In this document: positions 1-38,127 of the stretch, one piece after another
Position numbering within the stretch: the first letter of the stretch is position 1
Layout: each line of letters begins with the position of its first letter
Virus record (IMG/VR): IMGVR_UViG_3300031692_000011
Coordinates: 1 to 38,127 of that record
DNA: 38,127 nt
From: a virus
Strand: one strand, 5' to 3'
Position numbers and translations under genes: made by a program
Notes under the pieces: model-generated
The model's database searches: none
Told to the model about the DNA's origin: nothing
The model's input: the letters and a program-made list of their open reading frames with translations, nothing else

Positions 1-127
1 TTCCCCGTCTCATTGCCGGAGACACATAAATTTCTTTTCCTAGAACCTTCTCATCATAAACGCTTTTAGCCGTTCCATATTTTGAGAAACCCAATATTTT
101 AGCTGTATCTGTAGCTGTTATTAAGCC
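1..127. repeat. Terminal direct repeat, left copy
   Basis: These 127 bases are identical to 38001-38127. Both copies lie inside one open reading frame (the YqaJ exonuclease), which becomes continuous only when the two ends are merged. The exact 127-bp length equals a common assembler k-mer size, so the repeat most likely reflects a circular or circularly permuted molecule of 38,000 bp rather than a biological terminal repeat. Identity is seen directly; the assembly explanation is inference. Confidence 0.95.
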
Positions 128-187
128 GTTACGCCATTTTTTCCACTCTATATCGCCTTGAACTAAATTAACTTCCTTGAACTGCAT
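1..187 (-). CDS. YqaJ-family exonuclease, N-terminal part (continues at 38127-37309)
   Basis: This is the 5' part of the exonuclease gene split by the window ends. Reading leftward from ATG 187-185, the protein begins MQFKEVNLVQGDIEWKKWR and continues through the repeat into 38127-37309, giving 292 residues in total. The W-x2-W-R-x2-L-I-T-A-T-D block near residues 15-27 is the usual start of the YqaJ/lambda-exonuclease-like nuclease domain. The start codon lies 20 bp inside the end of the bet gene, so the two genes are translationally coupled. Starting only at the TTG near 38094 would remove this conserved N-terminus. Confidence 0.9.
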   Translation of the reverse strand, partial: MQFKEVNLVQGDIEWKKWRNGLITATDTAKILGFSKYGTAKSVYDEKVLGKEIYVSPAMRRG

Positions 188-911
188 CCTTACCCTCATT
201 AGTTTCTTCAATTAAATTATATAGCCTTAAAGATGTCACAATCGTCTCATAATCGCTTTTTAATATGTCTGAGATCTTTTCTACTCCGAATTCCTCTTTG
301 ATCATCTCCACCGCTTTTTTATCACCATTTATCATTTCTTTAATGACACGTGCTTCTTCTGTAGATATATTCTCGTTGGGTTTAATAACATCTTCATTTG
401 TCGATTGCCCCATCTCATCATCTGTATATATTCCGCTTAACGCATCGGGAAATGATTTTCGCAACGCTAATGCTTCTGCACATTTTGCAATCATTAATCT
501 AGGCATTTTCTTCCAGAATCTCGTTGGATTATTAGATTTATCTAACTGGACATATTCATCAAAATAGGCGGTAGCGGCGACTGTATGCCAGTTTCCGTCA
601 TCTGTCATTTTCTTCACATATGCGGTCGCTCCCATCAGTTCTTTTTCTTCTTTTAATAAAAGCGGTTCTCTCTCAGGAGCATACTTACCTGTTCTTTCCG
701 CAACAATTCTAAGGCCATCTATCGAAGTTTGAATCGTATAGTTTTTTTTCCAATTACCGTTTTTATCTTTGCTGTTTCTTTCCACTAAGTAAATTTGATT
801 TCTTAATGGATTTAAGCCCGTTTGTTCAGCTACATATATAAAACGATTAAAATCATTTTCAGGGACTCTTGGATAAAGATCCTTGATCATTTTTATTTCT
901 TTTTCATTCAT
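168..911 (-). CDS. bet: Bet/RecT-type single-strand annealing protein
   Basis: This 247-residue protein matches phage recombination protein Bet (Red-beta class). It has the N-terminal LNPLRNQIY segment (residues 34-42), the GLRIVAERTGKYAP segment in the middle, and the family's closing block IAKCAEALALRKSFP followed by LSGIYTDDEM. Bet proteins coat single-stranded DNA and anneal complementary strands after a partner exonuclease resects an end. That partner is encoded directly downstream, overlapping by 20 bp. The acidic tail after residue 165 is poorly conserved in the family. The start is preceded by AGGAGG at a good distance. Expected role: replication-linked recombination, genome circularisation and exchange with related phages. 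Confidence 0.93.
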   Translation of the reverse strand: MNEKEIKMIKDLYPRVPENDFNRFIYVAEQTGLNPLRNQIYLVERNSKDKNGNWKKNYTIQTSIDGLRIVAERTGKYAPEREPLLLKEEKELMGATAYVKKMTDDGNWHTVAATAYFDEYVQLDKSNNPTRFWKKMPRLMIAKCAEALALRKSFPDALSGIYTDDEMGQSTNEDVIKPNENISTEEARVIKEMINGDKKAVEMIKEEFGVEKISDILKSDYETIVTSLRLYNLIEETNEGKDAVQGS

Positions 912-1060
912 TGTATTACCTCCTGTTGAGCGATAGGCCGTGCATTATAAGGCGCAATCCCTATTTCATGTATTTTCTTATTGTCTTGATTTGAAGACAT
1001 GTGATATACACAACAGGATTGCATAGCAAAGCAAATCTCTAAAATAAATAATTTCTTCAT
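908..1060 (-). CDS. Small leader-operon protein, unknown
   Basis: A 50-residue reading frame, MKKLFILEICFAMQSCCVYH followed by a polar tail, ends in a TGA that overlaps the bet ATG by four bases (ATGA). A GAGA-type ribosome binding site precedes it. The N-terminus has a lysine pair, a short hydrophobic run and two adjacent cysteines at 16-17, so it could be a weak signal or lipoprotein-like peptide, but no proper lipobox is seen. The bet Shine-Dalgarno lies inside its last codons, so it may serve mainly as a coupling leader for bet. No family recognised. Confidence 0.6.
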   Translation of the reverse strand: MKKLFILEICFAMQSCCVYHMSSNQDNKKIHEIGIAPYNARPIAQQEVIQ

Positions 1061-1071
1061 CTTTTATCTCT

Positions 1072-1101
1072 TGCCCTCATCGCAGAGGGCATTTTTGTTT
1101 T
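1072..1101 (+). terminator. Rho-independent terminator, rightward
   Basis: A 7-bp GC-rich stem TGCCCTC/GAGGGCA (1072-1078 with 1085-1091) with loop ATCGCA is followed by TTTTTGTTTT. It is oriented to stop rightward transcripts arriving antisense across the leftward recombination operon, just before the rightward early promoter. In the leftward transcript the same hairpin lies in the 5' leader of the 1060-908 gene. Confidence 0.75.
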
Positions 1102-1106
1102 AAACA

Positions 1107-1135
1107 TTGATTGAATATTATCATTTGTGTATAAT
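1107..1135 (+). promoter_or_regulatory. Sigma70-like promoter for rightward early operon
   Basis: TTGATT (1107-1112), a 17-bp spacer and a perfect TATAAT (1130-1135). Transcription would start near 1142, inside the first hexamer of the operator array at 1141-1170 and 30 bp before the Cro-like gene. Among the best promoter matches in the window. Confidence 0.75.
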
Positions 1136-1144
1136 TTAAAGCAA
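1115..1144 (-). promoter_or_regulatory. Candidate leftward promoter for recombination operon
   Basis: On the minus strand, TTGCTT (1144-1139), an 18-bp spacer and TAATAT (1120-1115) lie back to back with the rightward early promoter. The -35 overlaps the first operator hexamer, so one bound regulator could affect both directions. The -10 match is moderate and the region is AT-rich. Confidence 0.45.
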
Positions 1145-1170
1145 CAATAAACGTAACAAACTTTGCAACA
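1141..1170. promoter_or_regulatory. Operator: three hexamers at 12-bp period
   Basis: GCAACA (1141), GTAACA (1153) and GCAACA (1165) recur with exactly six bases between copies, ending one base before the Cro-like gene's ATG. The array covers the predicted start site of the rightward promoter and the -35 of the leftward one. A two-copy version, GTAACA-N6-GCAACA, occurs at 3205-3222. The likely ligand is the adjacent Cro-like protein (inference). Confidence 0.6.
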
Positions 1171-1171
1171 C

Positions 1172-1357
1172 ATGAAGTTAGAAGATTATATTTCCGAGAA
1201 CAATATATCTATCACAGCTTTCGCTAAAGAGCTTGGCGTTCATCGAGTTACGCTTTATCGCTGGTTAGCAAAAGAAAGCTATCCGCGGCATGCTGTCGCC
1301 AAGAAAATTATTGAATTCACAAAAGAACAAGTAACGTATAAGGATTTATTTGAATAA
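1172..1357 (+). CDS. Cro-like HTH transcriptional regulator
   Basis: A 61-residue protein with a single helix-turn-helix: ITAFAKELGVHRVTLYRWL (about residues 13-31), with the A-x3-L-G-V turn and an R-V-T-x-Y-R recognition helix. Its size and position as first gene of the rightward early operon match Cro-type repressors. I chose ATG 1172 over the in-frame TTG at 1163 because it is a standard start, although neither has a strong Shine-Dalgarno; the mRNA leader is short. The operator hexamers immediately upstream suggest autoregulation. Its TAA shares one base with the next gene's ATG. No cI-sized partner repressor was recognised nearby. Confidence 0.8.
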   Translation: MKLEDYISENNISITAFAKELGVHRVTLYRWLAKESYPRHAVAKKIIEFTKEQVTYKDLFE

Positions 1358-1773
1358 TGGATTATCTTTTCTTTCTTCCAGATAAGCCTATTCCGTGGTC
1401 TCGTCCAGGTTCTTCTAAAGGTCGTTTCTATGATCCACAATGTGACGTAAAAGAAAACATCCGTCAATATGTTAAAAAAATGTTTTTACCACCAGATTTT
1501 AAACTTATCGAATCACTTTTTATTATTCATTATATCTTTCAGTTTGAAATGCCCAAATCATGGTCTAAAAAGAAAAAAGAACGTATGTACGGTATTGCTC
1601 ATCGTCAGCGCCCCGATAGCAGTAATCTTGTGAAGTTTTACGAAGACGCATTTAATGGTTTTATATTTAAAGATGATTGTGAAATATGGAATTTTAGCGT
1701 TAAAAAGAAATGGTCTGATAAAAATCAAACGATAATCCAAATAATTGAATTACCGGAAAACCACGATGTTTAA
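1357..1773 (+). CDS. RusA-like Holliday junction resolvase
   Basis: A 138-residue protein resembling RusA endonucleases, which resolve four-way junctions formed during phage replication and recombination. Seen: the N-terminal PIPWSRPG loop with a following YDP (residues 11-27), the acidic active-site block RPDSSNLVKFYEDAFNG (85-101), then FKDDCEI (104-110) and a closing KKKW strand. The aspartates at 87, 97, 106 and 107 are the likely metal ligands. Length is slightly above the usual ~120. It sits directly behind the Cro-like gene with a one-base overlap and would complement the Bet/exonuclease pair across the divergent promoter region. Confidence 0.85.
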   Translation: MDYLFFLPDKPIPWSRPGSSKGRFYDPQCDVKENIRQYVKKMFLPPDFKLIESLFIIHYIFQFEMPKSWSKKKKERMYGIAHRQRPDSSNLVKFYEDAFNGFIFKDDCEIWNFSVKKKWSDKNQTIIQIIELPENHDV

Positions 1774-2311
1774 ATGGATTAAAAATATATCTAAAAAAAA
1801 ACTTGAAAAAGAAAATAAAAAAATTTTGAAATCATGGGAAGAAGAGACAGAGAAAGCACTTAAAAAATATCGTGAAGATCATAAAAAACGTAAAGAAAAA
1901 AGAATTGCTTCGATAACGATTGAAGAAAATAGAGATCACCAAGCGGAAAAGAAATATAACGAATATTGTAAGAGAAAAGGTTTTTCCCCAAACATTGAGA
2001 GAATATATAAAAAAGAAAATAGGTTAATTGTTGGTACAATTCTTTGTGATGGTTCTTTTGATGAAATAGCTCGTGCATCTTTAGACAATACAACTATTAA
2101 ATTTCTAATATCTTATAGAGATAAAAATATCTTTTTAGAAGATATTGATGTTACGATTACTTCTACAAACAAAACCGAATTCAAAGTAAATGTCGATAAT
2201 GAAAAAGAATTTATGCAGCTAATTGCTAACTGGAAAGGGCGTAAAATATTTGAGGTTGACGGATATTATTTTAAACCTACCGATATATTAACTATTAAAC
2301 GGTTAAACTAA
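1766..2311 (+). CDS. Unknown protein with N-terminal basic coiled coil
   Basis: A 181-residue protein from ATG 1766, which overlaps the end of the RusA-like gene by 8 bp. An upstream TTG (1745) is possible but would extend the overlap. The first ~60 residues are lysine/glutamate-rich and probably a long charged helix or coiled coil. The remainder (residues ~75-181) looks like a compact alpha/beta domain ending in a KRLN tail. No catalytic motif or family recognised. Position suggests an early function. Confidence 0.7.
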   Translation: MFKWIKNISKKKLEKENKKILKSWEEETEKALKKYREDHKKRKEKRIASITIEENRDHQAEKKYNEYCKRKGFSPNIERIYKKENRLIVGTILCDGSFDEIARASLDNTTIKFLISYRDKNIFLEDIDVTITSTNKTEFKVNVDNEKEFMQLIANWKGRKIFEVDGYYFKPTDILTIKRLN

Positions 2312-2323
2312 AGGAAAACAAAG

Positions 2324-2509
2324 ATGTTAACACTAAAAATTAAAATAAAGTCTCATGATAGAACATATACAGAATCACACTTTCTCGATGATCAGTATAT
2401 CGTCTCTAAACAAAATGAAGAACTTACCGCATTAGTCGGAAAAGCCTGTAAGAACTCGCATATAGATGATATCCAAGATGTCATAGTCACTTCTAAAGTG
2501 GAATGGTAG
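2324..2509 (+). CDS. Small early protein, unknown
   Basis: A 61-residue protein preceded by AAAGGAAAAC at good spacing. The N-terminus alternates lysine/isoleucine in a beta-strand-like pattern (MLTLKIKIKSHDRTY), followed by a mixed helix and a final strand DVIVTSKVEW. No family recognised. Its 3' end overlaps the convergent membrane-protein gene by 17 bp. Confidence 0.65.
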   Translation: MLTLKIKIKSHDRTYTESHFLDDQYIVSKQNEELTALVGKACKNSHIDDIQDVIVTSKVEW

Positions 2510-2816
2510 TTAAAAATATTCCAAACATAAGTCTAACCGTTTCTTCAAATATTCGCTTAATCGCTAAATCAATAGCTATTTCATAAACCATAAATCCGAT
2601 AAATAAAGGAGCAACTATAATTATCGGCACTATTGTATTCCGTATAGTATCATAATTATTTGCCCCTACTCTATTGCGTAATCCTTCATACATTCGAAAA
2701 CATCTGTCTCGGATACGTTCAATAATGTTCGTAGGATTATCATATCTGCTACAGAATCTACTAATGGACTGTGTAGCAACAAATAGGCCTATAGACGCCA
2801 TTGCGTAAGATGCCAT
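2493..2816 (-). CDS. Small membrane protein (holin or exclusion candidate)
   Basis: A 107-residue protein with a strong AAGGAGG site. It has a mildly hydrophobic N-terminus (residues 1-18), a basic arginine-rich middle (about 30-50) and a clear membrane segment TIVPIIIVAPLFIGFMVYEI (about residues 61-80), followed by a second amphipathic hydrophobic stretch. It forms a leftward pair with the acidic protein encoded upstream, inside an otherwise rightward early region. A holin or a superinfection-exclusion protein are both possible; neither can be shown from sequence. It overlaps the 2324-2509 gene tail to tail. Confidence 0.65.
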   Translation of the reverse strand: MASYAMASIGLFVATQSISRFCSRYDNPTNIIERIRDRCFRMYEGLRNRVGANNYDTIRNTIVPIIIVAPLFIGFMVYEIAIDLAIKRIFEETVRLMFGIFLTTIPL

Positions 2817-2831
2817 ACGTTTACCTCCTTT

Positions 2832-3095
2832 TTAATGCTTCGTATTTTCTAAATCTGTAATAGTCTGATCGTACATGTCACTTAACTTTTCTTCCATATA
2901 ATTGACTACATCCCATTTATCTTCTTCATCAAGATTAAATTCTTCGCATATCTCTACATACTCCTCGCAACTATCATCAATGATGCCTAAGCTTTTACTA
3001 TATAGTTTTCCCCAATCGATCGCCCCCAGATATGTACATACCCCTTTATCTATTCGACTGTCTAACATTCTTTTTTCAATCTGATTATCTATCAT
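2832..3095 (-). CDS. Small acidic protein, unknown
   Basis: An 87-residue acidic protein. Of two close ATGs (3101 and 3095) I favour 3095 because AGGAG lies seven bases before it, while the first ATG is almost on top of that site. Residues ~40-80 are rich in Glu/Asp and predicted helical (EEYVEICEEFNLDEEDKW). No family recognised. It is the first gene of the leftward pair with the membrane protein at 2816-2493 and is probably driven by the promoter at 3220-3191, which overlaps an operator. Confidence 0.65.
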   Translation of the reverse strand: MIDNQIEKRMLDSRIDKGVCTYLGAIDWGKLYSKSLGIIDDSCEEYVEICEEFNLDEEDKWDVVNYMEEKLSDMYDQTITDLENTKH

Positions 3096-3190
3096 CTTCA
3101 TTCTCCTTTTTTGTTTTTCTCTCTTGGGAACTGCATCTTGCCTAACACTATCTCAGCTAGACGAAGGAAAGTTTCCCTTAAGATATCATA

Positions 3191-3220
3191 ACTATATCGT
3201 AGTCGTAACATTTATTGCAA
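3191..3220 (-). promoter_or_regulatory. Candidate leftward promoter
   Basis: On the minus strand TTGCAA (3220-3215), an 18-bp spacer and TATAGT (3196-3191). It faces the acidic/membrane protein pair. The -35 lies within the operator at 3205-3222. Confidence 0.5.
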
Positions 3221-3222
3221 CA
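3205..3222. promoter_or_regulatory. Operator: second copy of the hexamer site
   Basis: GTAACA-N6-GCAACA, followed by CA, repeats the right two-thirds of the 1141-1170 array. Sixteen of 20 bases match over 3205-3224 versus 1153-1172, all differences falling in the four-base centre. It lies between divergent genes and over the leftward -35, so the same regulator probably binds both places. Confidence 0.6.
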
Positions 3223-3235
3223 CAAATGTTTTTCC

Positions 3236-3264
3236 TTGACTTATCTTTTTAGTTCTATTAGCTT
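3236..3264 (+). promoter_or_regulatory. Candidate rightward promoter
   Basis: TTGACT (3236-3241), a 17-bp spacer and TAGCTT (3259-3264). The -35 is strong and the -10 weak. It would start transcription about 20 bp before the terminase-small-subunit-like gene. Confidence 0.4.
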
Positions 3265-3290
3265 TAAAGAAAGATTAAAAGAATTACTTT

Positions 3291-3923
3291 ATGTCTAATA
3301 TCTATGTCAAAGGACCTAATAACAAAGTAGATAATTTTGATCAAAAAACTAAAGACTTAATCTATCAATATCGCATAGAACAAAATCTCTCCTACCCGGA
3401 AATAGCTAAAAAATTAAAACTTGCTCCCGTTACTGTCTTTAAATATGTAAAAAAATATTTGAATCCAACTTTTAACTCCTCTCTTCAAACTAATCAACAA
3501 AAAGCTTCAACAGGAAATAAATGGGCATTAAAATATACGGAAGATGATATCGCAGTTTTACTAGACGATCTTTATAACTTTGCTGTTAATTCTGATAATA
3601 TCATGATTAATCGATATATTTATCGTAAGTATGGTAAAACGCCCGATTGGCTTCCAAGTCTAGTTGTTACGTATCCTTTTCTTAGGGAAAAATTAGACGA
3701 AATTAAACGCTTAATAGCAGACAGAATTCGCGACAAATCTATTCAGGGTAAGTACAATGTGTCATTTGCGAAGGATGTAATCGAAGAATTTGACGAGGAT
3801 TATTTGAAGCTTCAACAAGAAAGAGCTAACCGTAGTAAAAAGGAAGAATCGAAAGAATCAACGCTCAATATTAACGTTATCGATTGGCGTAAAGATAAAG
3901 AAAAATCTTCAAAAAAAGATTAA
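3291..3923 (+). CDS. Terminase small-subunit-like DNA-binding protein
   Basis: A 210-residue protein in two parts. Residues ~20-57 form a helix-turn-helix (YPEIAKKLKLAPVTVFKYVKK). Residues ~80-165 resemble the small-terminase/DNA-packaging domain of many phages: KYTEDDIAVLLDDL, a middle with WLPSL, a segment PFLREKLDEIKRLIADR, then the typical SIQGKYNVSFAKDVI ending. The tail is charged and probably disordered. The role would be to recognise the packaging site and hand DNA to the large subunit, which is encoded about 16 kb away rather than next door. A replication-region regulator is the alternative. The ribosome site is weak. Confidence 0.55.
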   Translation: MSNIYVKGPNNKVDNFDQKTKDLIYQYRIEQNLSYPEIAKKLKLAPVTVFKYVKKYLNPTFNSSLQTNQQKASTGNKWALKYTEDDIAVLLDDLYNFAVNSDNIMINRYIYRKYGKTPDWLPSLVVTYPFLREKLDEIKRLIADRIRDKSIQGKYNVSFAKDVIEEFDEDYLKLQQERANRSKKEESKESTLNINVIDWRKDKEKSSKKD

Positions 3924-4021
3924 CTAGGTAAAAATTCCCTATCTAATCATCATTTTAATCCTTGATTCAAAAACATTCTAGGTAGATATTTAAAATTTTA
4001 TTTTTTAGGTATGCTATGAGT

Positions 4022-4054
4022 AGAAAAAAAACAAGGCTCTCCTGCAAGAGAGCC
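4022..4054 (-). terminator. Terminator, leftward orientation
   Basis: A perfect 7-bp stem GGCTCTC/GAGAGCC (4035-4041 with 4048-4054) with a 6-base loop. On the minus strand it is followed by TTGTTTTTTTT, on the plus strand by A residues, so it terminates leftward RNA. No leftward gene ends here. Confidence 0.65.
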
Positions 4055-4073
4055 AAAAAAAACATAATAAAAA

Positions 4074-4101
4074 AATATATGTCTAAACATTACCAAAACA
4101 A
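4074..4101 (-). promoter_or_regulatory. Possible leftward promoter of a very short RNA
   Basis: Minus-strand TTGTTT (4101-4096), 16-bp spacer and TATATT (4079-4074) would start RNA near 4066 and reach the terminator at 4054-4035, giving a ~45-base transcript. The region is extremely AT-rich, so a chance match is likely. Confidence 0.25.
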
Positions 4102-4151
4102 TTTATTTTTTCCAATAACAGATTTTTTTTTAATTTTAAGGAGTGGCAAAA

Positions 4152-5090
4152 ATGACTAACTTTGTATCTCAACATCATTCTTTTGATATCCATTTAGCTG
4201 AAGAATTTGGAATTGAAGAAGCGATTCTTATCCACCATTTCCAACATTGGATAAGAGTAAACAGACGATTAAAAAGAAATTTTAGAGAAAATAGAACGTG
4301 GAGCTATCAAACCCAAAAAGAAATGCAAGCTCACTTTCCTTATCTAAAATTAGAAACTGTAAAATATGCTTTAGAACAATTAATCGAAAAAAAAGTTTTA
4401 ATTAGAAAAAATTTCAATAAAAATCCAATTGATAAAACTTGGTGGTATGCTTTTGTTGATGAGGATAAATTTATAAATTCAAATAATTTTTACGATACGG
4501 AAAATTCCGTGTCGACACGGAAAATTCCCCCACCTATACCAGATACTATAAACCCAGATACTAAAACCTATAATAATAAACCCAACCCAAATCCAACCAA
4601 ACAGCCTCAAAGCCCAAAGCTAAAGCAATGGGCTAACGACTTTCTTTCTTTTCTCAACAGAATCAGAGAATCGCTTGGCGTATACGCCTTAGATTCTTCG
4701 GCAATTACAAATAACTGGCATAAAGAACTACAACGTATCCGTAGCAAGATATCTTTAGATGACTACAGATCCATACTTACGCTTCTAGAGAAAGACGCCT
4801 TCTGGAGAATGGTGGTTACAAACCCCGCAAAACTGCGAAAGAATCTGGATAGCTTCCAATTAAAGCTAGCAGCGATTAAGAATAGCCCCGCAGCCATCAA
4901 GCAGCGAAAGCATGAGGAGCTAGAAGCAATTGCTACAGCGAATAGACAATGGTGGCGAGATAAAAAGCATTTGTGCCATGAAAAAGCCGATGAGTGTCAA
5001 AGTGGTTTATGGATAAATAAGCGATTACTATGTTTTTGGGATGAAGACTTTCCGAATGCTTGCAGGATTGAATTCCCCGAATTCAAATAA
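4152..5090 (+). CDS. Replication initiator / helicase-loader protein
   Basis: A 312-residue protein with the architecture of phage replication proteins. A winged-helix N-terminal domain (residues ~1-110) has EEAILIHHFQHWI, RTWSYQTQKEMQAHFP and the LETVKYALEQLIEKKVL helix plus wing ending TWWYAF. A low-complexity linker rich in Pro, Asn, Thr and Lys follows (about 118-160). The C-terminal helical domain has a late cysteine-containing segment (CHEKADECQSGLWINKRLLC). I chose ATG 4152 because AAGGAG lies eight bases before it, whereas GTG 4143 is too close. Expected role: bind the origin and load DnaB, encoded downstream. The linker DNA holds the probable origin repeats. Confidence 0.7.
   Translation: MTNFVSQHHSFDIHLAEEFGIEEAILIHHFQHWIRVNRRLKRNFRENRTWSYQTQKEMQAHFPYLKLETVKYALEQLIEKKVLIRKNFNKNPIDKTWWYAFVDEDKFINSNNFYDTENSVSTRKIPPPIPDTINPDTKTYNNKPNPNPTKQPQSPKLKQWANDFLSFLNRIRESLGVYALDSSAITNNWHKELQRIRSKISLDDYRSILTLLEKDAFWRMVVTNPAKLRKNLDSFQLKLAAIKNSPAAIKQRKHEELEAIATANRQWWRDKKHLCHEKADECQSGLWINKRLLCFWDEDFPNACRIEFPEFK
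4497..4625 (+). other. Probable replication origin inside the initiator gene
   Basis: Two identical 12-mers ACGGAAAATTCC (4497 and 4517) are spaced 20 bp apart, with the palindrome CGTGTCGACACG (4508-4519) between them. Two copies of CCAGATACTA at 4539 and 4554 follow. From 4527 to about 4620 the plus strand is almost free of G and rich in A and C. The two 12-mers are read in different frames (T-E-N-S versus T-R-K-I-P), so their identity is not explained by the protein. In lambda the origin iterons and an asymmetric A-rich tract lie in the same place, the linker region of gene O. Confidence 0.6.
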
Positions 5091-5111
5091 TTTCTTTACA
5101 CTATGCCCAAC

Positions 5112-5137
5112 AAAAAACCCCACCAGTGATGGCGGGG
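5112..5137 (-). terminator. Terminator, leftward orientation
   Basis: On the minus strand CCCCGCC/GGTGGGG (5137-5131 with 5124-5118; the one non-Watson-Crick pair is a G-U wobble) is followed by TTTTTTG. On the plus strand the same pair is an A-C mismatch and no T run follows. It therefore terminates leftward RNA, although it lies just after the rightward initiator gene. Confidence 0.65.
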
Positions 5138-5210
5138 CTGACCAAATTTGTTGAGGTATTAAATCAACGTATATATGTTAATCTACGATTGAATTTAACA
5201 CGAGGTATTT

Positions 5211-5441
5211 ATGTGGATAGAAATAGAAACTACCAAATCATCAAAATTTATAAATCTAGATAAGTTACATTATATTGAAAAATCTGAATGGGGTATGACT
5301 TCTGATATTGCAAGTGCTGAAGTATATACTATACATTATTGCAATAAAAATGAAGTTAAATTTGAAGAAGTATTTTTTGATAAAGAAAAAAGAGATAATA
5401 AATATAACTTTTTAATGAATATTCTTAATTCAAAATTATAA
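5211..5441 (+). CDS. Small replication-region protein, unknown
   Basis: A 76-residue protein with ACGAGG ahead of the start. It begins with a beta-rich pattern (MWIEIETTKSSKFINLDKLHYIEK), then a polar loop, another strand pair and a C-terminal helix. The layout resembles small strand-swapped phage proteins, but no family is recognised. It lies between the replication initiator and DnaB in one operon. Confidence 0.65.
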   Translation: MWIEIETTKSSKFINLDKLHYIEKSEWGMTSDIASAEVYTIHYCNKNEVKFEEVFFDKEKRDNKYNFLMNILNSKL

Positions 5442-5475
5442 TAATAATTACACTTTAAAAAAAATGGAGAATTTT

Positions 5476-6771
5476 ATGTCTAGTCTTTATGACATTGAGT
5501 CTGAATTTTACCTTTTAGCCCTTGGGCTTCATGATTCTGATATTATTAACGATCTGGTTGCTGATTTTGATGTAAAAGATTTTTTTGATGAACGTCATCG
5601 CTACATATTTTCCGCTATTTCTGACATTTACAAAAAAGAAAATGCGATTACGTTTGCCTCACTAAAACGAGAACTGGGGGAAAACATCTCAAAGGCTGGA
5701 AGTCTCAATTATTTATTAGAATTTTTGCATACTTCTTCTTTTTTGGATTTTACTTCTTTAAAGGAAACTATTAAGCAAAAGCGTCATGTACGGGAGATCT
5801 ATCAATATGCGATAGACATTTCGTCGCATGTAAATGAAAAGGTAGATTATGAGGAATTCATCGATCAATACCGAGCGCGTGCATTTAAAGTATTTGATAA
5901 AATCGACGACAATACCGTTTATAGCCTTTCTAACGAAGGGAAAGAGATGAACGTATATAAAGAGGCGCTTGCGAATGCAGAGGCTTATAAGCAGGGAATA
6001 CGGCCGAATACAGGCATTTCGTCTGGATATTACTCGTTAGATAATTTTATTAATGGATTTGCTAAAGGGCATCTGATCATTGTAGGTGCAAGGACATCGA
6101 TGGGCAAGTCTACATTAATGACCAATATGTGTTTAAATATGGAAAAACATAATCCTATGATTTTCTCATTGGAAATGCCCGCACATGATTTAATCACAAA
6201 AATGATCTTTACAAAGGCGCAAGTTAATTTAAAAGGATTTAAAGAAGGTAAGTTAGATCCAAAAGACATACAAAATATTCATGGCTATACAAAAGAATTA
6301 GGTAAACGTACGGTTATTATTGACGATACGCCTGCGATAAAACCGTCACAGATGCTTGCTCGTATTCGTAGGCATATTATGTTAGATAAAGTTGATATTG
6401 TGTTTATCGATTATCTGCAATTGATGAGGGGTGACGATAGAAAATATGAAAGCAATGAGGTAAGGGTTGCTAGTATTTCTCGGGAGCTTAAACGTATGGC
6501 GAAGTTATTGGACATTCCGATTATTGCGTTAGCACAGTTAAATAGAGAGCTGGAGAAAAGAGAGAATAAAAAGCCTAAGATTAGTGATCTTCGGGAATCC
6601 GGATCGATTGAAGCCGATGCAGATTTGATTCTTTTGTTACATCGGCCATCTTTTTATGACATATATGATAAACCGGGAATTTTACAAGTTTTTATTGGAA
6701 AGAATAGATTTGGAGAGTGCGGGGTATGTGACCTGCGTTTTAATATGGCCATAGGGAAAATAGAGGATTAA
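5476..6771 (+). CDS. dnaB: Replicative DNA helicase DnaB
   Basis: A 431-residue hexameric replicative helicase. An N-terminal helical DnaB-N domain occupies about residues 1-105 (includes FFDERHRYIFSAI). The RecA-like motor follows with Walker A GARTSMGKST (204-213), the H1a-type FSLEMP, Walker B DIVFIDYLQLM (307-317), and the sensor/H4 segment LAQLNRELEKR then LRESGSIEADAD. I chose ATG 5476 because GGAG lies six bases before it; the upstream ATG 5464 overlaps that site. It would be loaded by the protein from 4152-5090. No primase is encoded, so host primase is presumably recruited. Confidence 0.95.
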   Translation: MSSLYDIESEFYLLALGLHDSDIINDLVADFDVKDFFDERHRYIFSAISDIYKKENAITFASLKRELGENISKAGSLNYLLEFLHTSSFLDFTSLKETIKQKRHVREIYQYAIDISSHVNEKVDYEEFIDQYRARAFKVFDKIDDNTVYSLSNEGKEMNVYKEALANAEAYKQGIRPNTGISSGYYSLDNFINGFAKGHLIIVGARTSMGKSTLMTNMCLNMEKHNPMIFSLEMPAHDLITKMIFTKAQVNLKGFKEGKLDPKDIQNIHGYTKELGKRTVIIDDTPAIKPSQMLARIRRHIMLDKVDIVFIDYLQLMRGDDRKYESNEVRVASISRELKRMAKLLDIPIIALAQLNRELEKRENKKPKISDLRESGSIEADADLILLLHRPSFYDIYDKPGILQVFIGKNRFGECGVCDLRFNMAIGKIED

Positions 6772-7019
6772 TGGATATCGTACGTTCTTTTTTATTTTCA
6801 GATGAGTGGGATATTAATGATTATGATTCATTAGATCTATCTATGTTTTTATCTTTTGAACAGAGCCTTTATCGTGTTTTTTATGACATAAAAAAAGAAG
6901 GTAAAGAGATAAGTGCCTATGAAGTGTTAAAAAGATCGAACAAAAAAATGTGTATTTTTTACATGCAAACCGTAAATAGTCTAGATATGAAAAATTTTAA
7001 AATAAAGAATGTTAAATAA
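6771..7019 (+). CDS. Small DnaB-N-like protein
   Basis: An 82-residue protein whose ATG shares one base with the dnaB stop. Residues ~20-62 resemble the N-terminal domain of the neighbouring helicase: DLSMFLSFEQSLYRVFYDIKKEGKEISAYEVL lines up in spacing with the helicase segment DVKDFFDERHRYIFSAISDIYKKENAITFASL (helix, then xxIF/VFxxI, then a helix-initiating turn). The match is by pattern only and is not strong. If real, it is a free-standing DnaB-N domain that could bind the helicase collar or primase. Otherwise it is an unrecognised early protein. Confidence 0.6.
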   Translation: MDIVRSFLFSDEWDINDYDSLDLSMFLSFEQSLYRVFYDIKKEGKEISAYEVLKRSNKKMCIFYMQTVNSLDMKNFKIKNVK

Positions 7020-7045
7020 ATCTGTGTCGTGATATACTCTCGTTC

Positions 7046-7073
7046 GATAATTTGTATCTTACGTAGGTATAAT
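7046..7073 (+). promoter_or_regulatory. Possible promoter before SpoVG-like gene
   Basis: A perfect TATAAT at 7068-7073 precedes the gene at 7094, but the -35 region (around 7043-7048, TTCGAT) is weak and the spacing long. Confidence 0.35.
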
Positions 7074-7093
7074 TAAACATAAAGAGGAGAATT

Positions 7094-7405
7094 ATGAAAA
7101 TACAAAATCTTAAAGTCATCAATAAAGGGAACTTGATCTCTCGTTGCTCTATTGACCTGGAGAATATAGGAATAACTATTCATGAATGTTTACTCATGAA
7201 AAACAAAGACGGTCATAAGTTTATAAGCTTTCCCTCCAAACAATATGAGAAAGAAGGTAAAAAAAAGTGGTTTAGCTATGTGTATATGAATAAAGAGAGA
7301 AAAGAACAATTCGACAAAGAGGCGATTGATATGATAGAAAAATTGTTGCCTAAAGATGAACAAAAAGAAGCTCCATATTTTAATGATTCGGAATTTCCGT
7401 TTTAA
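7094..7405 (+). CDS. SpoVG-like small nucleic-acid-binding protein
   Basis: A 103-residue protein resembling SpoVG in order and spacing: opening strand IQNLKVINKGNLISRCSIDL, then IHECLLMKNKDGHKFISFPSKQYE (the family's I-xD-x-G-F-V-x-M-P-S-R region), then a second strand pair and the C-terminal helix FDKEAIDMIEKLL. SpoVG proteins bind DNA or RNA. In this phage it could act as a single-strand-binding or regulatory protein, but that is inference. AGAGGAG precedes the start. Phage SpoVG-like proteins often carry an insert after the PS motif, as here (EGKKKWF). Confidence 0.6.
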   Translation: MKIQNLKVINKGNLISRCSIDLENIGITIHECLLMKNKDGHKFISFPSKQYEKEGKKKWFSYVYMNKERKEQFDKEAIDMIEKLLPKDEQKEAPYFNDSEFPF

Positions 7406-7418
7406 TTAGGAGGGATAG

Positions 7419-7460
7419 ATGAAGTGGATAAGCGTTAAAGATGAAGGGACTCCTTATTAA
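7419..7460 (+). pseudogene. Truncated DUF551 relic (13 codons)
   Basis: After a strong AGGAGGGATAG junction comes ATG and the peptide MKWISVKDEGTPY, then TAA. The start matches the N-terminus of DUF551 proteins such as the one at 8037 (MKWIKVEDRLP). The rest of the domain is missing and the HTH gene follows 13 bp later. It looks like the head of a DUF551 gene cut off by insertion or deletion; it may still be translated. Confidence 0.6.
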
Positions 7461-7473
7461 ATGGAGAAATAAT

Positions 7474-7683
7474 ATGGCTAAAAGTTGCAAACTTCCAACG
7501 AAATGTATTGTTATTAAAGGATTGAGAGGACGTGAGGGGTTGTCTCAAAAACAATTAGCTAAAAAAATAAAGATGTCTCTATCTAGTTTAAGTAGGATGG
7601 AAACAGGAAAAAAAGAAATTTCAACTGAAACAAAAAAAAAATTAGCTAAAGCTCTAAATACAAAGCCAAAAATGTTTAATTAA
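7474..7683 (+). CDS. XRE-family HTH regulator
   Basis: A 69-residue helix-turn-helix protein. The XRE core is LSQKQLAKKIKMSLSSLSRMETGKKEIS (about residues 23-50), followed by the usual closing helix TKKKLAKALNT. The start at ATG 7474 is set by GGAGAAATA just upstream; the in-frame ATG at 7441 overlaps the preceding relic and lacks a site. The protein is basic and of Cro/antitoxin size. It differs from the 1172 regulator and lacks an obvious dedicated operator. It could regulate the accessory array or be an orphan antitoxin. Confidence 0.75.
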   Translation: MAKSCKLPTKCIVIKGLRGREGLSQKQLAKKIKMSLSSLSRMETGKKEISTETKKKLAKALNTKPKMFN

Positions 7684-7763
7684 TAGATTAATATGGAAAA
7701 AAATATTTTCATTAAATGATTTAACTTTTACAAATTTAAATACCTTTATTACTACTCGTAATA

Positions 7764-7856
7764 TTGGAAAAAAAAAGTGTTTGTTTATTAATTTGTCAAT
7801 TAGATGATGCTGGATATTTTTTTAAATTATGTAAGAAAATAAAGGAAGAGAACTAG
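7764..7856 (+). pseudogene. Decayed cassette gene, 3' remnant
   Basis: The 173 bp after the HTH gene hold no normal gene. The last 93 bp are open from a TTG (30 residues, ending KKIKEEN) and finish exactly in the array junction GAGAACTAG-ATG. There is no Shine-Dalgarno or ATG at the front and a run of nine A precedes it. The best reading is the tail of a cassette gene whose front is lost, retained because it carries the ribosome site for the next gene. Confidence 0.4.
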
Positions 7857-8036
7857 ATGAAGAAGTATTTTTGTTTCGATGAAGAAGAGATCGATAAAAT
7901 TATTTATTTAATAGATATTATTAAAAATTTATTAGATGAGATTCCTGTTAAAAAAAAAGACGAGTTTAAAAAAGCTACCTGTAGATGTAATTTAGCAAAA
8001 ATTGATTGTTTACTAACAAGATCTGAAGAGAACTAG
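7857..8036 (+). CDS. Small array protein, unknown
   Basis: A 59-residue protein beginning MKKYFCFDEEEIDKIIYLID and ending LTRSEEN. It is largely helical with an acidic first half and a basic centre, and has three cysteines in the second half (residues 42, 44, 51) that could bind metal but lack a recognisable spacing. Start and stop lie in array junctions. No family recognised. Confidence 0.6.
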   Translation: MKKYFCFDEEEIDKIIYLIDIIKNLLDEIPVKKKDEFKKATCRCNLAKIDCLLTRSEEN

Positions 8037-8234
8037 ATGAAATGGATAAAAGTTGAAGATAGATTACCCGAAGATGATCTGAATATTATCGGTTGTGATG
8101 TAGTTGATAAACGAGTATTTATATGTTTTTATGATAAAAATGTTGATGCTTTTTATGCTTTAGATAGTTTTTCCTCTCCTCGTATTATTGTAACCCATTG
8201 GATGTTATTGCATCCACTACCCTATGAGGAATAG
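8037..8234 (+). CDS. DUF551 domain protein
   Basis: A 65-residue protein with the DUF551 signature: N-terminal KWIKVEDRLPED and C-terminal VTHWMLLHPLP, joined by two or three beta-strands. DUF551 proteins are small, widespread phage accessory proteins of unknown function. Within the array it is one of two full copies (the other is 9034-9306) plus the relic at 7419. Start in junction GAGAACTAGATGA, stop in GAGGAATAGATGA. Confidence 0.8.
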   Translation: MKWIKVEDRLPEDDLNIIGCDVVDKRVFICFYDKNVDAFYALDSFSSPRIIVTHWMLLHPLPYEE

Positions 8235-8357
8235 ATGAAGAAAAAATGGATTAAAAGAGAAATTTTAATGATAAATAAAAAAATAGAAATAGATCCGTTT
8301 ACTCTTGATTTATTTTATAAATTATTTGACTGGGCTTATAAAATGGGAAAAAAGTGA
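8235..8357 (+). CDS. Small protein, probable front half of a frameshifted gene
   Basis: A 40-residue frame (MKKKWIKREILMINKKIEID, then a helix DLFYKLFDWAYKMGKK) that starts in an array junction. It ends in TGA directly after a run of six A (8348-8353). Removing one base there would join it to the frame that continues to 8490 and give one helical protein of about 84 residues. The opening MKKKWIKRE may itself be a DUF551-like start. Either a real short protein or the 5' half of a broken gene. Confidence 0.5.
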   Translation: MKKKWIKREILMINKKIEIDPFTLDLFYKLFDWAYKMGKK

Positions 8358-8385
8358 ATCTATTCAAAATACATTATTGGATATA

Positions 8386-8490
8386 ATGGATGAATATGAA
8401 GATGCCTTGGAGGAATCAATAAGTGCTTTTGAATTTGCAGTAAAAGTATTAAAAGATAAAAAAGCTAGAAGGGATAACAAAGGATTATAA
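8386..8490 (+). CDS. Small helical protein, probable back half of a frameshifted gene
   Basis: From ATG 8386 this gives 34 residues (MDEYEDALEESISAFEFAVK, then a Lys/Arg-rich end). The frame is open from 8305 with only TTG starts and no Shine-Dalgarno, which favours its being the continuation of the 8235 gene after a one-base change in the A run at 8348-8353. It ends in TAA, followed by the free-standing junction AGGAGGACTAG-ATG. Confidence 0.4.
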   Translation: MDEYEDALEESISAFEFAVKVLKDKKARRDNKGL

Positions 8491-8501
8491 AGGAGGACTA
8501 G

Positions 8502-8690
8502 ATGAAGAATGATGCGCTAATAAAAAGGTTAAAAGAACTAGCTGTTTTGTCCCACAATTGGATGGAAGACGACTTAGTTTATTTGAGTCCCGTTAATGCA
8601 CATGAAGAAGCCGACGATTTATTATTAGAGTTTATAAACGATAAAGAAATTGAAGAAGCTTTTAAACAGATTGAGAGATGGTATGACTAG
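8502..8690 (+). CDS. Small acidic array protein, unknown
   Basis: A 62-residue mainly helical acidic protein, MKNDALIKRLKELAVLSHNW followed by an Asp/Glu-rich centre and KEIEEAFKQIERWYD at the end. AAGGAGGAC lies ideally before the ATG. Its C-terminal coding DNA (8646-8666) matches the start of the next gene (8719-8739) at 20 of 21 bases, so the two share a duplicated segment. No family recognised. Confidence 0.65.
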   Translation: MKNDALIKRLKELAVLSHNWMEDDLVYLSPVNAHEEADDLLLEFINDKEIEEAFKQIERWYD

Positions 8691-8703
8691 AGAGGATAAC
8701 TAA

Positions 8704-8850
8704 ATGGATAAAGAAAAGGAAATTGAAGAAGCCTTTAAAAAAATTTTCTATGAAATTGAACATTTAATGCAACTGACTAGTAAATATGCGAATCAGAAAG
8801 GATTGGAAGGTATGCAACTTAAAGATATTTCTTTATTTATGGAGGACTAG
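8704..8850 (+). CDS. Small array protein sharing a duplicated motif
   Basis: A 48-residue protein starting MDKEKEIEEAFKKIFYEIEH and ending DISLFMED in an array junction. AGAGGATAAC provides the ribosome site. Residues 4-13 repeat the KEIEEAFK segment found near the end of the 8502 gene. Helical, no family recognised. Confidence 0.6.
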   Translation: MDKEKEIEEAFKKIFYEIEHLMQLTSKYANQKGLEGMQLKDISLFMED

Positions 8851-9033
8851 ATGAAAGCCGATCACTTAGAATATTACCGTAAGAACCACACATGTAAAAC
8901 CCATGATTTGATTCTTTATCCTGAATATGATGCTTTATATTGCACAGAATGTAAGAAATGGCTAGAGAGTGCTTGTAAAGATCCTTCTTGTGTATTTTGT
9001 AAGAATAGGCCTGAATATCCTAAGGAGGAATAG
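8851..9033 (+). CDS. Zinc-finger-like small phage protein
   Basis: A 60-residue protein with cysteine pairs in zinc-ribbon spacing: C-T-E-C around residues 31-34 and C-K-D-P-S-C-V-F-C around 42-50, ending NRPEYPKEE. The block CKDPSCVFCKNRPEYP is a recurring signature of small phage hypothetical proteins, usually with a preceding LYCTEC. Likely a structural zinc site. Function unknown. Start and stop both lie in array junctions. Confidence 0.7.
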   Translation: MKADHLEYYRKNHTCKTHDLILYPEYDALYCTECKKWLESACKDPSCVFCKNRPEYPKEE

Positions 9034-9306
9034 ATGGAATGGATAAAATGTACTGATAGATTACCTAAAGAAGCTGGTAAATATCTTTGTTATGTACGAG
9101 GTTTTGAAGATTCAGAAAATTGTGATGGATGGTATTATTCGATAGAGTTTTCTAACTTTGATATGCAGATTATTAAAACAGAATATTATGAAAATATGAT
9201 AGTCCATAAATTATCCGATAAAATGGATTTTGATATAAACACGCAAGGATATACGAGTAAAGAAGTAACTCATTGGATGAAAGTTGAAGAACCAAAAGAG
9301 GACTAG
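9034..9306 (+). CDS. DUF551 domain protein, long copy
   Basis: A 90-residue paralogue of the 8037 gene: MEWIKCTDRLPKEAGKYLCY at the front, VTHWMKVEEP at the end, with a longer loop (residues ~25-70) containing a Trp-Tyr-Tyr patch. Divergent from the 65-residue copy in the centre, so not a recent duplication. Bounded by array junctions. Function of DUF551 is unknown. Confidence 0.8.
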   Translation: MEWIKCTDRLPKEAGKYLCYVRGFEDSENCDGWYYSIEFSNFDMQIIKTEYYENMIVHKLSDKMDFDINTQGYTSKEVTHWMKVEEPKED

Positions 9307-9576
9307 ATGAAAGAAGATATAGCAAAATTAGCAAGGAGCTATGCACGCCAAATGATGTATTCTGGAATGTTTCCGATGGAATTTAATGCAAACATTCCTG
9401 AACCATCTATTGATATCACTGAATTAATGACAATGATGAGAATTAATTTAAATATATTGATTGATACCCAGATTGAGATTTTTAGTCGAATTAAAATGGG
9501 CATGAGTAAACAAGAAATGGATGATATAAAAAAAGAAGTTTTTAATAAAAATGGTATTCCATTGAATGAGGACTAG
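9307..9576 (+). CDS. Small Met-rich helical protein, unknown
   Basis: An 89-residue protein with unusually many methionines (MMYSGMFPMEF, LMTMMR, MGMSKQEMDD). Two or three helices are likely. No membrane segment or known motif. Starts and ends in GAGGACTAGATGA junctions. Confidence 0.6.
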   Translation: MKEDIAKLARSYARQMMYSGMFPMEFNANIPEPSIDITELMTMMRINLNILIDTQIEIFSRIKMGMSKQEMDDIKKEVFNKNGIPLNED

Positions 9577-10314
9577 ATGAAACTTGTTCATTATTCAGCT
9601 AATGAAATAAAAGAACTAAAAAATGACTATAAATATCCAAATAAAAGTTGCTTTTATTGTCGCATGAAGCCGTTAGGTCTCTGGGTTAGTGATGACGATG
9701 ATTATGGTTGGCGTCAATGGTGTGAAAAAAACGACTTTTGTTTAGAAAACTTACAGTATTCATATGAAATAGAACTAAAAGAGAAAGCGAATATATTACT
9801 ATTAAAAAGTGAGGAAGATATTTTGCATTTTACTGCTAAATATAAAATTGAAGACTCTCATCCACAAATTGACGGGATATTATGGCAGAAAGTAAAAGAT
9901 GATTATGAAGGAATATTAATCACTCCCTATAGGAACGAGTTAGCTTATCATCTACAAAGTGATTGGTATCATGGGTGGGATTGTGCAAGTGGCTGTATAT
10001 GGGATATTACGAGTATTAAAACATTTAAATTAAGGAAGACAATGGCAACACCTATTGAAAACACGCTACGGCTATTAGAACGCTATACTGATCTATTTGC
10101 CCATACAAAGAACCATTCCATCCCAAAGAAAATTCTTGCTAAGGTAAATAATGTATTGGTTAACGCGGGTATTGATTGGACTCATTGCTCGGATATAGTA
10201 GTCGACTGCTTAAATGAACGATTTCCCGAATATGCTATAGTGATTGCTGTCGGGAAGGATGAAGAAAATCGTATGTTAATAGGAAGTATATGGATAGGAA
10301 AGAAATCAGGTTAA
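9577..10314 (+). CDS. ART-like domain fused to a second small protein
   Basis: A 245-residue protein that looks like two genes joined. Residues 1-153 match a family of small phage proteins with an HYS opening (5-7), GLWVSDDDDYGWRQW, a strand EIELKEKANILLL, and the terminal signature WYHGWDCASGCIWD. The arrangement recalls ADP-ribosyltransferase-fold enzymes (His-Tyr start), but activity is not shown. That family normally ends soon after CIWD. Here the frame runs on into a 90-residue domain from Met156 (ATG 10042), which has its own AAGGAAG site. The second part may also be made alone. The other array proteins are shorter. Confidence 0.65.
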   Translation: MKLVHYSANEIKELKNDYKYPNKSCFYCRMKPLGLWVSDDDDYGWRQWCEKNDFCLENLQYSYEIELKEKANILLLKSEEDILHFTAKYKIEDSHPQIDGILWQKVKDDYEGILITPYRNELAYHLQSDWYHGWDCASGCIWDITSIKTFKLRKTMATPIENTLRLLERYTDLFAHTKNHSIPKKILAKVNNVLVNAGIDWTHCSDIVVDCLNERFPEYAIVIAVGKDEENRMLIGSIWIGKKSG

Positions 10315-10529
10315 ATCAACGTTTGAGAGTACAAATGTATTATAAACAAAGACAGGTTCTAGCGGCCATCATAGACGATATCATGCATGATATGATCGTG
10401 TTATCCAAAGAGCTAGACAAAGCTCCTAATATAGTTACGTCTGCACGTAAAGCCCGTGTAATTACTATTGGATTGCAAAAGAACTTTAAGAAATTTAGAA
10501 AAGTTAGTTGTGAGATGGGATTAAAATGA
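10290..10529 (+). CDS. Hc1-like basic DNA-binding protein
   Basis: A 79-residue strongly basic protein overlapping the previous gene by 25 bp, with TAGGAAG ahead of the ATG. The C-terminal half (ELDKAPNIVTSARKARVITI then LQKNFKKFRKVS) resembles the histone H1-like Hc1 family of Chlamydiae and some phages, whose core is A-x-R-x-R-x2-T-x2-L-x-K-x2-K-x-[YF]-R-K-x-S. Expected to bind or compact DNA. Chlamydial ancestry should not be assumed, since such proteins occur in unrelated phages. Confidence 0.6.
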   Translation: MDRKEIRLNQRLRVQMYYKQRQVLAAIIDDIMHDMIVLSKELDKAPNIVTSARKARVITIGLQKNFKKFRKVSCEMGLK

Positions 10530-10579
10530 TCAAATAAGAATTATTAAAAATATTTTTAAATGAAAGAAAGAGGAATAAA

Positions 10580-10864
10580 ATGAATGTATTAGAAGCTTTT
10601 GAAGAAATGAGAAAAGGAAGAATATGTTGCTGTAAACCTTATGGCAAACATTACGGTTTTTATTTGATTCATAAATTTCCTTATGAATCTAAAGAAACTG
10701 TTTATCTATTAGATGGAAAAGAATCATATCAATCTCAAAGCTATGAGTTAGAATGGAATTCTGTGAATATTCATTATTACCATATGATATGTGAATGGGA
10801 AATAGCTACGGAGGAACAAATAAAAGAAAGGTTTAAATTATATTTTACAGGTGAAAATGTTTGA
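10580..10864 (+). CDS. Small accessory protein, unknown
   Basis: A 94-residue protein with AAAGAGGAAT before its ATG. It opens MNVLEAFEEMRKGRICCCKP, a pattern (x-A-[FL]-x2-[ML]-x2-G-[KR]) also seen at the start of DUF2829 proteins, the family of the anti-Thoeris protein Tad2. The remainder is beta-rich with many Tyr and ends in a helix EEQIKERFKLYF. The Tad2 link rests only on the short N-terminal pattern. The triple Cys is unusual. Confidence 0.6.
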   Translation: MNVLEAFEEMRKGRICCCKPYGKHYGFYLIHKFPYESKETVYLLDGKESYQSQSYELEWNSVNIHYYHMICEWEIATEEQIKERFKLYFTGENV

Positions 10865-11252
10865 CTGCTCAAAATGCTTAAAAGACTGTAAAGCTTCTTG
10901 TTGCTCTATCGTACCTATTGAAATGGACATATTCGAAGAGAATCGTCATAAAATGGTAAGTGAACCGATTCGTGAAGAAGAAGTTGTTATGTTATCGCCA
11001 TTTACAGGCAAAAATGAAGCTTTGATAATAGCGATTACTAAAGATAATACATGCTGTTTCTTAAAAGAAGACTTAAGCTGTGCAATATATGAAAATAGGC
11101 CGATTGTATGCCGTCATTTTGGCGGTGAATCGCATTCTATGATGAGTTGTGTATATCAGGATAAGAATGGTCGAATTAGGTCTAGACAAGAGAAAAGGGC
11201 ATTAGAAAGGATACAAGCTAAGCTACAAAATAAAGCTATAAAGAGTAAGTAG
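10857..11252 (+). CDS. YkgJ-family cysteine-cluster protein
   Basis: A 131-residue protein with the cysteine cluster of YkgJ-type proteins: C-x2-C-x3-C-x3-CC near the N-terminus (FDCSKCLKDCKASCCS), a middle CCFL segment, C-A-I-Y-E-N-R-P-x-V-C-R-H-F, and a late Cys. The family is thought to bind zinc or an iron-sulfur cluster; function unknown. ATG 10857, with AGGTG ahead, is preferred over GTG 10851. It overlaps the previous gene by 8 bp and ends the accessory array. Confidence 0.8.
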   Translation: MFDCSKCLKDCKASCCSIVPIEMDIFEENRHKMVSEPIREEEVVMLSPFTGKNEALIIAITKDNTCCFLKEDLSCAIYENRPIVCRHFGGESHSMMSCVYQDKNGRIRSRQEKRALERIQAKLQNKAIKSK

Positions 11253-11329
11253 AAATAAGTCACTCTAAATCGTTGTAGCTAGCACTTCCGTCTTACTTAT
11301 TTGACGCAAATTTGCCACAAGCTTATATT
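11253..11329 (+). promoter_or_regulatory. Promoter with palindromic spacer
   Basis: TTGACG (11301-11306), a 17-bp spacer and TATATT (11324-11329). The spacer contains the perfect palindrome GCAAATTTGC (11306-11315), and an inverted repeat AAATAAGT/ACTTATTT (11253-11260 with 11295-11302) reaches the -35. It would drive the lipoprotein and coiled-coil genes. The palindrome suggests a repressor or activator site (inference). Confidence 0.6.
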
Positions 11330-11356
11330 GACGTAATATTGTAACAAAGGTGAAGT

Positions 11357-11563
11357 ATGAAAAAGTATATATTCTTATTACTAGCACTTTTACCCGCATG
11401 CGGCGTCATTAAAGGCCATAAGAATCCCATTATCGATAAAGGCATCGATATTGCCAATGAGGCGTATCCTCAAGACAATCTGATTGAAGAGAGGATAGAA
11501 GACGCCATTGAGTCGTTTACAGGACTGGAAGTTGATTTTAGCCCACAAACTGATGAAGAATGA
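11357..11563 (+). CDS. Small phage lipoprotein
   Basis: A 68-residue protein with a signal peptide MKKYIFLLLALLPAC and a lipobox L-P-A-C with Cys15 as lipidation site. The mature part is short and acidic (PIIDKGIDIANEAYPQDN, IEDAIESFTGLEVDFSP). The ending [TS]G-x-[ED]-VD-[FL]-[ST]-P is one I recognise from small phage hypothetical proteins. It may be an outer-membrane lysis or exclusion lipoprotein, but it lacks the proline-rich pattern of an o-spanin. AAGGTGAAG precedes the ATG. Confidence 0.75.
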   Translation: MKKYIFLLLALLPACGVIKGHKNPIIDKGIDIANEAYPQDNLIEERIEDAIESFTGLEVDFSPQTDEE

Positions 11564-11919
11564 GCATTGCATCAGCATCAGTTTCTATTAAGTTTGTAGA
11601 TAACTGCGACTGTGATTGTGGTTGTTGGCCATGGAAAAAAAAAGATGATCCGCAGATGTATATAACGAAAGATGGTTTTGCAGAAAAATTTGATCAAGCA
11701 AAAGCGATGGGTAATGAAAACCGACAATCGATTGAAAGATTAGAGGTTATTTTAGAGGATCGATTACGTAGGCATTCAGATGAAACGGCTATTTTAAAAG
11801 CAAAGATTCAAGAACTTGCGCAACTTAACTTTGAATTAATGAAAAAAAAAGATGTTAAAGTTACACGTTCTCGTTTAGAGAGAATCAACGATGCTATAAA
11901 GCAAATATTTGAAACTTAA
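11560..11919 (+). CDS. Coiled-coil protein with Cys-rich front
   Basis: A 119-residue protein whose ATG overlaps the lipoprotein stop as ATGA. Residues 14-25 are unusual: DNCDCDCGCWPWKKK, with four alternating cysteines. Residues ~50-119 form a long heptad-like coiled coil (SIERLEVILEDRLRRH, AKIQELAQLNFELMKK). No membrane segment, so it is not an inner-membrane spanin. It may pair with the lipoprotein. The gene ends two bases from the convergent leftward operon. Confidence 0.65.
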   Translation: MSIASASVSIKFVDNCDCDCGCWPWKKKDDPQMYITKDGFAEKFDQAKAMGNENRQSIERLEVILEDRLRRHSDETAILKAKIQELAQLNFELMKKKDVKVTRSRLERINDAIKQIFET

Positions 11920-11921
11920 TT

Positions 11922-12227
11922 TTAAAGGTTTTTAAAAAATATAATTGATATTATTCGCTGTTTTTCTAGCTCTTTTATTGTATCTATTTGGAATGTCTTT
12001 TGACCAAAATATTTAATAAGCGTTTCATTCAATTCTGTTTTCATTGTTTGAAAACTATATCCTGATAAATTGAACATGCTATTTATAATATTTATAATTC
12101 CTATACTTGTTTTTATAATATGATGATTATCATAAAAATGCACTTTATAATCAGCCATTAAACTAGGTAATACTTTATATATACAATCTGTTGGCAACTC
12201 CCTCGAAACCAGATATTTTGTACTCAT
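11922..12227 (-). CDS. Small protein at end of fibre operon, unknown
   Basis: A 101-residue protein, MSTKYLVSRELPTDCIYKV onward. I chose ATG 12227 because it follows the preceding stop with ACAGGTTAAT; the upstream in-frame start (12254) lies inside the neighbour. The C-terminal half has helices with FQTMKTELNETLIKYFG. No family recognised. Last gene of the leftward host-recognition operon. Confidence 0.6.
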   Translation of the reverse strand: MSTKYLVSRELPTDCIYKVLPSLMADYKVHFYDNHHIIKTSIGIINIINSMFNLSGYSFQTMKTELNETLIKYFGQKTFQIDTIKELEKQRIISIIFFKNL

Positions 12228-12228
12228 A

Positions 12229-12417
12229 TTAACCTGTTCGCAATGCGTTTGCATAAGCGTTCATTTTTTCTAGTTCTGATTTAATAGTAGCTGCCTGTTC
12301 GGGTGTTAATCGTTTTTTATAATCGAAATCTTTTTCTAAGACATATTTTTTTACTTTAGATGCTGGAGTTATGGTTATTTTTATTTCCTCTGGGTCTTTT
12401 AATAAACTTACGGACAT
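12229..12417 (-). CDS. Small charged helical protein, unknown
   Basis: A 62-residue protein beginning MSVSLLKDPEEIKITITPAS with a strong AGGAGG site. The first half is beta-like, the second a charged helix (LTPEQAATIKSELEKMNAYA). No family recognised. Confidence 0.65.
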   Translation of the reverse strand: MSVSLLKDPEEIKITITPASKVKKYVLEKDFDYKKRLTPEQAATIKSELEKMNAYANALRTG

Positions 12418-12434
12418 ATATAACCTCCTATTTT

Positions 12435-12614
12435 TTAATAATCATGATGATGATAATGTTCTCTTAAATGGTTATGAAACTCATTATGGTATCGATGATG
12501 TTCAGCGTAGGATTCACGTCTTCTCGCAGGATATCCCTGTTTTTTAGAAGATTCTTTTCCTCTTCTTTCACCGAGGCTTTCATTTTTTCTTGAGATTGTA
12601 GATTGTTTCTTCAT
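12435..12614 (-). CDS. Small basic His-rich protein
   Basis: A 59-residue protein starting at ATG 12614 (GGAAGAAAG ahead), overlapping the upstream gene as ATGA. Two short segments, ISRKNESLGERRGK and YPARRRESYAEHH, recall the R-x-D/N-E-S-x-G repeats of small phage proteins. The last 20 residues hold ten His, with His-His-His near the end, so metal binding is plausible. Confidence 0.65.
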   Translation of the reverse strand: MKKQSTISRKNESLGERRGKESSKKQGYPARRRESYAEHHRYHNEFHNHLREHYHHHDY

Positions 12615-12787
12615 TTTTTCTTTCTTCCTTTGGCTGACCATTTTGCCATTTGTTTCTTGCCATGAGCTTTTCTTCCTGCTGATGCAGCAATAGCACCTGC
12701 ACTTTCTTTTGAATAGCCTTCTTTTTCTAATTTTGATGTAAATGAAGCGAAGCGTTTACCGCTTCCAAGCTTTGGTTTTTTAGCCAT
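12611..12787 (-). CDS. Small basic phage protein
   Basis: A 58-residue very basic protein: KPKLGSGKRFASFTSKLEK, then SAGAIAASAGRKAHGKKQM and a final KGRKKK. The pattern LGSGxRFxxLxxKL...GAxAAxIGRKxxGKKxMxxxAAKGRKR is a recognisable small phage protein of unknown function, often encoded near structural genes. Overlaps the next gene by 4 bp. Confidence 0.75.
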   Translation of the reverse strand: MAKKPKLGSGKRFASFTSKLEKEGYSKESAGAIAASAGRKAHGKKQMAKWSAKGRKKK

Positions 12788-12788
12788 A

Positions 12789-13112
12789 TTATTCCTCTTG
12801 ATTAAAATTATAATACAAATAAAATTCTTCTATATTTTTAGGAAGTCGTTTGTAATTATCTTCATAATTTTGGAGAATAGTGAGAATATTTTGTTTTTGC
12901 ATTTCCTTTTCATATTCAAAAAATTCATTTATAAAATTTTCTTTGGATAATGTTTTTTCTTTTTTTATCCATTTTTTCTTTTTTTTATCGTAAGTATAAT
13001 GAATAGAAGGACGTTTTTCTACAATGATAGATGTTGTTATATCAAAAGGTGCCTCGTTTTGGGTACCTTCGCAATACGCTCCGTCTTTAGTAATATAGTA
13101 AATAATTTTCAT
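12789..13112 (-). CDS. Small protein behind the spike gene
   Basis: A 107-residue protein starting two bases after the spike stop, without a clear Shine-Dalgarno, so probably read by reinitiation. The front (MKIIYYITKDGAYCEGTQNE) is beta-like; the middle is very lysine-rich (YDKKKKKWIKKEK); the end is an acidic helix. Its place directly behind a spike suggests a spike-associated or chaperone-like role, in the manner of tail-fibre assembly proteins. No family recognised. Confidence 0.6.
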   Translation of the reverse strand: MKIIYYITKDGAYCEGTQNEAPFDITTSIIVEKRPSIHYTYDKKKKKWIKKEKTLSKENFINEFFEYEKEMQKQNILTILQNYEDNYKRLPKNIEEFYLYYNFNQEE

Positions 13113-13113
13113 T

Positions 13114-15594
13114 TTATGCTTTAATTTCTGTAACAGTGATTGTACATTTACTTACTCCTCCATAAATTCTGTTTCCAAAAACATCTCCATTTAAATAAAA
13201 TTGAGAATTAGAAGCTCTAAGCTTGAATGTAGTGGCAGAAGTTGTTGCCGCTGTCATTCGATATCTTCCACTTAATTCATGGATAGTATTTACCGCTGAC
13301 TGCGTTTTAGTTGCATAGATAGCATTTGTAGTAGCATCTTGAAATAAAGCAGCTGCTAAATGATTAGATGCACCAGTACCCAAACCACCGTTAAAATCAA
13401 AAGCAATCAATAGATAATTACTTGCATTTGTAGGAGTAATGGTTACGGTCAATATTTCTATTCCTTCTGTTTGTTCAGGAATAGTATTATCATATCCAAA
13501 TTCAGTATTTACAGTTGTAACCGTTGCCGTTTCTGCATAAATTTGTTGAATAAATTCTCCGCTCCCAGCAGTAGAATTGATAGTGATAGAACCAGCAGCT
13601 TCATTAATGGTTATATTCGTACCGGCAGTTAAAGTAGTTGCGACAGGTGGGTTGCCAGTACTTCCAATTACCAATTGTCCATTAGTTAAAGGCCCAATCT
13701 CTGATAACGCTCCTGAAGCTCCATAAACAGCTACAGCATCTTCTGTTCTTGAACTATCGGTTAGTCCTGTTGAAACTATATCGTTCATAGAAGATGTACC
13801 ATCACCTCTAATTAATGAAAGGGTTCCTGCATTTGTTTCTGTTCCTGATATTTCATTAACAATAAGATTTAATGTTCCTCCAACTCCTACATTGTAAGCG
13901 ACTGTAGAATCTATTTCTGTTACTTGGATATTACATGTTCCTGTTCCTGCAGGCACTAAGATAGCTGTAGCTAAAGATTCCATATCAGATATTTGAAGGT
14001 TGATTGTACCGGCTGTACAATCTATTCCTGTGCCATTGCCTCCTCCTATATCCGCTATATGATCAACTCGTCCAACGGTTTCTCCTGCATTAGCTCTTAC
14101 CACTCCATAGCCTGTGCCTGAAATATAAATATCACCACCGTTTAAATGAATATGCAATTGAGCGGAAGAAAGGTCTCCGATTCCAAAACCATTTTCAACA
14201 TACATGGTTTTCCAACTATAATTTAAAAAACCTGACAGACAAAGTGTTCCAATTGCTGTTCCCATACATGTAACAGTATCTATTTCTACAAATGAATAAG
14301 TAGAACCTGTACTTTTTAAAATACCTATTACTCCTGTGCCTATATCCTGTGCTCTAAATTTGATATGTGTATCATCTGCTACATCTATTGAACCAACAAG
14401 TTTTGCATTAGGAGCATAAATATCTACATATTGTACTCCTGTTAAACTTTCCGTATAAATACCGTCATCTAAGCAAACGATTGAAAATCTATTTGTTGAA
14501 GACGGTGTTTCTCCACTTGCTAATGTAAGAGCCTGTCCAAATGTAAGTTTAGCATATTCAGGTGTAGTTCCAGTATTAGCATCATTACCGTGTTTTCCCA
14601 CATAAATAGTTTGATTGTAAGTAATTGAATCTAAACGACCATCATCAAATCGAGCAGATCCTCCTAATGATGTTTTTAATTGCAAATCTGAAGTTTGTAA
14701 AACAGATGTATCAGTTAAAGTTATTGTTCCACCAATGTTATCATCATCTAAAAATGTTATTGACCCTAAATCAATTGTTCCTGTACCTCCAATCGCTGGG
14801 TTATTGGAAGAATTTATCATAAGATTAGATACTCGAATTGTTCCTGTAGAATTCTGTGTAAGTGCTTGTGCGGCCCCTGATTCAATAGTACAATGACTAA
14901 ATCGGCATTCAGTAGAACCTCCAAAAGTAATATTTCCACTTATATCCGAATGTTCAATAATAGAATCAGTAGAAGTTCCTACAATATTAATGGGACAATA
15001 TACATCTGAAAGTTGACATTGCAATTCTCCTGATATTTGCATCGTATGTGTATTTCCTTCACCTACTGCACAGGAAAGAATAACAATGGTCGCTCCTCCA
15101 GTTGGATTATTTACCCATCCCGATGTTCCTCCTACCCACGGAGATAAATCTCCTGAATTAACGGCTCCTATCATATTAGAGAAATTAGGAAGATCGAATA
15201 CATAACCCGCACCTGATAAAAAATAATTACAAGTTTCACCACCAAAATAACAAGTAGAAGCAGCCGCTGATGAAAAAATTGAATTTATTCCATACCAATT
15301 AATATGAGTAAAAGTACAAATTCCAGAGTTTGGAGGGGTATGCGTTCCTGTAATTTTTATTCCCAAATCATCTACATTTCCTGACACTCCATGTAAATGT
15401 ACATTTGGATACATCGTTAGATTTTCTATATAATTTCCAGGTCGAATAACTACTACTTGAGCAATAGACGAAGCTATAGCGACAACGTTCGCGGCATCTA
15501 TAGCACTTTGGATAGTTTGATAAGGTGTATCTCCATTAGGATCTACTATAAATTTAGAGTAAGAATAAATATTAGTAGAATCATTATATGGCAT
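13114..15594 (-). CDS. Beta-helix tail spike
   Basis: An 826-residue virion protein. The N-terminus (MPYNDSTNIYSYSKFIVDPN) is shared in pattern with the 776-residue spike and probably attaches to the tail. Residues ~25-70 (YQTIQSAIDAANVV, then VVVIRPGNYIENLTM) are the pectate-lyase-type opening of a right-handed beta-helix, followed by hundreds of residues of Gly/Thr/Ser/Asn-rich strands. A region near 330-350 restarts with YVGKHGNDANTGTTPEYAKLTF. The last ~150 residues form a separate C-terminal beta domain. Role: host-surface binding and perhaps polysaccharide cleavage; catalytic residues cannot be assigned. AGGAGAAAATT precedes the ATG. Confidence 0.85.
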   Translation of the reverse strand: MPYNDSTNIYSYSKFIVDPNGDTPYQTIQSAIDAANVVAIASSIAQVVVIRPGNYIENLTMYPNVHLHGVSGNVDDLGIKITGTHTPPNSGICTFTHINWYGINSIFSSAAASTCYFGGETCNYFLSGAGYVFDLPNFSNMIGAVNSGDLSPWVGGTSGWVNNPTGGATIVILSCAVGEGNTHTMQISGELQCQLSDVYCPINIVGTSTDSIIEHSDISGNITFGGSTECRFSHCTIESGAAQALTQNSTGTIRVSNLMINSSNNPAIGGTGTIDLGSITFLDDDNIGGTITLTDTSVLQTSDLQLKTSLGGSARFDDGRLDSITYNQTIYVGKHGNDANTGTTPEYAKLTFGQALTLASGETPSSTNRFSIVCLDDGIYTESLTGVQYVDIYAPNAKLVGSIDVADDTHIKFRAQDIGTGVIGILKSTGSTYSFVEIDTVTCMGTAIGTLCLSGFLNYSWKTMYVENGFGIGDLSSAQLHIHLNGGDIYISGTGYGVVRANAGETVGRVDHIADIGGGNGTGIDCTAGTINLQISDMESLATAILVPAGTGTCNIQVTEIDSTVAYNVGVGGTLNLIVNEISGTETNAGTLSLIRGDGTSSMNDIVSTGLTDSSRTEDAVAVYGASGALSEIGPLTNGQLVIGSTGNPPVATTLTAGTNITINEAAGSITINSTAGSGEFIQQIYAETATVTTVNTEFGYDNTIPEQTEGIEILTVTITPTNASNYLLIAFDFNGGLGTGASNHLAAALFQDATTNAIYATKTQSAVNTIHELSGRYRMTAATTSATTFKLRASNSQFYLNGDVFGNRIYGGVSKCTITVTEIKA

Positions 15595-15603
15595 AATTTT
15601 CTC

Positions 15604-16344
15604 CTAAAGCGTAATGCCCCATGTAGTTTTTAAATATATTTGTATCCATCCTTCCTCTGCAGCTGAATTGTCAGTATCAAAAAGAAATGTTTCAGCTATA
15701 TCTCCACGCCAATAATTTGTAGAATCAAATCCACTTCCGATTTTACCGGTATTTACTGTAATCATTCCTGTAGTCGTTGCATTAGTATTTGTATAGTCTG
15801 TATTAGCAGAATTATATAAAGCTCGATGTCCGCTTCCTGCAATAAAGACTTCATCCCAAAGTTGAGTTTCTGTACCTGTAGGATTAGGAATTGTAATAGA
15901 TAAATCAGTTCCATATTGACCAAATCGAGCTGTTACAGGATTAAAATACCCAATATGTAAACATCTAGCAGGTTGATTCGGATTATAATCTGAACTTAAC
16001 CAATAATATAATTGACCACCTGTACATGCTCCATGTTGAGTAATTCCATATAAAGAATAACTCGTTGTTTCTCCCGCCAAAAATGTAAGATCAACATCCA
16101 TGAATGAAGTATTGCCACATTGCACAACGTCTATTGAATTAATCTGGTTAGTTCCAAAGGTCATTTTATTAGCATCTGCACCTTGAGTTGCATGTCGAGT
16201 ATTACCTGATATATCATTCCATTGTGAGATTAGATCAGCCCCATCTTTTGTTATTGGCGATCGAAAGCAATGAAGCCATAATTGCAGATTAGCAAGTCTA
16301 CAGGGTAAAAATCTGTTAGATGTTGCTGTGCCTGCACTTATCAT
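15604..16344 (-). CDS. Lectin-like (LamG/ConA fold) receptor-binding protein
   Basis: A 246-residue protein from ATG 16344, which overlaps the upstream spike stop as ATGA and has AGGAGATTT ahead of it. After a short linker it has the opening of a concanavalin-type lectin domain seen in phage fibres: NLQLWLHCFRSPITKDGADL, then ISQWNDISGNTRHATQ, and later FIAGSGHRALYN, WRGDIAETFLFD and a final LKTTWGI. Expected to bind a surface glycan. Encoded between the two spikes, so probably part of the same tail-tip assembly. Confidence 0.7.
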   Translation of the reverse strand: MISAGTATSNRFLPCRLANLQLWLHCFRSPITKDGADLISQWNDISGNTRHATQGADANKMTFGTNQINSIDVVQCGNTSFMDVDLTFLAGETTSYSLYGITQHGACTGGQLYYWLSSDYNPNQPARCLHIGYFNPVTARFGQYGTDLSITIPNPTGTETQLWDEVFIAGSGHRALYNSANTDYTNTNATTTGMITVNTGKIGSGFDSTNYWRGDIAETFLFDTDNSAAEEGWIQIYLKTTWGITL

Positions 16345-18671
16345 GCTGTTAAATCTCCTGATATAAACCAAGCAGTAGTACCGTCACTATTATAATCTCC
16401 ACGATTTACAATAGTTACTGCACTATATTGTGTTCGCGTTTTAACAAGTCCATCAGCTGATGAAATTGTATCTGTTCCTTCTTTAACTATTGTCACTTGA
16501 CCTGCACCTGCCTGAATTATAGTACATTGGAATCCATCGGGAAGATCAGCGGTTGCTGCTTGTGGAAGTGTTAATGTAATAGCATTGGCGTTATAAAGAT
16601 TGATAAATTTATTACAGTCCGTTAAAGCTAATGTATAGGTTGTGCCTGTCTGATTATTCATTGGTGTAATCATTCGCCCGTAAGCGGTCGAATCTTTAAT
16701 TACCCATGTTAGAACAATACTGTCGCTATATAGGTCAATCTCACCATCATTACCGCAATAAATTTTTGTAAAATCGAGTAATGTGCTTCCATAGTATCCT
16801 AAAGTTAGCGTGTCGGTAGTTGTATTCATTCTTAGAATTGCACGAAGTGTTCCTGCGTCTTCTATATAAACAGATCCGACATCACTTAATTTCCAAATTT
16901 GAATAGCATCCGTTACAGTATCGCCTGCTGGTATTGCATAAGCACTGGGTGCATGACGAATAACTTTAGTATCAAACAATCCAGGTAAACTATTATTGTT
17001 CTGAACAATAGTTCCTGTGCCGTCAATAGGTGTAATGCCAGTAGTATAAAAGAAGTTATCGTATGCAGTTAATGTTCCCGTACCATTGTGTGTTATAGCT
17101 GCTCCAGCGTCACCCTTAGCATGTGATTCATAAAAATCATGCGATCCTGTTCCAGATGTAGTTATAGATCCATAGATATTAGATTTATAAATTTCTGTAT
17201 CACAATCGGTAAAAGTTAAATTGCCAAAAACTTCTGAATCATAAAATTCTAATGAGCCACCTGTTATATCTATATCATTGTCACATTGAGAGTGTTTCAT
17301 GAAAAGAGCGCCACTACAAGTAGATGTACCATTAATACCTAAATAACAATTAGTTATTTCGACAAAAGCTGCTCCGCAATTGAATACAGATGTATCACTT
17401 CCGGATGTGATATCTTCACAATTATTAAATTCCTGTATAGTTGCCGTCCAGTTCGGTATGTTTAATATCGTTCCTGTTCCACCACCTGTTAAATTAAATC
17501 TGCAACTATCAAAATTAAATGCTAAGCTTCCTACGCCTGCCGATGAGAAAAAGTGCGTGGTTGAATTGAATTGTATATTAGAAAAATAAGTCGTTCCCGC
17601 TGCGGTATCCGGTATATGCGTACCTGTAATCTGTGAAGAAAAAGGAACTCCTACTATCGTTAACCCTGCGGCAAATGTAATGTTTTCAGTTACATTTCCA
17701 ATCAATTTTATATAAGTGCCACCTGCTCCAATAGCTGCTGAAAAGGTGCTGAATTGTCCATAAAGACCAACAATAAAAGGTGTATCTCTATCTGTCTTTG
17801 GCAAGAAATTAAGTAATAGACCTGCGTTAATTATTTTACTATCTACATAGTCCACAGTTCCAAGTGTTAGTGTACCTGTACCTCCATAACAATCTGTTCC
17901 ACCGGTAACATTGACCGTTCCCGAATGAAAATTAACGGTTGATCCGCCATCCAATGTTAATGCTTCAGTACCCGAATTTAAATAACAATCGAAGATATCT
18001 ACTGTTGAACCATTGCCAAATCGCAGATTTGCATCAAATCGACTATTATGTAATTCACAAGGAGTTGCTGTTGTCATTCTAATTGGAGCATCAATAAATG
18101 AATTACGTATTTCTAAACCACCATCATGGAGAAAAGATGTTTTAGAAGTGCCTATATTTTGTGAGCTTTCAATATATATGGTTGGCCCATCAGAAGAGTT
18201 AGATACAATGCCGGAAGCAGTGGAAGTATCCGAACAGTTAATTATCTCTAAGATTCCCCATCCGTCATCAGCGAATAATATAAAGCCATTGTTAATATCA
18301 AAGTTACAGTCAATAAATGACACTGTTCCTGTACCTGGCGATCCTCTATGAGCAATGTTATCAGTTCCGGTAGTGGCTAAATTAAGTCCTTCAAAAGCAA
18401 CAGATCCCGTTGATGGAAGAGTGTGTTGTCCTACAATGGTTACTAGATGAGCGTCAAAACTATCAACATCTGAAGCTTTAATACGGATTTTATCGTAGAG
18501 AGTTAAACTTTCTGTAATGGTAACTCCCGCTCCTCTAACAGTAACAAGACCACCCCCATCTGCATTCGCGCCATTAATCGCATCTTGCAAAGTGGCATAA
18601 ACTGTTAGGTCTGTAGGATCATAAATATATTTAGAAGTTTGATAAAGATCGGTTGATGTATTATAAGGCAT
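16341..18671 (-). CDS. Beta-helix tail spike, paralogue
   Basis: A 776-residue paralogue of the 826-residue spike. The start MPYNTSTDLYQTSKYIYDPT and YATLQDAINGANADGGGLVTV match it in pattern, followed by a beta-helix in two blocks; a second helix opening lies near residues 300-350. The last ~90 residues (CNKFINLYNANAITLTLPQA, then GFQCTIIQAGAGQVTIV and YSAVTIVNRGD) are a small C-terminal beta domain also found in the 182-residue protein encoded upstream. The attachment domain is conserved while the helix has diverged. AGGAGAAAAT precedes the ATG. Confidence 0.85.
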   Translation of the reverse strand: MPYNTSTDLYQTSKYIYDPTDLTVYATLQDAINGANADGGGLVTVRGAGVTITESLTLYDKIRIKASDVDSFDAHLVTIVGQHTLPSTGSVAFEGLNLATTGTDNIAHRGSPGTGTVSFIDCNFDINNGFILFADDGWGILEIINCSDTSTASGIVSNSSDGPTIYIESSQNIGTSKTSFLHDGGLEIRNSFIDAPIRMTTATPCELHNSRFDANLRFGNGSTVDIFDCYLNSGTEALTLDGGSTVNFHSGTVNVTGGTDCYGGTGTLTLGTVDYVDSKIINAGLLLNFLPKTDRDTPFIVGLYGQFSTFSAAIGAGGTYIKLIGNVTENITFAAGLTIVGVPFSSQITGTHIPDTAAGTTYFSNIQFNSTTHFFSSAGVGSLAFNFDSCRFNLTGGGTGTILNIPNWTATIQEFNNCEDITSGSDTSVFNCGAAFVEITNCYLGINGTSTCSGALFMKHSQCDNDIDITGGSLEFYDSEVFGNLTFTDCDTEIYKSNIYGSITTSGTGSHDFYESHAKGDAGAAITHNGTGTLTAYDNFFYTTGITPIDGTGTIVQNNNSLPGLFDTKVIRHAPSAYAIPAGDTVTDAIQIWKLSDVGSVYIEDAGTLRAILRMNTTTDTLTLGYYGSTLLDFTKIYCGNDGEIDLYSDSIVLTWVIKDSTAYGRMITPMNNQTGTTYTLALTDCNKFINLYNANAITLTLPQAATADLPDGFQCTIIQAGAGQVTIVKEGTDTISSADGLVKTRTQYSAVTIVNRGDYNSDGTTAWFISGDLTA

Positions 18672-18679
18672 ATTTTCTC

Positions 18680-19228
18680 CTATTCAACATTCATACCACC
18701 TTGATCACAATATGCTTTCCAAGTGGTGTTAGCTACTATACATCGCAATACTACTGTACTATATTGTTGTACTGTTTGAATATAACCAGTAACACCGGCA
18801 GTCGTAGATACGATTCCATTAATTATTGTTTGACCTGCGTTCTGAGCAACTTTAAATAGTCCTGAACCATATCCTTCTAAGATTATAGTATCTCCAACTG
18901 CTGCTGTAGCAGGAAGAGTATAAGTAGTTAAGGCTACGTTTGTATTGATATATCCATTATGTACAGCTAATGCTTGAGTAGTTCCTGTAACAGTTGTCCA
19001 ATCAAATCCAGCTCCTGTTACATCAATCCATAAAGTGTTATTTCCTGTGTCTTCTTCAACCGTGCATCCTATCCTACCTTTAATAAAAATCACATGACCT
19101 GCTGTTGGGCCGACAGAAGTTTCAGCATCGCCGGCTAAGAACTCAACATCACCAGGAGGAGCAATGCTTACATCGGTTATATTAAATGTTCTTTCTAATG
19201 CGTTAAATTCCCATGTATATGAAGCCAT
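18680..19228 (-). CDS. Fibre-type protein with small C-terminal beta domain
   Basis: A 182-residue protein. The N-terminal half has beta-strands with a hydrophobic block GHVIFIKGRIGCTVEEDTG. The C-terminal half (TYTLPATAAVGDTIILEGYG, FKVAQNAGQTI, then QQYSTVVLRCIVANTTW) is the same domain type that ends the 776-residue spike. Likely a short fibre, spike cap or chaperone-like subunit. AAGGAGTAAATA precedes the ATG. Confidence 0.65.
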   Translation of the reverse strand: MASYTWEFNALERTFNITDVSIAPPGDVEFLAGDAETSVGPTAGHVIFIKGRIGCTVEEDTGNNTLWIDVTGAGFDWTTVTGTTQALAVHNGYINTNVALTTYTLPATAAVGDTIILEGYGSGLFKVAQNAGQTIINGIVSTTAGVTGYIQTVQQYSTVVLRCIVANTTWKAYCDQGGMNVE

Positions 19229-19265
19229 TATTTACTCCTTGTTGATAAGTATTTCATAATAAGTA

Positions 19266-19556
19266 CTATGCGTAAACATACGTTGCTCGTAATGACCATT
19301 TAAATTCATATTTATTAGAGACATTTCCTTCGGCATTGGTAGGATATGTTCCAGATATAAGATCAGCTCCATCATATCCAAGTTTCATTATTTGCCAGAC
19401 TTCTTCATCTTCTGCTGCCCCAGGACGAGCATATCCGACATAGACTAAAACAGAACCACCGGCTTTATCTAAACGAAAGGTGTTCCATTTGACACTATCT
19501 TGAATAATCTGTGAATTTGCATCCTTATATAATAAGGGTAGATTTTCTTTTCCCAT
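19266..19556 (-). CDS. Small virion-associated protein
   Basis: A 96-residue protein, first gene of the leftward host-recognition operon, with GAGGGAAC before the ATG. It contains VLVYVGYARPGAAEDEEVWQ followed by IMKLGYDGADLI, a pattern (x-YVG-x-A-x-PG-x3-[SD]-x3-W-x-I) seen in small structural proteins of podoviruses and siphoviruses. Exact position in the virion unknown. Confidence 0.65.
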   Translation of the reverse strand: MGKENLPLLYKDANSQIIQDSVKWNTFRLDKAGGSVLVYVGYARPGAAEDEEVWQIMKLGYDGADLISGTYPTNAEGNVSNKYEFKWSLRATYVYA

Positions 19557-19639
19557 TTTGTTCCCTCAATGACTATTTATAGTTTAATTTAATTTTGAAT
19601 ATTTAGACAAAAATTGCAAACGTTTTTATTAAAAATATT

Positions 19640-19673
19640 TTGAAAAAATATAAAAATTTATAGATAGTCTATA
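19640..19673 (+). promoter_or_regulatory. Candidate late promoter with palindrome
   Basis: TTGAAA (19640-19645), 17-bp spacer and GATAGT (19663-19668). The -10 lies inside the palindrome TATAGA-TAG-TCTATA (19659-19673). It precedes the terminase gene by about 35 bp. The region is very AT-rich, so the promoter match alone is weak; the palindrome strengthens it. Confidence 0.4.
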
Positions 19674-19706
19674 ACTATATAAAAAATAAAGATAAAAAGA
19701 TTTTTA

Positions 19707-21011
19707 ATGGAATTAACAGTTCCACATAATTTTACTCCTAGATTTTATCAACTTCCCTTTCTTCAGGCTATGGATGCTGGCGCACGCTATGCCATGTTGA
19801 TGTGGCCAAGACGTCATGGTAAAGATAAGACAGCGTTTGCATATCTTGCTAAACGAATGATTAAAGAAAAAGCTAACTATGCGTATTTATTTCCTACAGG
19901 TTCATTAGCTAGAGAAGCTGCATGGACTAATATTGATAAAGATGGTTTTGCATTAATAGATCACATCCCTAAAGAACTAATAAAGAAAAGACGTGATGAT
20001 CAGATGTTCTTGGAATTGGTGAATGGTTCTACTTTGAAGTTTTTTGGATCAGATAAAAAAGATTCCGTAGGGCCTAACTATAAGGGAATTGTATTGTCTG
20101 AATTTGCGTTAATGAATCCACAGACATATTTCTATCTCCGGCCAATTATTCGTGATAATAAAGGTTTTATCATTATTGCTTCTACGGTTAGAGGAAAGAA
20201 TCATTACTATGATCTATGGAATATGGCAAAGGAAGACGAAGAATGGTTTACTCAAAAGCTGACATGGGAAGATTGTCAGCAAATGACACAAGACGATATC
20301 GATGCGGAAATACGATCGGGTATGTCAGAAGAAATGATACGTTCAGAATATTATAATGATTTTGCAGGTTTAGAAGGTTCGTACTACATTAAATATATTG
20401 ATAAAATGCGTGCGGATGGACGAATTAAATTTATTCCCCATGATCCCTACGCAAAAGTTTATACGGCATGGGATATAGGTGTACATGATGCTACTACAAT
20501 CATTTGGTTTCAAATTATAGGTCAAGAAATCCATATTCTTGAATGTTATAGCAATAATAATGTAGGTCTTGATCATTATGCAAAAATAATTCATTCCAAA
20601 GATTATCTCTATGAAAAGCATTTTGCTCCGCATGATATTAAAGTAAAAGAATGGGGTAATAATGCGATTAGTCGTCATGAGATGGCATATCAACTCGGTA
20701 TTGAATTTGACATATTAGAAACTCTATCAATCTCTGTTTTAGATGGAATAGAATTATGTCGGTCGATGTTTCATAAAGTATGGATAAATGAAAAAACAAA
20801 TAAAGAATTAATTATTTCCCTCGAAAACTATAGAAAAGATTTTGATAAGAAAAGAAATATTTATGTCAATTATCCGATTCATGACAAATTCAGTCATTTT
20901 GCTGATGGATTTCGTTATGCGATGATAGGAGTAAAAAAGGAAGAACAATATAAAAATGGCCTTTCAATGGATGATATTTCTTTACTTAATCATAAAAGAT
21001 TAAGAATTTAG
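19707..21011 (+). CDS. Terminase large subunit
   Basis: A 434-residue packaging motor. Walker A is WPRRHGKDKT (residues 33-42), the variant with Arg-Arg-His-Gly-Lys common in podoviruses. Walker B and the catalytic Glu are GIVLSE (127-132). The coupling motif is around IIASTVRGKNHYY (157-169). The nuclease domain opens with VYTAWDIGVHDATTIIWF (251-268, Asp256 a likely metal ligand), with later acidic candidates before HDKFSHFADGFRYA near the C-terminus. The protein docks on the portal encoded downstream. No small subunit is next to it; the best candidate is at 3291-3923. Confidence 0.93.
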   Translation: MELTVPHNFTPRFYQLPFLQAMDAGARYAMLMWPRRHGKDKTAFAYLAKRMIKEKANYAYLFPTGSLAREAAWTNIDKDGFALIDHIPKELIKKRRDDQMFLELVNGSTLKFFGSDKKDSVGPNYKGIVLSEFALMNPQTYFYLRPIIRDNKGFIIIASTVRGKNHYYDLWNMAKEDEEWFTQKLTWEDCQQMTQDDIDAEIRSGMSEEMIRSEYYNDFAGLEGSYYIKYIDKMRADGRIKFIPHDPYAKVYTAWDIGVHDATTIIWFQIIGQEIHILECYSNNNVGLDHYAKIIHSKDYLYEKHFAPHDIKVKEWGNNAISRHEMAYQLGIEFDILETLSISVLDGIELCRSMFHKVWINEKTNKELIISLENYRKDFDKKRNIYVNYPIHDKFSHFADGFRYAMIGVKKEEQYKNGLSMDDISLLNHKRLRI

Positions 21012-21105
21012 GAATAATTAAAAAAATATTTTGATTGAAATAGAACTAGCGTCTAACATGAACTAAAGAATTGAATAATAAATTATTTAATATTTCGAGG
21101 TAATT

Positions 21106-21252
21106 ATGCCATTGAAAAAAGGTAAATCACAAAAAACTATTAGTGCAAATATACGTAAATTGAGAAATGAAAATTATCCTGAAAAACAATCGATAGCCAT
21201 TGCATTAAATACAGCAGGAAAGTCAAACCGTAAGAAAAAGAAAAGGAAATAA
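21106..21252 (+). CDS. Tiny basic phage protein
   Basis: A 48-residue basic protein, [20 protein letters not shown], then [17 protein letters not shown] and a run of Lys/Arg. This is a recurrent small phage protein ([19 protein letters not shown]...KQAIAIAL), often lying near terminase or portal. GAGGTAATT precedes the ATG and the portal gene starts right after its stop. Function unknown; nucleic-acid binding is plausible from charge. Confidence 0.75.
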
Positions 21253-23247
21253 ATGGCTATAAGTGATTACGATTTAAAAAAAGATTTTGACAATGATTAT
21301 AATGAAGGAAATGATTATTGGTACAATTCCTATCAAGAAATGTATAAAGACCTAAAATTCTATTTAGGCGATCAATGGTCACCACAAGAAAAAACATATC
21401 TTAAAGAAGAACAGCGTAATGGTTTTGTATATAATTATTGCCAGAGAAATATTCATTTAAATTCAGGATATCAACGTAAAAATCGTTTGGGTTTTGGTAT
21501 TGATCCTCAAGAAGTTAAGGATGAGGAAATAGCTGATTACTTGCAAAATGGTATTATTTGGCAAGCAAATAAATGTAATTTTTATAATAAATTTTCTGAT
21601 GGTTTTGAAGATTGTTCGATCGGTGGTATTTCCATCATGTCATTTGGAATGGATTATTCACGAGATATTGTAAATGGACGGCTTACTGTAGAAAACAAGC
21701 CGTTTCAATCGATAATGTTAGATCGGCTATTTACAAAACAGGATTTATCCGATTGTAGATATATTCAAGAAAGAACCTATATGTCTAAAGATCAAGCTAA
21801 AAATATGCTTCCTGAAGCGGCCCGTGAAATAGAAAAACTTAAAACAGGCCGAATGGATAATAAATTCGATTACATGAATTATTCGCGTAATATGCTTAAT
21901 GAAAGGGATATGGTTTCCTATGATGAATATTATAAAAGAATAACACGATCGGTAAAAGTTCTTATACATAAAATGACAGGAGAACAGCTTATTTGGCGTG
22001 GAACAAATGAAGCATTAAAACAACTTGTTTTGCAATTCCCCGTTTTTGATGTGCATACGATACAAGAACCTGCTATTAAATATTCTGTATTTATTCAAAA
22101 TGAACTTATGTATGAAGGAGAAGATCCATTAGGCATTAATGAATATCCCCATGTTTTACAGTTATGGGTATTTAAACCACAATATGATGATTATCGATAC
22201 AAGATACAAGGAATGATTCGTCCACTGAGAGATCCACAAGCTGAATATAATCAAACAAGATCACAGATAACAGATATTATTAAATCTCAAGCTCATACAG
22301 GACTTATATATGAAGAAGGATCGATTAAAAATGAAGAGGATGCTTTTAAAACAGGACAAGGAACAAATTTAGTCGCACGTAAAGGAATGCTTGATAAGAT
22401 TAGACCACGTCAATCTATTCCTGTTAATCCAAGTTTATTTCAACTTGTTTCTATGCTTACGACAGATCTTATACAAATACCAGGATTAAATGAAGAGGCT
22501 CTTGGGGTAGCTGAAGGTGGTAATACCGAAGTTTCCGGAACATTAGCAAAACAAAGAGCTGCTAATTCTGTCACGATCTTTCAAACTGTCTATGACCGAT
22601 TAAATTATTCGCAGCAACTTTGTGGTCAAAAGATGCTTAAAATCATGTTGGCAAATTATACACCGCAAATGTGGGAAAAAATAACCGGTAAACCATTTCC
22701 ACAAGATCTAAATATGGATCGTATTATGGATTTTGATGTTGTCGTTAAAGAAACACAGCTTACCGATTCACAAAGAAATCTTGCTTACTATCAATCTCTT
22801 GAGGCTAAGAAAGTAGGAATTGATATACCTCAACAATTCATCATTGAAAATATGCCTATTGCTGATAAGACACGTTTAAAAGAAATGTACATGCAACAAG
22901 CAGAAATGGCACAGCAACAACAGCAACAACAACAACAACTTGAAATGATAAAAATGCAAGCTCTTATTGGAAATATAGATTCAAATACCAATGAGAGAAA
23001 TACTCGTGCATTAGCTAATGAAGGTTTACGAGTAGAACGTCAAATGGAAGCACAAAAAGATTTAGAACAAGCTTCCTATGATAAAGTAAAAGCGCTTAAA
23101 GAATTGCAAGGAATGGATCTAGATCAATTGACGAAAGGTATTCAGATCCTTAATCAACTGAAGATGACGGAACGAGCAGAAGTAGCAGTGGCAGAAGCGC
23201 AAACTTCTCAAGAAGCTAAAGGAGAAAATAATGCTCTTGGTTTCTAA
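21253..23247 (+). CDS. Portal protein (P22-like)
   Basis: A 664-residue head-tail portal. Signs: an N-terminal segment with FYLGDQWSPQEK and YNYCQRNIHLNSGYQRKNR, a central DPQAEYNQTRSQITDIIKSQ (the family's D-x-Q-x2-x-N-x2-R-S motif) and LNEEALGVAEGGNTEVSGT. The C-terminal ~130 residues form a helical barrel with a Gln run (about 552-562; CAA/CAG repeats at 22911-22940), ending in a helix-rich tail. A dodecamer at the packaging vertex is expected, where it binds the terminase and head-tail proteins. The Gln run may vary in length between isolates. Confidence 0.9.
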   Translation: MAISDYDLKKDFDNDYNEGNDYWYNSYQEMYKDLKFYLGDQWSPQEKTYLKEEQRNGFVYNYCQRNIHLNSGYQRKNRLGFGIDPQEVKDEEIADYLQNGIIWQANKCNFYNKFSDGFEDCSIGGISIMSFGMDYSRDIVNGRLTVENKPFQSIMLDRLFTKQDLSDCRYIQERTYMSKDQAKNMLPEAAREIEKLKTGRMDNKFDYMNYSRNMLNERDMVSYDEYYKRITRSVKVLIHKMTGEQLIWRGTNEALKQLVLQFPVFDVHTIQEPAIKYSVFIQNELMYEGEDPLGINEYPHVLQLWVFKPQYDDYRYKIQGMIRPLRDPQAEYNQTRSQITDIIKSQAHTGLIYEEGSIKNEEDAFKTGQGTNLVARKGMLDKIRPRQSIPVNPSLFQLVSMLTTDLIQIPGLNEEALGVAEGGNTEVSGTLAKQRAANSVTIFQTVYDRLNYSQQLCGQKMLKIMLANYTPQMWEKITGKPFPQDLNMDRIMDFDVVVKETQLTDSQRNLAYYQSLEAKKVGIDIPQQFIIENMPIADKTRLKEMYMQQAEMAQQQQQQQQQLEMIKMQALIGNIDSNTNERNTRALANEGLRVERQMEAQKDLEQASYDKVKALKELQGMDLDQLTKGIQILNQLKMTERAEVAVAEAQTSQEAKGENNALGF

Positions 23248-23659
23248 ACATTTAAAAGATCAGATAGAGACACAAAAACGTGAATCTGGAAAAAAGTTTG
23301 CTAAGGATAAGATTTTTGAAATTGCTCAAAAATATTATACAAAATTTAAAGATGTAGAGGAACTCTGGATTTTAATAGCTGCTAAACGGGATATGACAAC
23401 GAATAGAATAAATGTGATGATTCGTGCCGCTGATAAATACAATAAACATACAATTGATGTTCCGATACAAGGATGTCAATTTTGGTATACAAATCAAAAA
23501 ACAGGAGATATATATCCAGAATGGATATTACCACTAGATAGAGTACATACAAAAAAAGCTAAAGATTTATCAGAAGGCAATATGCTGATAGAAGAATCTA
23601 TTTATAACGCCTCTAAAAAGATCGGAATTGATCTTTTAACAGGCAAAGAAATGAATTAG
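23231..23659 (+). CDS. Virion-operon protein, unknown
   Basis: A 142-residue protein overlapping the portal gene by 17 bp, with GGAGAAAATA before its ATG. It contains FAKDKIFEIAQKYYTKFKD, a strand pair around VPIQGCQFWYTNQKTGDIYP, and ends DLLTGKEMN. Mixed alpha/beta. No family recognised; position between portal and scaffold suggests head assembly. Confidence 0.65.
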   Translation: MLLVSKHLKDQIETQKRESGKKFAKDKIFEIAQKYYTKFKDVEELWILIAAKRDMTTNRINVMIRAADKYNKHTIDVPIQGCQFWYTNQKTGDIYPEWILPLDRVHTKKAKDLSEGNMLIEESIYNASKKIGIDLLTGKEMN

Positions 23660-23676
23660 GGTCGTCTCCTAACTTA

Positions 23677-23700
23677 TATAATGCTTTGTACAGAGCATTA
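23677..23700 (+). promoter_or_regulatory. -10 element overlapping a 22-bp palindrome
   Basis: A perfect TATAAT (23677-23682) is fused to the palindrome 23679-23700, with arms TAATGCT and AGCATTA around TTGTACAG and one mismatched pair. No good -35 is seen, so an activator-dependent promoter, or simply a leader hairpin, are both possible. It lies 33 bp before the scaffold gene and could raise expression of scaffold and major capsid. Confidence 0.45.
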
Positions 23701-23732
23701 GTAAAGTAACCGGACGCTAAACAGGAGTTTAT

Positions 23733-24359
23733 ATGACAGAAAAAGACGTAGAAGAAGCTCAAGTCGTCAATGAGCAAAATGTGGCTGAAAATGCTGAGGT
23801 CGCTGAACAGCAAGAAACAAAGCAAGAATTAAATTTCAAGGCTTTGCGTGAGGAAAAGGATAAAGTTGCGAGAGAACGGGATGCGTATTTAAAAGAAATA
23901 CAATCTTTAAAATCGCAACAATCACAGAACAAATCGTTTTTTGATGGAGATCCGCAAGATTGGCCAACAAAACACGAAGTCGATGCTAACTTTAAAAAGT
24001 TTGGATCGGATGTGATGTCACAAGTCCAAAAAGCACTTGTGGAAGTTAAATATCCCAATGCTCACGAGTTAATAACAAAATATGGAAATGAAGTACCCGT
24101 TAAGGTAGCGAATATTATTGCTCAATCCGGAGATTTGGAAGCGGCAATAGAAGCAGTGAAGTTAACTCCTAGTTATTTGCGGGATCATGCACAAGAACAT
24201 ATTAATGTAGCCAAGGCGATGGAGAACGCAAGTAAACCTAAAAGTACATTAAATGCTTCAAGCAAAGGATCTGTAAGTAAAGACTCTCGATTTAAATCGA
24301 TGAGCAGAGAGGAGAGAATGACATTGATGGATCGCTTCACTAGGGGGTACAGTGCATAA
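23733..24359 (+). CDS. Capsid scaffolding protein
   Basis: A 208-residue protein with the usual scaffold layout: an acidic, Gln/Glu-rich N-terminus, a coiled coil LREEKDKVARERDAYLKEIQ (about residues 38-57), a middle helical region, and a basic C-terminus (RFKSMSREERMTLMDRFTRG) that would bind the coat protein. It sits immediately before the major capsid gene, as expected. CAGGAGTTTAT precedes the ATG. Confidence 0.85.
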   Translation: MTEKDVEEAQVVNEQNVAENAEVAEQQETKQELNFKALREEKDKVARERDAYLKEIQSLKSQQSQNKSFFDGDPQDWPTKHEVDANFKKFGSDVMSQVQKALVEVKYPNAHELITKYGNEVPVKVANIIAQSGDLEAAIEAVKLTPSYLRDHAQEHINVAKAMENASKPKSTLNASSKGSVSKDSRFKSMSREERMTLMDRFTRGYSA

Positions 24360-24373
24360 AGGAGCATTAAAAA

Positions 24374-25330
24374 ATGTCAAATATAAATACTACAGAACAA
24401 ATTAGTGATGCTGTAGGAGTTTGGTATGGTCCGACCTTTATTGATATAGCAGTGCCTATGTTAATTGCTGATCAGTTTGGTCAAAAGGTTACCATTCCAC
24501 GTAATCGTTCCGAAAGGGCACTTTGGTCTCGTTATGAAGAGCTTCCTGAATCTACAACTCCATTAACGGAAGGTGTAGAACCGGAAGGCGAACTCGTTGA
24601 CGTTACAAGAATGGATGCTGTATTGCATCAATATGGTGATCTTGTAATCATGACTGATGTTGTTGAATTGACAGTAGAAGATCCAGTAGCTAATAAAGTG
24701 AATAGAAGACTTGCTGAACAAGCCGGTCGTTCTCTTGATACGTTAACTTTTGACGTGCTTAAAGCAACTGGTTCTATCTATAACTGCCAATACGGAGGAA
24801 ACTTAAAAACTCCTACAGAAATAACACAAGCAGACGCTGATGAAGCTGTACAAACCTTAATGGATAATGACGCCAAAATGTATACCGCTGTAATGACAGC
24901 AGGACAAGGCGTTGGTACAGCTCCTCTTGATGAGTCGTATTACTGTATGACAAATACAGCTATATATCGTGATCTTAAAGATTTACCATCTTGGGTTCCA
25001 ATTAATCAATATCCTAAACCAGAAGCTCGCCGTAAGGGAGAAAGAGGTTATACGGATAATTCTAGATGGACAATGTCATCTAAAGCGCCATTCACATTAA
25101 ATGGAGATTTAGCAGGCACATCGACAGTTTATGATTGGTATATGACCGGAATGGATTCATATGGGATTGTAGACTTAGAAGGTGGCAATATTGAAACAAT
25201 ATTTACACCACCTGGTGGTCCAGGAGATCGATTGAAACAAAAATCATCTCTTGGTTGGAAAGCTTGGCATGCTGCTAAAATTTTACAAGATCTGTGGCTC
25301 ATTCGCGGCAGATGTACATTAAGCACTTAA
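24374..25330 (+). CDS. Major capsid protein (N4-gp56 type)
   Basis: A 318-residue HK97-fold coat protein of the N4-gp56 family. Seen: an N-terminal IADQFGQKVTIPRNRSERA, then LTEGVEPEGELVDVTRMDAV and HQYGDLVIMTDVVELTVEDP (the family's strongest block), a mid-protein LAEQAGRSLDTLTFDVL, and a C-terminal strand that includes SLGWKAWHAAKIL. AAGGAGCAT precedes the ATG. Confidence 0.92.
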   Translation: MSNINTTEQISDAVGVWYGPTFIDIAVPMLIADQFGQKVTIPRNRSERALWSRYEELPESTTPLTEGVEPEGELVDVTRMDAVLHQYGDLVIMTDVVELTVEDPVANKVNRRLAEQAGRSLDTLTFDVLKATGSIYNCQYGGNLKTPTEITQADADEAVQTLMDNDAKMYTAVMTAGQGVGTAPLDESYYCMTNTAIYRDLKDLPSWVPINQYPKPEARRKGERGYTDNSRWTMSSKAPFTLNGDLAGTSTVYDWYMTGMDSYGIVDLEGGNIETIFTPPGGPGDRLKQKSSLGWKAWHAAKILQDLWLIRGRCTLST

Positions 25331-25340
25331 GGAGGGCAGT

Positions 25341-25967
25341 ATGACACAATCTAGAAAGTTTAGAATACAATCAGCAGGAGCAGCTTATAATCTAGAGATA
25401 GGTTTTGAAGCTACAACTGTAATTGTATGGAATTATACCAAGTGGGCATCTGATGGAGTAAAGCAAGAATTCATTTGGCACAAAGGAATGGCCGATGGAT
25501 ATGCTTTATCAGAAATTTGTGATGACACTGGGACTAATAGGGCAGTAGAAACCTCAAATGGTTTTACACCTTATGATACATCAGCTGTAACAGCAAACTA
25601 CCAAACAGCATCCGGGATAACTAAAGCTAATCCAGGTGTTGTAACAGTAACAAGTACTTCAGGATGGTTAGCAGGCCATGCATTAAGATTTCAAGGTCTA
25701 GTAGAAATGATCGAGCTGAACAAGACAGCCGTTCCTATCTATATCAAAGAAATCATTGATGGCACAACTTTCTCTATCTTGGATACTAGTGGTTATGGAG
25801 CTGCTGAGACAACAGGTGGAACAGTATACAATTTATCTAAAGCAGTAGAAGCATCTGGTTTCAAAGGTATTACCTTAGGAACTACCGTAATAGGAGCTAA
25901 TGACGATATTCTTTTTGTCCAAGCATTTAGCGATGATTCTTATGTTAATTTAGGTGATATTGCTTAA
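25341..25967 (+). CDS. Capsid-associated or decoration protein
   Basis: A 208-residue protein directly after the major capsid gene (GGAGGGCAG before the ATG). It is beta-rich: FEATTVIVWNYTKWASDGVK, then VVTVTSTSGWLAGHALRFQG and a closing DDILFVQAFSDDSYVN. The VTVTSTSGWLAGHxLRF element is the small structural motif often seen in phage virion proteins. Likely a decoration or head-fibre protein. Confidence 0.7.
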   Translation: MTQSRKFRIQSAGAAYNLEIGFEATTVIVWNYTKWASDGVKQEFIWHKGMADGYALSEICDDTGTNRAVETSNGFTPYDTSAVTANYQTASGITKANPGVVTVTSTSGWLAGHALRFQGLVEMIELNKTAVPIYIKEIIDGTTFSILDTSGYGAAETTGGTVYNLSKAVEASGFKGITLGTTVIGANDDILFVQAFSDDSYVNLGDIA

Positions 25968-25997
25968 AATGAGATACTTATGAAATATTAAAAAATA

Positions 25998-26026
25998 TTG
26001 AATAGTATGACTCATCATGTTATGCT
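25998..26026 (+). promoter_or_regulatory. Promoter ending inside the hairpin
   Basis: TTGAAT (25998-26003), 17-bp spacer, TATGCT (26021-26026). The -10 is the 5' arm of the hairpin at 26021-26044, so RNA starting about 26033 would lack that arm. Confidence 0.5.
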
Positions 26027-26044
26027 CCGATAAAAAGGAGCATA
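26021..26044 (+). promoter_or_regulatory. RNA hairpin hiding the homing-endonuclease RBS
   Basis: A perfect 8-bp stem TATGCTCC/GGAGCATA (26021-26028 with 26037-26044) has an 8-base loop. The Shine-Dalgarno GGAG (26037-26040) for ATG 26047 is entirely in the 3' arm and would be blocked in transcripts reading through from the capsid genes. Confidence 0.7.
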
Positions 26045-26046
26045 GC

Positions 26047-26559
26047 ATGTTATGTAAAAAGTGTGGAATAGATAAAGAGGAAAGTAGATTTGAATTTAGA
26101 AATGATACAAAGAAATTTAGAAAAACTTGCAAGGATTGTAGAAATAAAAAATTTAATGAAGCTTATAAAGATAATAAAGAGAAAATTTGTAAAAGAAACA
26201 GAGAAACAAGAAATAGAAGCAAAGAACATTATAATGCTAAATCTAGAGAAAGATATTGGAAAAATAGAAAAGAATTATTAGGCAAAGCTAGAAAACGGAA
26301 AGGATATAAAAAAATAAGGATAAACTCTTTAGTAAAATGGAGAGAAAAGAATAAAGATAAATGTAGTGTTTATCAAAAAGTTATAAGAGCATTAAAAAGT
26401 GGAAAGTTAAAAAAAAGCGAGAAATGCCAAATGTGCAATAAAGAATGTAATACACATGGTCATCATTATGATTATTCAAAGCCATTAGATGTAATCTGGG
26501 TTTGCAGTGAATGTCATAGACTGTTACATTCAAAATATTTTAAAGAAATTATTAATTAA
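26047..26559 (+). CDS. HNH homing endonuclease, free-standing
   Basis: A 170-residue mobile endonuclease inserted between structural genes. A zinc-binding front end has MLCKKCGIDKEES and TCKDCRNKKF; a long Lys/Arg/Asn-rich linker follows. The C-terminal HNH domain has CQMCNKECNTHGHHYDYSKP and VIWVCSECHRLLH, giving the CxxC, H-G-H-H, PLxVxWxC and CxxCH elements. ATG 26047 is chosen from the spacing of AGGAG; an upstream in-frame ATG (26017) lies before the hairpin. Its Lys/Asn-rich composition differs from its neighbours. Expected role: cut related phage genomes lacking the gene, driving its own spread. Confidence 0.88.
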   Translation: MLCKKCGIDKEESRFEFRNDTKKFRKTCKDCRNKKFNEAYKDNKEKICKRNRETRNRSKEHYNAKSRERYWKNRKELLGKARKRKGYKKIRINSLVKWREKNKDKCSVYQKVIRALKSGKLKKSEKCQMCNKECNTHGHHYDYSKPLDVIWVCSECHRLLHSKYFKEIIN

Positions 26560-26568
26560 AGGAGACAT

Positions 26569-26967
26569 ATGTCAACAATGATGAAAGAAAAAAAAGCAGA
26601 AGTAAAGGCTGTGCAGGAAGAAATACCGGTTAAAGAAATAAAGTCTAAAGAACCTGCATATAAAATTGAGCAATGGGCAAAAGCTCGTTTTAATTACGTG
26701 GAAATGAGTGAGTATCCAGGCTCTATATGGAAATGTTCTCCTCAAGGAAAAAGGGAAGAATTTAAGGATGGCGAAATCTATCATCGTCCTGTAGGTTTTT
26801 TTGAGATGATGAATTCCGAATGTAGAGTACAAAAAAGAAAGTTAGTTAAACCAAATGATGAAACAATTGGTAAATATGTGAAAACGACACAATTCGCATC
26901 TCGCATTCGTTTTGATATTATTGAAGTATACGATAAAAAAATACCGATTGTTAAAAAAGAGGGATAA
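26569..26967 (+). CDS. Virion-operon protein, unknown
   Basis: A 132-residue protein with AAAGGAGACAT before the ATG. The first ~35 residues are charged and probably disordered; the rest has a compact domain with SIWKCSPQGKREEFKDGEIY and FEMMNSECRVQKRKLVKPND. Basic overall. No family recognised; between capsid and adaptor genes. Confidence 0.65.
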   Translation: MSTMMKEKKAEVKAVQEEIPVKEIKSKEPAYKIEQWAKARFNYVEMSEYPGSIWKCSPQGKREEFKDGEIYHRPVGFFEMMNSECRVQKRKLVKPNDETIGKYVKTTQFASRIRFDIIEVYDKKIPIVKKEG

Positions 26968-27666
26968 ATGAGTTGGACATTTTCTATTATACAACGCAGT
27001 GTTAGAAATTTAACTAAGTTGCAAGATACGGCAGATTATAGCGATGTTCAACTTAATGCTATGATCAATAATGTATATAATTGGGAATTGCCTAAAGAAA
27101 TACGTCCTATGCAGTTATATACATGGTATCCGTTAACGATTAGTGTAGGTGATGATTCGTATGATCTTAAAAAAGATTTTTATGATACATACATAAAATT
27201 AGATCCATTAGCTTATTTAAGTTCTACAGATGGATGGAAAGAACATAAACTACAAATATTTTATGATGTTGGAGAATTTTATAATCTATGGCCTGAAGGA
27301 ATCGATTATACAGCTTCTGCAAATCAATCACGTCCCACACAAATATTGATCGATAATAACGAGCTTTTGTTTAGAAAATGTCCCGATGATACATATTACG
27401 TACAAATACGAGCGATGCGCAAACCTTTAGTCTATGTAAATGGTACGACCACTACAGCCAATGAATTTGAAAATGATGATGATATTCCAGAATTACAAAG
27501 TTGGGGACAAATAACTGTTTACCTATCAGCTATGAAGATACTGGAACAAATAGGAGATATAGATGATTTGCAGTTAGTAGCACAATTATATCAAAATGAA
27601 ATAGCTGAAATTAGTTCGCTTACATCTAACTGGTATCAGCAAACAAGATCTATACCAAAATTTTAG
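26968..27666 (+). CDS. Head-tail connector / adaptor-like protein
   Basis: A 232-residue protein with the features of podovirus adaptor or tail-tube-A-type proteins: helical start (MSWTFSIIQRSVRNLTKLQD then LNAMINNVYNWELPKEIRP), a beta-domain with DSYDLKKDFYDTYIKLDPLAY, and a C-terminal helix pair with AMKILEQIGDIDDLQLVAQL. Expected below the portal. Assignment by order and pattern only. Confidence 0.6.
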   Translation: MSWTFSIIQRSVRNLTKLQDTADYSDVQLNAMINNVYNWELPKEIRPMQLYTWYPLTISVGDDSYDLKKDFYDTYIKLDPLAYLSSTDGWKEHKLQIFYDVGEFYNLWPEGIDYTASANQSRPTQILIDNNELLFRKCPDDTYYVQIRAMRKPLVYVNGTTTTANEFENDDDIPELQSWGQITVYLSAMKILEQIGDIDDLQLVAQLYQNEIAEISSLTSNWYQQTRSIPKF

Positions 27667-27675
27667 GAGTAAATA

Positions 27676-28230
27676 ATGGCATATTCGTCACTTGAACCAT
27701 TAGATGAAGACTTAGGTGTATCTAGACCTAAATTAATATCTAACTTTGCAGCTTTAGAAACATATTGTGGTTATGATCATGGATCTTTAGATGCAAATGA
27801 TGGAGATTCATTTTTACATAAAAAGATTAGTTTTATCCAACAAGCGGCTGATCCAGCTACTCAAACGGGTAAAATACGTATGTATACAAAAGATGATGGT
27901 GCTGGCACAGATGAACTTTTTTTATTACGAGCGGATGATACTACAGTAATACAAATGACAATAAATAGTGGAAATCCGGTATTAGCAGCAACGGGTCAAA
28001 CATTTCTTCCAGGTGGAGCAATACTTAAATGGGGGAAAAATGCTATCGCATCAACGACTACAACCGTTACATTTGCGAGTGCCTTTCCAAACAACTGTTT
28101 TGGTGTATGGTTAATGCAAGTTGATACTAATATTAAAAGTATGACAGTTGAAACAATTTTAGCTGCATCGTTTGATGCAAAAGCGGAAAATGCTCTTGGT
28201 GATGTTAGATGGTTAGCTATAGGTAATTAG
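27676..28230 (+). CDS. Tail protein with gp53-like C-terminal domain
   Basis: A 184-residue protein with AGGAGTAAATA before the ATG. Residues ~1-105 are linker and beta-strand. The last ~75 residues (LPGGAILKWGKNAIAS, then VTFASAFPNNCFGVWLMQ and DVRWLAIGN) match the small C-terminal domain of many tail fibres (gp53-like: x-KWG-x, FP-x2-FPN, W-x-AIG). Probably a short fibre or collar protein. The TAG stop abuts the next ATG. Confidence 0.7.
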   Translation: MAYSSLEPLDEDLGVSRPKLISNFAALETYCGYDHGSLDANDGDSFLHKKISFIQQAADPATQTGKIRMYTKDDGAGTDELFLLRADDTTVIQMTINSGNPVLAATGQTFLPGGAILKWGKNAIASTTTTVTFASAFPNNCFGVWLMQVDTNIKSMTVETILAASFDAKAENALGDVRWLAIGN

Positions 28231-30396
28231 ATGAGCTTACAAAGCTTATGGATATCAGATTATGCAACAGGATTAGAAAGCGATAAAGAACCTTGGAAAC
28301 TTTTAGACGATGCTTTTACGACATTAGAAAATTTTGATATTTATCGAGGACAAGTAATTAATCGAAAATGTCCTGCATTATTAGGACGGCTTATCTTATC
28401 GATTACAGGTGAATCTATTGGAACAAAAGCTGCTCATTATACGGGTAATTTTGCAAATACTCCTATAGTTCCAGGAAGTGTTGATTTTACTGAAGACGGT
28501 TTTCTTCAAGAAGTTACTGATGATAGTGAAGGTAATTTAATTGGAGATGTTGATCCGACAGGTACGAATACAATCAATTATGTAACAGGTGTATATGATG
28601 TTACATTTGCCGCTCCTACAGGTAATGTTGTTGTAGCGTATGACTATTATCCATTGAATCCTGTAATGGGAATACGAAATAGAGAAACAACTTCAAGAAA
28701 TCTCGAAGAAACAATTGTCTTTGACACAACGGATGCGTATGTGTTTAATCAAGTAACCCTGCAATTTGCGTCTATTAATACAGCAACGCAAACATGGACA
28801 GGAACAAACTTAGATTTTTTTACATCAGAAAATTATTGGATTAATACGGTTACCGGCGTTAAATATCTTTGGGCAACAAATGGCAAAATATATTCAACGG
28901 GTGGTGGTGATACAAGGGATGGAATTAAATATTATGATGGAACTACTTGGGCAACTCTTCATGCTATTATTTATAATGATGGTGCTGATCATTATCTTAA
29001 TGGCGCCAAGGTTATTATAGCTTTTAAAGGGCATTTTTTATGTATGAATACCTATGAAGATGCTATTCAATATCAAAATAAGTATAGATGGACAGCGCAA
29101 GGAAATCCGCTTGATGTAGATGCTTTTCGTCATGATATAATAGGGAAAGGAGGTTATTTATATTCAACAAGCAGTGAAGAAATTATAAATGCCTTTATTC
29201 TTAATGGACGTCTGATAGTACAGAAAGAACGATCGTTTGTTGAGCTTGCCTATACCGGAAATTCACAATTACCATTTATTGAAAGACAAATTACACAAGA
29301 ATTTGGATCGGAATCACAATTCAGCACACAGATTGTAAAAGATGTGGCTTTTTCTATCGCTCAAAAAGCTATTACCGGTTGTAATGGAAATAGTGTTGAA
29401 CGTATTGATGTTCGTAATCCTGATTTAGTTTTTTCTATAAACAATTTATTGGACAGTGAAAAACGTGTTCATTCAGTACGGGATTATTTGAGAGAATTTA
29501 TTTATTGGACATTACCGTTAAATAATGCTACGTATCCAAATAATCTTTTAGTTTTTAACTATTTAAATGGTGCATTTTCTTTACATGAGGATCATTATAC
29601 TGCACTGGGAACGTTCCAAAAAACAATTAGTTATAAATGGTCAACAATAGGTAAGAAATGGTCAGAATGTGGGTTTAAATGGTCTGACGCTATAACTAAA
29701 GCAGAGACTCCTGTTATTATTGGAGGAAATCAACGTGGATTTATTCATATATTAGATATTACTACTCTTGACGATCCATCACTTGATGTTTCTGGTGTAA
29801 CGGTAGCTACAAATGATTTAACATGTACAGCGCATAATCTTTCATTAAACGAAGATTATTTTATTGTTCTTACGAACTTGTTAGGTATTACTGGATATTC
29901 TGAAAATAAAATTTATAAAGTATCTCCTACAGATGCTAATACATTGCATGTTAATACAGATGAGACGTGGACGGGAACATATATAGGTGGTGGCAGCATA
30001 GCTATTTTAAAACCATTTAGATTTATGACTAAAAAATTCAATCCATTTATTGAAAAAGATAGAAATATGCTGTTAGCGTATTTAGATCTATATATAGATA
30101 CGACTAATAACGGTAAAATTTCGGTAAATGTTTATGGATCGGAAAATACCGTTGAATCGGTTGCCCTAGTAGAAGATTTAAGTACGGCTATTGCTAATTA
30201 TGACAATGATAATGCAACAAAATTATGGAGACGAATACAAGTACATTCACAAGCAGTTAATATTCAGATTGAAGTTGGATTAACAGAAGATTTGTTATTG
30301 TCTGATAATGGATTAGATGTATATAAAGCAGGCTTAAATATAAATGCTATGCGATTATGGGTACGTCCGTGTGGTATGAATAGAGGGCTGTTATGA
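28231..30396 (+). CDS. Large tail hub / stabilisation protein
   Basis: A 721-residue virion protein. N-terminal segment LWISDYATGLESDKEPWKLL then FDIYRGQVINRK; the middle has EEIINAFILNGRLIVQKERS and RQITQEFGSESQFSTQIVKD, the pattern of podovirus tail-tube-B/stabilisation proteins. Three short GKKWSECGFKWSDA-type repeats lie near residue 470. An inserted loop (about 515-590: TVATNDLTCTAHNLSLNEDY) resembles an Ig-like/tail-decoration domain. The C-terminus has YLDLYIDTTNNGKISVNVYG. Confidence 0.75.
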   Translation: MSLQSLWISDYATGLESDKEPWKLLDDAFTTLENFDIYRGQVINRKCPALLGRLILSITGESIGTKAAHYTGNFANTPIVPGSVDFTEDGFLQEVTDDSEGNLIGDVDPTGTNTINYVTGVYDVTFAAPTGNVVVAYDYYPLNPVMGIRNRETTSRNLEETIVFDTTDAYVFNQVTLQFASINTATQTWTGTNLDFFTSENYWINTVTGVKYLWATNGKIYSTGGGDTRDGIKYYDGTTWATLHAIIYNDGADHYLNGAKVIIAFKGHFLCMNTYEDAIQYQNKYRWTAQGNPLDVDAFRHDIIGKGGYLYSTSSEEIINAFILNGRLIVQKERSFVELAYTGNSQLPFIERQITQEFGSESQFSTQIVKDVAFSIAQKAITGCNGNSVERIDVRNPDLVFSINNLLDSEKRVHSVRDYLREFIYWTLPLNNATYPNNLLVFNYLNGAFSLHEDHYTALGTFQKTISYKWSTIGKKWSECGFKWSDAITKAETPVIIGGNQRGFIHILDITTLDDPSLDVSGVTVATNDLTCTAHNLSLNEDYFIVLTNLLGITGYSENKIYKVSPTDANTLHVNTDETWTGTYIGGGSIAILKPFRFMTKKFNPFIEKDRNMLLAYLDLYIDTTNNGKISVNVYGSENTVESVALVEDLSTAIANYDNDNATKLWRRIQVHSQAVNIQIEVGLTEDLLLSDNGLDVYKAGLNINAMRLWVRPCGMNRGLL

Positions 30397-30854
30397 GCGT
30401 AAATTATCAGAATGAATTATTACCTGTAAACGAAAAATTTGAACAATTAGATTATGCTGATTACATCAAAGATTTTGAAGAAAAATATAATGACATGCTA
30501 TCTGCACTTAACCATAAAGATTATGGATTATATACGACCGACTTCACTCTGTGTGGACAGACACGATTTGATAGAACGAATTTGCAAAATGTAAAAGATG
30601 TAATCCGTAAAGTAATTGATTTTGGAGCATTGCCTAATAATGCTCTTAAACAAGTAGCACATGGGATTACCGTAGATGCTAATACAGAATTTACACGTAT
30701 TTATGCTGTAGCCAATGATCCTGGGACAAGTGCTATACAAATAGCTCATCCTATGATATTGGAAGTTGATGCGACTAACATAAACATAACTACTGTTGAC
30801 GATAAAACAGCATATACAGTATGTACAGTAACAGTAGAATATATAGGGGGATAA
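30393..30854 (+). CDS. Small tail protein, unknown
   Basis: A 153-residue protein overlapping the preceding gene as ATGA. Short helical N-terminus (PVNEKFEQLDYADYIKDFEE), then a beta-rich domain FGALPNNALKQVAHGITVDA, IQIAHPMILEVDATNINITT and a final VTVEYIG. Resembles receptor- or baseplate-type small beta proteins in layout, but no family is recognised. Confidence 0.65.
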   Translation: MSVNYQNELLPVNEKFEQLDYADYIKDFEEKYNDMLSALNHKDYGLYTTDFTLCGQTRFDRTNLQNVKDVIRKVIDFGALPNNALKQVAHGITVDANTEFTRIYAVANDPGTSAIQIAHPMILEVDATNINITTVDDKTAYTVCTVTVEYIGG

Positions 30855-30855
30855 A

Positions 30856-31341
30856 ATGGCAGGCATACAAGATGTTTTGTTTGGTAGCCAAGGTCAATAT
30901 GGCTCACAACCGCTTATGACAGACGAACAAAGGAATGTTTTAAATCAACTTCTTGGTGGTGTAGGAGGAAATTTTCAACAAGCATTTGGTGCAATAGGAC
31001 AACAAATAAGTGGACAGAATCCGGCAATGGAAAATGAACTTATACGAAAATATCAACAACAGTTTATTCCGCAACTCTCTGAGCAATTCGGTGGTGCTGG
31101 AGCATTAGGATCGTCCGGATTTTCACAAATGGCATCACAAGGTGCGCAAGATTTAATGTCGACATTAGGAGCGCAACGTGCACAAATACAGCAACAGGGA
31201 TTACAGAATCTGCAAAGTCTTATAGGTCAAGGATTAGGAACACAAGCTAACTTTCCTACATATCAACAACCTGGTAAAGGAGCATTAGATTATTTATCAC
31301 AAATTATTGGTATGTTTGCTCCAACACCTAAAACGGTTTAG
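30856..31341 (+). CDS. Internal virion (ejection) protein, small
   Basis: A 161-residue Gln/Gly-rich protein (MAGIQDVLFGSQGQYGSQPL, then RKYQQQFIPQLSEQFGGAGA and SSGFSQMASQGAQDLM). The pattern VxP-x-[LE]-x2-FG-x-GA-x-SSxF-x2-x-x2-G is common in podovirus ejection proteins. Predicted to lie within the head and pass with the DNA. Confidence 0.65.
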   Translation: MAGIQDVLFGSQGQYGSQPLMTDEQRNVLNQLLGGVGGNFQQAFGAIGQQISGQNPAMENELIRKYQQQFIPQLSEQFGGAGALGSSGFSQMASQGAQDLMSTLGAQRAQIQQQGLQNLQSLIGQGLGTQANFPTYQQPGKGALDYLSQIIGMFAPTPKTV

Positions 31342-31349
31342 AGGTAATT

Positions 31350-32486
31350 ATGAGTATGTTTATTGAACCCCAAAAAGCTAATCCGCTTGATTACTTTTTA
31401 CAAGCATATGCCCCACGTATGCAGCAAAAGCAGAATATGTTGCAGCAGTTGGTTTTGCTTCAAGAAAAACAGAAATTAGAATCGCAAGGAGTGCAGGATA
31501 TATTAAATAAATTCACACAGCCTCAAGCAACTGGAGGTGGATTAGGAGCAATTCCTGGAGCTACACCACCACAAGCAGGAGGTAATGGCTTAGAAGGAAT
31601 GACACAACCACCAACACAAGCTACAGATCTCGCACCTCAAGCAATTATGGCTTTAGAAGCAAGTGCAAATCCGACAGCTCAAAGGCTAGGTAAGTCATTA
31701 AGGACGCAACAAGAGTTTCAATCTAAAGAAGCATATCAGCAACAGAAGTTGCAACAACAAGCTGAATTACAACGACAACAACATGCATTTAAACAAAATG
31801 AACCTTATTTTGCAGATATTGAAAAGAAAAGAACAGGATTAGATACCAAAGAATTAGCTATAATGCAAATTCAAGATGCATTGTCTCAAGGTGATACAAC
31901 TACTATTAAAAATTTCTTAGCTGCTAGAATGCCAAATGAAGAGCAAGCAGCATTTATTAGAGCAGCTAGTGCACAACAATTAAAAGATGCTACCAAAACA
32001 TTTTTCTTGGAAGATTTAAAAGAAATACCTAAAGGTGGAAGATTAAATGTTGTATTAGAACAAAATATTTTAGGAGCTCTTCAATCTCCAGGTAAAACTT
32101 TAGCTAATAATCAAAAAATTACTGAATATCAAATTTATAAAAATGATGTAACAAAAAGAGAATTAGAAGCGTATGATTATTTATATAATAAATATTTAGA
32201 AGCTAATAAAGAACCACCAGCTAATTTCAAAGGTCAAGTAGATAAAATGATAGAACCTTATTTAAAAGAAAGAAAAAAAGAATTAGCACAATCTATTATG
32301 GATATTGATAAAGGTAAATTAAAATCACCTCAAATATTGAATATGCCGATTGCTAAAGAAAAAATTAAAGACATTCCTCCTCAACCTGGTTTTACATGGC
32401 TCATGGATCCAAAAGGAAATCCAGCACTAATTCCAAATAATAAGATTCCTGACGCTATACAAGCAGGAGGAATGTTAATAAAATGA
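31350..32486 (+). CDS. Internal virion (ejection) protein, middle
   Basis: A 378-residue Gln-rich, mostly helical protein: NPLDYFLQAYAPRMQQKQNM, a Gly/Pro/Gln linker (about 55-95), long coiled coils (QQQKLQQQAELQRQQHAF) and a closing PPQPGFTWLMDPKGNPALIP. Low-complexity composition and position fit ejection proteins. It ends ATGA with the next gene. Confidence 0.65.
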   Translation: MSMFIEPQKANPLDYFLQAYAPRMQQKQNMLQQLVLLQEKQKLESQGVQDILNKFTQPQATGGGLGAIPGATPPQAGGNGLEGMTQPPTQATDLAPQAIMALEASANPTAQRLGKSLRTQQEFQSKEAYQQQKLQQQAELQRQQHAFKQNEPYFADIEKKRTGLDTKELAIMQIQDALSQGDTTTIKNFLAARMPNEEQAAFIRAASAQQLKDATKTFFLEDLKEIPKGGRLNVVLEQNILGALQSPGKTLANNQKITEYQIYKNDVTKRELEAYDYLYNKYLEANKEPPANFKGQVDKMIEPYLKERKKELAQSIMDIDKGKLKSPQILNMPIAKEKIKDIPPQPGFTWLMDPKGNPALIPNNKIPDAIQAGGMLIK

Positions 32487-34204
32487 GTACTGAGTTTGAT
32501 TGGAGCCAATATAAAACACTTCCTTCTACTCCTACTACAAATCACCCTACTACATTTGATTGGAACCAATATGAAAATATAGAAATGCCTAAGCTTCCAA
32601 TTCAACAAACATTAGGAGAACAAGCATTAGAAATAGGAACTGAATCAGCTAAAGGATTAGCAAGAACTGGATTGAGAGGAGGAGCTGCATTGGTTGCTGC
32701 TCCATCTAAAGCTATTGGAGGTTTATTACAACTATTATCTCAGATTGGAACTGAAGGAAAGCGTGGCGAAATTAAAGGAATGGGAACAAGAATGATTAGA
32801 GCTGCGGGTAACTATTTCCAAAAAGCTGGAAAAGAAGGACAAGAACAATTAAAACAGGGAATTGAAAAATTACTTGGACAATCATATGGAAGTGCCGAAG
32901 AAGCATTAGCTCAAGGTGTAGAACGTATAGCGACTATCTATGGAAGTGGGCCATTTAAAGGAATGGTATTACCTTCAGTAGTAGGAGGTGCAGCTGGTCA
33001 AACAGCAAAAGAACTTGGATTGCCCGAATGGGCTCAACAAATTGCAGAATTTAGCGGTGTATTAGGGCCAGATTTAGTCAAAGGATTAATTAGTCTTGCT
33101 AAACAACCTCGATATGCAGAATCAGGACTTCAATTACCTTCAATAGCAGAAAAAACTGGAGAGAAACTGAGAGGATTAAAAGCTAAAGTCTTTGGAGGCA
33201 GAAAAGAACAAGTATATAGAAATGTATCTGATCAAGCTGAAAAATTGATAACTAAGATAAAACAAGAAAATCTTCCCCTTACTAAAGAAATAGAAGAAGG
33301 TATAGATGTATCTGCTAGAACTCAGAAAAATTTAGAAAATGTTCAAACTCTAGCTAATAAAATGACAAATAAAATAGAATCGAAACCTATATCTGATTAC
33401 TTAAATGAAATAGAAAATAAGATTCAATTTGGAGGAGTTCCTACAAATGAACAAGAAGAGATATTAAAATTAATAAGTAAATATAGAAATAGATTTGGTG
33501 AATTAGAAGGTGCTACTAGATTTTATACTCCATCGCAATATGTAAAACAATTCAGAAATATAAATAAAGATTTAACAAATTTATATCAGACTAAATTTGT
33601 TCATGGCGAACGATTAGATACAATGAGATTCTATGAAGGATTAAAAGATAATATTACTAAGACTTTAGAACAAGGAACTCCAGAAGCGTTTACCAATCTA
33701 TTCAAGGAAACAAATAAAGAATTTTCACAATTAAGCAGAATAGAAAGATTTAATCAAATAATGGAAAATGTAACGAGTGAAAAAGGTGTAATTGAAGCTA
33801 CAAAACTTAGAAATTATGTAAATAATCCTAAAAAAGCAAATATACTTAGAAAACAAATTGGTAAAGAAGGATTCGATAAATTACGATTAATTTCAAATGA
33901 TCTTAGTAAAGTTCAAAATAAACTTAAACTTGTTGAAGAATTAGATTTAGGATCAGCTCTTAAATCAGGACTAGCACTTAAAGTTTTAACAAGTCTAAAA
34001 ATTCCAGTACTAGGTGGTGTGCACCTTACGCAAAAAGGAACACAAATAGCACGAGGTTATATGTTAACTTCACCCCAAGGAACAAGAGATGTTTTGAATT
34101 TTTTAAGAGCTATACAATCAGGAAACAAAAAAGCTATTAGATCTTATGCATTAAGATTAGATGAAAATGCCCAAAAATATGAAGATTCTAAGAATCCCAA
34201 ATAG
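32483..34204 (+). CDS. Internal virion (ejection) protein, large
   Basis: A 573-residue protein with two copies of an FDW-[SN]-QY motif near the start (residues 5-10 and 25-30), a Gly/Ala-rich hydrophobic region (about 52-80; GLARTGLRGGAALVAAPSKA) that could insert in a membrane, then long charged helices (about 215-480). The arrangement fits a DNA-ejection protein that reaches the inner membrane. No muramidase motif seen. Confidence 0.65.
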   Translation: MSTEFDWSQYKTLPSTPTTNHPTTFDWNQYENIEMPKLPIQQTLGEQALEIGTESAKGLARTGLRGGAALVAAPSKAIGGLLQLLSQIGTEGKRGEIKGMGTRMIRAAGNYFQKAGKEGQEQLKQGIEKLLGQSYGSAEEALAQGVERIATIYGSGPFKGMVLPSVVGGAAGQTAKELGLPEWAQQIAEFSGVLGPDLVKGLISLAKQPRYAESGLQLPSIAEKTGEKLRGLKAKVFGGRKEQVYRNVSDQAEKLITKIKQENLPLTKEIEEGIDVSARTQKNLENVQTLANKMTNKIESKPISDYLNEIENKIQFGGVPTNEQEEILKLISKYRNRFGELEGATRFYTPSQYVKQFRNINKDLTNLYQTKFVHGERLDTMRFYEGLKDNITKTLEQGTPEAFTNLFKETNKEFSQLSRIERFNQIMENVTSEKGVIEATKLRNYVNNPKKANILRKQIGKEGFDKLRLISNDLSKVQNKLKLVEELDLGSALKSGLALKVLTSLKIPVLGGVHLTQKGTQIARGYMLTSPQGTRDVLNFLRAIQSGNKKAIRSYALRLDENAQKYEDSKNPK

Positions 34205-34632
34205 GGTATAAAGCTAATAAACACCAGAGAGAGCCCCAAAAACCTGTAAACATGGAAACTATCGCTACGACTAGTGTTAAAACGCACCTAATAAAAAACC
34301 CCATCTCACCCTCTTGTGAAAAGTTTTCATCATCTTAACATTCTCTTTAATTTCACATAAGTCCGAAAGATTATTTTAATTTACCCCCCTAACAAAAAAA
34401 AGTTAGCCCCCCCTAAATAGCAACTAATTTTGATGGGTTTCCATTGACAATTACCCCCTCATCAATAATTAATTTTTTAAATAGGGGGTAATATTTCCTT
34501 GCACCTAATCCAATGTTAAATTAAAAATTTAATTGTACATCGTAATGTATAACTATTCGGAAAATCCTAATAGTTTAAACGACCTATGAGTGAGGGGAAT
34601 AAACTCACTAAATTTATATTAAGGAGAAACAT
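34205..34632 (+). promoter_or_regulatory. 428-bp non-coding region rich in inverted repeats
   Basis: No convincing gene. Elements seen: C runs of six and seven around CTAAC-A8-GTTAG (34384-34413); ATTACCCCC/GGGGGTAAT (34450-34458 with 34484-34492); TTAAATT/AATTTAA (34516-34532); AACTATT/AATAGTT (34551-34575); AGTGAG/CTCACT (34589-34609). A perfect TTGACA (34444-34449) lacks a good -10; TTGCAC-N17-TAAAAA (34499-34527) is a second weak candidate. Long C/G runs stand out in this AT-rich genome. It may hold a promoter and structured leader for the fibre gene, or a packaging or replication site. Confidence 0.55.
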
Positions 34633-36906
34633 ATGGTTCAACGTAAAGCGCCTTTAACGAGTCTTATAGGCAGAAGACAAGGCATGTATTATGTAAAAAA
34701 ACAAAGAGCGCCACTATCAACAGATATTGGAGAAAAACTTGGCTGTGTATGGTTAGACATGGTTGGTAAAGCATCTTATATTTTAGAATCTAATTTTAAT
34801 GGTTCAGCACAATGGGAACAAATTGGCGGAGGTCTATACTTTCAAGAAGCCGTTCGTTCGAGTTCTACGGCAGAAGCAGTAGCTACGCAAACAGAAGGAT
34901 ATAGATATATTGCCCCAGCAGCTGGTGCAACATGGACAGCAACATATATCTATGAATGGCATGCAGGAGCATGGGTAGAAACAGCATCCGCAGAAGGTAT
35001 GGCTGTTTATGTAGATGATGACAATGAAGTGCAATTATTTGATGGAACAAACTGGAACAATCTTGTTTCTCCGGTAACCACACTAGCCGGATTATCTGAT
35101 ACTACTATTGCAGCTCCCACAGATGGAGCGGTCTTAATTTATGATACAGGAACGGCTAAGTGGTATAACAAAGCTGTAAGCGGTATTATGACTATCACAG
35201 ATGGTGGTGTAACTGCGTTTACAGGAACTCCCGTTGTAAATGCGGTAGTAGATGCGGCCGCAGCAATCGCTTACTCTAAATTAGCAGCATTAACATCTGC
35301 TAATATTTTAGTAGGTTCAGCCGGAAACGTAGCAACGGTAACGCCTGTAACAGGAGACGTAGCTATTTCCAATACTGGCCTTACAACTGTTGGAGATTTA
35401 ACCATAGCTGGAGAAGCTCAAGGGGATATCTTATATAATGATGGTTCAGGTTGGGAATCGCTAGCAGCAGGAGCAGCAGGTCTTTCGCTTCTAACAGCAG
35501 GAGCAGGTGCTAACCCATACTGGGGTGCTCCAGCGGTGGCAGCAGCTTCAGGAATAGCCAATGGTTGTACTTTAAATGATGCAGGGGCAAATGATGCAAT
35601 TTTAGCATTTACTACTCAGACAGTAGGAGCTCCGACTTTAACAGTACCAGATTTTGCTTCGGTTTCTGATACATTTGTATTTGTTACATTAGCACAAACA
35701 CTTGCTAATAAAACATTGACATCTCCGGTAGTGAATACTCCAGATATCAATGGCGGTACAGCTGACTCATTGACTAATTTCTCAATTAGATCATCTGGTG
35801 CAGCCTTTGATCTTGAGCAAGATACTGCAGAAGTTCTAACAGGAAATAAGATTATATCTTGGAATGTAGGAGATACTAATAGAAGTATTACGCTTGGAGG
35901 TAACATTGCATTAGGTGGTACATTAACTACTGCGGGTGCAATTACTCATGCAGGCGCATTTAGTATTGGCATTACCTCTCAAAATAATGGTACATTTGCT
36001 TTTGCAGATGCTGGTGCTTATGCGTTAACTTTTCCAACAGGAACAGTAACCTTAGTTAGTCAATCAACAGCAGAAACTTTAACCAACAAAACTATCACAG
36101 CTCTTAAAATTGCAACTACTGATGGTATTTTTGATGCAGGCGGCGATGAATATGTAATCTTTACAGAAAGTGCTACTCCAGTAAACTATATTGGAATTCA
36201 TAGTGCTGATACTACTGCTGCACCTGTTTTATGTGCAGAAGGGAGTGATGCGAATATTCCGTTAGCTCTTTATGGTAAAGGTACGGGCAAAGTAACTATT
36301 GAAGATGCGGCAACACCAACAAAAATGTTAAATTTTGAGTTGGTAGGTGCAACAGCTACTAAAACAATGACTATAACTTCTAGTCATACTGATGATAGAG
36401 CTTTAACATTACCCGATGCTACAGATACACTTGTAGGCAAAGCTACTACTGATACTTTAACTAATAAATCTTATGACTGTAATGGAACAGGTAACGTATT
36501 TACTAATGCTAATATGGCTGAAATGGAAAATGAAACTATTCCAGCAGCAGATGGAAACAATGTTACAATTGTAGATGGCTTGATTATTGCTAGAGTAACA
36601 AACAATGCTACTAACTTTAATATTTACAATGCCAATGCACCTTACGCATTTATTGTATGTGATGCTTGGAGTGTTGCTACAAGTGCAGATGGTGGTACAT
36701 GGAAGTTAAATAATGGAGCAGCAGGTGCCGGAACCGATATTACAAACGTAGTAACGGTTGCAGCTTCTGATAAAGACATTGATAGAATTACATCTATTGA
36801 TGATGCAGCTTATGCTATTGGTGCAGCAGGTTCATTATCTGTTGTATTAGATGGTGGTGGTGCATTAGATTGTTTGATCTTTATCAAAATAGCCAGATTA
36901 GCATAA
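34633..36906 (+). CDS. Large repeat-containing tail fibre
   Basis: A 757-residue Ala/Thr/Gly-rich protein, AAGGAGAAAC before the ATG. The N-terminus (about 1-70: LTSLIGRRQGMYYVKKQRAP) probably attaches to the virion. A later block repeats a short element with the core T-x-T-L-x-NKT (TLANKTLTSPVV; TAETLTNKTITA; TTDTLTNKSYDC), as in beta-structured phage fibres. The C-terminal ~110 residues form a beta domain ending in ALDCLIFIKIARLA. Product of the only gene between the hairpin-rich region and the terminator at 36927. Confidence 0.75.
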   Translation: MVQRKAPLTSLIGRRQGMYYVKKQRAPLSTDIGEKLGCVWLDMVGKASYILESNFNGSAQWEQIGGGLYFQEAVRSSSTAEAVATQTEGYRYIAPAAGATWTATYIYEWHAGAWVETASAEGMAVYVDDDNEVQLFDGTNWNNLVSPVTTLAGLSDTTIAAPTDGAVLIYDTGTAKWYNKAVSGIMTITDGGVTAFTGTPVVNAVVDAAAAIAYSKLAALTSANILVGSAGNVATVTPVTGDVAISNTGLTTVGDLTIAGEAQGDILYNDGSGWESLAAGAAGLSLLTAGAGANPYWGAPAVAAASGIANGCTLNDAGANDAILAFTTQTVGAPTLTVPDFASVSDTFVFVTLAQTLANKTLTSPVVNTPDINGGTADSLTNFSIRSSGAAFDLEQDTAEVLTGNKIISWNVGDTNRSITLGGNIALGGTLTTAGAITHAGAFSIGITSQNNGTFAFADAGAYALTFPTGTVTLVSQSTAETLTNKTITALKIATTDGIFDAGGDEYVIFTESATPVNYIGIHSADTTAAPVLCAEGSDANIPLALYGKGTGKVTIEDAATPTKMLNFELVGATATKTMTITSSHTDDRALTLPDATDTLVGKATTDTLTNKSYDCNGTGNVFTNANMAEMENETIPAADGNNVTIVDGLIIARVTNNATNFNIYNANAPYAFIVCDAWSVATSADGGTWKLNNGAAGAGTDITNVVTVAASDKDIDRITSIDDAAYAIGAAGSLSVVLDGGGALDCLIFIKIARLA

Positions 36907-36920
36907 TTTAATTATGCAAT

Positions 36921-36955
36921 AAAAAGCCCCGCCTTTTTAGGGCGGGGATCTTTCT
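36921..36955. terminator. Bidirectional terminator
   Basis: A 7-bp GC stem CCCCGCC/GGCGGGG (36927-36933 with 36941-36947) with loop TTTTTAG. On the minus strand it is followed by CTTTTTATT, on the plus strand by ATCTTTCTTT. It closes both the rightward fibre gene and the leftward recombination operon; the leftward direction has the better T run. Confidence 0.8.
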
Positions 36956-37029
36956 TTATAAAAACAAAAGGTAGTTAACCGTTGCATGGTATTTCTCCAA
37001 TGTTTCAGTTAAGATGAACTAATTCTTTT

Positions 37030-37296
37030 TTACGATTTATCTTCTTTTTGTTCAACTTTTTTTTCTTCTTTTTTAGCAGTCTCGGTAGGTTGAGTGCTAA
37101 CTTCTTCTTTAACTTCTTTATTTTTAACTTCTTCTAATGCGATTGCTTTAATAAGTTCTTCTTCTATTCCACGAAGAGCACTTAATGCCTCGGGAAGAGT
37201 ACATTCATGTGATGCTGAAAATGAATATAATTTTCCATCGTCTGTTAAAAATTGATGATGTACTTTTAATATGGATTGTATTTTTGAAAATTTCAT
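37030..37296 (-). CDS. Small protein of the recombination operon
   Basis: An 88-residue protein following the exonuclease gene, with AAGGAGACAAAT before the ATG. Residues 1-50 look folded (SKIQSILKVHHQFLTDDGKL, then CTLPEALSALRGIEEEL); the remainder is a disordered Lys/Glu tail. No family recognised. Being last in the Bet-exonuclease operon it may be an accessory recombination or host-nuclease-modulating protein, but this is only from context. Confidence 0.65.
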   Translation of the reverse strand: MKFSKIQSILKVHHQFLTDDGKLYSFSASHECTLPEALSALRGIEEELIKAIALEEVKNKEVKEEVSTQPTETAKKEEKKVEQKEDKS

Positions 37297-37308
37297 TTAT
37301 TTGTCTCC

Positions 37309-38127
37309 TTAATTTTTTAAAATTGAAAATAGACTATAGGAAGAATTGTTTTTTCTATATTTCTCTATCTCTTCTTCTTTGATTTTTTTATCATGCAACA
37401 ATTTTTTATAATCAATTACTCCTGCTCTTTCTACAACTATATGTTTTACATCAGCAATTGTAAAAATACAACTCTTCCCATCGACTAAACGTTTTAGCTC
37501 TACTTCTAATGCTTTTTTTTCAAGCGCCGCTGCTTTTTCCATTGTATAACATTCACGCCAACGTTTTGCTACTTCATTAATTTCAAAGGAACTTTCCTTC
37601 TCAACATCATCGTCAGGCGGAATTTTTGGTTTTAAATGATTATAATAAAACAATGGTTCTTCTTTAAGAATTTTTTCTATTTTTTTCTCGTCTCTATGAA
37701 CATAATGTTCTACATTCAAAAAATCATTATAATAATAAAATAAAATCATGGATTCCCAACCCATAATAAGCATTTGTTTTTGACATTGCCAGATATGGTC
37801 TTCCGTTAAGATGCCTTTAATAGCTTTTTCCATGTTTTCTTCACCAGGACATTTAATTTCATATCCTTTTTTATTATTAGAGGCGACTGCATCCATAGAC
37901 GCTCCCATAAATGGATAATCGATGCTTTCTACACATCTAGGTTTAAATTCCATATGATACTTGTTGCTTAAAAACTCTCGTGCTTTTGGTTCTAGCTCTG
38001 TTCCCCGTCTCATTGCCGGAGACACATAAATTTCTTTTCCTAGAACCTTCTCATCATAAACGCTTTTAGCCGTTCCATATTTTGAGAAACCCAATATTTT
38101 AGCTGTATCTGTAGCTGTTATTAAGCC
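37309..38127 (-). CDS. YqaJ-family exonuclease, main part (starts at 187)
   Basis: This is the larger part of the 292-residue exonuclease; the true ATG is at 187 in the repeated left end. Catalytic signs of the lambda-exonuclease/YqaJ fold (numbered from that ATG): RGTELEP (61-67), GASMDA with Asp99, and EIKCPG with Glu110 and Lys112, then HIWQCQKQML (the Q-x3-Q helix). The C-terminal third is a charged helical extension (ALEKKALEVELKRLVDGK). Role: processive resection of double-stranded ends to leave 3' strands for Bet, encoded just upstream. Confidence 0.92.
   Translation of the reverse strand, partial: GLITATDTAKILGFSKYGTAKSVYDEKVLGKEIYVSPAMRRGTELEPKAREFLSNKYHMEFKPRCVESIDYPFMGASMDAVASNNKKGYEIKCPGEENMEKAIKGILTEDHIWQCQKQMLIMGWESMILFYYYNDFLNVEHYVHRDEKKIEKILKEEPLFYYNHLKPKIPPDDDVEKESSFEINEVAKRWRECYTMEKAAALEKKALEVELKRLVDGKSCIFTIADVKHIVVERAGVIDYKKLLHDKKIKEEEIEKYRKNNSSYSLFSILKN
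38001..38127. repeat. Terminal direct repeat, right copy
   Basis: Identical to 1-127. Joining the two ends closes a 38,000-bp circle and restores the exonuclease frame. Confidence 0.95.

Follow-up and report, generated by a model that had tools for sequence, protein, structure and literature searches.

A putative replication origin lies at positions 4497-4621 of the window (the 38,127-bp IMG/VR virus record, analysed over its full length), in the linker of the phage's own initiator gene, where two iterons are followed by a constant motif for melting or a helper function, in an arrangement like those of lambda and of RepA_N plasmids. We give this reading a probability of roughly four in five. 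That an origin may lie inside an initiator gene is known, having been described for a few model phages and plasmids; what appears to be new is the constant element.

The window carries tailed-phage markers (terminase, portal and major head protein matches) and also encodes RecT, YqaJ and RusA. Its initiator gene runs from 4152 to 5090 on the plus strand and was recognised from PHROG 11233 and an AlphaFold2 model of the 312-residue product, P0001. The replication initiation protein profile PHROG 11233 matches residues 7-164, covering the N-domain and the linker, with an E value of 5.6e-26, and the protein is laid out as a winged-helix N-domain (about residues 9-110), a linker (about 112-142) and a helical C-domain. 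The AlphaFold2 block means are 90-98 over residues 11-110 and mostly below 50 over residues 112-142, and the linker around the latter is predicted to be disordered. The C-terminal domain, encoded at 4602-5087 on the plus strand, resembles the C-domain of lambda O-like initiators: it matches PHROG 391 (E 1.6e-6), PHROG 2357 (E 1.3e-4) and PHROG 2514, all of which lambda O matches too, and the direct BLASTP alignment of lambda O with it is weak (29% over 45 residues, E 0.011 in a single comparison). PHROG 678, another O-like profile matched by lambda O, covers residues 25-168 of P0001 (E 8.3e-8), with no N-domain match by BLASTP. A Pfam search of P0001 returned no family at E<=1, hence no RepA_N domain; a sequence search of solved structures (query A1) gave nothing relevant at E<=10, and Rfam over 3900-5300 gave three matches, each below the gathering score. 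Terminator-like hairpins are found on the minus strand on both sides of the gene, at 4035-4054 and 5116-5139.

Within the linker, the 12-mer ACGGAAAATTCC occurs exactly at 4497-4508 and again at 4517-4528; the copies are 20 bp apart from start to start and therefore fall in different codon registers, as the original prediction had pointed out. The pair is better described as two inverted-repeat iterons: iteron 1, ACGGAAAATTCCGT (4497-4510), in which both half-sites read ACGGAA, and iteron 2, ACGGAAAATTCCCC (4517-4530), whose left half is exact, whose right half is degenerate and whose axis lies 20 bp from that of iteron 1. The 12-bp palindrome reported between the two 12-mers does exist, but it resolves into the right half of iteron 1 and the left half of iteron 2. 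The iteron core ACGGAANNTTCC is absent from the rest of the 38,127-bp record, where the 12-mer at up to two mismatches has 8 sites against 3.75 expected, as many being reached in 5 of 100 shuffles. Protein constraint had been said not to explain the identity of the two 12-mers, and this was confirmed: none of 5000 synonymous-codon resamplings that kept the protein reached the iteron repeat score (p=1/5001). An exact 32-mer of the window iterons had no match in IMG/VR, which means that other records there do not have this iteron sequence.

Repeats of this kind are common in relatives. The initiator set was assembled by protein from 20 IMG/VR loci found with single-protein patterns and from the best 80 of 567 aligned relatives, two sets that overlap; from its 81 genes we dropped 22 near-duplicates and three (L106, L130, L134) in which the conserved T.WYAF end was not found after start trimming. 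Linker repeats beyond codon chance (p<=0.05) are present in 38 of the 56 usable non-redundant initiators, window included, with offsets of 22 bp in 27 cases, 20 bp in 5, 21 bp in 5 and 23 bp in one, so that 33 are out of codon register. The iteron sequences vary among phages (e.g., GGGGAAAACCCC, GGGATATCCCC and GACAAAATTGTC), as expected of self-specific iterons. Relatives that have the same initiator and no repeats, named at the outset as evidence against an origin, do exist in the sense that 18 of the 56 lack a significant ungapped repeat, against the 38 that have one; imperfect copies can be seen by eye in some of these 18, such as L071 and L107. Half-sites could be extracted for 38 loci, but with two alternative dyad frames possible their co-variation with the recognition helix is an unreliable measure. 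The protein patterns had no match in genome_contigs, and 31 plasmid records showed N-domain matches.

Inverted-repeat sites near the gene of a winged-helix protein might also be operators through which the initiator regulates itself, rather than a replication start, and the minus strand has a predicted terminator-like hairpin at 4505-4522. We regard this explanation as very improbable: the repeats lie about 345 bp inside the gene, promoter-like sites there number 3 against 4.8 expected from shuffles, the hairpin is made of the back-to-back half-sites, and the layout fits described intragenic origins.

Directly 3' of the iterons lies a constant element, CCTATACCAGATACTAAA, which starts at 4533 in the window and had been missed by the original prediction. 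The window's version, CCTATACCAGATACTA (4533-4548, plus strand, codons CCT ATA CCA GAT ACT), is a putative melting or helper motif and scores 15/16 to TATACCAGATACTAAA (p=0.01). A second copy of its 3' half, CCAGATACTAAAA, follows 15 bp on, at 4554-4566 of the same strand. The word CCAGATACTA has two exact copies, at 4539 and 4554, in the same frame and separated by 15 bp; both copies had been noticed as a second set of repeats, and they are there, but relatives place them in the constant element that begins at 4533. Their count is ordinary in the record (2 sites at up to one mismatch against 1.72 expected), and the pair carries weight because of the relatives, not because of its number.

We scored the element in 63 usable loci. 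At 13/16 or better it is present in 45 of them; resampling the codons of the same protein (200 resamplings) gave 14 loci on average and 21 at most, and shuffling codon order gave 0.6 on average and 5 at most. At 11/16 or better it is found in 57 loci and absent in 6, codon resampling giving a mean of 44 and a maximum of 51; taken singly, 36 of the 63 loci reach p<=0.05. Its codons are invariant: Ile is ATA in 50/50, the second Pro is CCA in 49/49 and Asp is GAT in 32/32, counts which favour the element somewhat, as the best DNA match was taken wherever a linker offered several candidate peptides. Conserved residues where the N-domain ends served as controls: the Asp of DxTxWYAF is GAC in 24 cases and GAT in 26, and Ala and Thr also vary; the Tyr of WYAF is biased too (TAT in 43/50, p=5.8e-4). 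In 56 of the 57 loci at 11/16 or better the element stands in one frame, and in L020 (2995-3825) it stands in another, at 15/16.

Whether DNA or protein is conserved can be judged from a sister family, the staphylococcal DnaD-like initiators, whose N-domain is 35% identical to that of P0001 over 88 residues (E 6e-14, single comparison). We kept 80 loci of 222 relatives, giving 18 non-redundant linkers, a set from which L355 was left out although it contains CCAATACCA. This sequence is present in 80/80 kept loci, in 79 of them in one frame other than the window's; that frame reads TNT in the 17 inspected, and L353 (1064-1834) reads PIP, which is the window's frame. Together with L020, the element is therefore read in three frames, the same DNA giving TNTRDY or PIPEI in sister-family proteins, QYQILN in L020 and PIPDTK in the window family. 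L353 and L020, in which an intact initiator ORF carries the element shifted in frame, are useful natural experiments.

That PIPDTK is a conserved linker peptide, with the DNA merely following, is hardly tenable in view of these readings. The element is in frame in 56/57 window-family loci, and the peptide does account for much of the looser DNA match; against this, the element's codons are invariant when most conserved residues nearby vary theirs, the same DNA encodes other peptides elsewhere, and the linker around it is predicted to be disordered. What settles the question of DNA over protein is that the sister family keeps CCAATACCA in another frame: as far as sequence comparison goes, the element is conserved as DNA and not as peptide. 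The original prediction had proposed to look in relatives for conservation at the DNA rather than the protein level, and the codon-invariant element and its changes of frame bear it out.

The two families also agree in spacing. Measured upstream from the element, the window family (56 loci pooled) has its dyad axes at 9, 31 and 53 bp, and the staphylococcal family (18 loci pooled) at 9.5, 32.5 and 54.5 bp; in the window, the nearest axis is at 4523.5, the element begins at 4533, and the next iteron axis is 20 bp further away. Extra dyads, at 19.5-20 bp in the window family and at 43.5 bp in the staphylococcal family, fit back-to-back half-sites. Judged from these alignments, both families are of one architecture, in which about two turns of the helix separate one iteron from the next. 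One anatomy recurs in two phage families: iterons that are free in sequence and spaced by about 22 bp, and a fixed 9-mer at a common 9-9.5 bp from the last iteron axis. With the fixed part kept against codon choice and reading frame, the part that confers specificity (the iterons) appears separable from a constant working part. Such an anatomy predicts targets for mutation and offers a way of locating origins in metagenomic phages.

The element can be used to search by DNA only. An 18-mer scan of IMG/VR gave 30 stretches, 26 of which lie in the linker of such an initiator (8 of the 26 are on contigs already found by protein, and some are duplicates). In genome_contigs the 18-mer had 5 matches, 3 outside such initiators and 2 within them, the latter on Candidatus Pacebacteria MAG contigs (L052, about 4162-5139, and L056, about 5257-6231), each with a winged-helix initiator-like ORF that contains CCTATACCAGATACTAAA; a phage or an integrated element of CPR bacteria is a possible source of these ORFs. 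The repeat AGATACTAAA alone was rejected as a signature, being unspecific, with 20 of 41 stretches in these initiators. By BLASTN against named phages, a 42-base repeat form matched 121 records, 83 of them Enterococcus phages, and the one match inspected (L058) lies in a small unrelated ORF; the same search also matched five Flavobacterium elemo initiators. Among 13 named phage relatives, the 9-mer CCWATACCA is exact in 3, has one change in 5 and two changes in 1, and stands at 6/9 in 4, including Ceridwen, whose gene ends before a linker. In Pseudoalteromonas phage H6/1 (L063, 2492-3202), CCTATACC is kept and two copies of TGTTAGTAA, 12 bp apart, replace the AGATACTAAA repeats, which suggests that the element's 5' part can evolve separately from its 3' part.

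Downstream of the initiator gene, and separated from it by one small ORF, the window encodes a DnaB-type replicative helicase (5464-6771, plus strand, PF03796, E 5.2e-79), the likely client of the initiator if the two proteins interact as we suppose. Among 20 relative records (loci L002-L074, which may be fragments), 2 have a DnaB_C helicase, 5 others an IstB/DnaC-like loader and 13 neither. By coordinate arithmetic, all seven helicase or loader genes lie within some 0.7 kb downstream of the initiator, a proximity that fits recruitment of the helicase by the C-domain; as 13 of 20 records show neither, phages of this kind do not as a rule encode a helicase beside the initiator, and those 13 would presumably recruit the host helicase. 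The original prediction is upheld in part: iterons and DNA-level conservation support an origin-like element in the initiator gene, built like ori-lambda, whereas binding by the N-domain and loading of DnaB are putative, and the helicase next door does not generalise.

N-domain pairs are related in 1540/1540 cases at E<=1e-4 and C-domain pairs in 49/1326, the C-domains forming 24 clusters among 52; from these comparisons, they appear to be freely exchanged among relatives. As the client of the C-domain varies and the element does not, the reader of the element is presumably the N-domain and not the helicase. From the anatomy one can also see how an origin and its winged-helix module could move together onto new C-terminal partners. 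The element might be a recombination hot spot, a joint for swapping winged-helix modules onto new C-domains that exchange keeps similar, and the place of the joint, after the element, and the known mosaicism of phage replication initiation proteins (PMC10684548) agree with this, as does the contrast between N- and C-domain pairs. Exchange alone, however, would neither keep out-of-register iterons at a common distance nor produce other frames, which makes this account improbable as a replacement for the origin, with which such a role can coexist.

The element stands within a G-poor, A+C-rich, strand-asymmetric tract at 4526-4621 (plus strand), the most asymmetric in the record. The stretch of about 90 bases nearly without G that had been described here is indeed extreme: 4529-4618 contains only 4 G in 90 bases, and position 4526 has the record-wide maximum both of C minus G, in windows of 90 bases, and of A+C, in windows of 93 bases. 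Next to the iterons the tract seems asymmetric rather than markedly AT-rich, with 70% AT over 4533-4582 in a genome of 66% AT. Ranked by ease of melting, the 50 bp at the constant element come only within the top 8.6% of the window, and the 50-mer at 4387, upstream, is less stable still. A search of the record for strict DnaA boxes gave none. Cumulative GC skew, the check proposed for the start site, answers two ways: its minimum is at 4898 when the record is taken as linear, and at 19765 when the linear trend is removed as for a circle. A regression on third-codon skew fits best at 5000-5750, in a tie with the opposite arm split when the initiator gene is included, and positions better than 4540 number 10/153 without the initiator gene and 37/77 with it. 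Skew mostly tracks gene strand. We take it as weak evidence because of the detrended minimum at 19765 and because the regression does not pinpoint 4540.

In the mechanism that we propose, the winged-helix N-domain would first bind the two inverted-repeat iterons, as its fold and the anatomy suggest. Binding would strain the flanking DNA, which may then open at CCTATACCAGATACTA and its second copy, and one strand of the opened element would be held, most likely by the initiator, in the manner of plasmid Rep proteins, whose binding to a single strand of the melting region is sequence-specific (PMC4081077). Finally, the lambda-O-like C-domain would bring in the phage DnaB. We infer binding, melting and helicase loading alike by analogy with known systems.

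The constant element may serve instead for docking on double-stranded DNA, as a fixed half-operator in addition to the iterons, recognised by a conserved part of the winged-helix domain or by the helicase or its loader, and not as a site of melting and capture. It accompanies the winged-helix family though the C-domains differ, its distance from the last iteron axis is common to two families, and it is not exceptionally AT-rich, all of which docking would explain. We nevertheless judge docking less likely, as the 3' part of the element repeats at 12, 14 or 15 bp (17 bp by eye in L108) within the strand-asymmetric tract, and repeats of this sort resemble those of the melting regions in plasmids, where melting-region repeats are found (PMC10797057). 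Docking by the helicase or loader has a further difficulty in that the recruiting C-domains differ and the element does not.

The melting reading draws on comparison with known systems, among them lambda. Intragenic origins have been described for lambda and Stx phages, and the lambda iterons are inverted repeats followed by an AT-rich tract (PMC7466680). As in the window, the inverted-repeat iterons of ori-lambda sit inside the initiator gene, between the N- and C-domains, and the O-like C-domain profiles are matched by both proteins. The lambda iterons, at positions 39034, 39054, 39078 and 39101, are 20-24 bp apart and number four against two in the window; the N-domain of P0001 is not alignable to lambda O by BLASTP, and the phage carries a DnaB of its own. 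An extension of the element to lambda was rejected (best 10/18), and the 80 lambda O relatives are 99-100% identical.

Plasmids of the pSK41 type have a RepA_N origin in the centre of rep, where it encodes the linker that joins a winged-helix N-domain to a C-domain specific to the genus (PMC5703833). The window shares a putative mid-gene origin in a linker that follows a winged-helix N-domain, and differs in that P0001 has no Pfam match at E<=1. By structure, 4pql, 4pt7 and 5kbj account for the top Foldseek row and for rows 1, 2 and 4 of VIA-align (Foldseek E 0.038-0.16), with Z 9.5 for 4pql (98 aligned, 5.3 Å), 9.3 for 4pt7 (94, 3.5 Å) and 8.8 for 5kbj (94, 3.6 Å). The titles found for them read 'DNA binding protein', 'initiator' and 'Rep-DNA complex', and we take all three to be staphylococcal RepA. 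As a structural match to RepA this is weak, since other winged helices score equally well, the unrelated 1ft9 reaching Z 9.2.

Related in sequence are the staphylococcal DnaD-like initiators of the SP276/phiSP44-1 type, which share the related N-domain and iterons followed by CCAATACCA at the same distance; they differ in the frame of the element (79/80), in a repeat period of 22-23 and in their iteron sequences. In Staphylococcus phage 80alpha, an origin inside the initiator gene has been argued for from failure to complement in trans (PMC5499656), and a putative rep_origin is annotated at 9674-9899; its gp20 has no BLASTP N-domain match to P0001, and extension of the element to 80alpha was rejected (best 10/18). 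Lambda O and 80alpha gp20, with N-domains unalignable to P0001, are thus without the element, and for this reason it appears to follow this winged-helix family. In TP901-1, element matches of 13/18 and 10/11 lie upstream of its iterons, and another of 10/11, CAGCTACTAAA, was seen after the iterons by eye (5 of 17 loci inspected). Likened by description only, the Francisella phage KIRK has repeats in a replication gene, fhv_0043, regarded as a putative origin and compared by its authors to lambda (PMC7924643). Finally, the Quimbyviridae have a RepA-like winged-helix protein beside a DnaB-family helicase, as in the window, and the part of PMC8008677 covered here mentions neither an origin nor linker repeats.

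In the open-access papers searched, as far as their text was covered, the constant element is undescribed, and its letters had no match save in a malaria study. A wider reading, which we offer tentatively since we lean against it, is that a large superfamily of phage winged-helix initiators shares the core word CCWATACCAGA(T/G)ACTA, which the initiator would capture single-stranded at melting, as a counterpart of the DnaA-trio. That superfamily would span phages of Firmicutes, Bacteroidota and Proteobacteria, and possibly also reach CPR bacteria. If this were true, a constant element and freely evolving iterons would be embedded together in coding sequence in all three frames, and the core word could be used as a DNA-only signature for origins in uncultured phages. 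A further stretch, TCAAATAAT...TTTACGA, lies directly before iteron 1 at about 4475-4500 of the window, and a loose pattern places it in 13 of 66 non-redundant initiators, the window's among them; it is possibly a left-flank part of the origin, or a trace of shared ancestry.

Follow-up and report, generated by a model that had tools for sequence, protein, structure and literature searches.

A start-site hairpin and a putative internal promoter at a phage HNH endonuclease gene of the phrog_2340 family

How might an endonuclease gene be expressed when it lies behind the head genes of a phage and its Shine-Dalgarno (SD) sequence and start codon are both folded into a hairpin? The question arises in a 38,127-nt stretch of viral DNA (IMG/VR record IMGVR_UViG_3300031692_000011, hereafter the window), whose relevant features are collected in Table 1. 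A preliminary description of this locus had proposed that read-through capsid mRNA would fold and block translation, that RNA from a promoter within the hairpin would lack the blocking arm, and that the arrangement follows the timing logic of T4 homing endonuclease genes. We examined these proposals by folding, covariation and comparison with relatives, which are in part metagenomic contigs; the hairpin and the promoter are known here from sequence.

Table 1. Features around the start of the HNH endonuclease gene in the window
Feature	Position	Strand	Basis or remark
Major head protein gene	24374-25330		adjoins 208-aa gene
Upstream gene, 208 aa	25341-25967	+	directly 3' of major head protein gene
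AU-rich hairpin (second hairpin)	25969-26015	+	directly 3' of upstream gene stop codon; -35 hexamer inside
Putative promoter (-35 TTGAAT 25998-26003; TG 26018-26019; -10 TATGCT 26021-26026)	25998-26026	+	sequence, family pattern
13-bp hairpin, one G-U pair, 8-nt loop	26016-26049	+	fold, covariation, covariance-model match
Perfect 8-bp core (26021-26028/26037-26044)	26021-26044	+	seen in sequence
SD sequence AAGGAG	26035-26040	+	6 nt 5' of ATG; GGAG within 3' arm
HNH endonuclease gene, 170 aa	26047-26559	+	phrog_2340, E 7.9e-28
Downstream gene	26569-26967	+	adjoins counterpart of 208-aa gene in relatives without HNH gene

The HNH gene and the hairpin over its start

The phrog_2340 profile match spans residues 2-164 of the protein and bears out the original reading of the gene as an HNH endonuclease. 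The protein consists of an N-terminal Cys4 zinc-binding motif, a long helix and a C-terminal HH...DY...C..CH...H motif, with C3, C6, C28, C31, C127, C130, H139, H140, D142, C153 and H157 invariant across 20 members. Its AlphaFold model has a pLDDT of 86. Searches of Pfam and NCBIfam gave no convincing match, and sequence and fold searches of the PDB gave none at E <= 0.001; the phage T5 SciA endonuclease was among the top fold matches, at E about 1-2. The window phage has a P22-like portal. Among the larger window proteins scanned no RNA polymerase gene was seen, and the transcribing enzyme is therefore likely to be that of the host. No match was returned by blastn of 24.3-28.3 kb against named phages, and no relative by a capsid alignment search of genome contigs.

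The perfect 8-bp hairpin with the SD in its 3' arm, as described earlier, is present, and the true stem is longer. Its 13-bp arms (26016-26028 and 26037-26049) enclose the loop GATAAAAA at 26029-26036, and the full element, CAUGUUAUGCUCC GAUAAAAA GGAGCAUAGCAUG, covers the SD as well as the start codon (26047-26049), which in the fold lies inside the stem. Folding of 25968-26110 gave a z score of -6.5 against shuffles, and the HNH leader, at -21.0 kcal/mol, is the most stable among the window gene starts tested (next, -14.3). Perfect stems of at least 8 bp with at least 4 GC pairs occur once in the 38-kb window, compared with 0.65 expected from shuffles. Rfam contained no significant match for the hairpin. 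At the spot of the second, AU-rich hairpin, a relative lacking the HNH gene (L008) has an AU-rich hairpin as well. In read-through RNA the SD arm and the AUG are predicted to be unpaired with values of 0.00 and 0.01, compared with 0.43 and 0.90 in RNA from the predicted start. The proposed block of a read-through capsid message thus stands as far as burial of the start signals goes, although the adjoining gene encodes the 208-aa protein and not the capsid. The 5' arm also contains an in-frame ATG (26017), use of which would add 10 codons to the HNH reading frame, running through the hairpin (26017-26049); this ATG has no SD, but a ribosome initiating there would melt the stem.

The hairpin that buries the start signals is conserved, with covariation. 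Across seven alignable hairpins, 6 of the 13 pairs changed on both sides, a level of covariation matched by 0-3 of 500 shuffles. Aligned cells are paired in 94.4% of cases, as against 29-45% when the arms are slid, and G-U pairs make up 9 of the 14 cells that are not Watson-Crick (binomial p 9e-5). The seven hairpins were used to build a covariance model, which scored 47.7 bits (E 9e-11) on the window, whose sequence is part of the model, and matched its own leaders plus three related ones (L161, L170 and L172). Beyond these it matched only in L026 and L013, at borderline E values (0.04-0.27) and 3' of an HNH gene, not 5'. Most leaders matched on both strands give the higher score on the mRNA strand, L170 and L172 being the exceptions.

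Other parts of the window contain repeats of their own. Two 16-nt direct repeats at 4493-4528 (CGATACGGAAAATTCC and CGACACGGAAAATTCC, 94% identical), which also form an inverted repeat, lie inside a replication-initiator-like gene (4143-5090) and look like an iteron origin within the initiator gene. Just 3' of the last large forward gene, at 36927-36947, is a strong bidirectional terminator-like hairpin (CCCCGCC-TTTTTAG-GGCGGGG). A 19-nt inverted repeat of 79% complementarity (ATTACCCCC...GGGGGTAAT, 34450-34492) sits between a gene ending at 34204 and one starting at 34633.

Relatives with and without the gene

At the matching site the HNH gene is absent from L004, L005, L008, L034 and L036-L039 and present in the window and L035; this presence and absence at one site among close relatives marks it, on genomic comparison, as a candidate free-standing homing endonuclease gene. 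The relatives without it have a GC hairpin of their own at the spot, mostly with the G-rich strand first and several with a U-run; terminator-like examples with U-runs separate the head-associated gene from the one after it in L034 (5595-5630), L038 (4654-4690) and L039 (5593-5640). In the window and in L035, the HNH cassette has apparently taken the place of such terminator-like hairpins. The latter phage, whose head protein is 78% identical, has a hairpin homologous to that of the window, from which it differs by one both-sided and two one-sided pair changes. A third case at the same syntenic place, L050, was found via the hairpin pattern. An HNH search blind to the hairpin led to L161-L177, nearly all directly 3' of the same type of head gene and almost all with an SD-burying hairpin, and in total at least 12 phage lineages have a related HNH gene at this head-operon spot with such a hairpin.

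The clearest comparison is between L167 and L170, which are 99% identical over 2.3 kb upstream and 2.5 kb downstream of a replaced block. This block begins 17 nt past the stop codon of the upstream gene and takes in the HNH gene except for its last ~110 nt. Both alleles have an SD hairpin, with stems that differ. In L162 the resident GGGGG...CCCCC hairpin has been kept and an HNH hairpin of its own added alongside. The covariance model found no match in the HNH-less relatives. Since these relatives have a different hairpin, and since the stem was exchanged as part of the L167/L170 allelic swap, comparison of sequences with and without the insertion, the check recommended at the outset, indicates that the hairpin travels with the gene. 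L004's phage, empty at this site, has another HNH relative elsewhere (L198, IMGVR_UViG_3300005613_000175). Some relatives also have SD hairpins of 10-17 bp where the head protein gene and the gene after it begin, for example at about 728-760 and 1667-1716 in L174 and at about 739-765 in L166.

Within the phrog_2340 family at large, SD stems of at least 9 bp were found in 29 of 88 distinct leaders of the first set, compared with 20 of 264 control gene starts from the same loci (p 3e-8) and 7.3 expected from shuffles. Two new scans supplied held-out leaders, where the count was 29 of 103 distinct sequences. This criterion, a stem of at least 9 bp over the SD region, replaced mean SD accessibility, which over the whole family shifted only modestly (p 0.007) because many members are without a hairpin by this test, especially those following SSB genes or in GC-rich phages. 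The hairpin counts are conservative, as L162, L264, L315 and L325 fall under the threshold yet show SD stems. On a quick tree the distribution is patchy, with slight clustering only (40 changes compared with 45.7 when shuffled), suggesting that the hairpin has often been gained, lost or replaced. HNH relatives lacking any stem had been named as evidence that would count against the original proposal; some do lack it, including L346, the window's nearest row on this tree of long branches, and the stem is common but not universal. In L015 (958-992) and L176 (2467-2501) a TTTTTT run lies between the SD-burying hairpin and the ATG, with a -10 box just upstream. Judging from this arrangement, the hairpin in these two may also terminate read-through RNA.

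The putative promoter in the window and across the family

The -35 and -10 boxes in the window are separated by 17 nt and predict an RNA start at ~26033, within the hairpin loop; here and below the transcription start was taken as 7 nt 3' of the -10 box, and gene starts were chosen by rule. The sequence is of the bacterial -35/-10 kind rather than like the T4 late promoter consensus. It is weak, matching 4 of 6 positions in each hexamer, under the 9-of-12 cut of a generic promoter scan. That scan returned 58 matches in this AT-rich DNA against 85 expected and is uninformative because of the AT content. With the TG and the -35 counted, the window promoter is equalled by 6.4% of control leaders matched for composition. 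Among the closest hairpins the -10 drifts (TATGCT, TAGGCT, TGGGCT) while the stem is kept. Of the TTGAAT-N17-TATGCT promoter first described, with its -10 in the 5' arm, the boxes are therefore present, but they are weak, and the nearest hairpins do not preserve the -10. On this sequence evidence we give the internal promoter about an even chance of being active in the window. Starting the RNA in silico at the predicted point raised SD-arm accessibility in all leaders tested, a gain that is expected from removal of the arm and is not independent evidence.

The pattern across the family is stronger. In the first set, L010, L015, L017, L032, L162 and L176 have a near-consensus -10 with the predicted start within the 5' arm, and the -10 enrichment over own-sequence shuffles has a z of 3.2. 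In the held-out set, 10 of 29 hairpin leaders have a -10 score of at least 6, compared with 0.82 in own-sequence shuffles (z 5.8). The -10 peak is sharp, lies 21-40 nt 5' of the start codon and amounts to 0.33 per hairpin leader against 0.016 in controls, a difference of ~20-fold; the control leaders are probably often preceded by coding sequence, which may inflate this contrast but leaves the own-sequence shuffles unaffected. The strong -10s come with a -35 signal (3.55 vs 2.59 matches, z 5.8). The predicted starts (n=35) fall in the 5' arm in 19 cases, the loop in 8, the 3' arm in 5 and upstream in 3. Family-wide placement of a -10 for a start in the 5' arm or loop is thus, at the level of sequence, a real pattern that was reproduced in held-out loci. 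The idea of a promoter RNA starting in the loop, without the blocking arm, gains from this placement, while the window's own instance is weak. Members without a hairpin show a -10 peak too, if a smaller one (0.11 per gene). In part, then, the promoter does not depend on the hairpin, and it may primarily be a short-leader promoter. At a GC content of <=40%, the association of hairpin and promoter is modest, with a p of 0.017 or 0.074, depending on the threshold.

Alternative readings, mechanism and comparison with T4

Three other readings of the locus were weighed, and the most serious is that the window phage has the hairpin lock alone, TATGCT arising only because the 5' arm pairs with the SD and start codon. 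The weakness of both window boxes is in keeping with this, as are the loss of the -10 in the closest relatives while covariation keeps the stem, and the fact that pairing with GGAG fixes the CT of TATGCT. It accounts less well for the concentration of -10 boxes, throughout the family and in held-out loci too, at positions from which the predicted start falls in the hairpin, or for the TG in the window and a joint score that so few controls reach; we put its probability somewhat under one half. The inverted repeat, which overlaps the putative promoter, could instead act at the DNA level, as an operator through which the endonuclease, or some other dimeric protein, represses that promoter, much as I-TevI autorepresses at an operator overlapping its own late promoter (PMC2988022). 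The arm sequences nevertheless diverge while complementarity and SD stay, and an operator would not be expected to have the SD in its 3' arm every time. The tolerated G-U pairs and the model's bias to the mRNA strand likewise favour an RNA stem, and we consider an operator improbable.

The remaining reading concerns origin, namely that the hairpin is a resident intergenic hairpin or terminator following the head genes and older than the arrival of the HNH gene. A strong hairpin does stand at the spot in all HNH-less relatives, several with a U-run, and from the first three of these a resident origin looked likely. It was rejected on four grounds: the resident hairpins mostly have a G-rich 5' arm and a C-rich 3' arm, the opposite of CUCC...GGAG; none is matched by the covariance model; L162 has both kinds side by side; and between L167 and L170 the HNH-type hairpin was swapped together with the gene. 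We now hold a resident origin to be very improbable.

We regard as probable the explanation that combines the lock with an internal promoter, in which the HNH gene would be a mobile, self-contained cassette with its own expression lock. Read-through mRNA from the head genes would fold the 13-bp hairpin and hide the ribosome-binding site and start codon, such that an abundant message should yield little endonuclease. A bacterial-type promoter, with its -10 in or just before the 5' arm, would start RNA in the arm or loop, and this RNA, without the blocking strand, would expose the ribosome-binding site. The likely purpose would be to uncouple a potentially harmful nuclease from a strong late operon, not a T4-style delay.

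The pairing of ribosome-binding-site hairpin and promoter attributed to T4 endonuclease genes agrees with the literature: the layout has been reviewed for I-TevI, I-TevII, I-TevIII and segB of T4 and for mobE of Aeromonas phage Aeh1, and RNA from a promoter immediately upstream of I-TevI lacks the stem's 5' portion (PMC2988022, PMC3014915). As in the window, the ribosome-binding site of the I-TevI-type genes is sequestered on read-through RNA; unlike the window gene, they are intron-encoded, I-TevI is a GIY-YIG enzyme and the T4 promoter is phage-programmed. The window gene is a free-standing zinc-finger HNH gene with a bacterial-type -10, placed among the head genes of a phage with a P22-type portal. 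Closer in one respect are mobE and segB, free-standing homing endonuclease genes with a similar promoter arrangement, for which the hairpin has been shown (mobE) or implicated (segB), although their promoters are of the T4 late type and mobE is inserted in a ribonucleotide reductase gene (PMC2988022, PMC3014915). The T4 genes e and soc have the same type of lock, being late genes blocked by a hairpin on early RNA (PMC3014915), but are the phage's own genes and not mobile endonucleases. The suggestion that the window follows the same timing logic is probably wrong. In T4 the blocked RNA is early or middle and the in-hairpin promoter late; here a presumably late message is blocked and the promoter belongs to the bacterial housekeeping type, for which insulation or early expression would be the better fit.

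Among phrog_2340 members, which include endonucleases of Vibrio phage F89 g1 (L010) and Escherichia phage Huey and ORF87 of Staphylococcus phage K, L010, L015, L017 and L032 (1.273.O) resemble the window in having an SD hairpin with an overlapping promoter. Many members, unlike the window gene, follow SSB genes or lie inside DNA polymerase genes, and many are without a hairpin by our test. In the openly available papers searched we found no hairpin control of phrog_2340 endonucleases, and none of this kind outside T4-like phages. We tentatively propose, at somewhat less than even probability, that the phrog_2340 family has, in phages unrelated to T4, a general module consisting of an SD-burying hairpin with a bacterial-type promoter inside it, which has evolved anew many times and can be swapped. 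The lock would there be reversed, silent on late mRNA and allowing low expression by host polymerase from the start of infection, and members with a U-run (L015, L176) would also terminate.

Control of homing endonucleases by a hairpin and a promoter has so far been known from T4-like phages with T4 promoters. That a separate HNH family recurrently shows this layout, with hairpins of its own and promoters of bacterial type, suggests a general way of accommodating a nuclease gene in an operon that is strongly expressed. The near-identical phages with swapped hairpin alleles provide a natural experiment, and the layout itself a testable rule.
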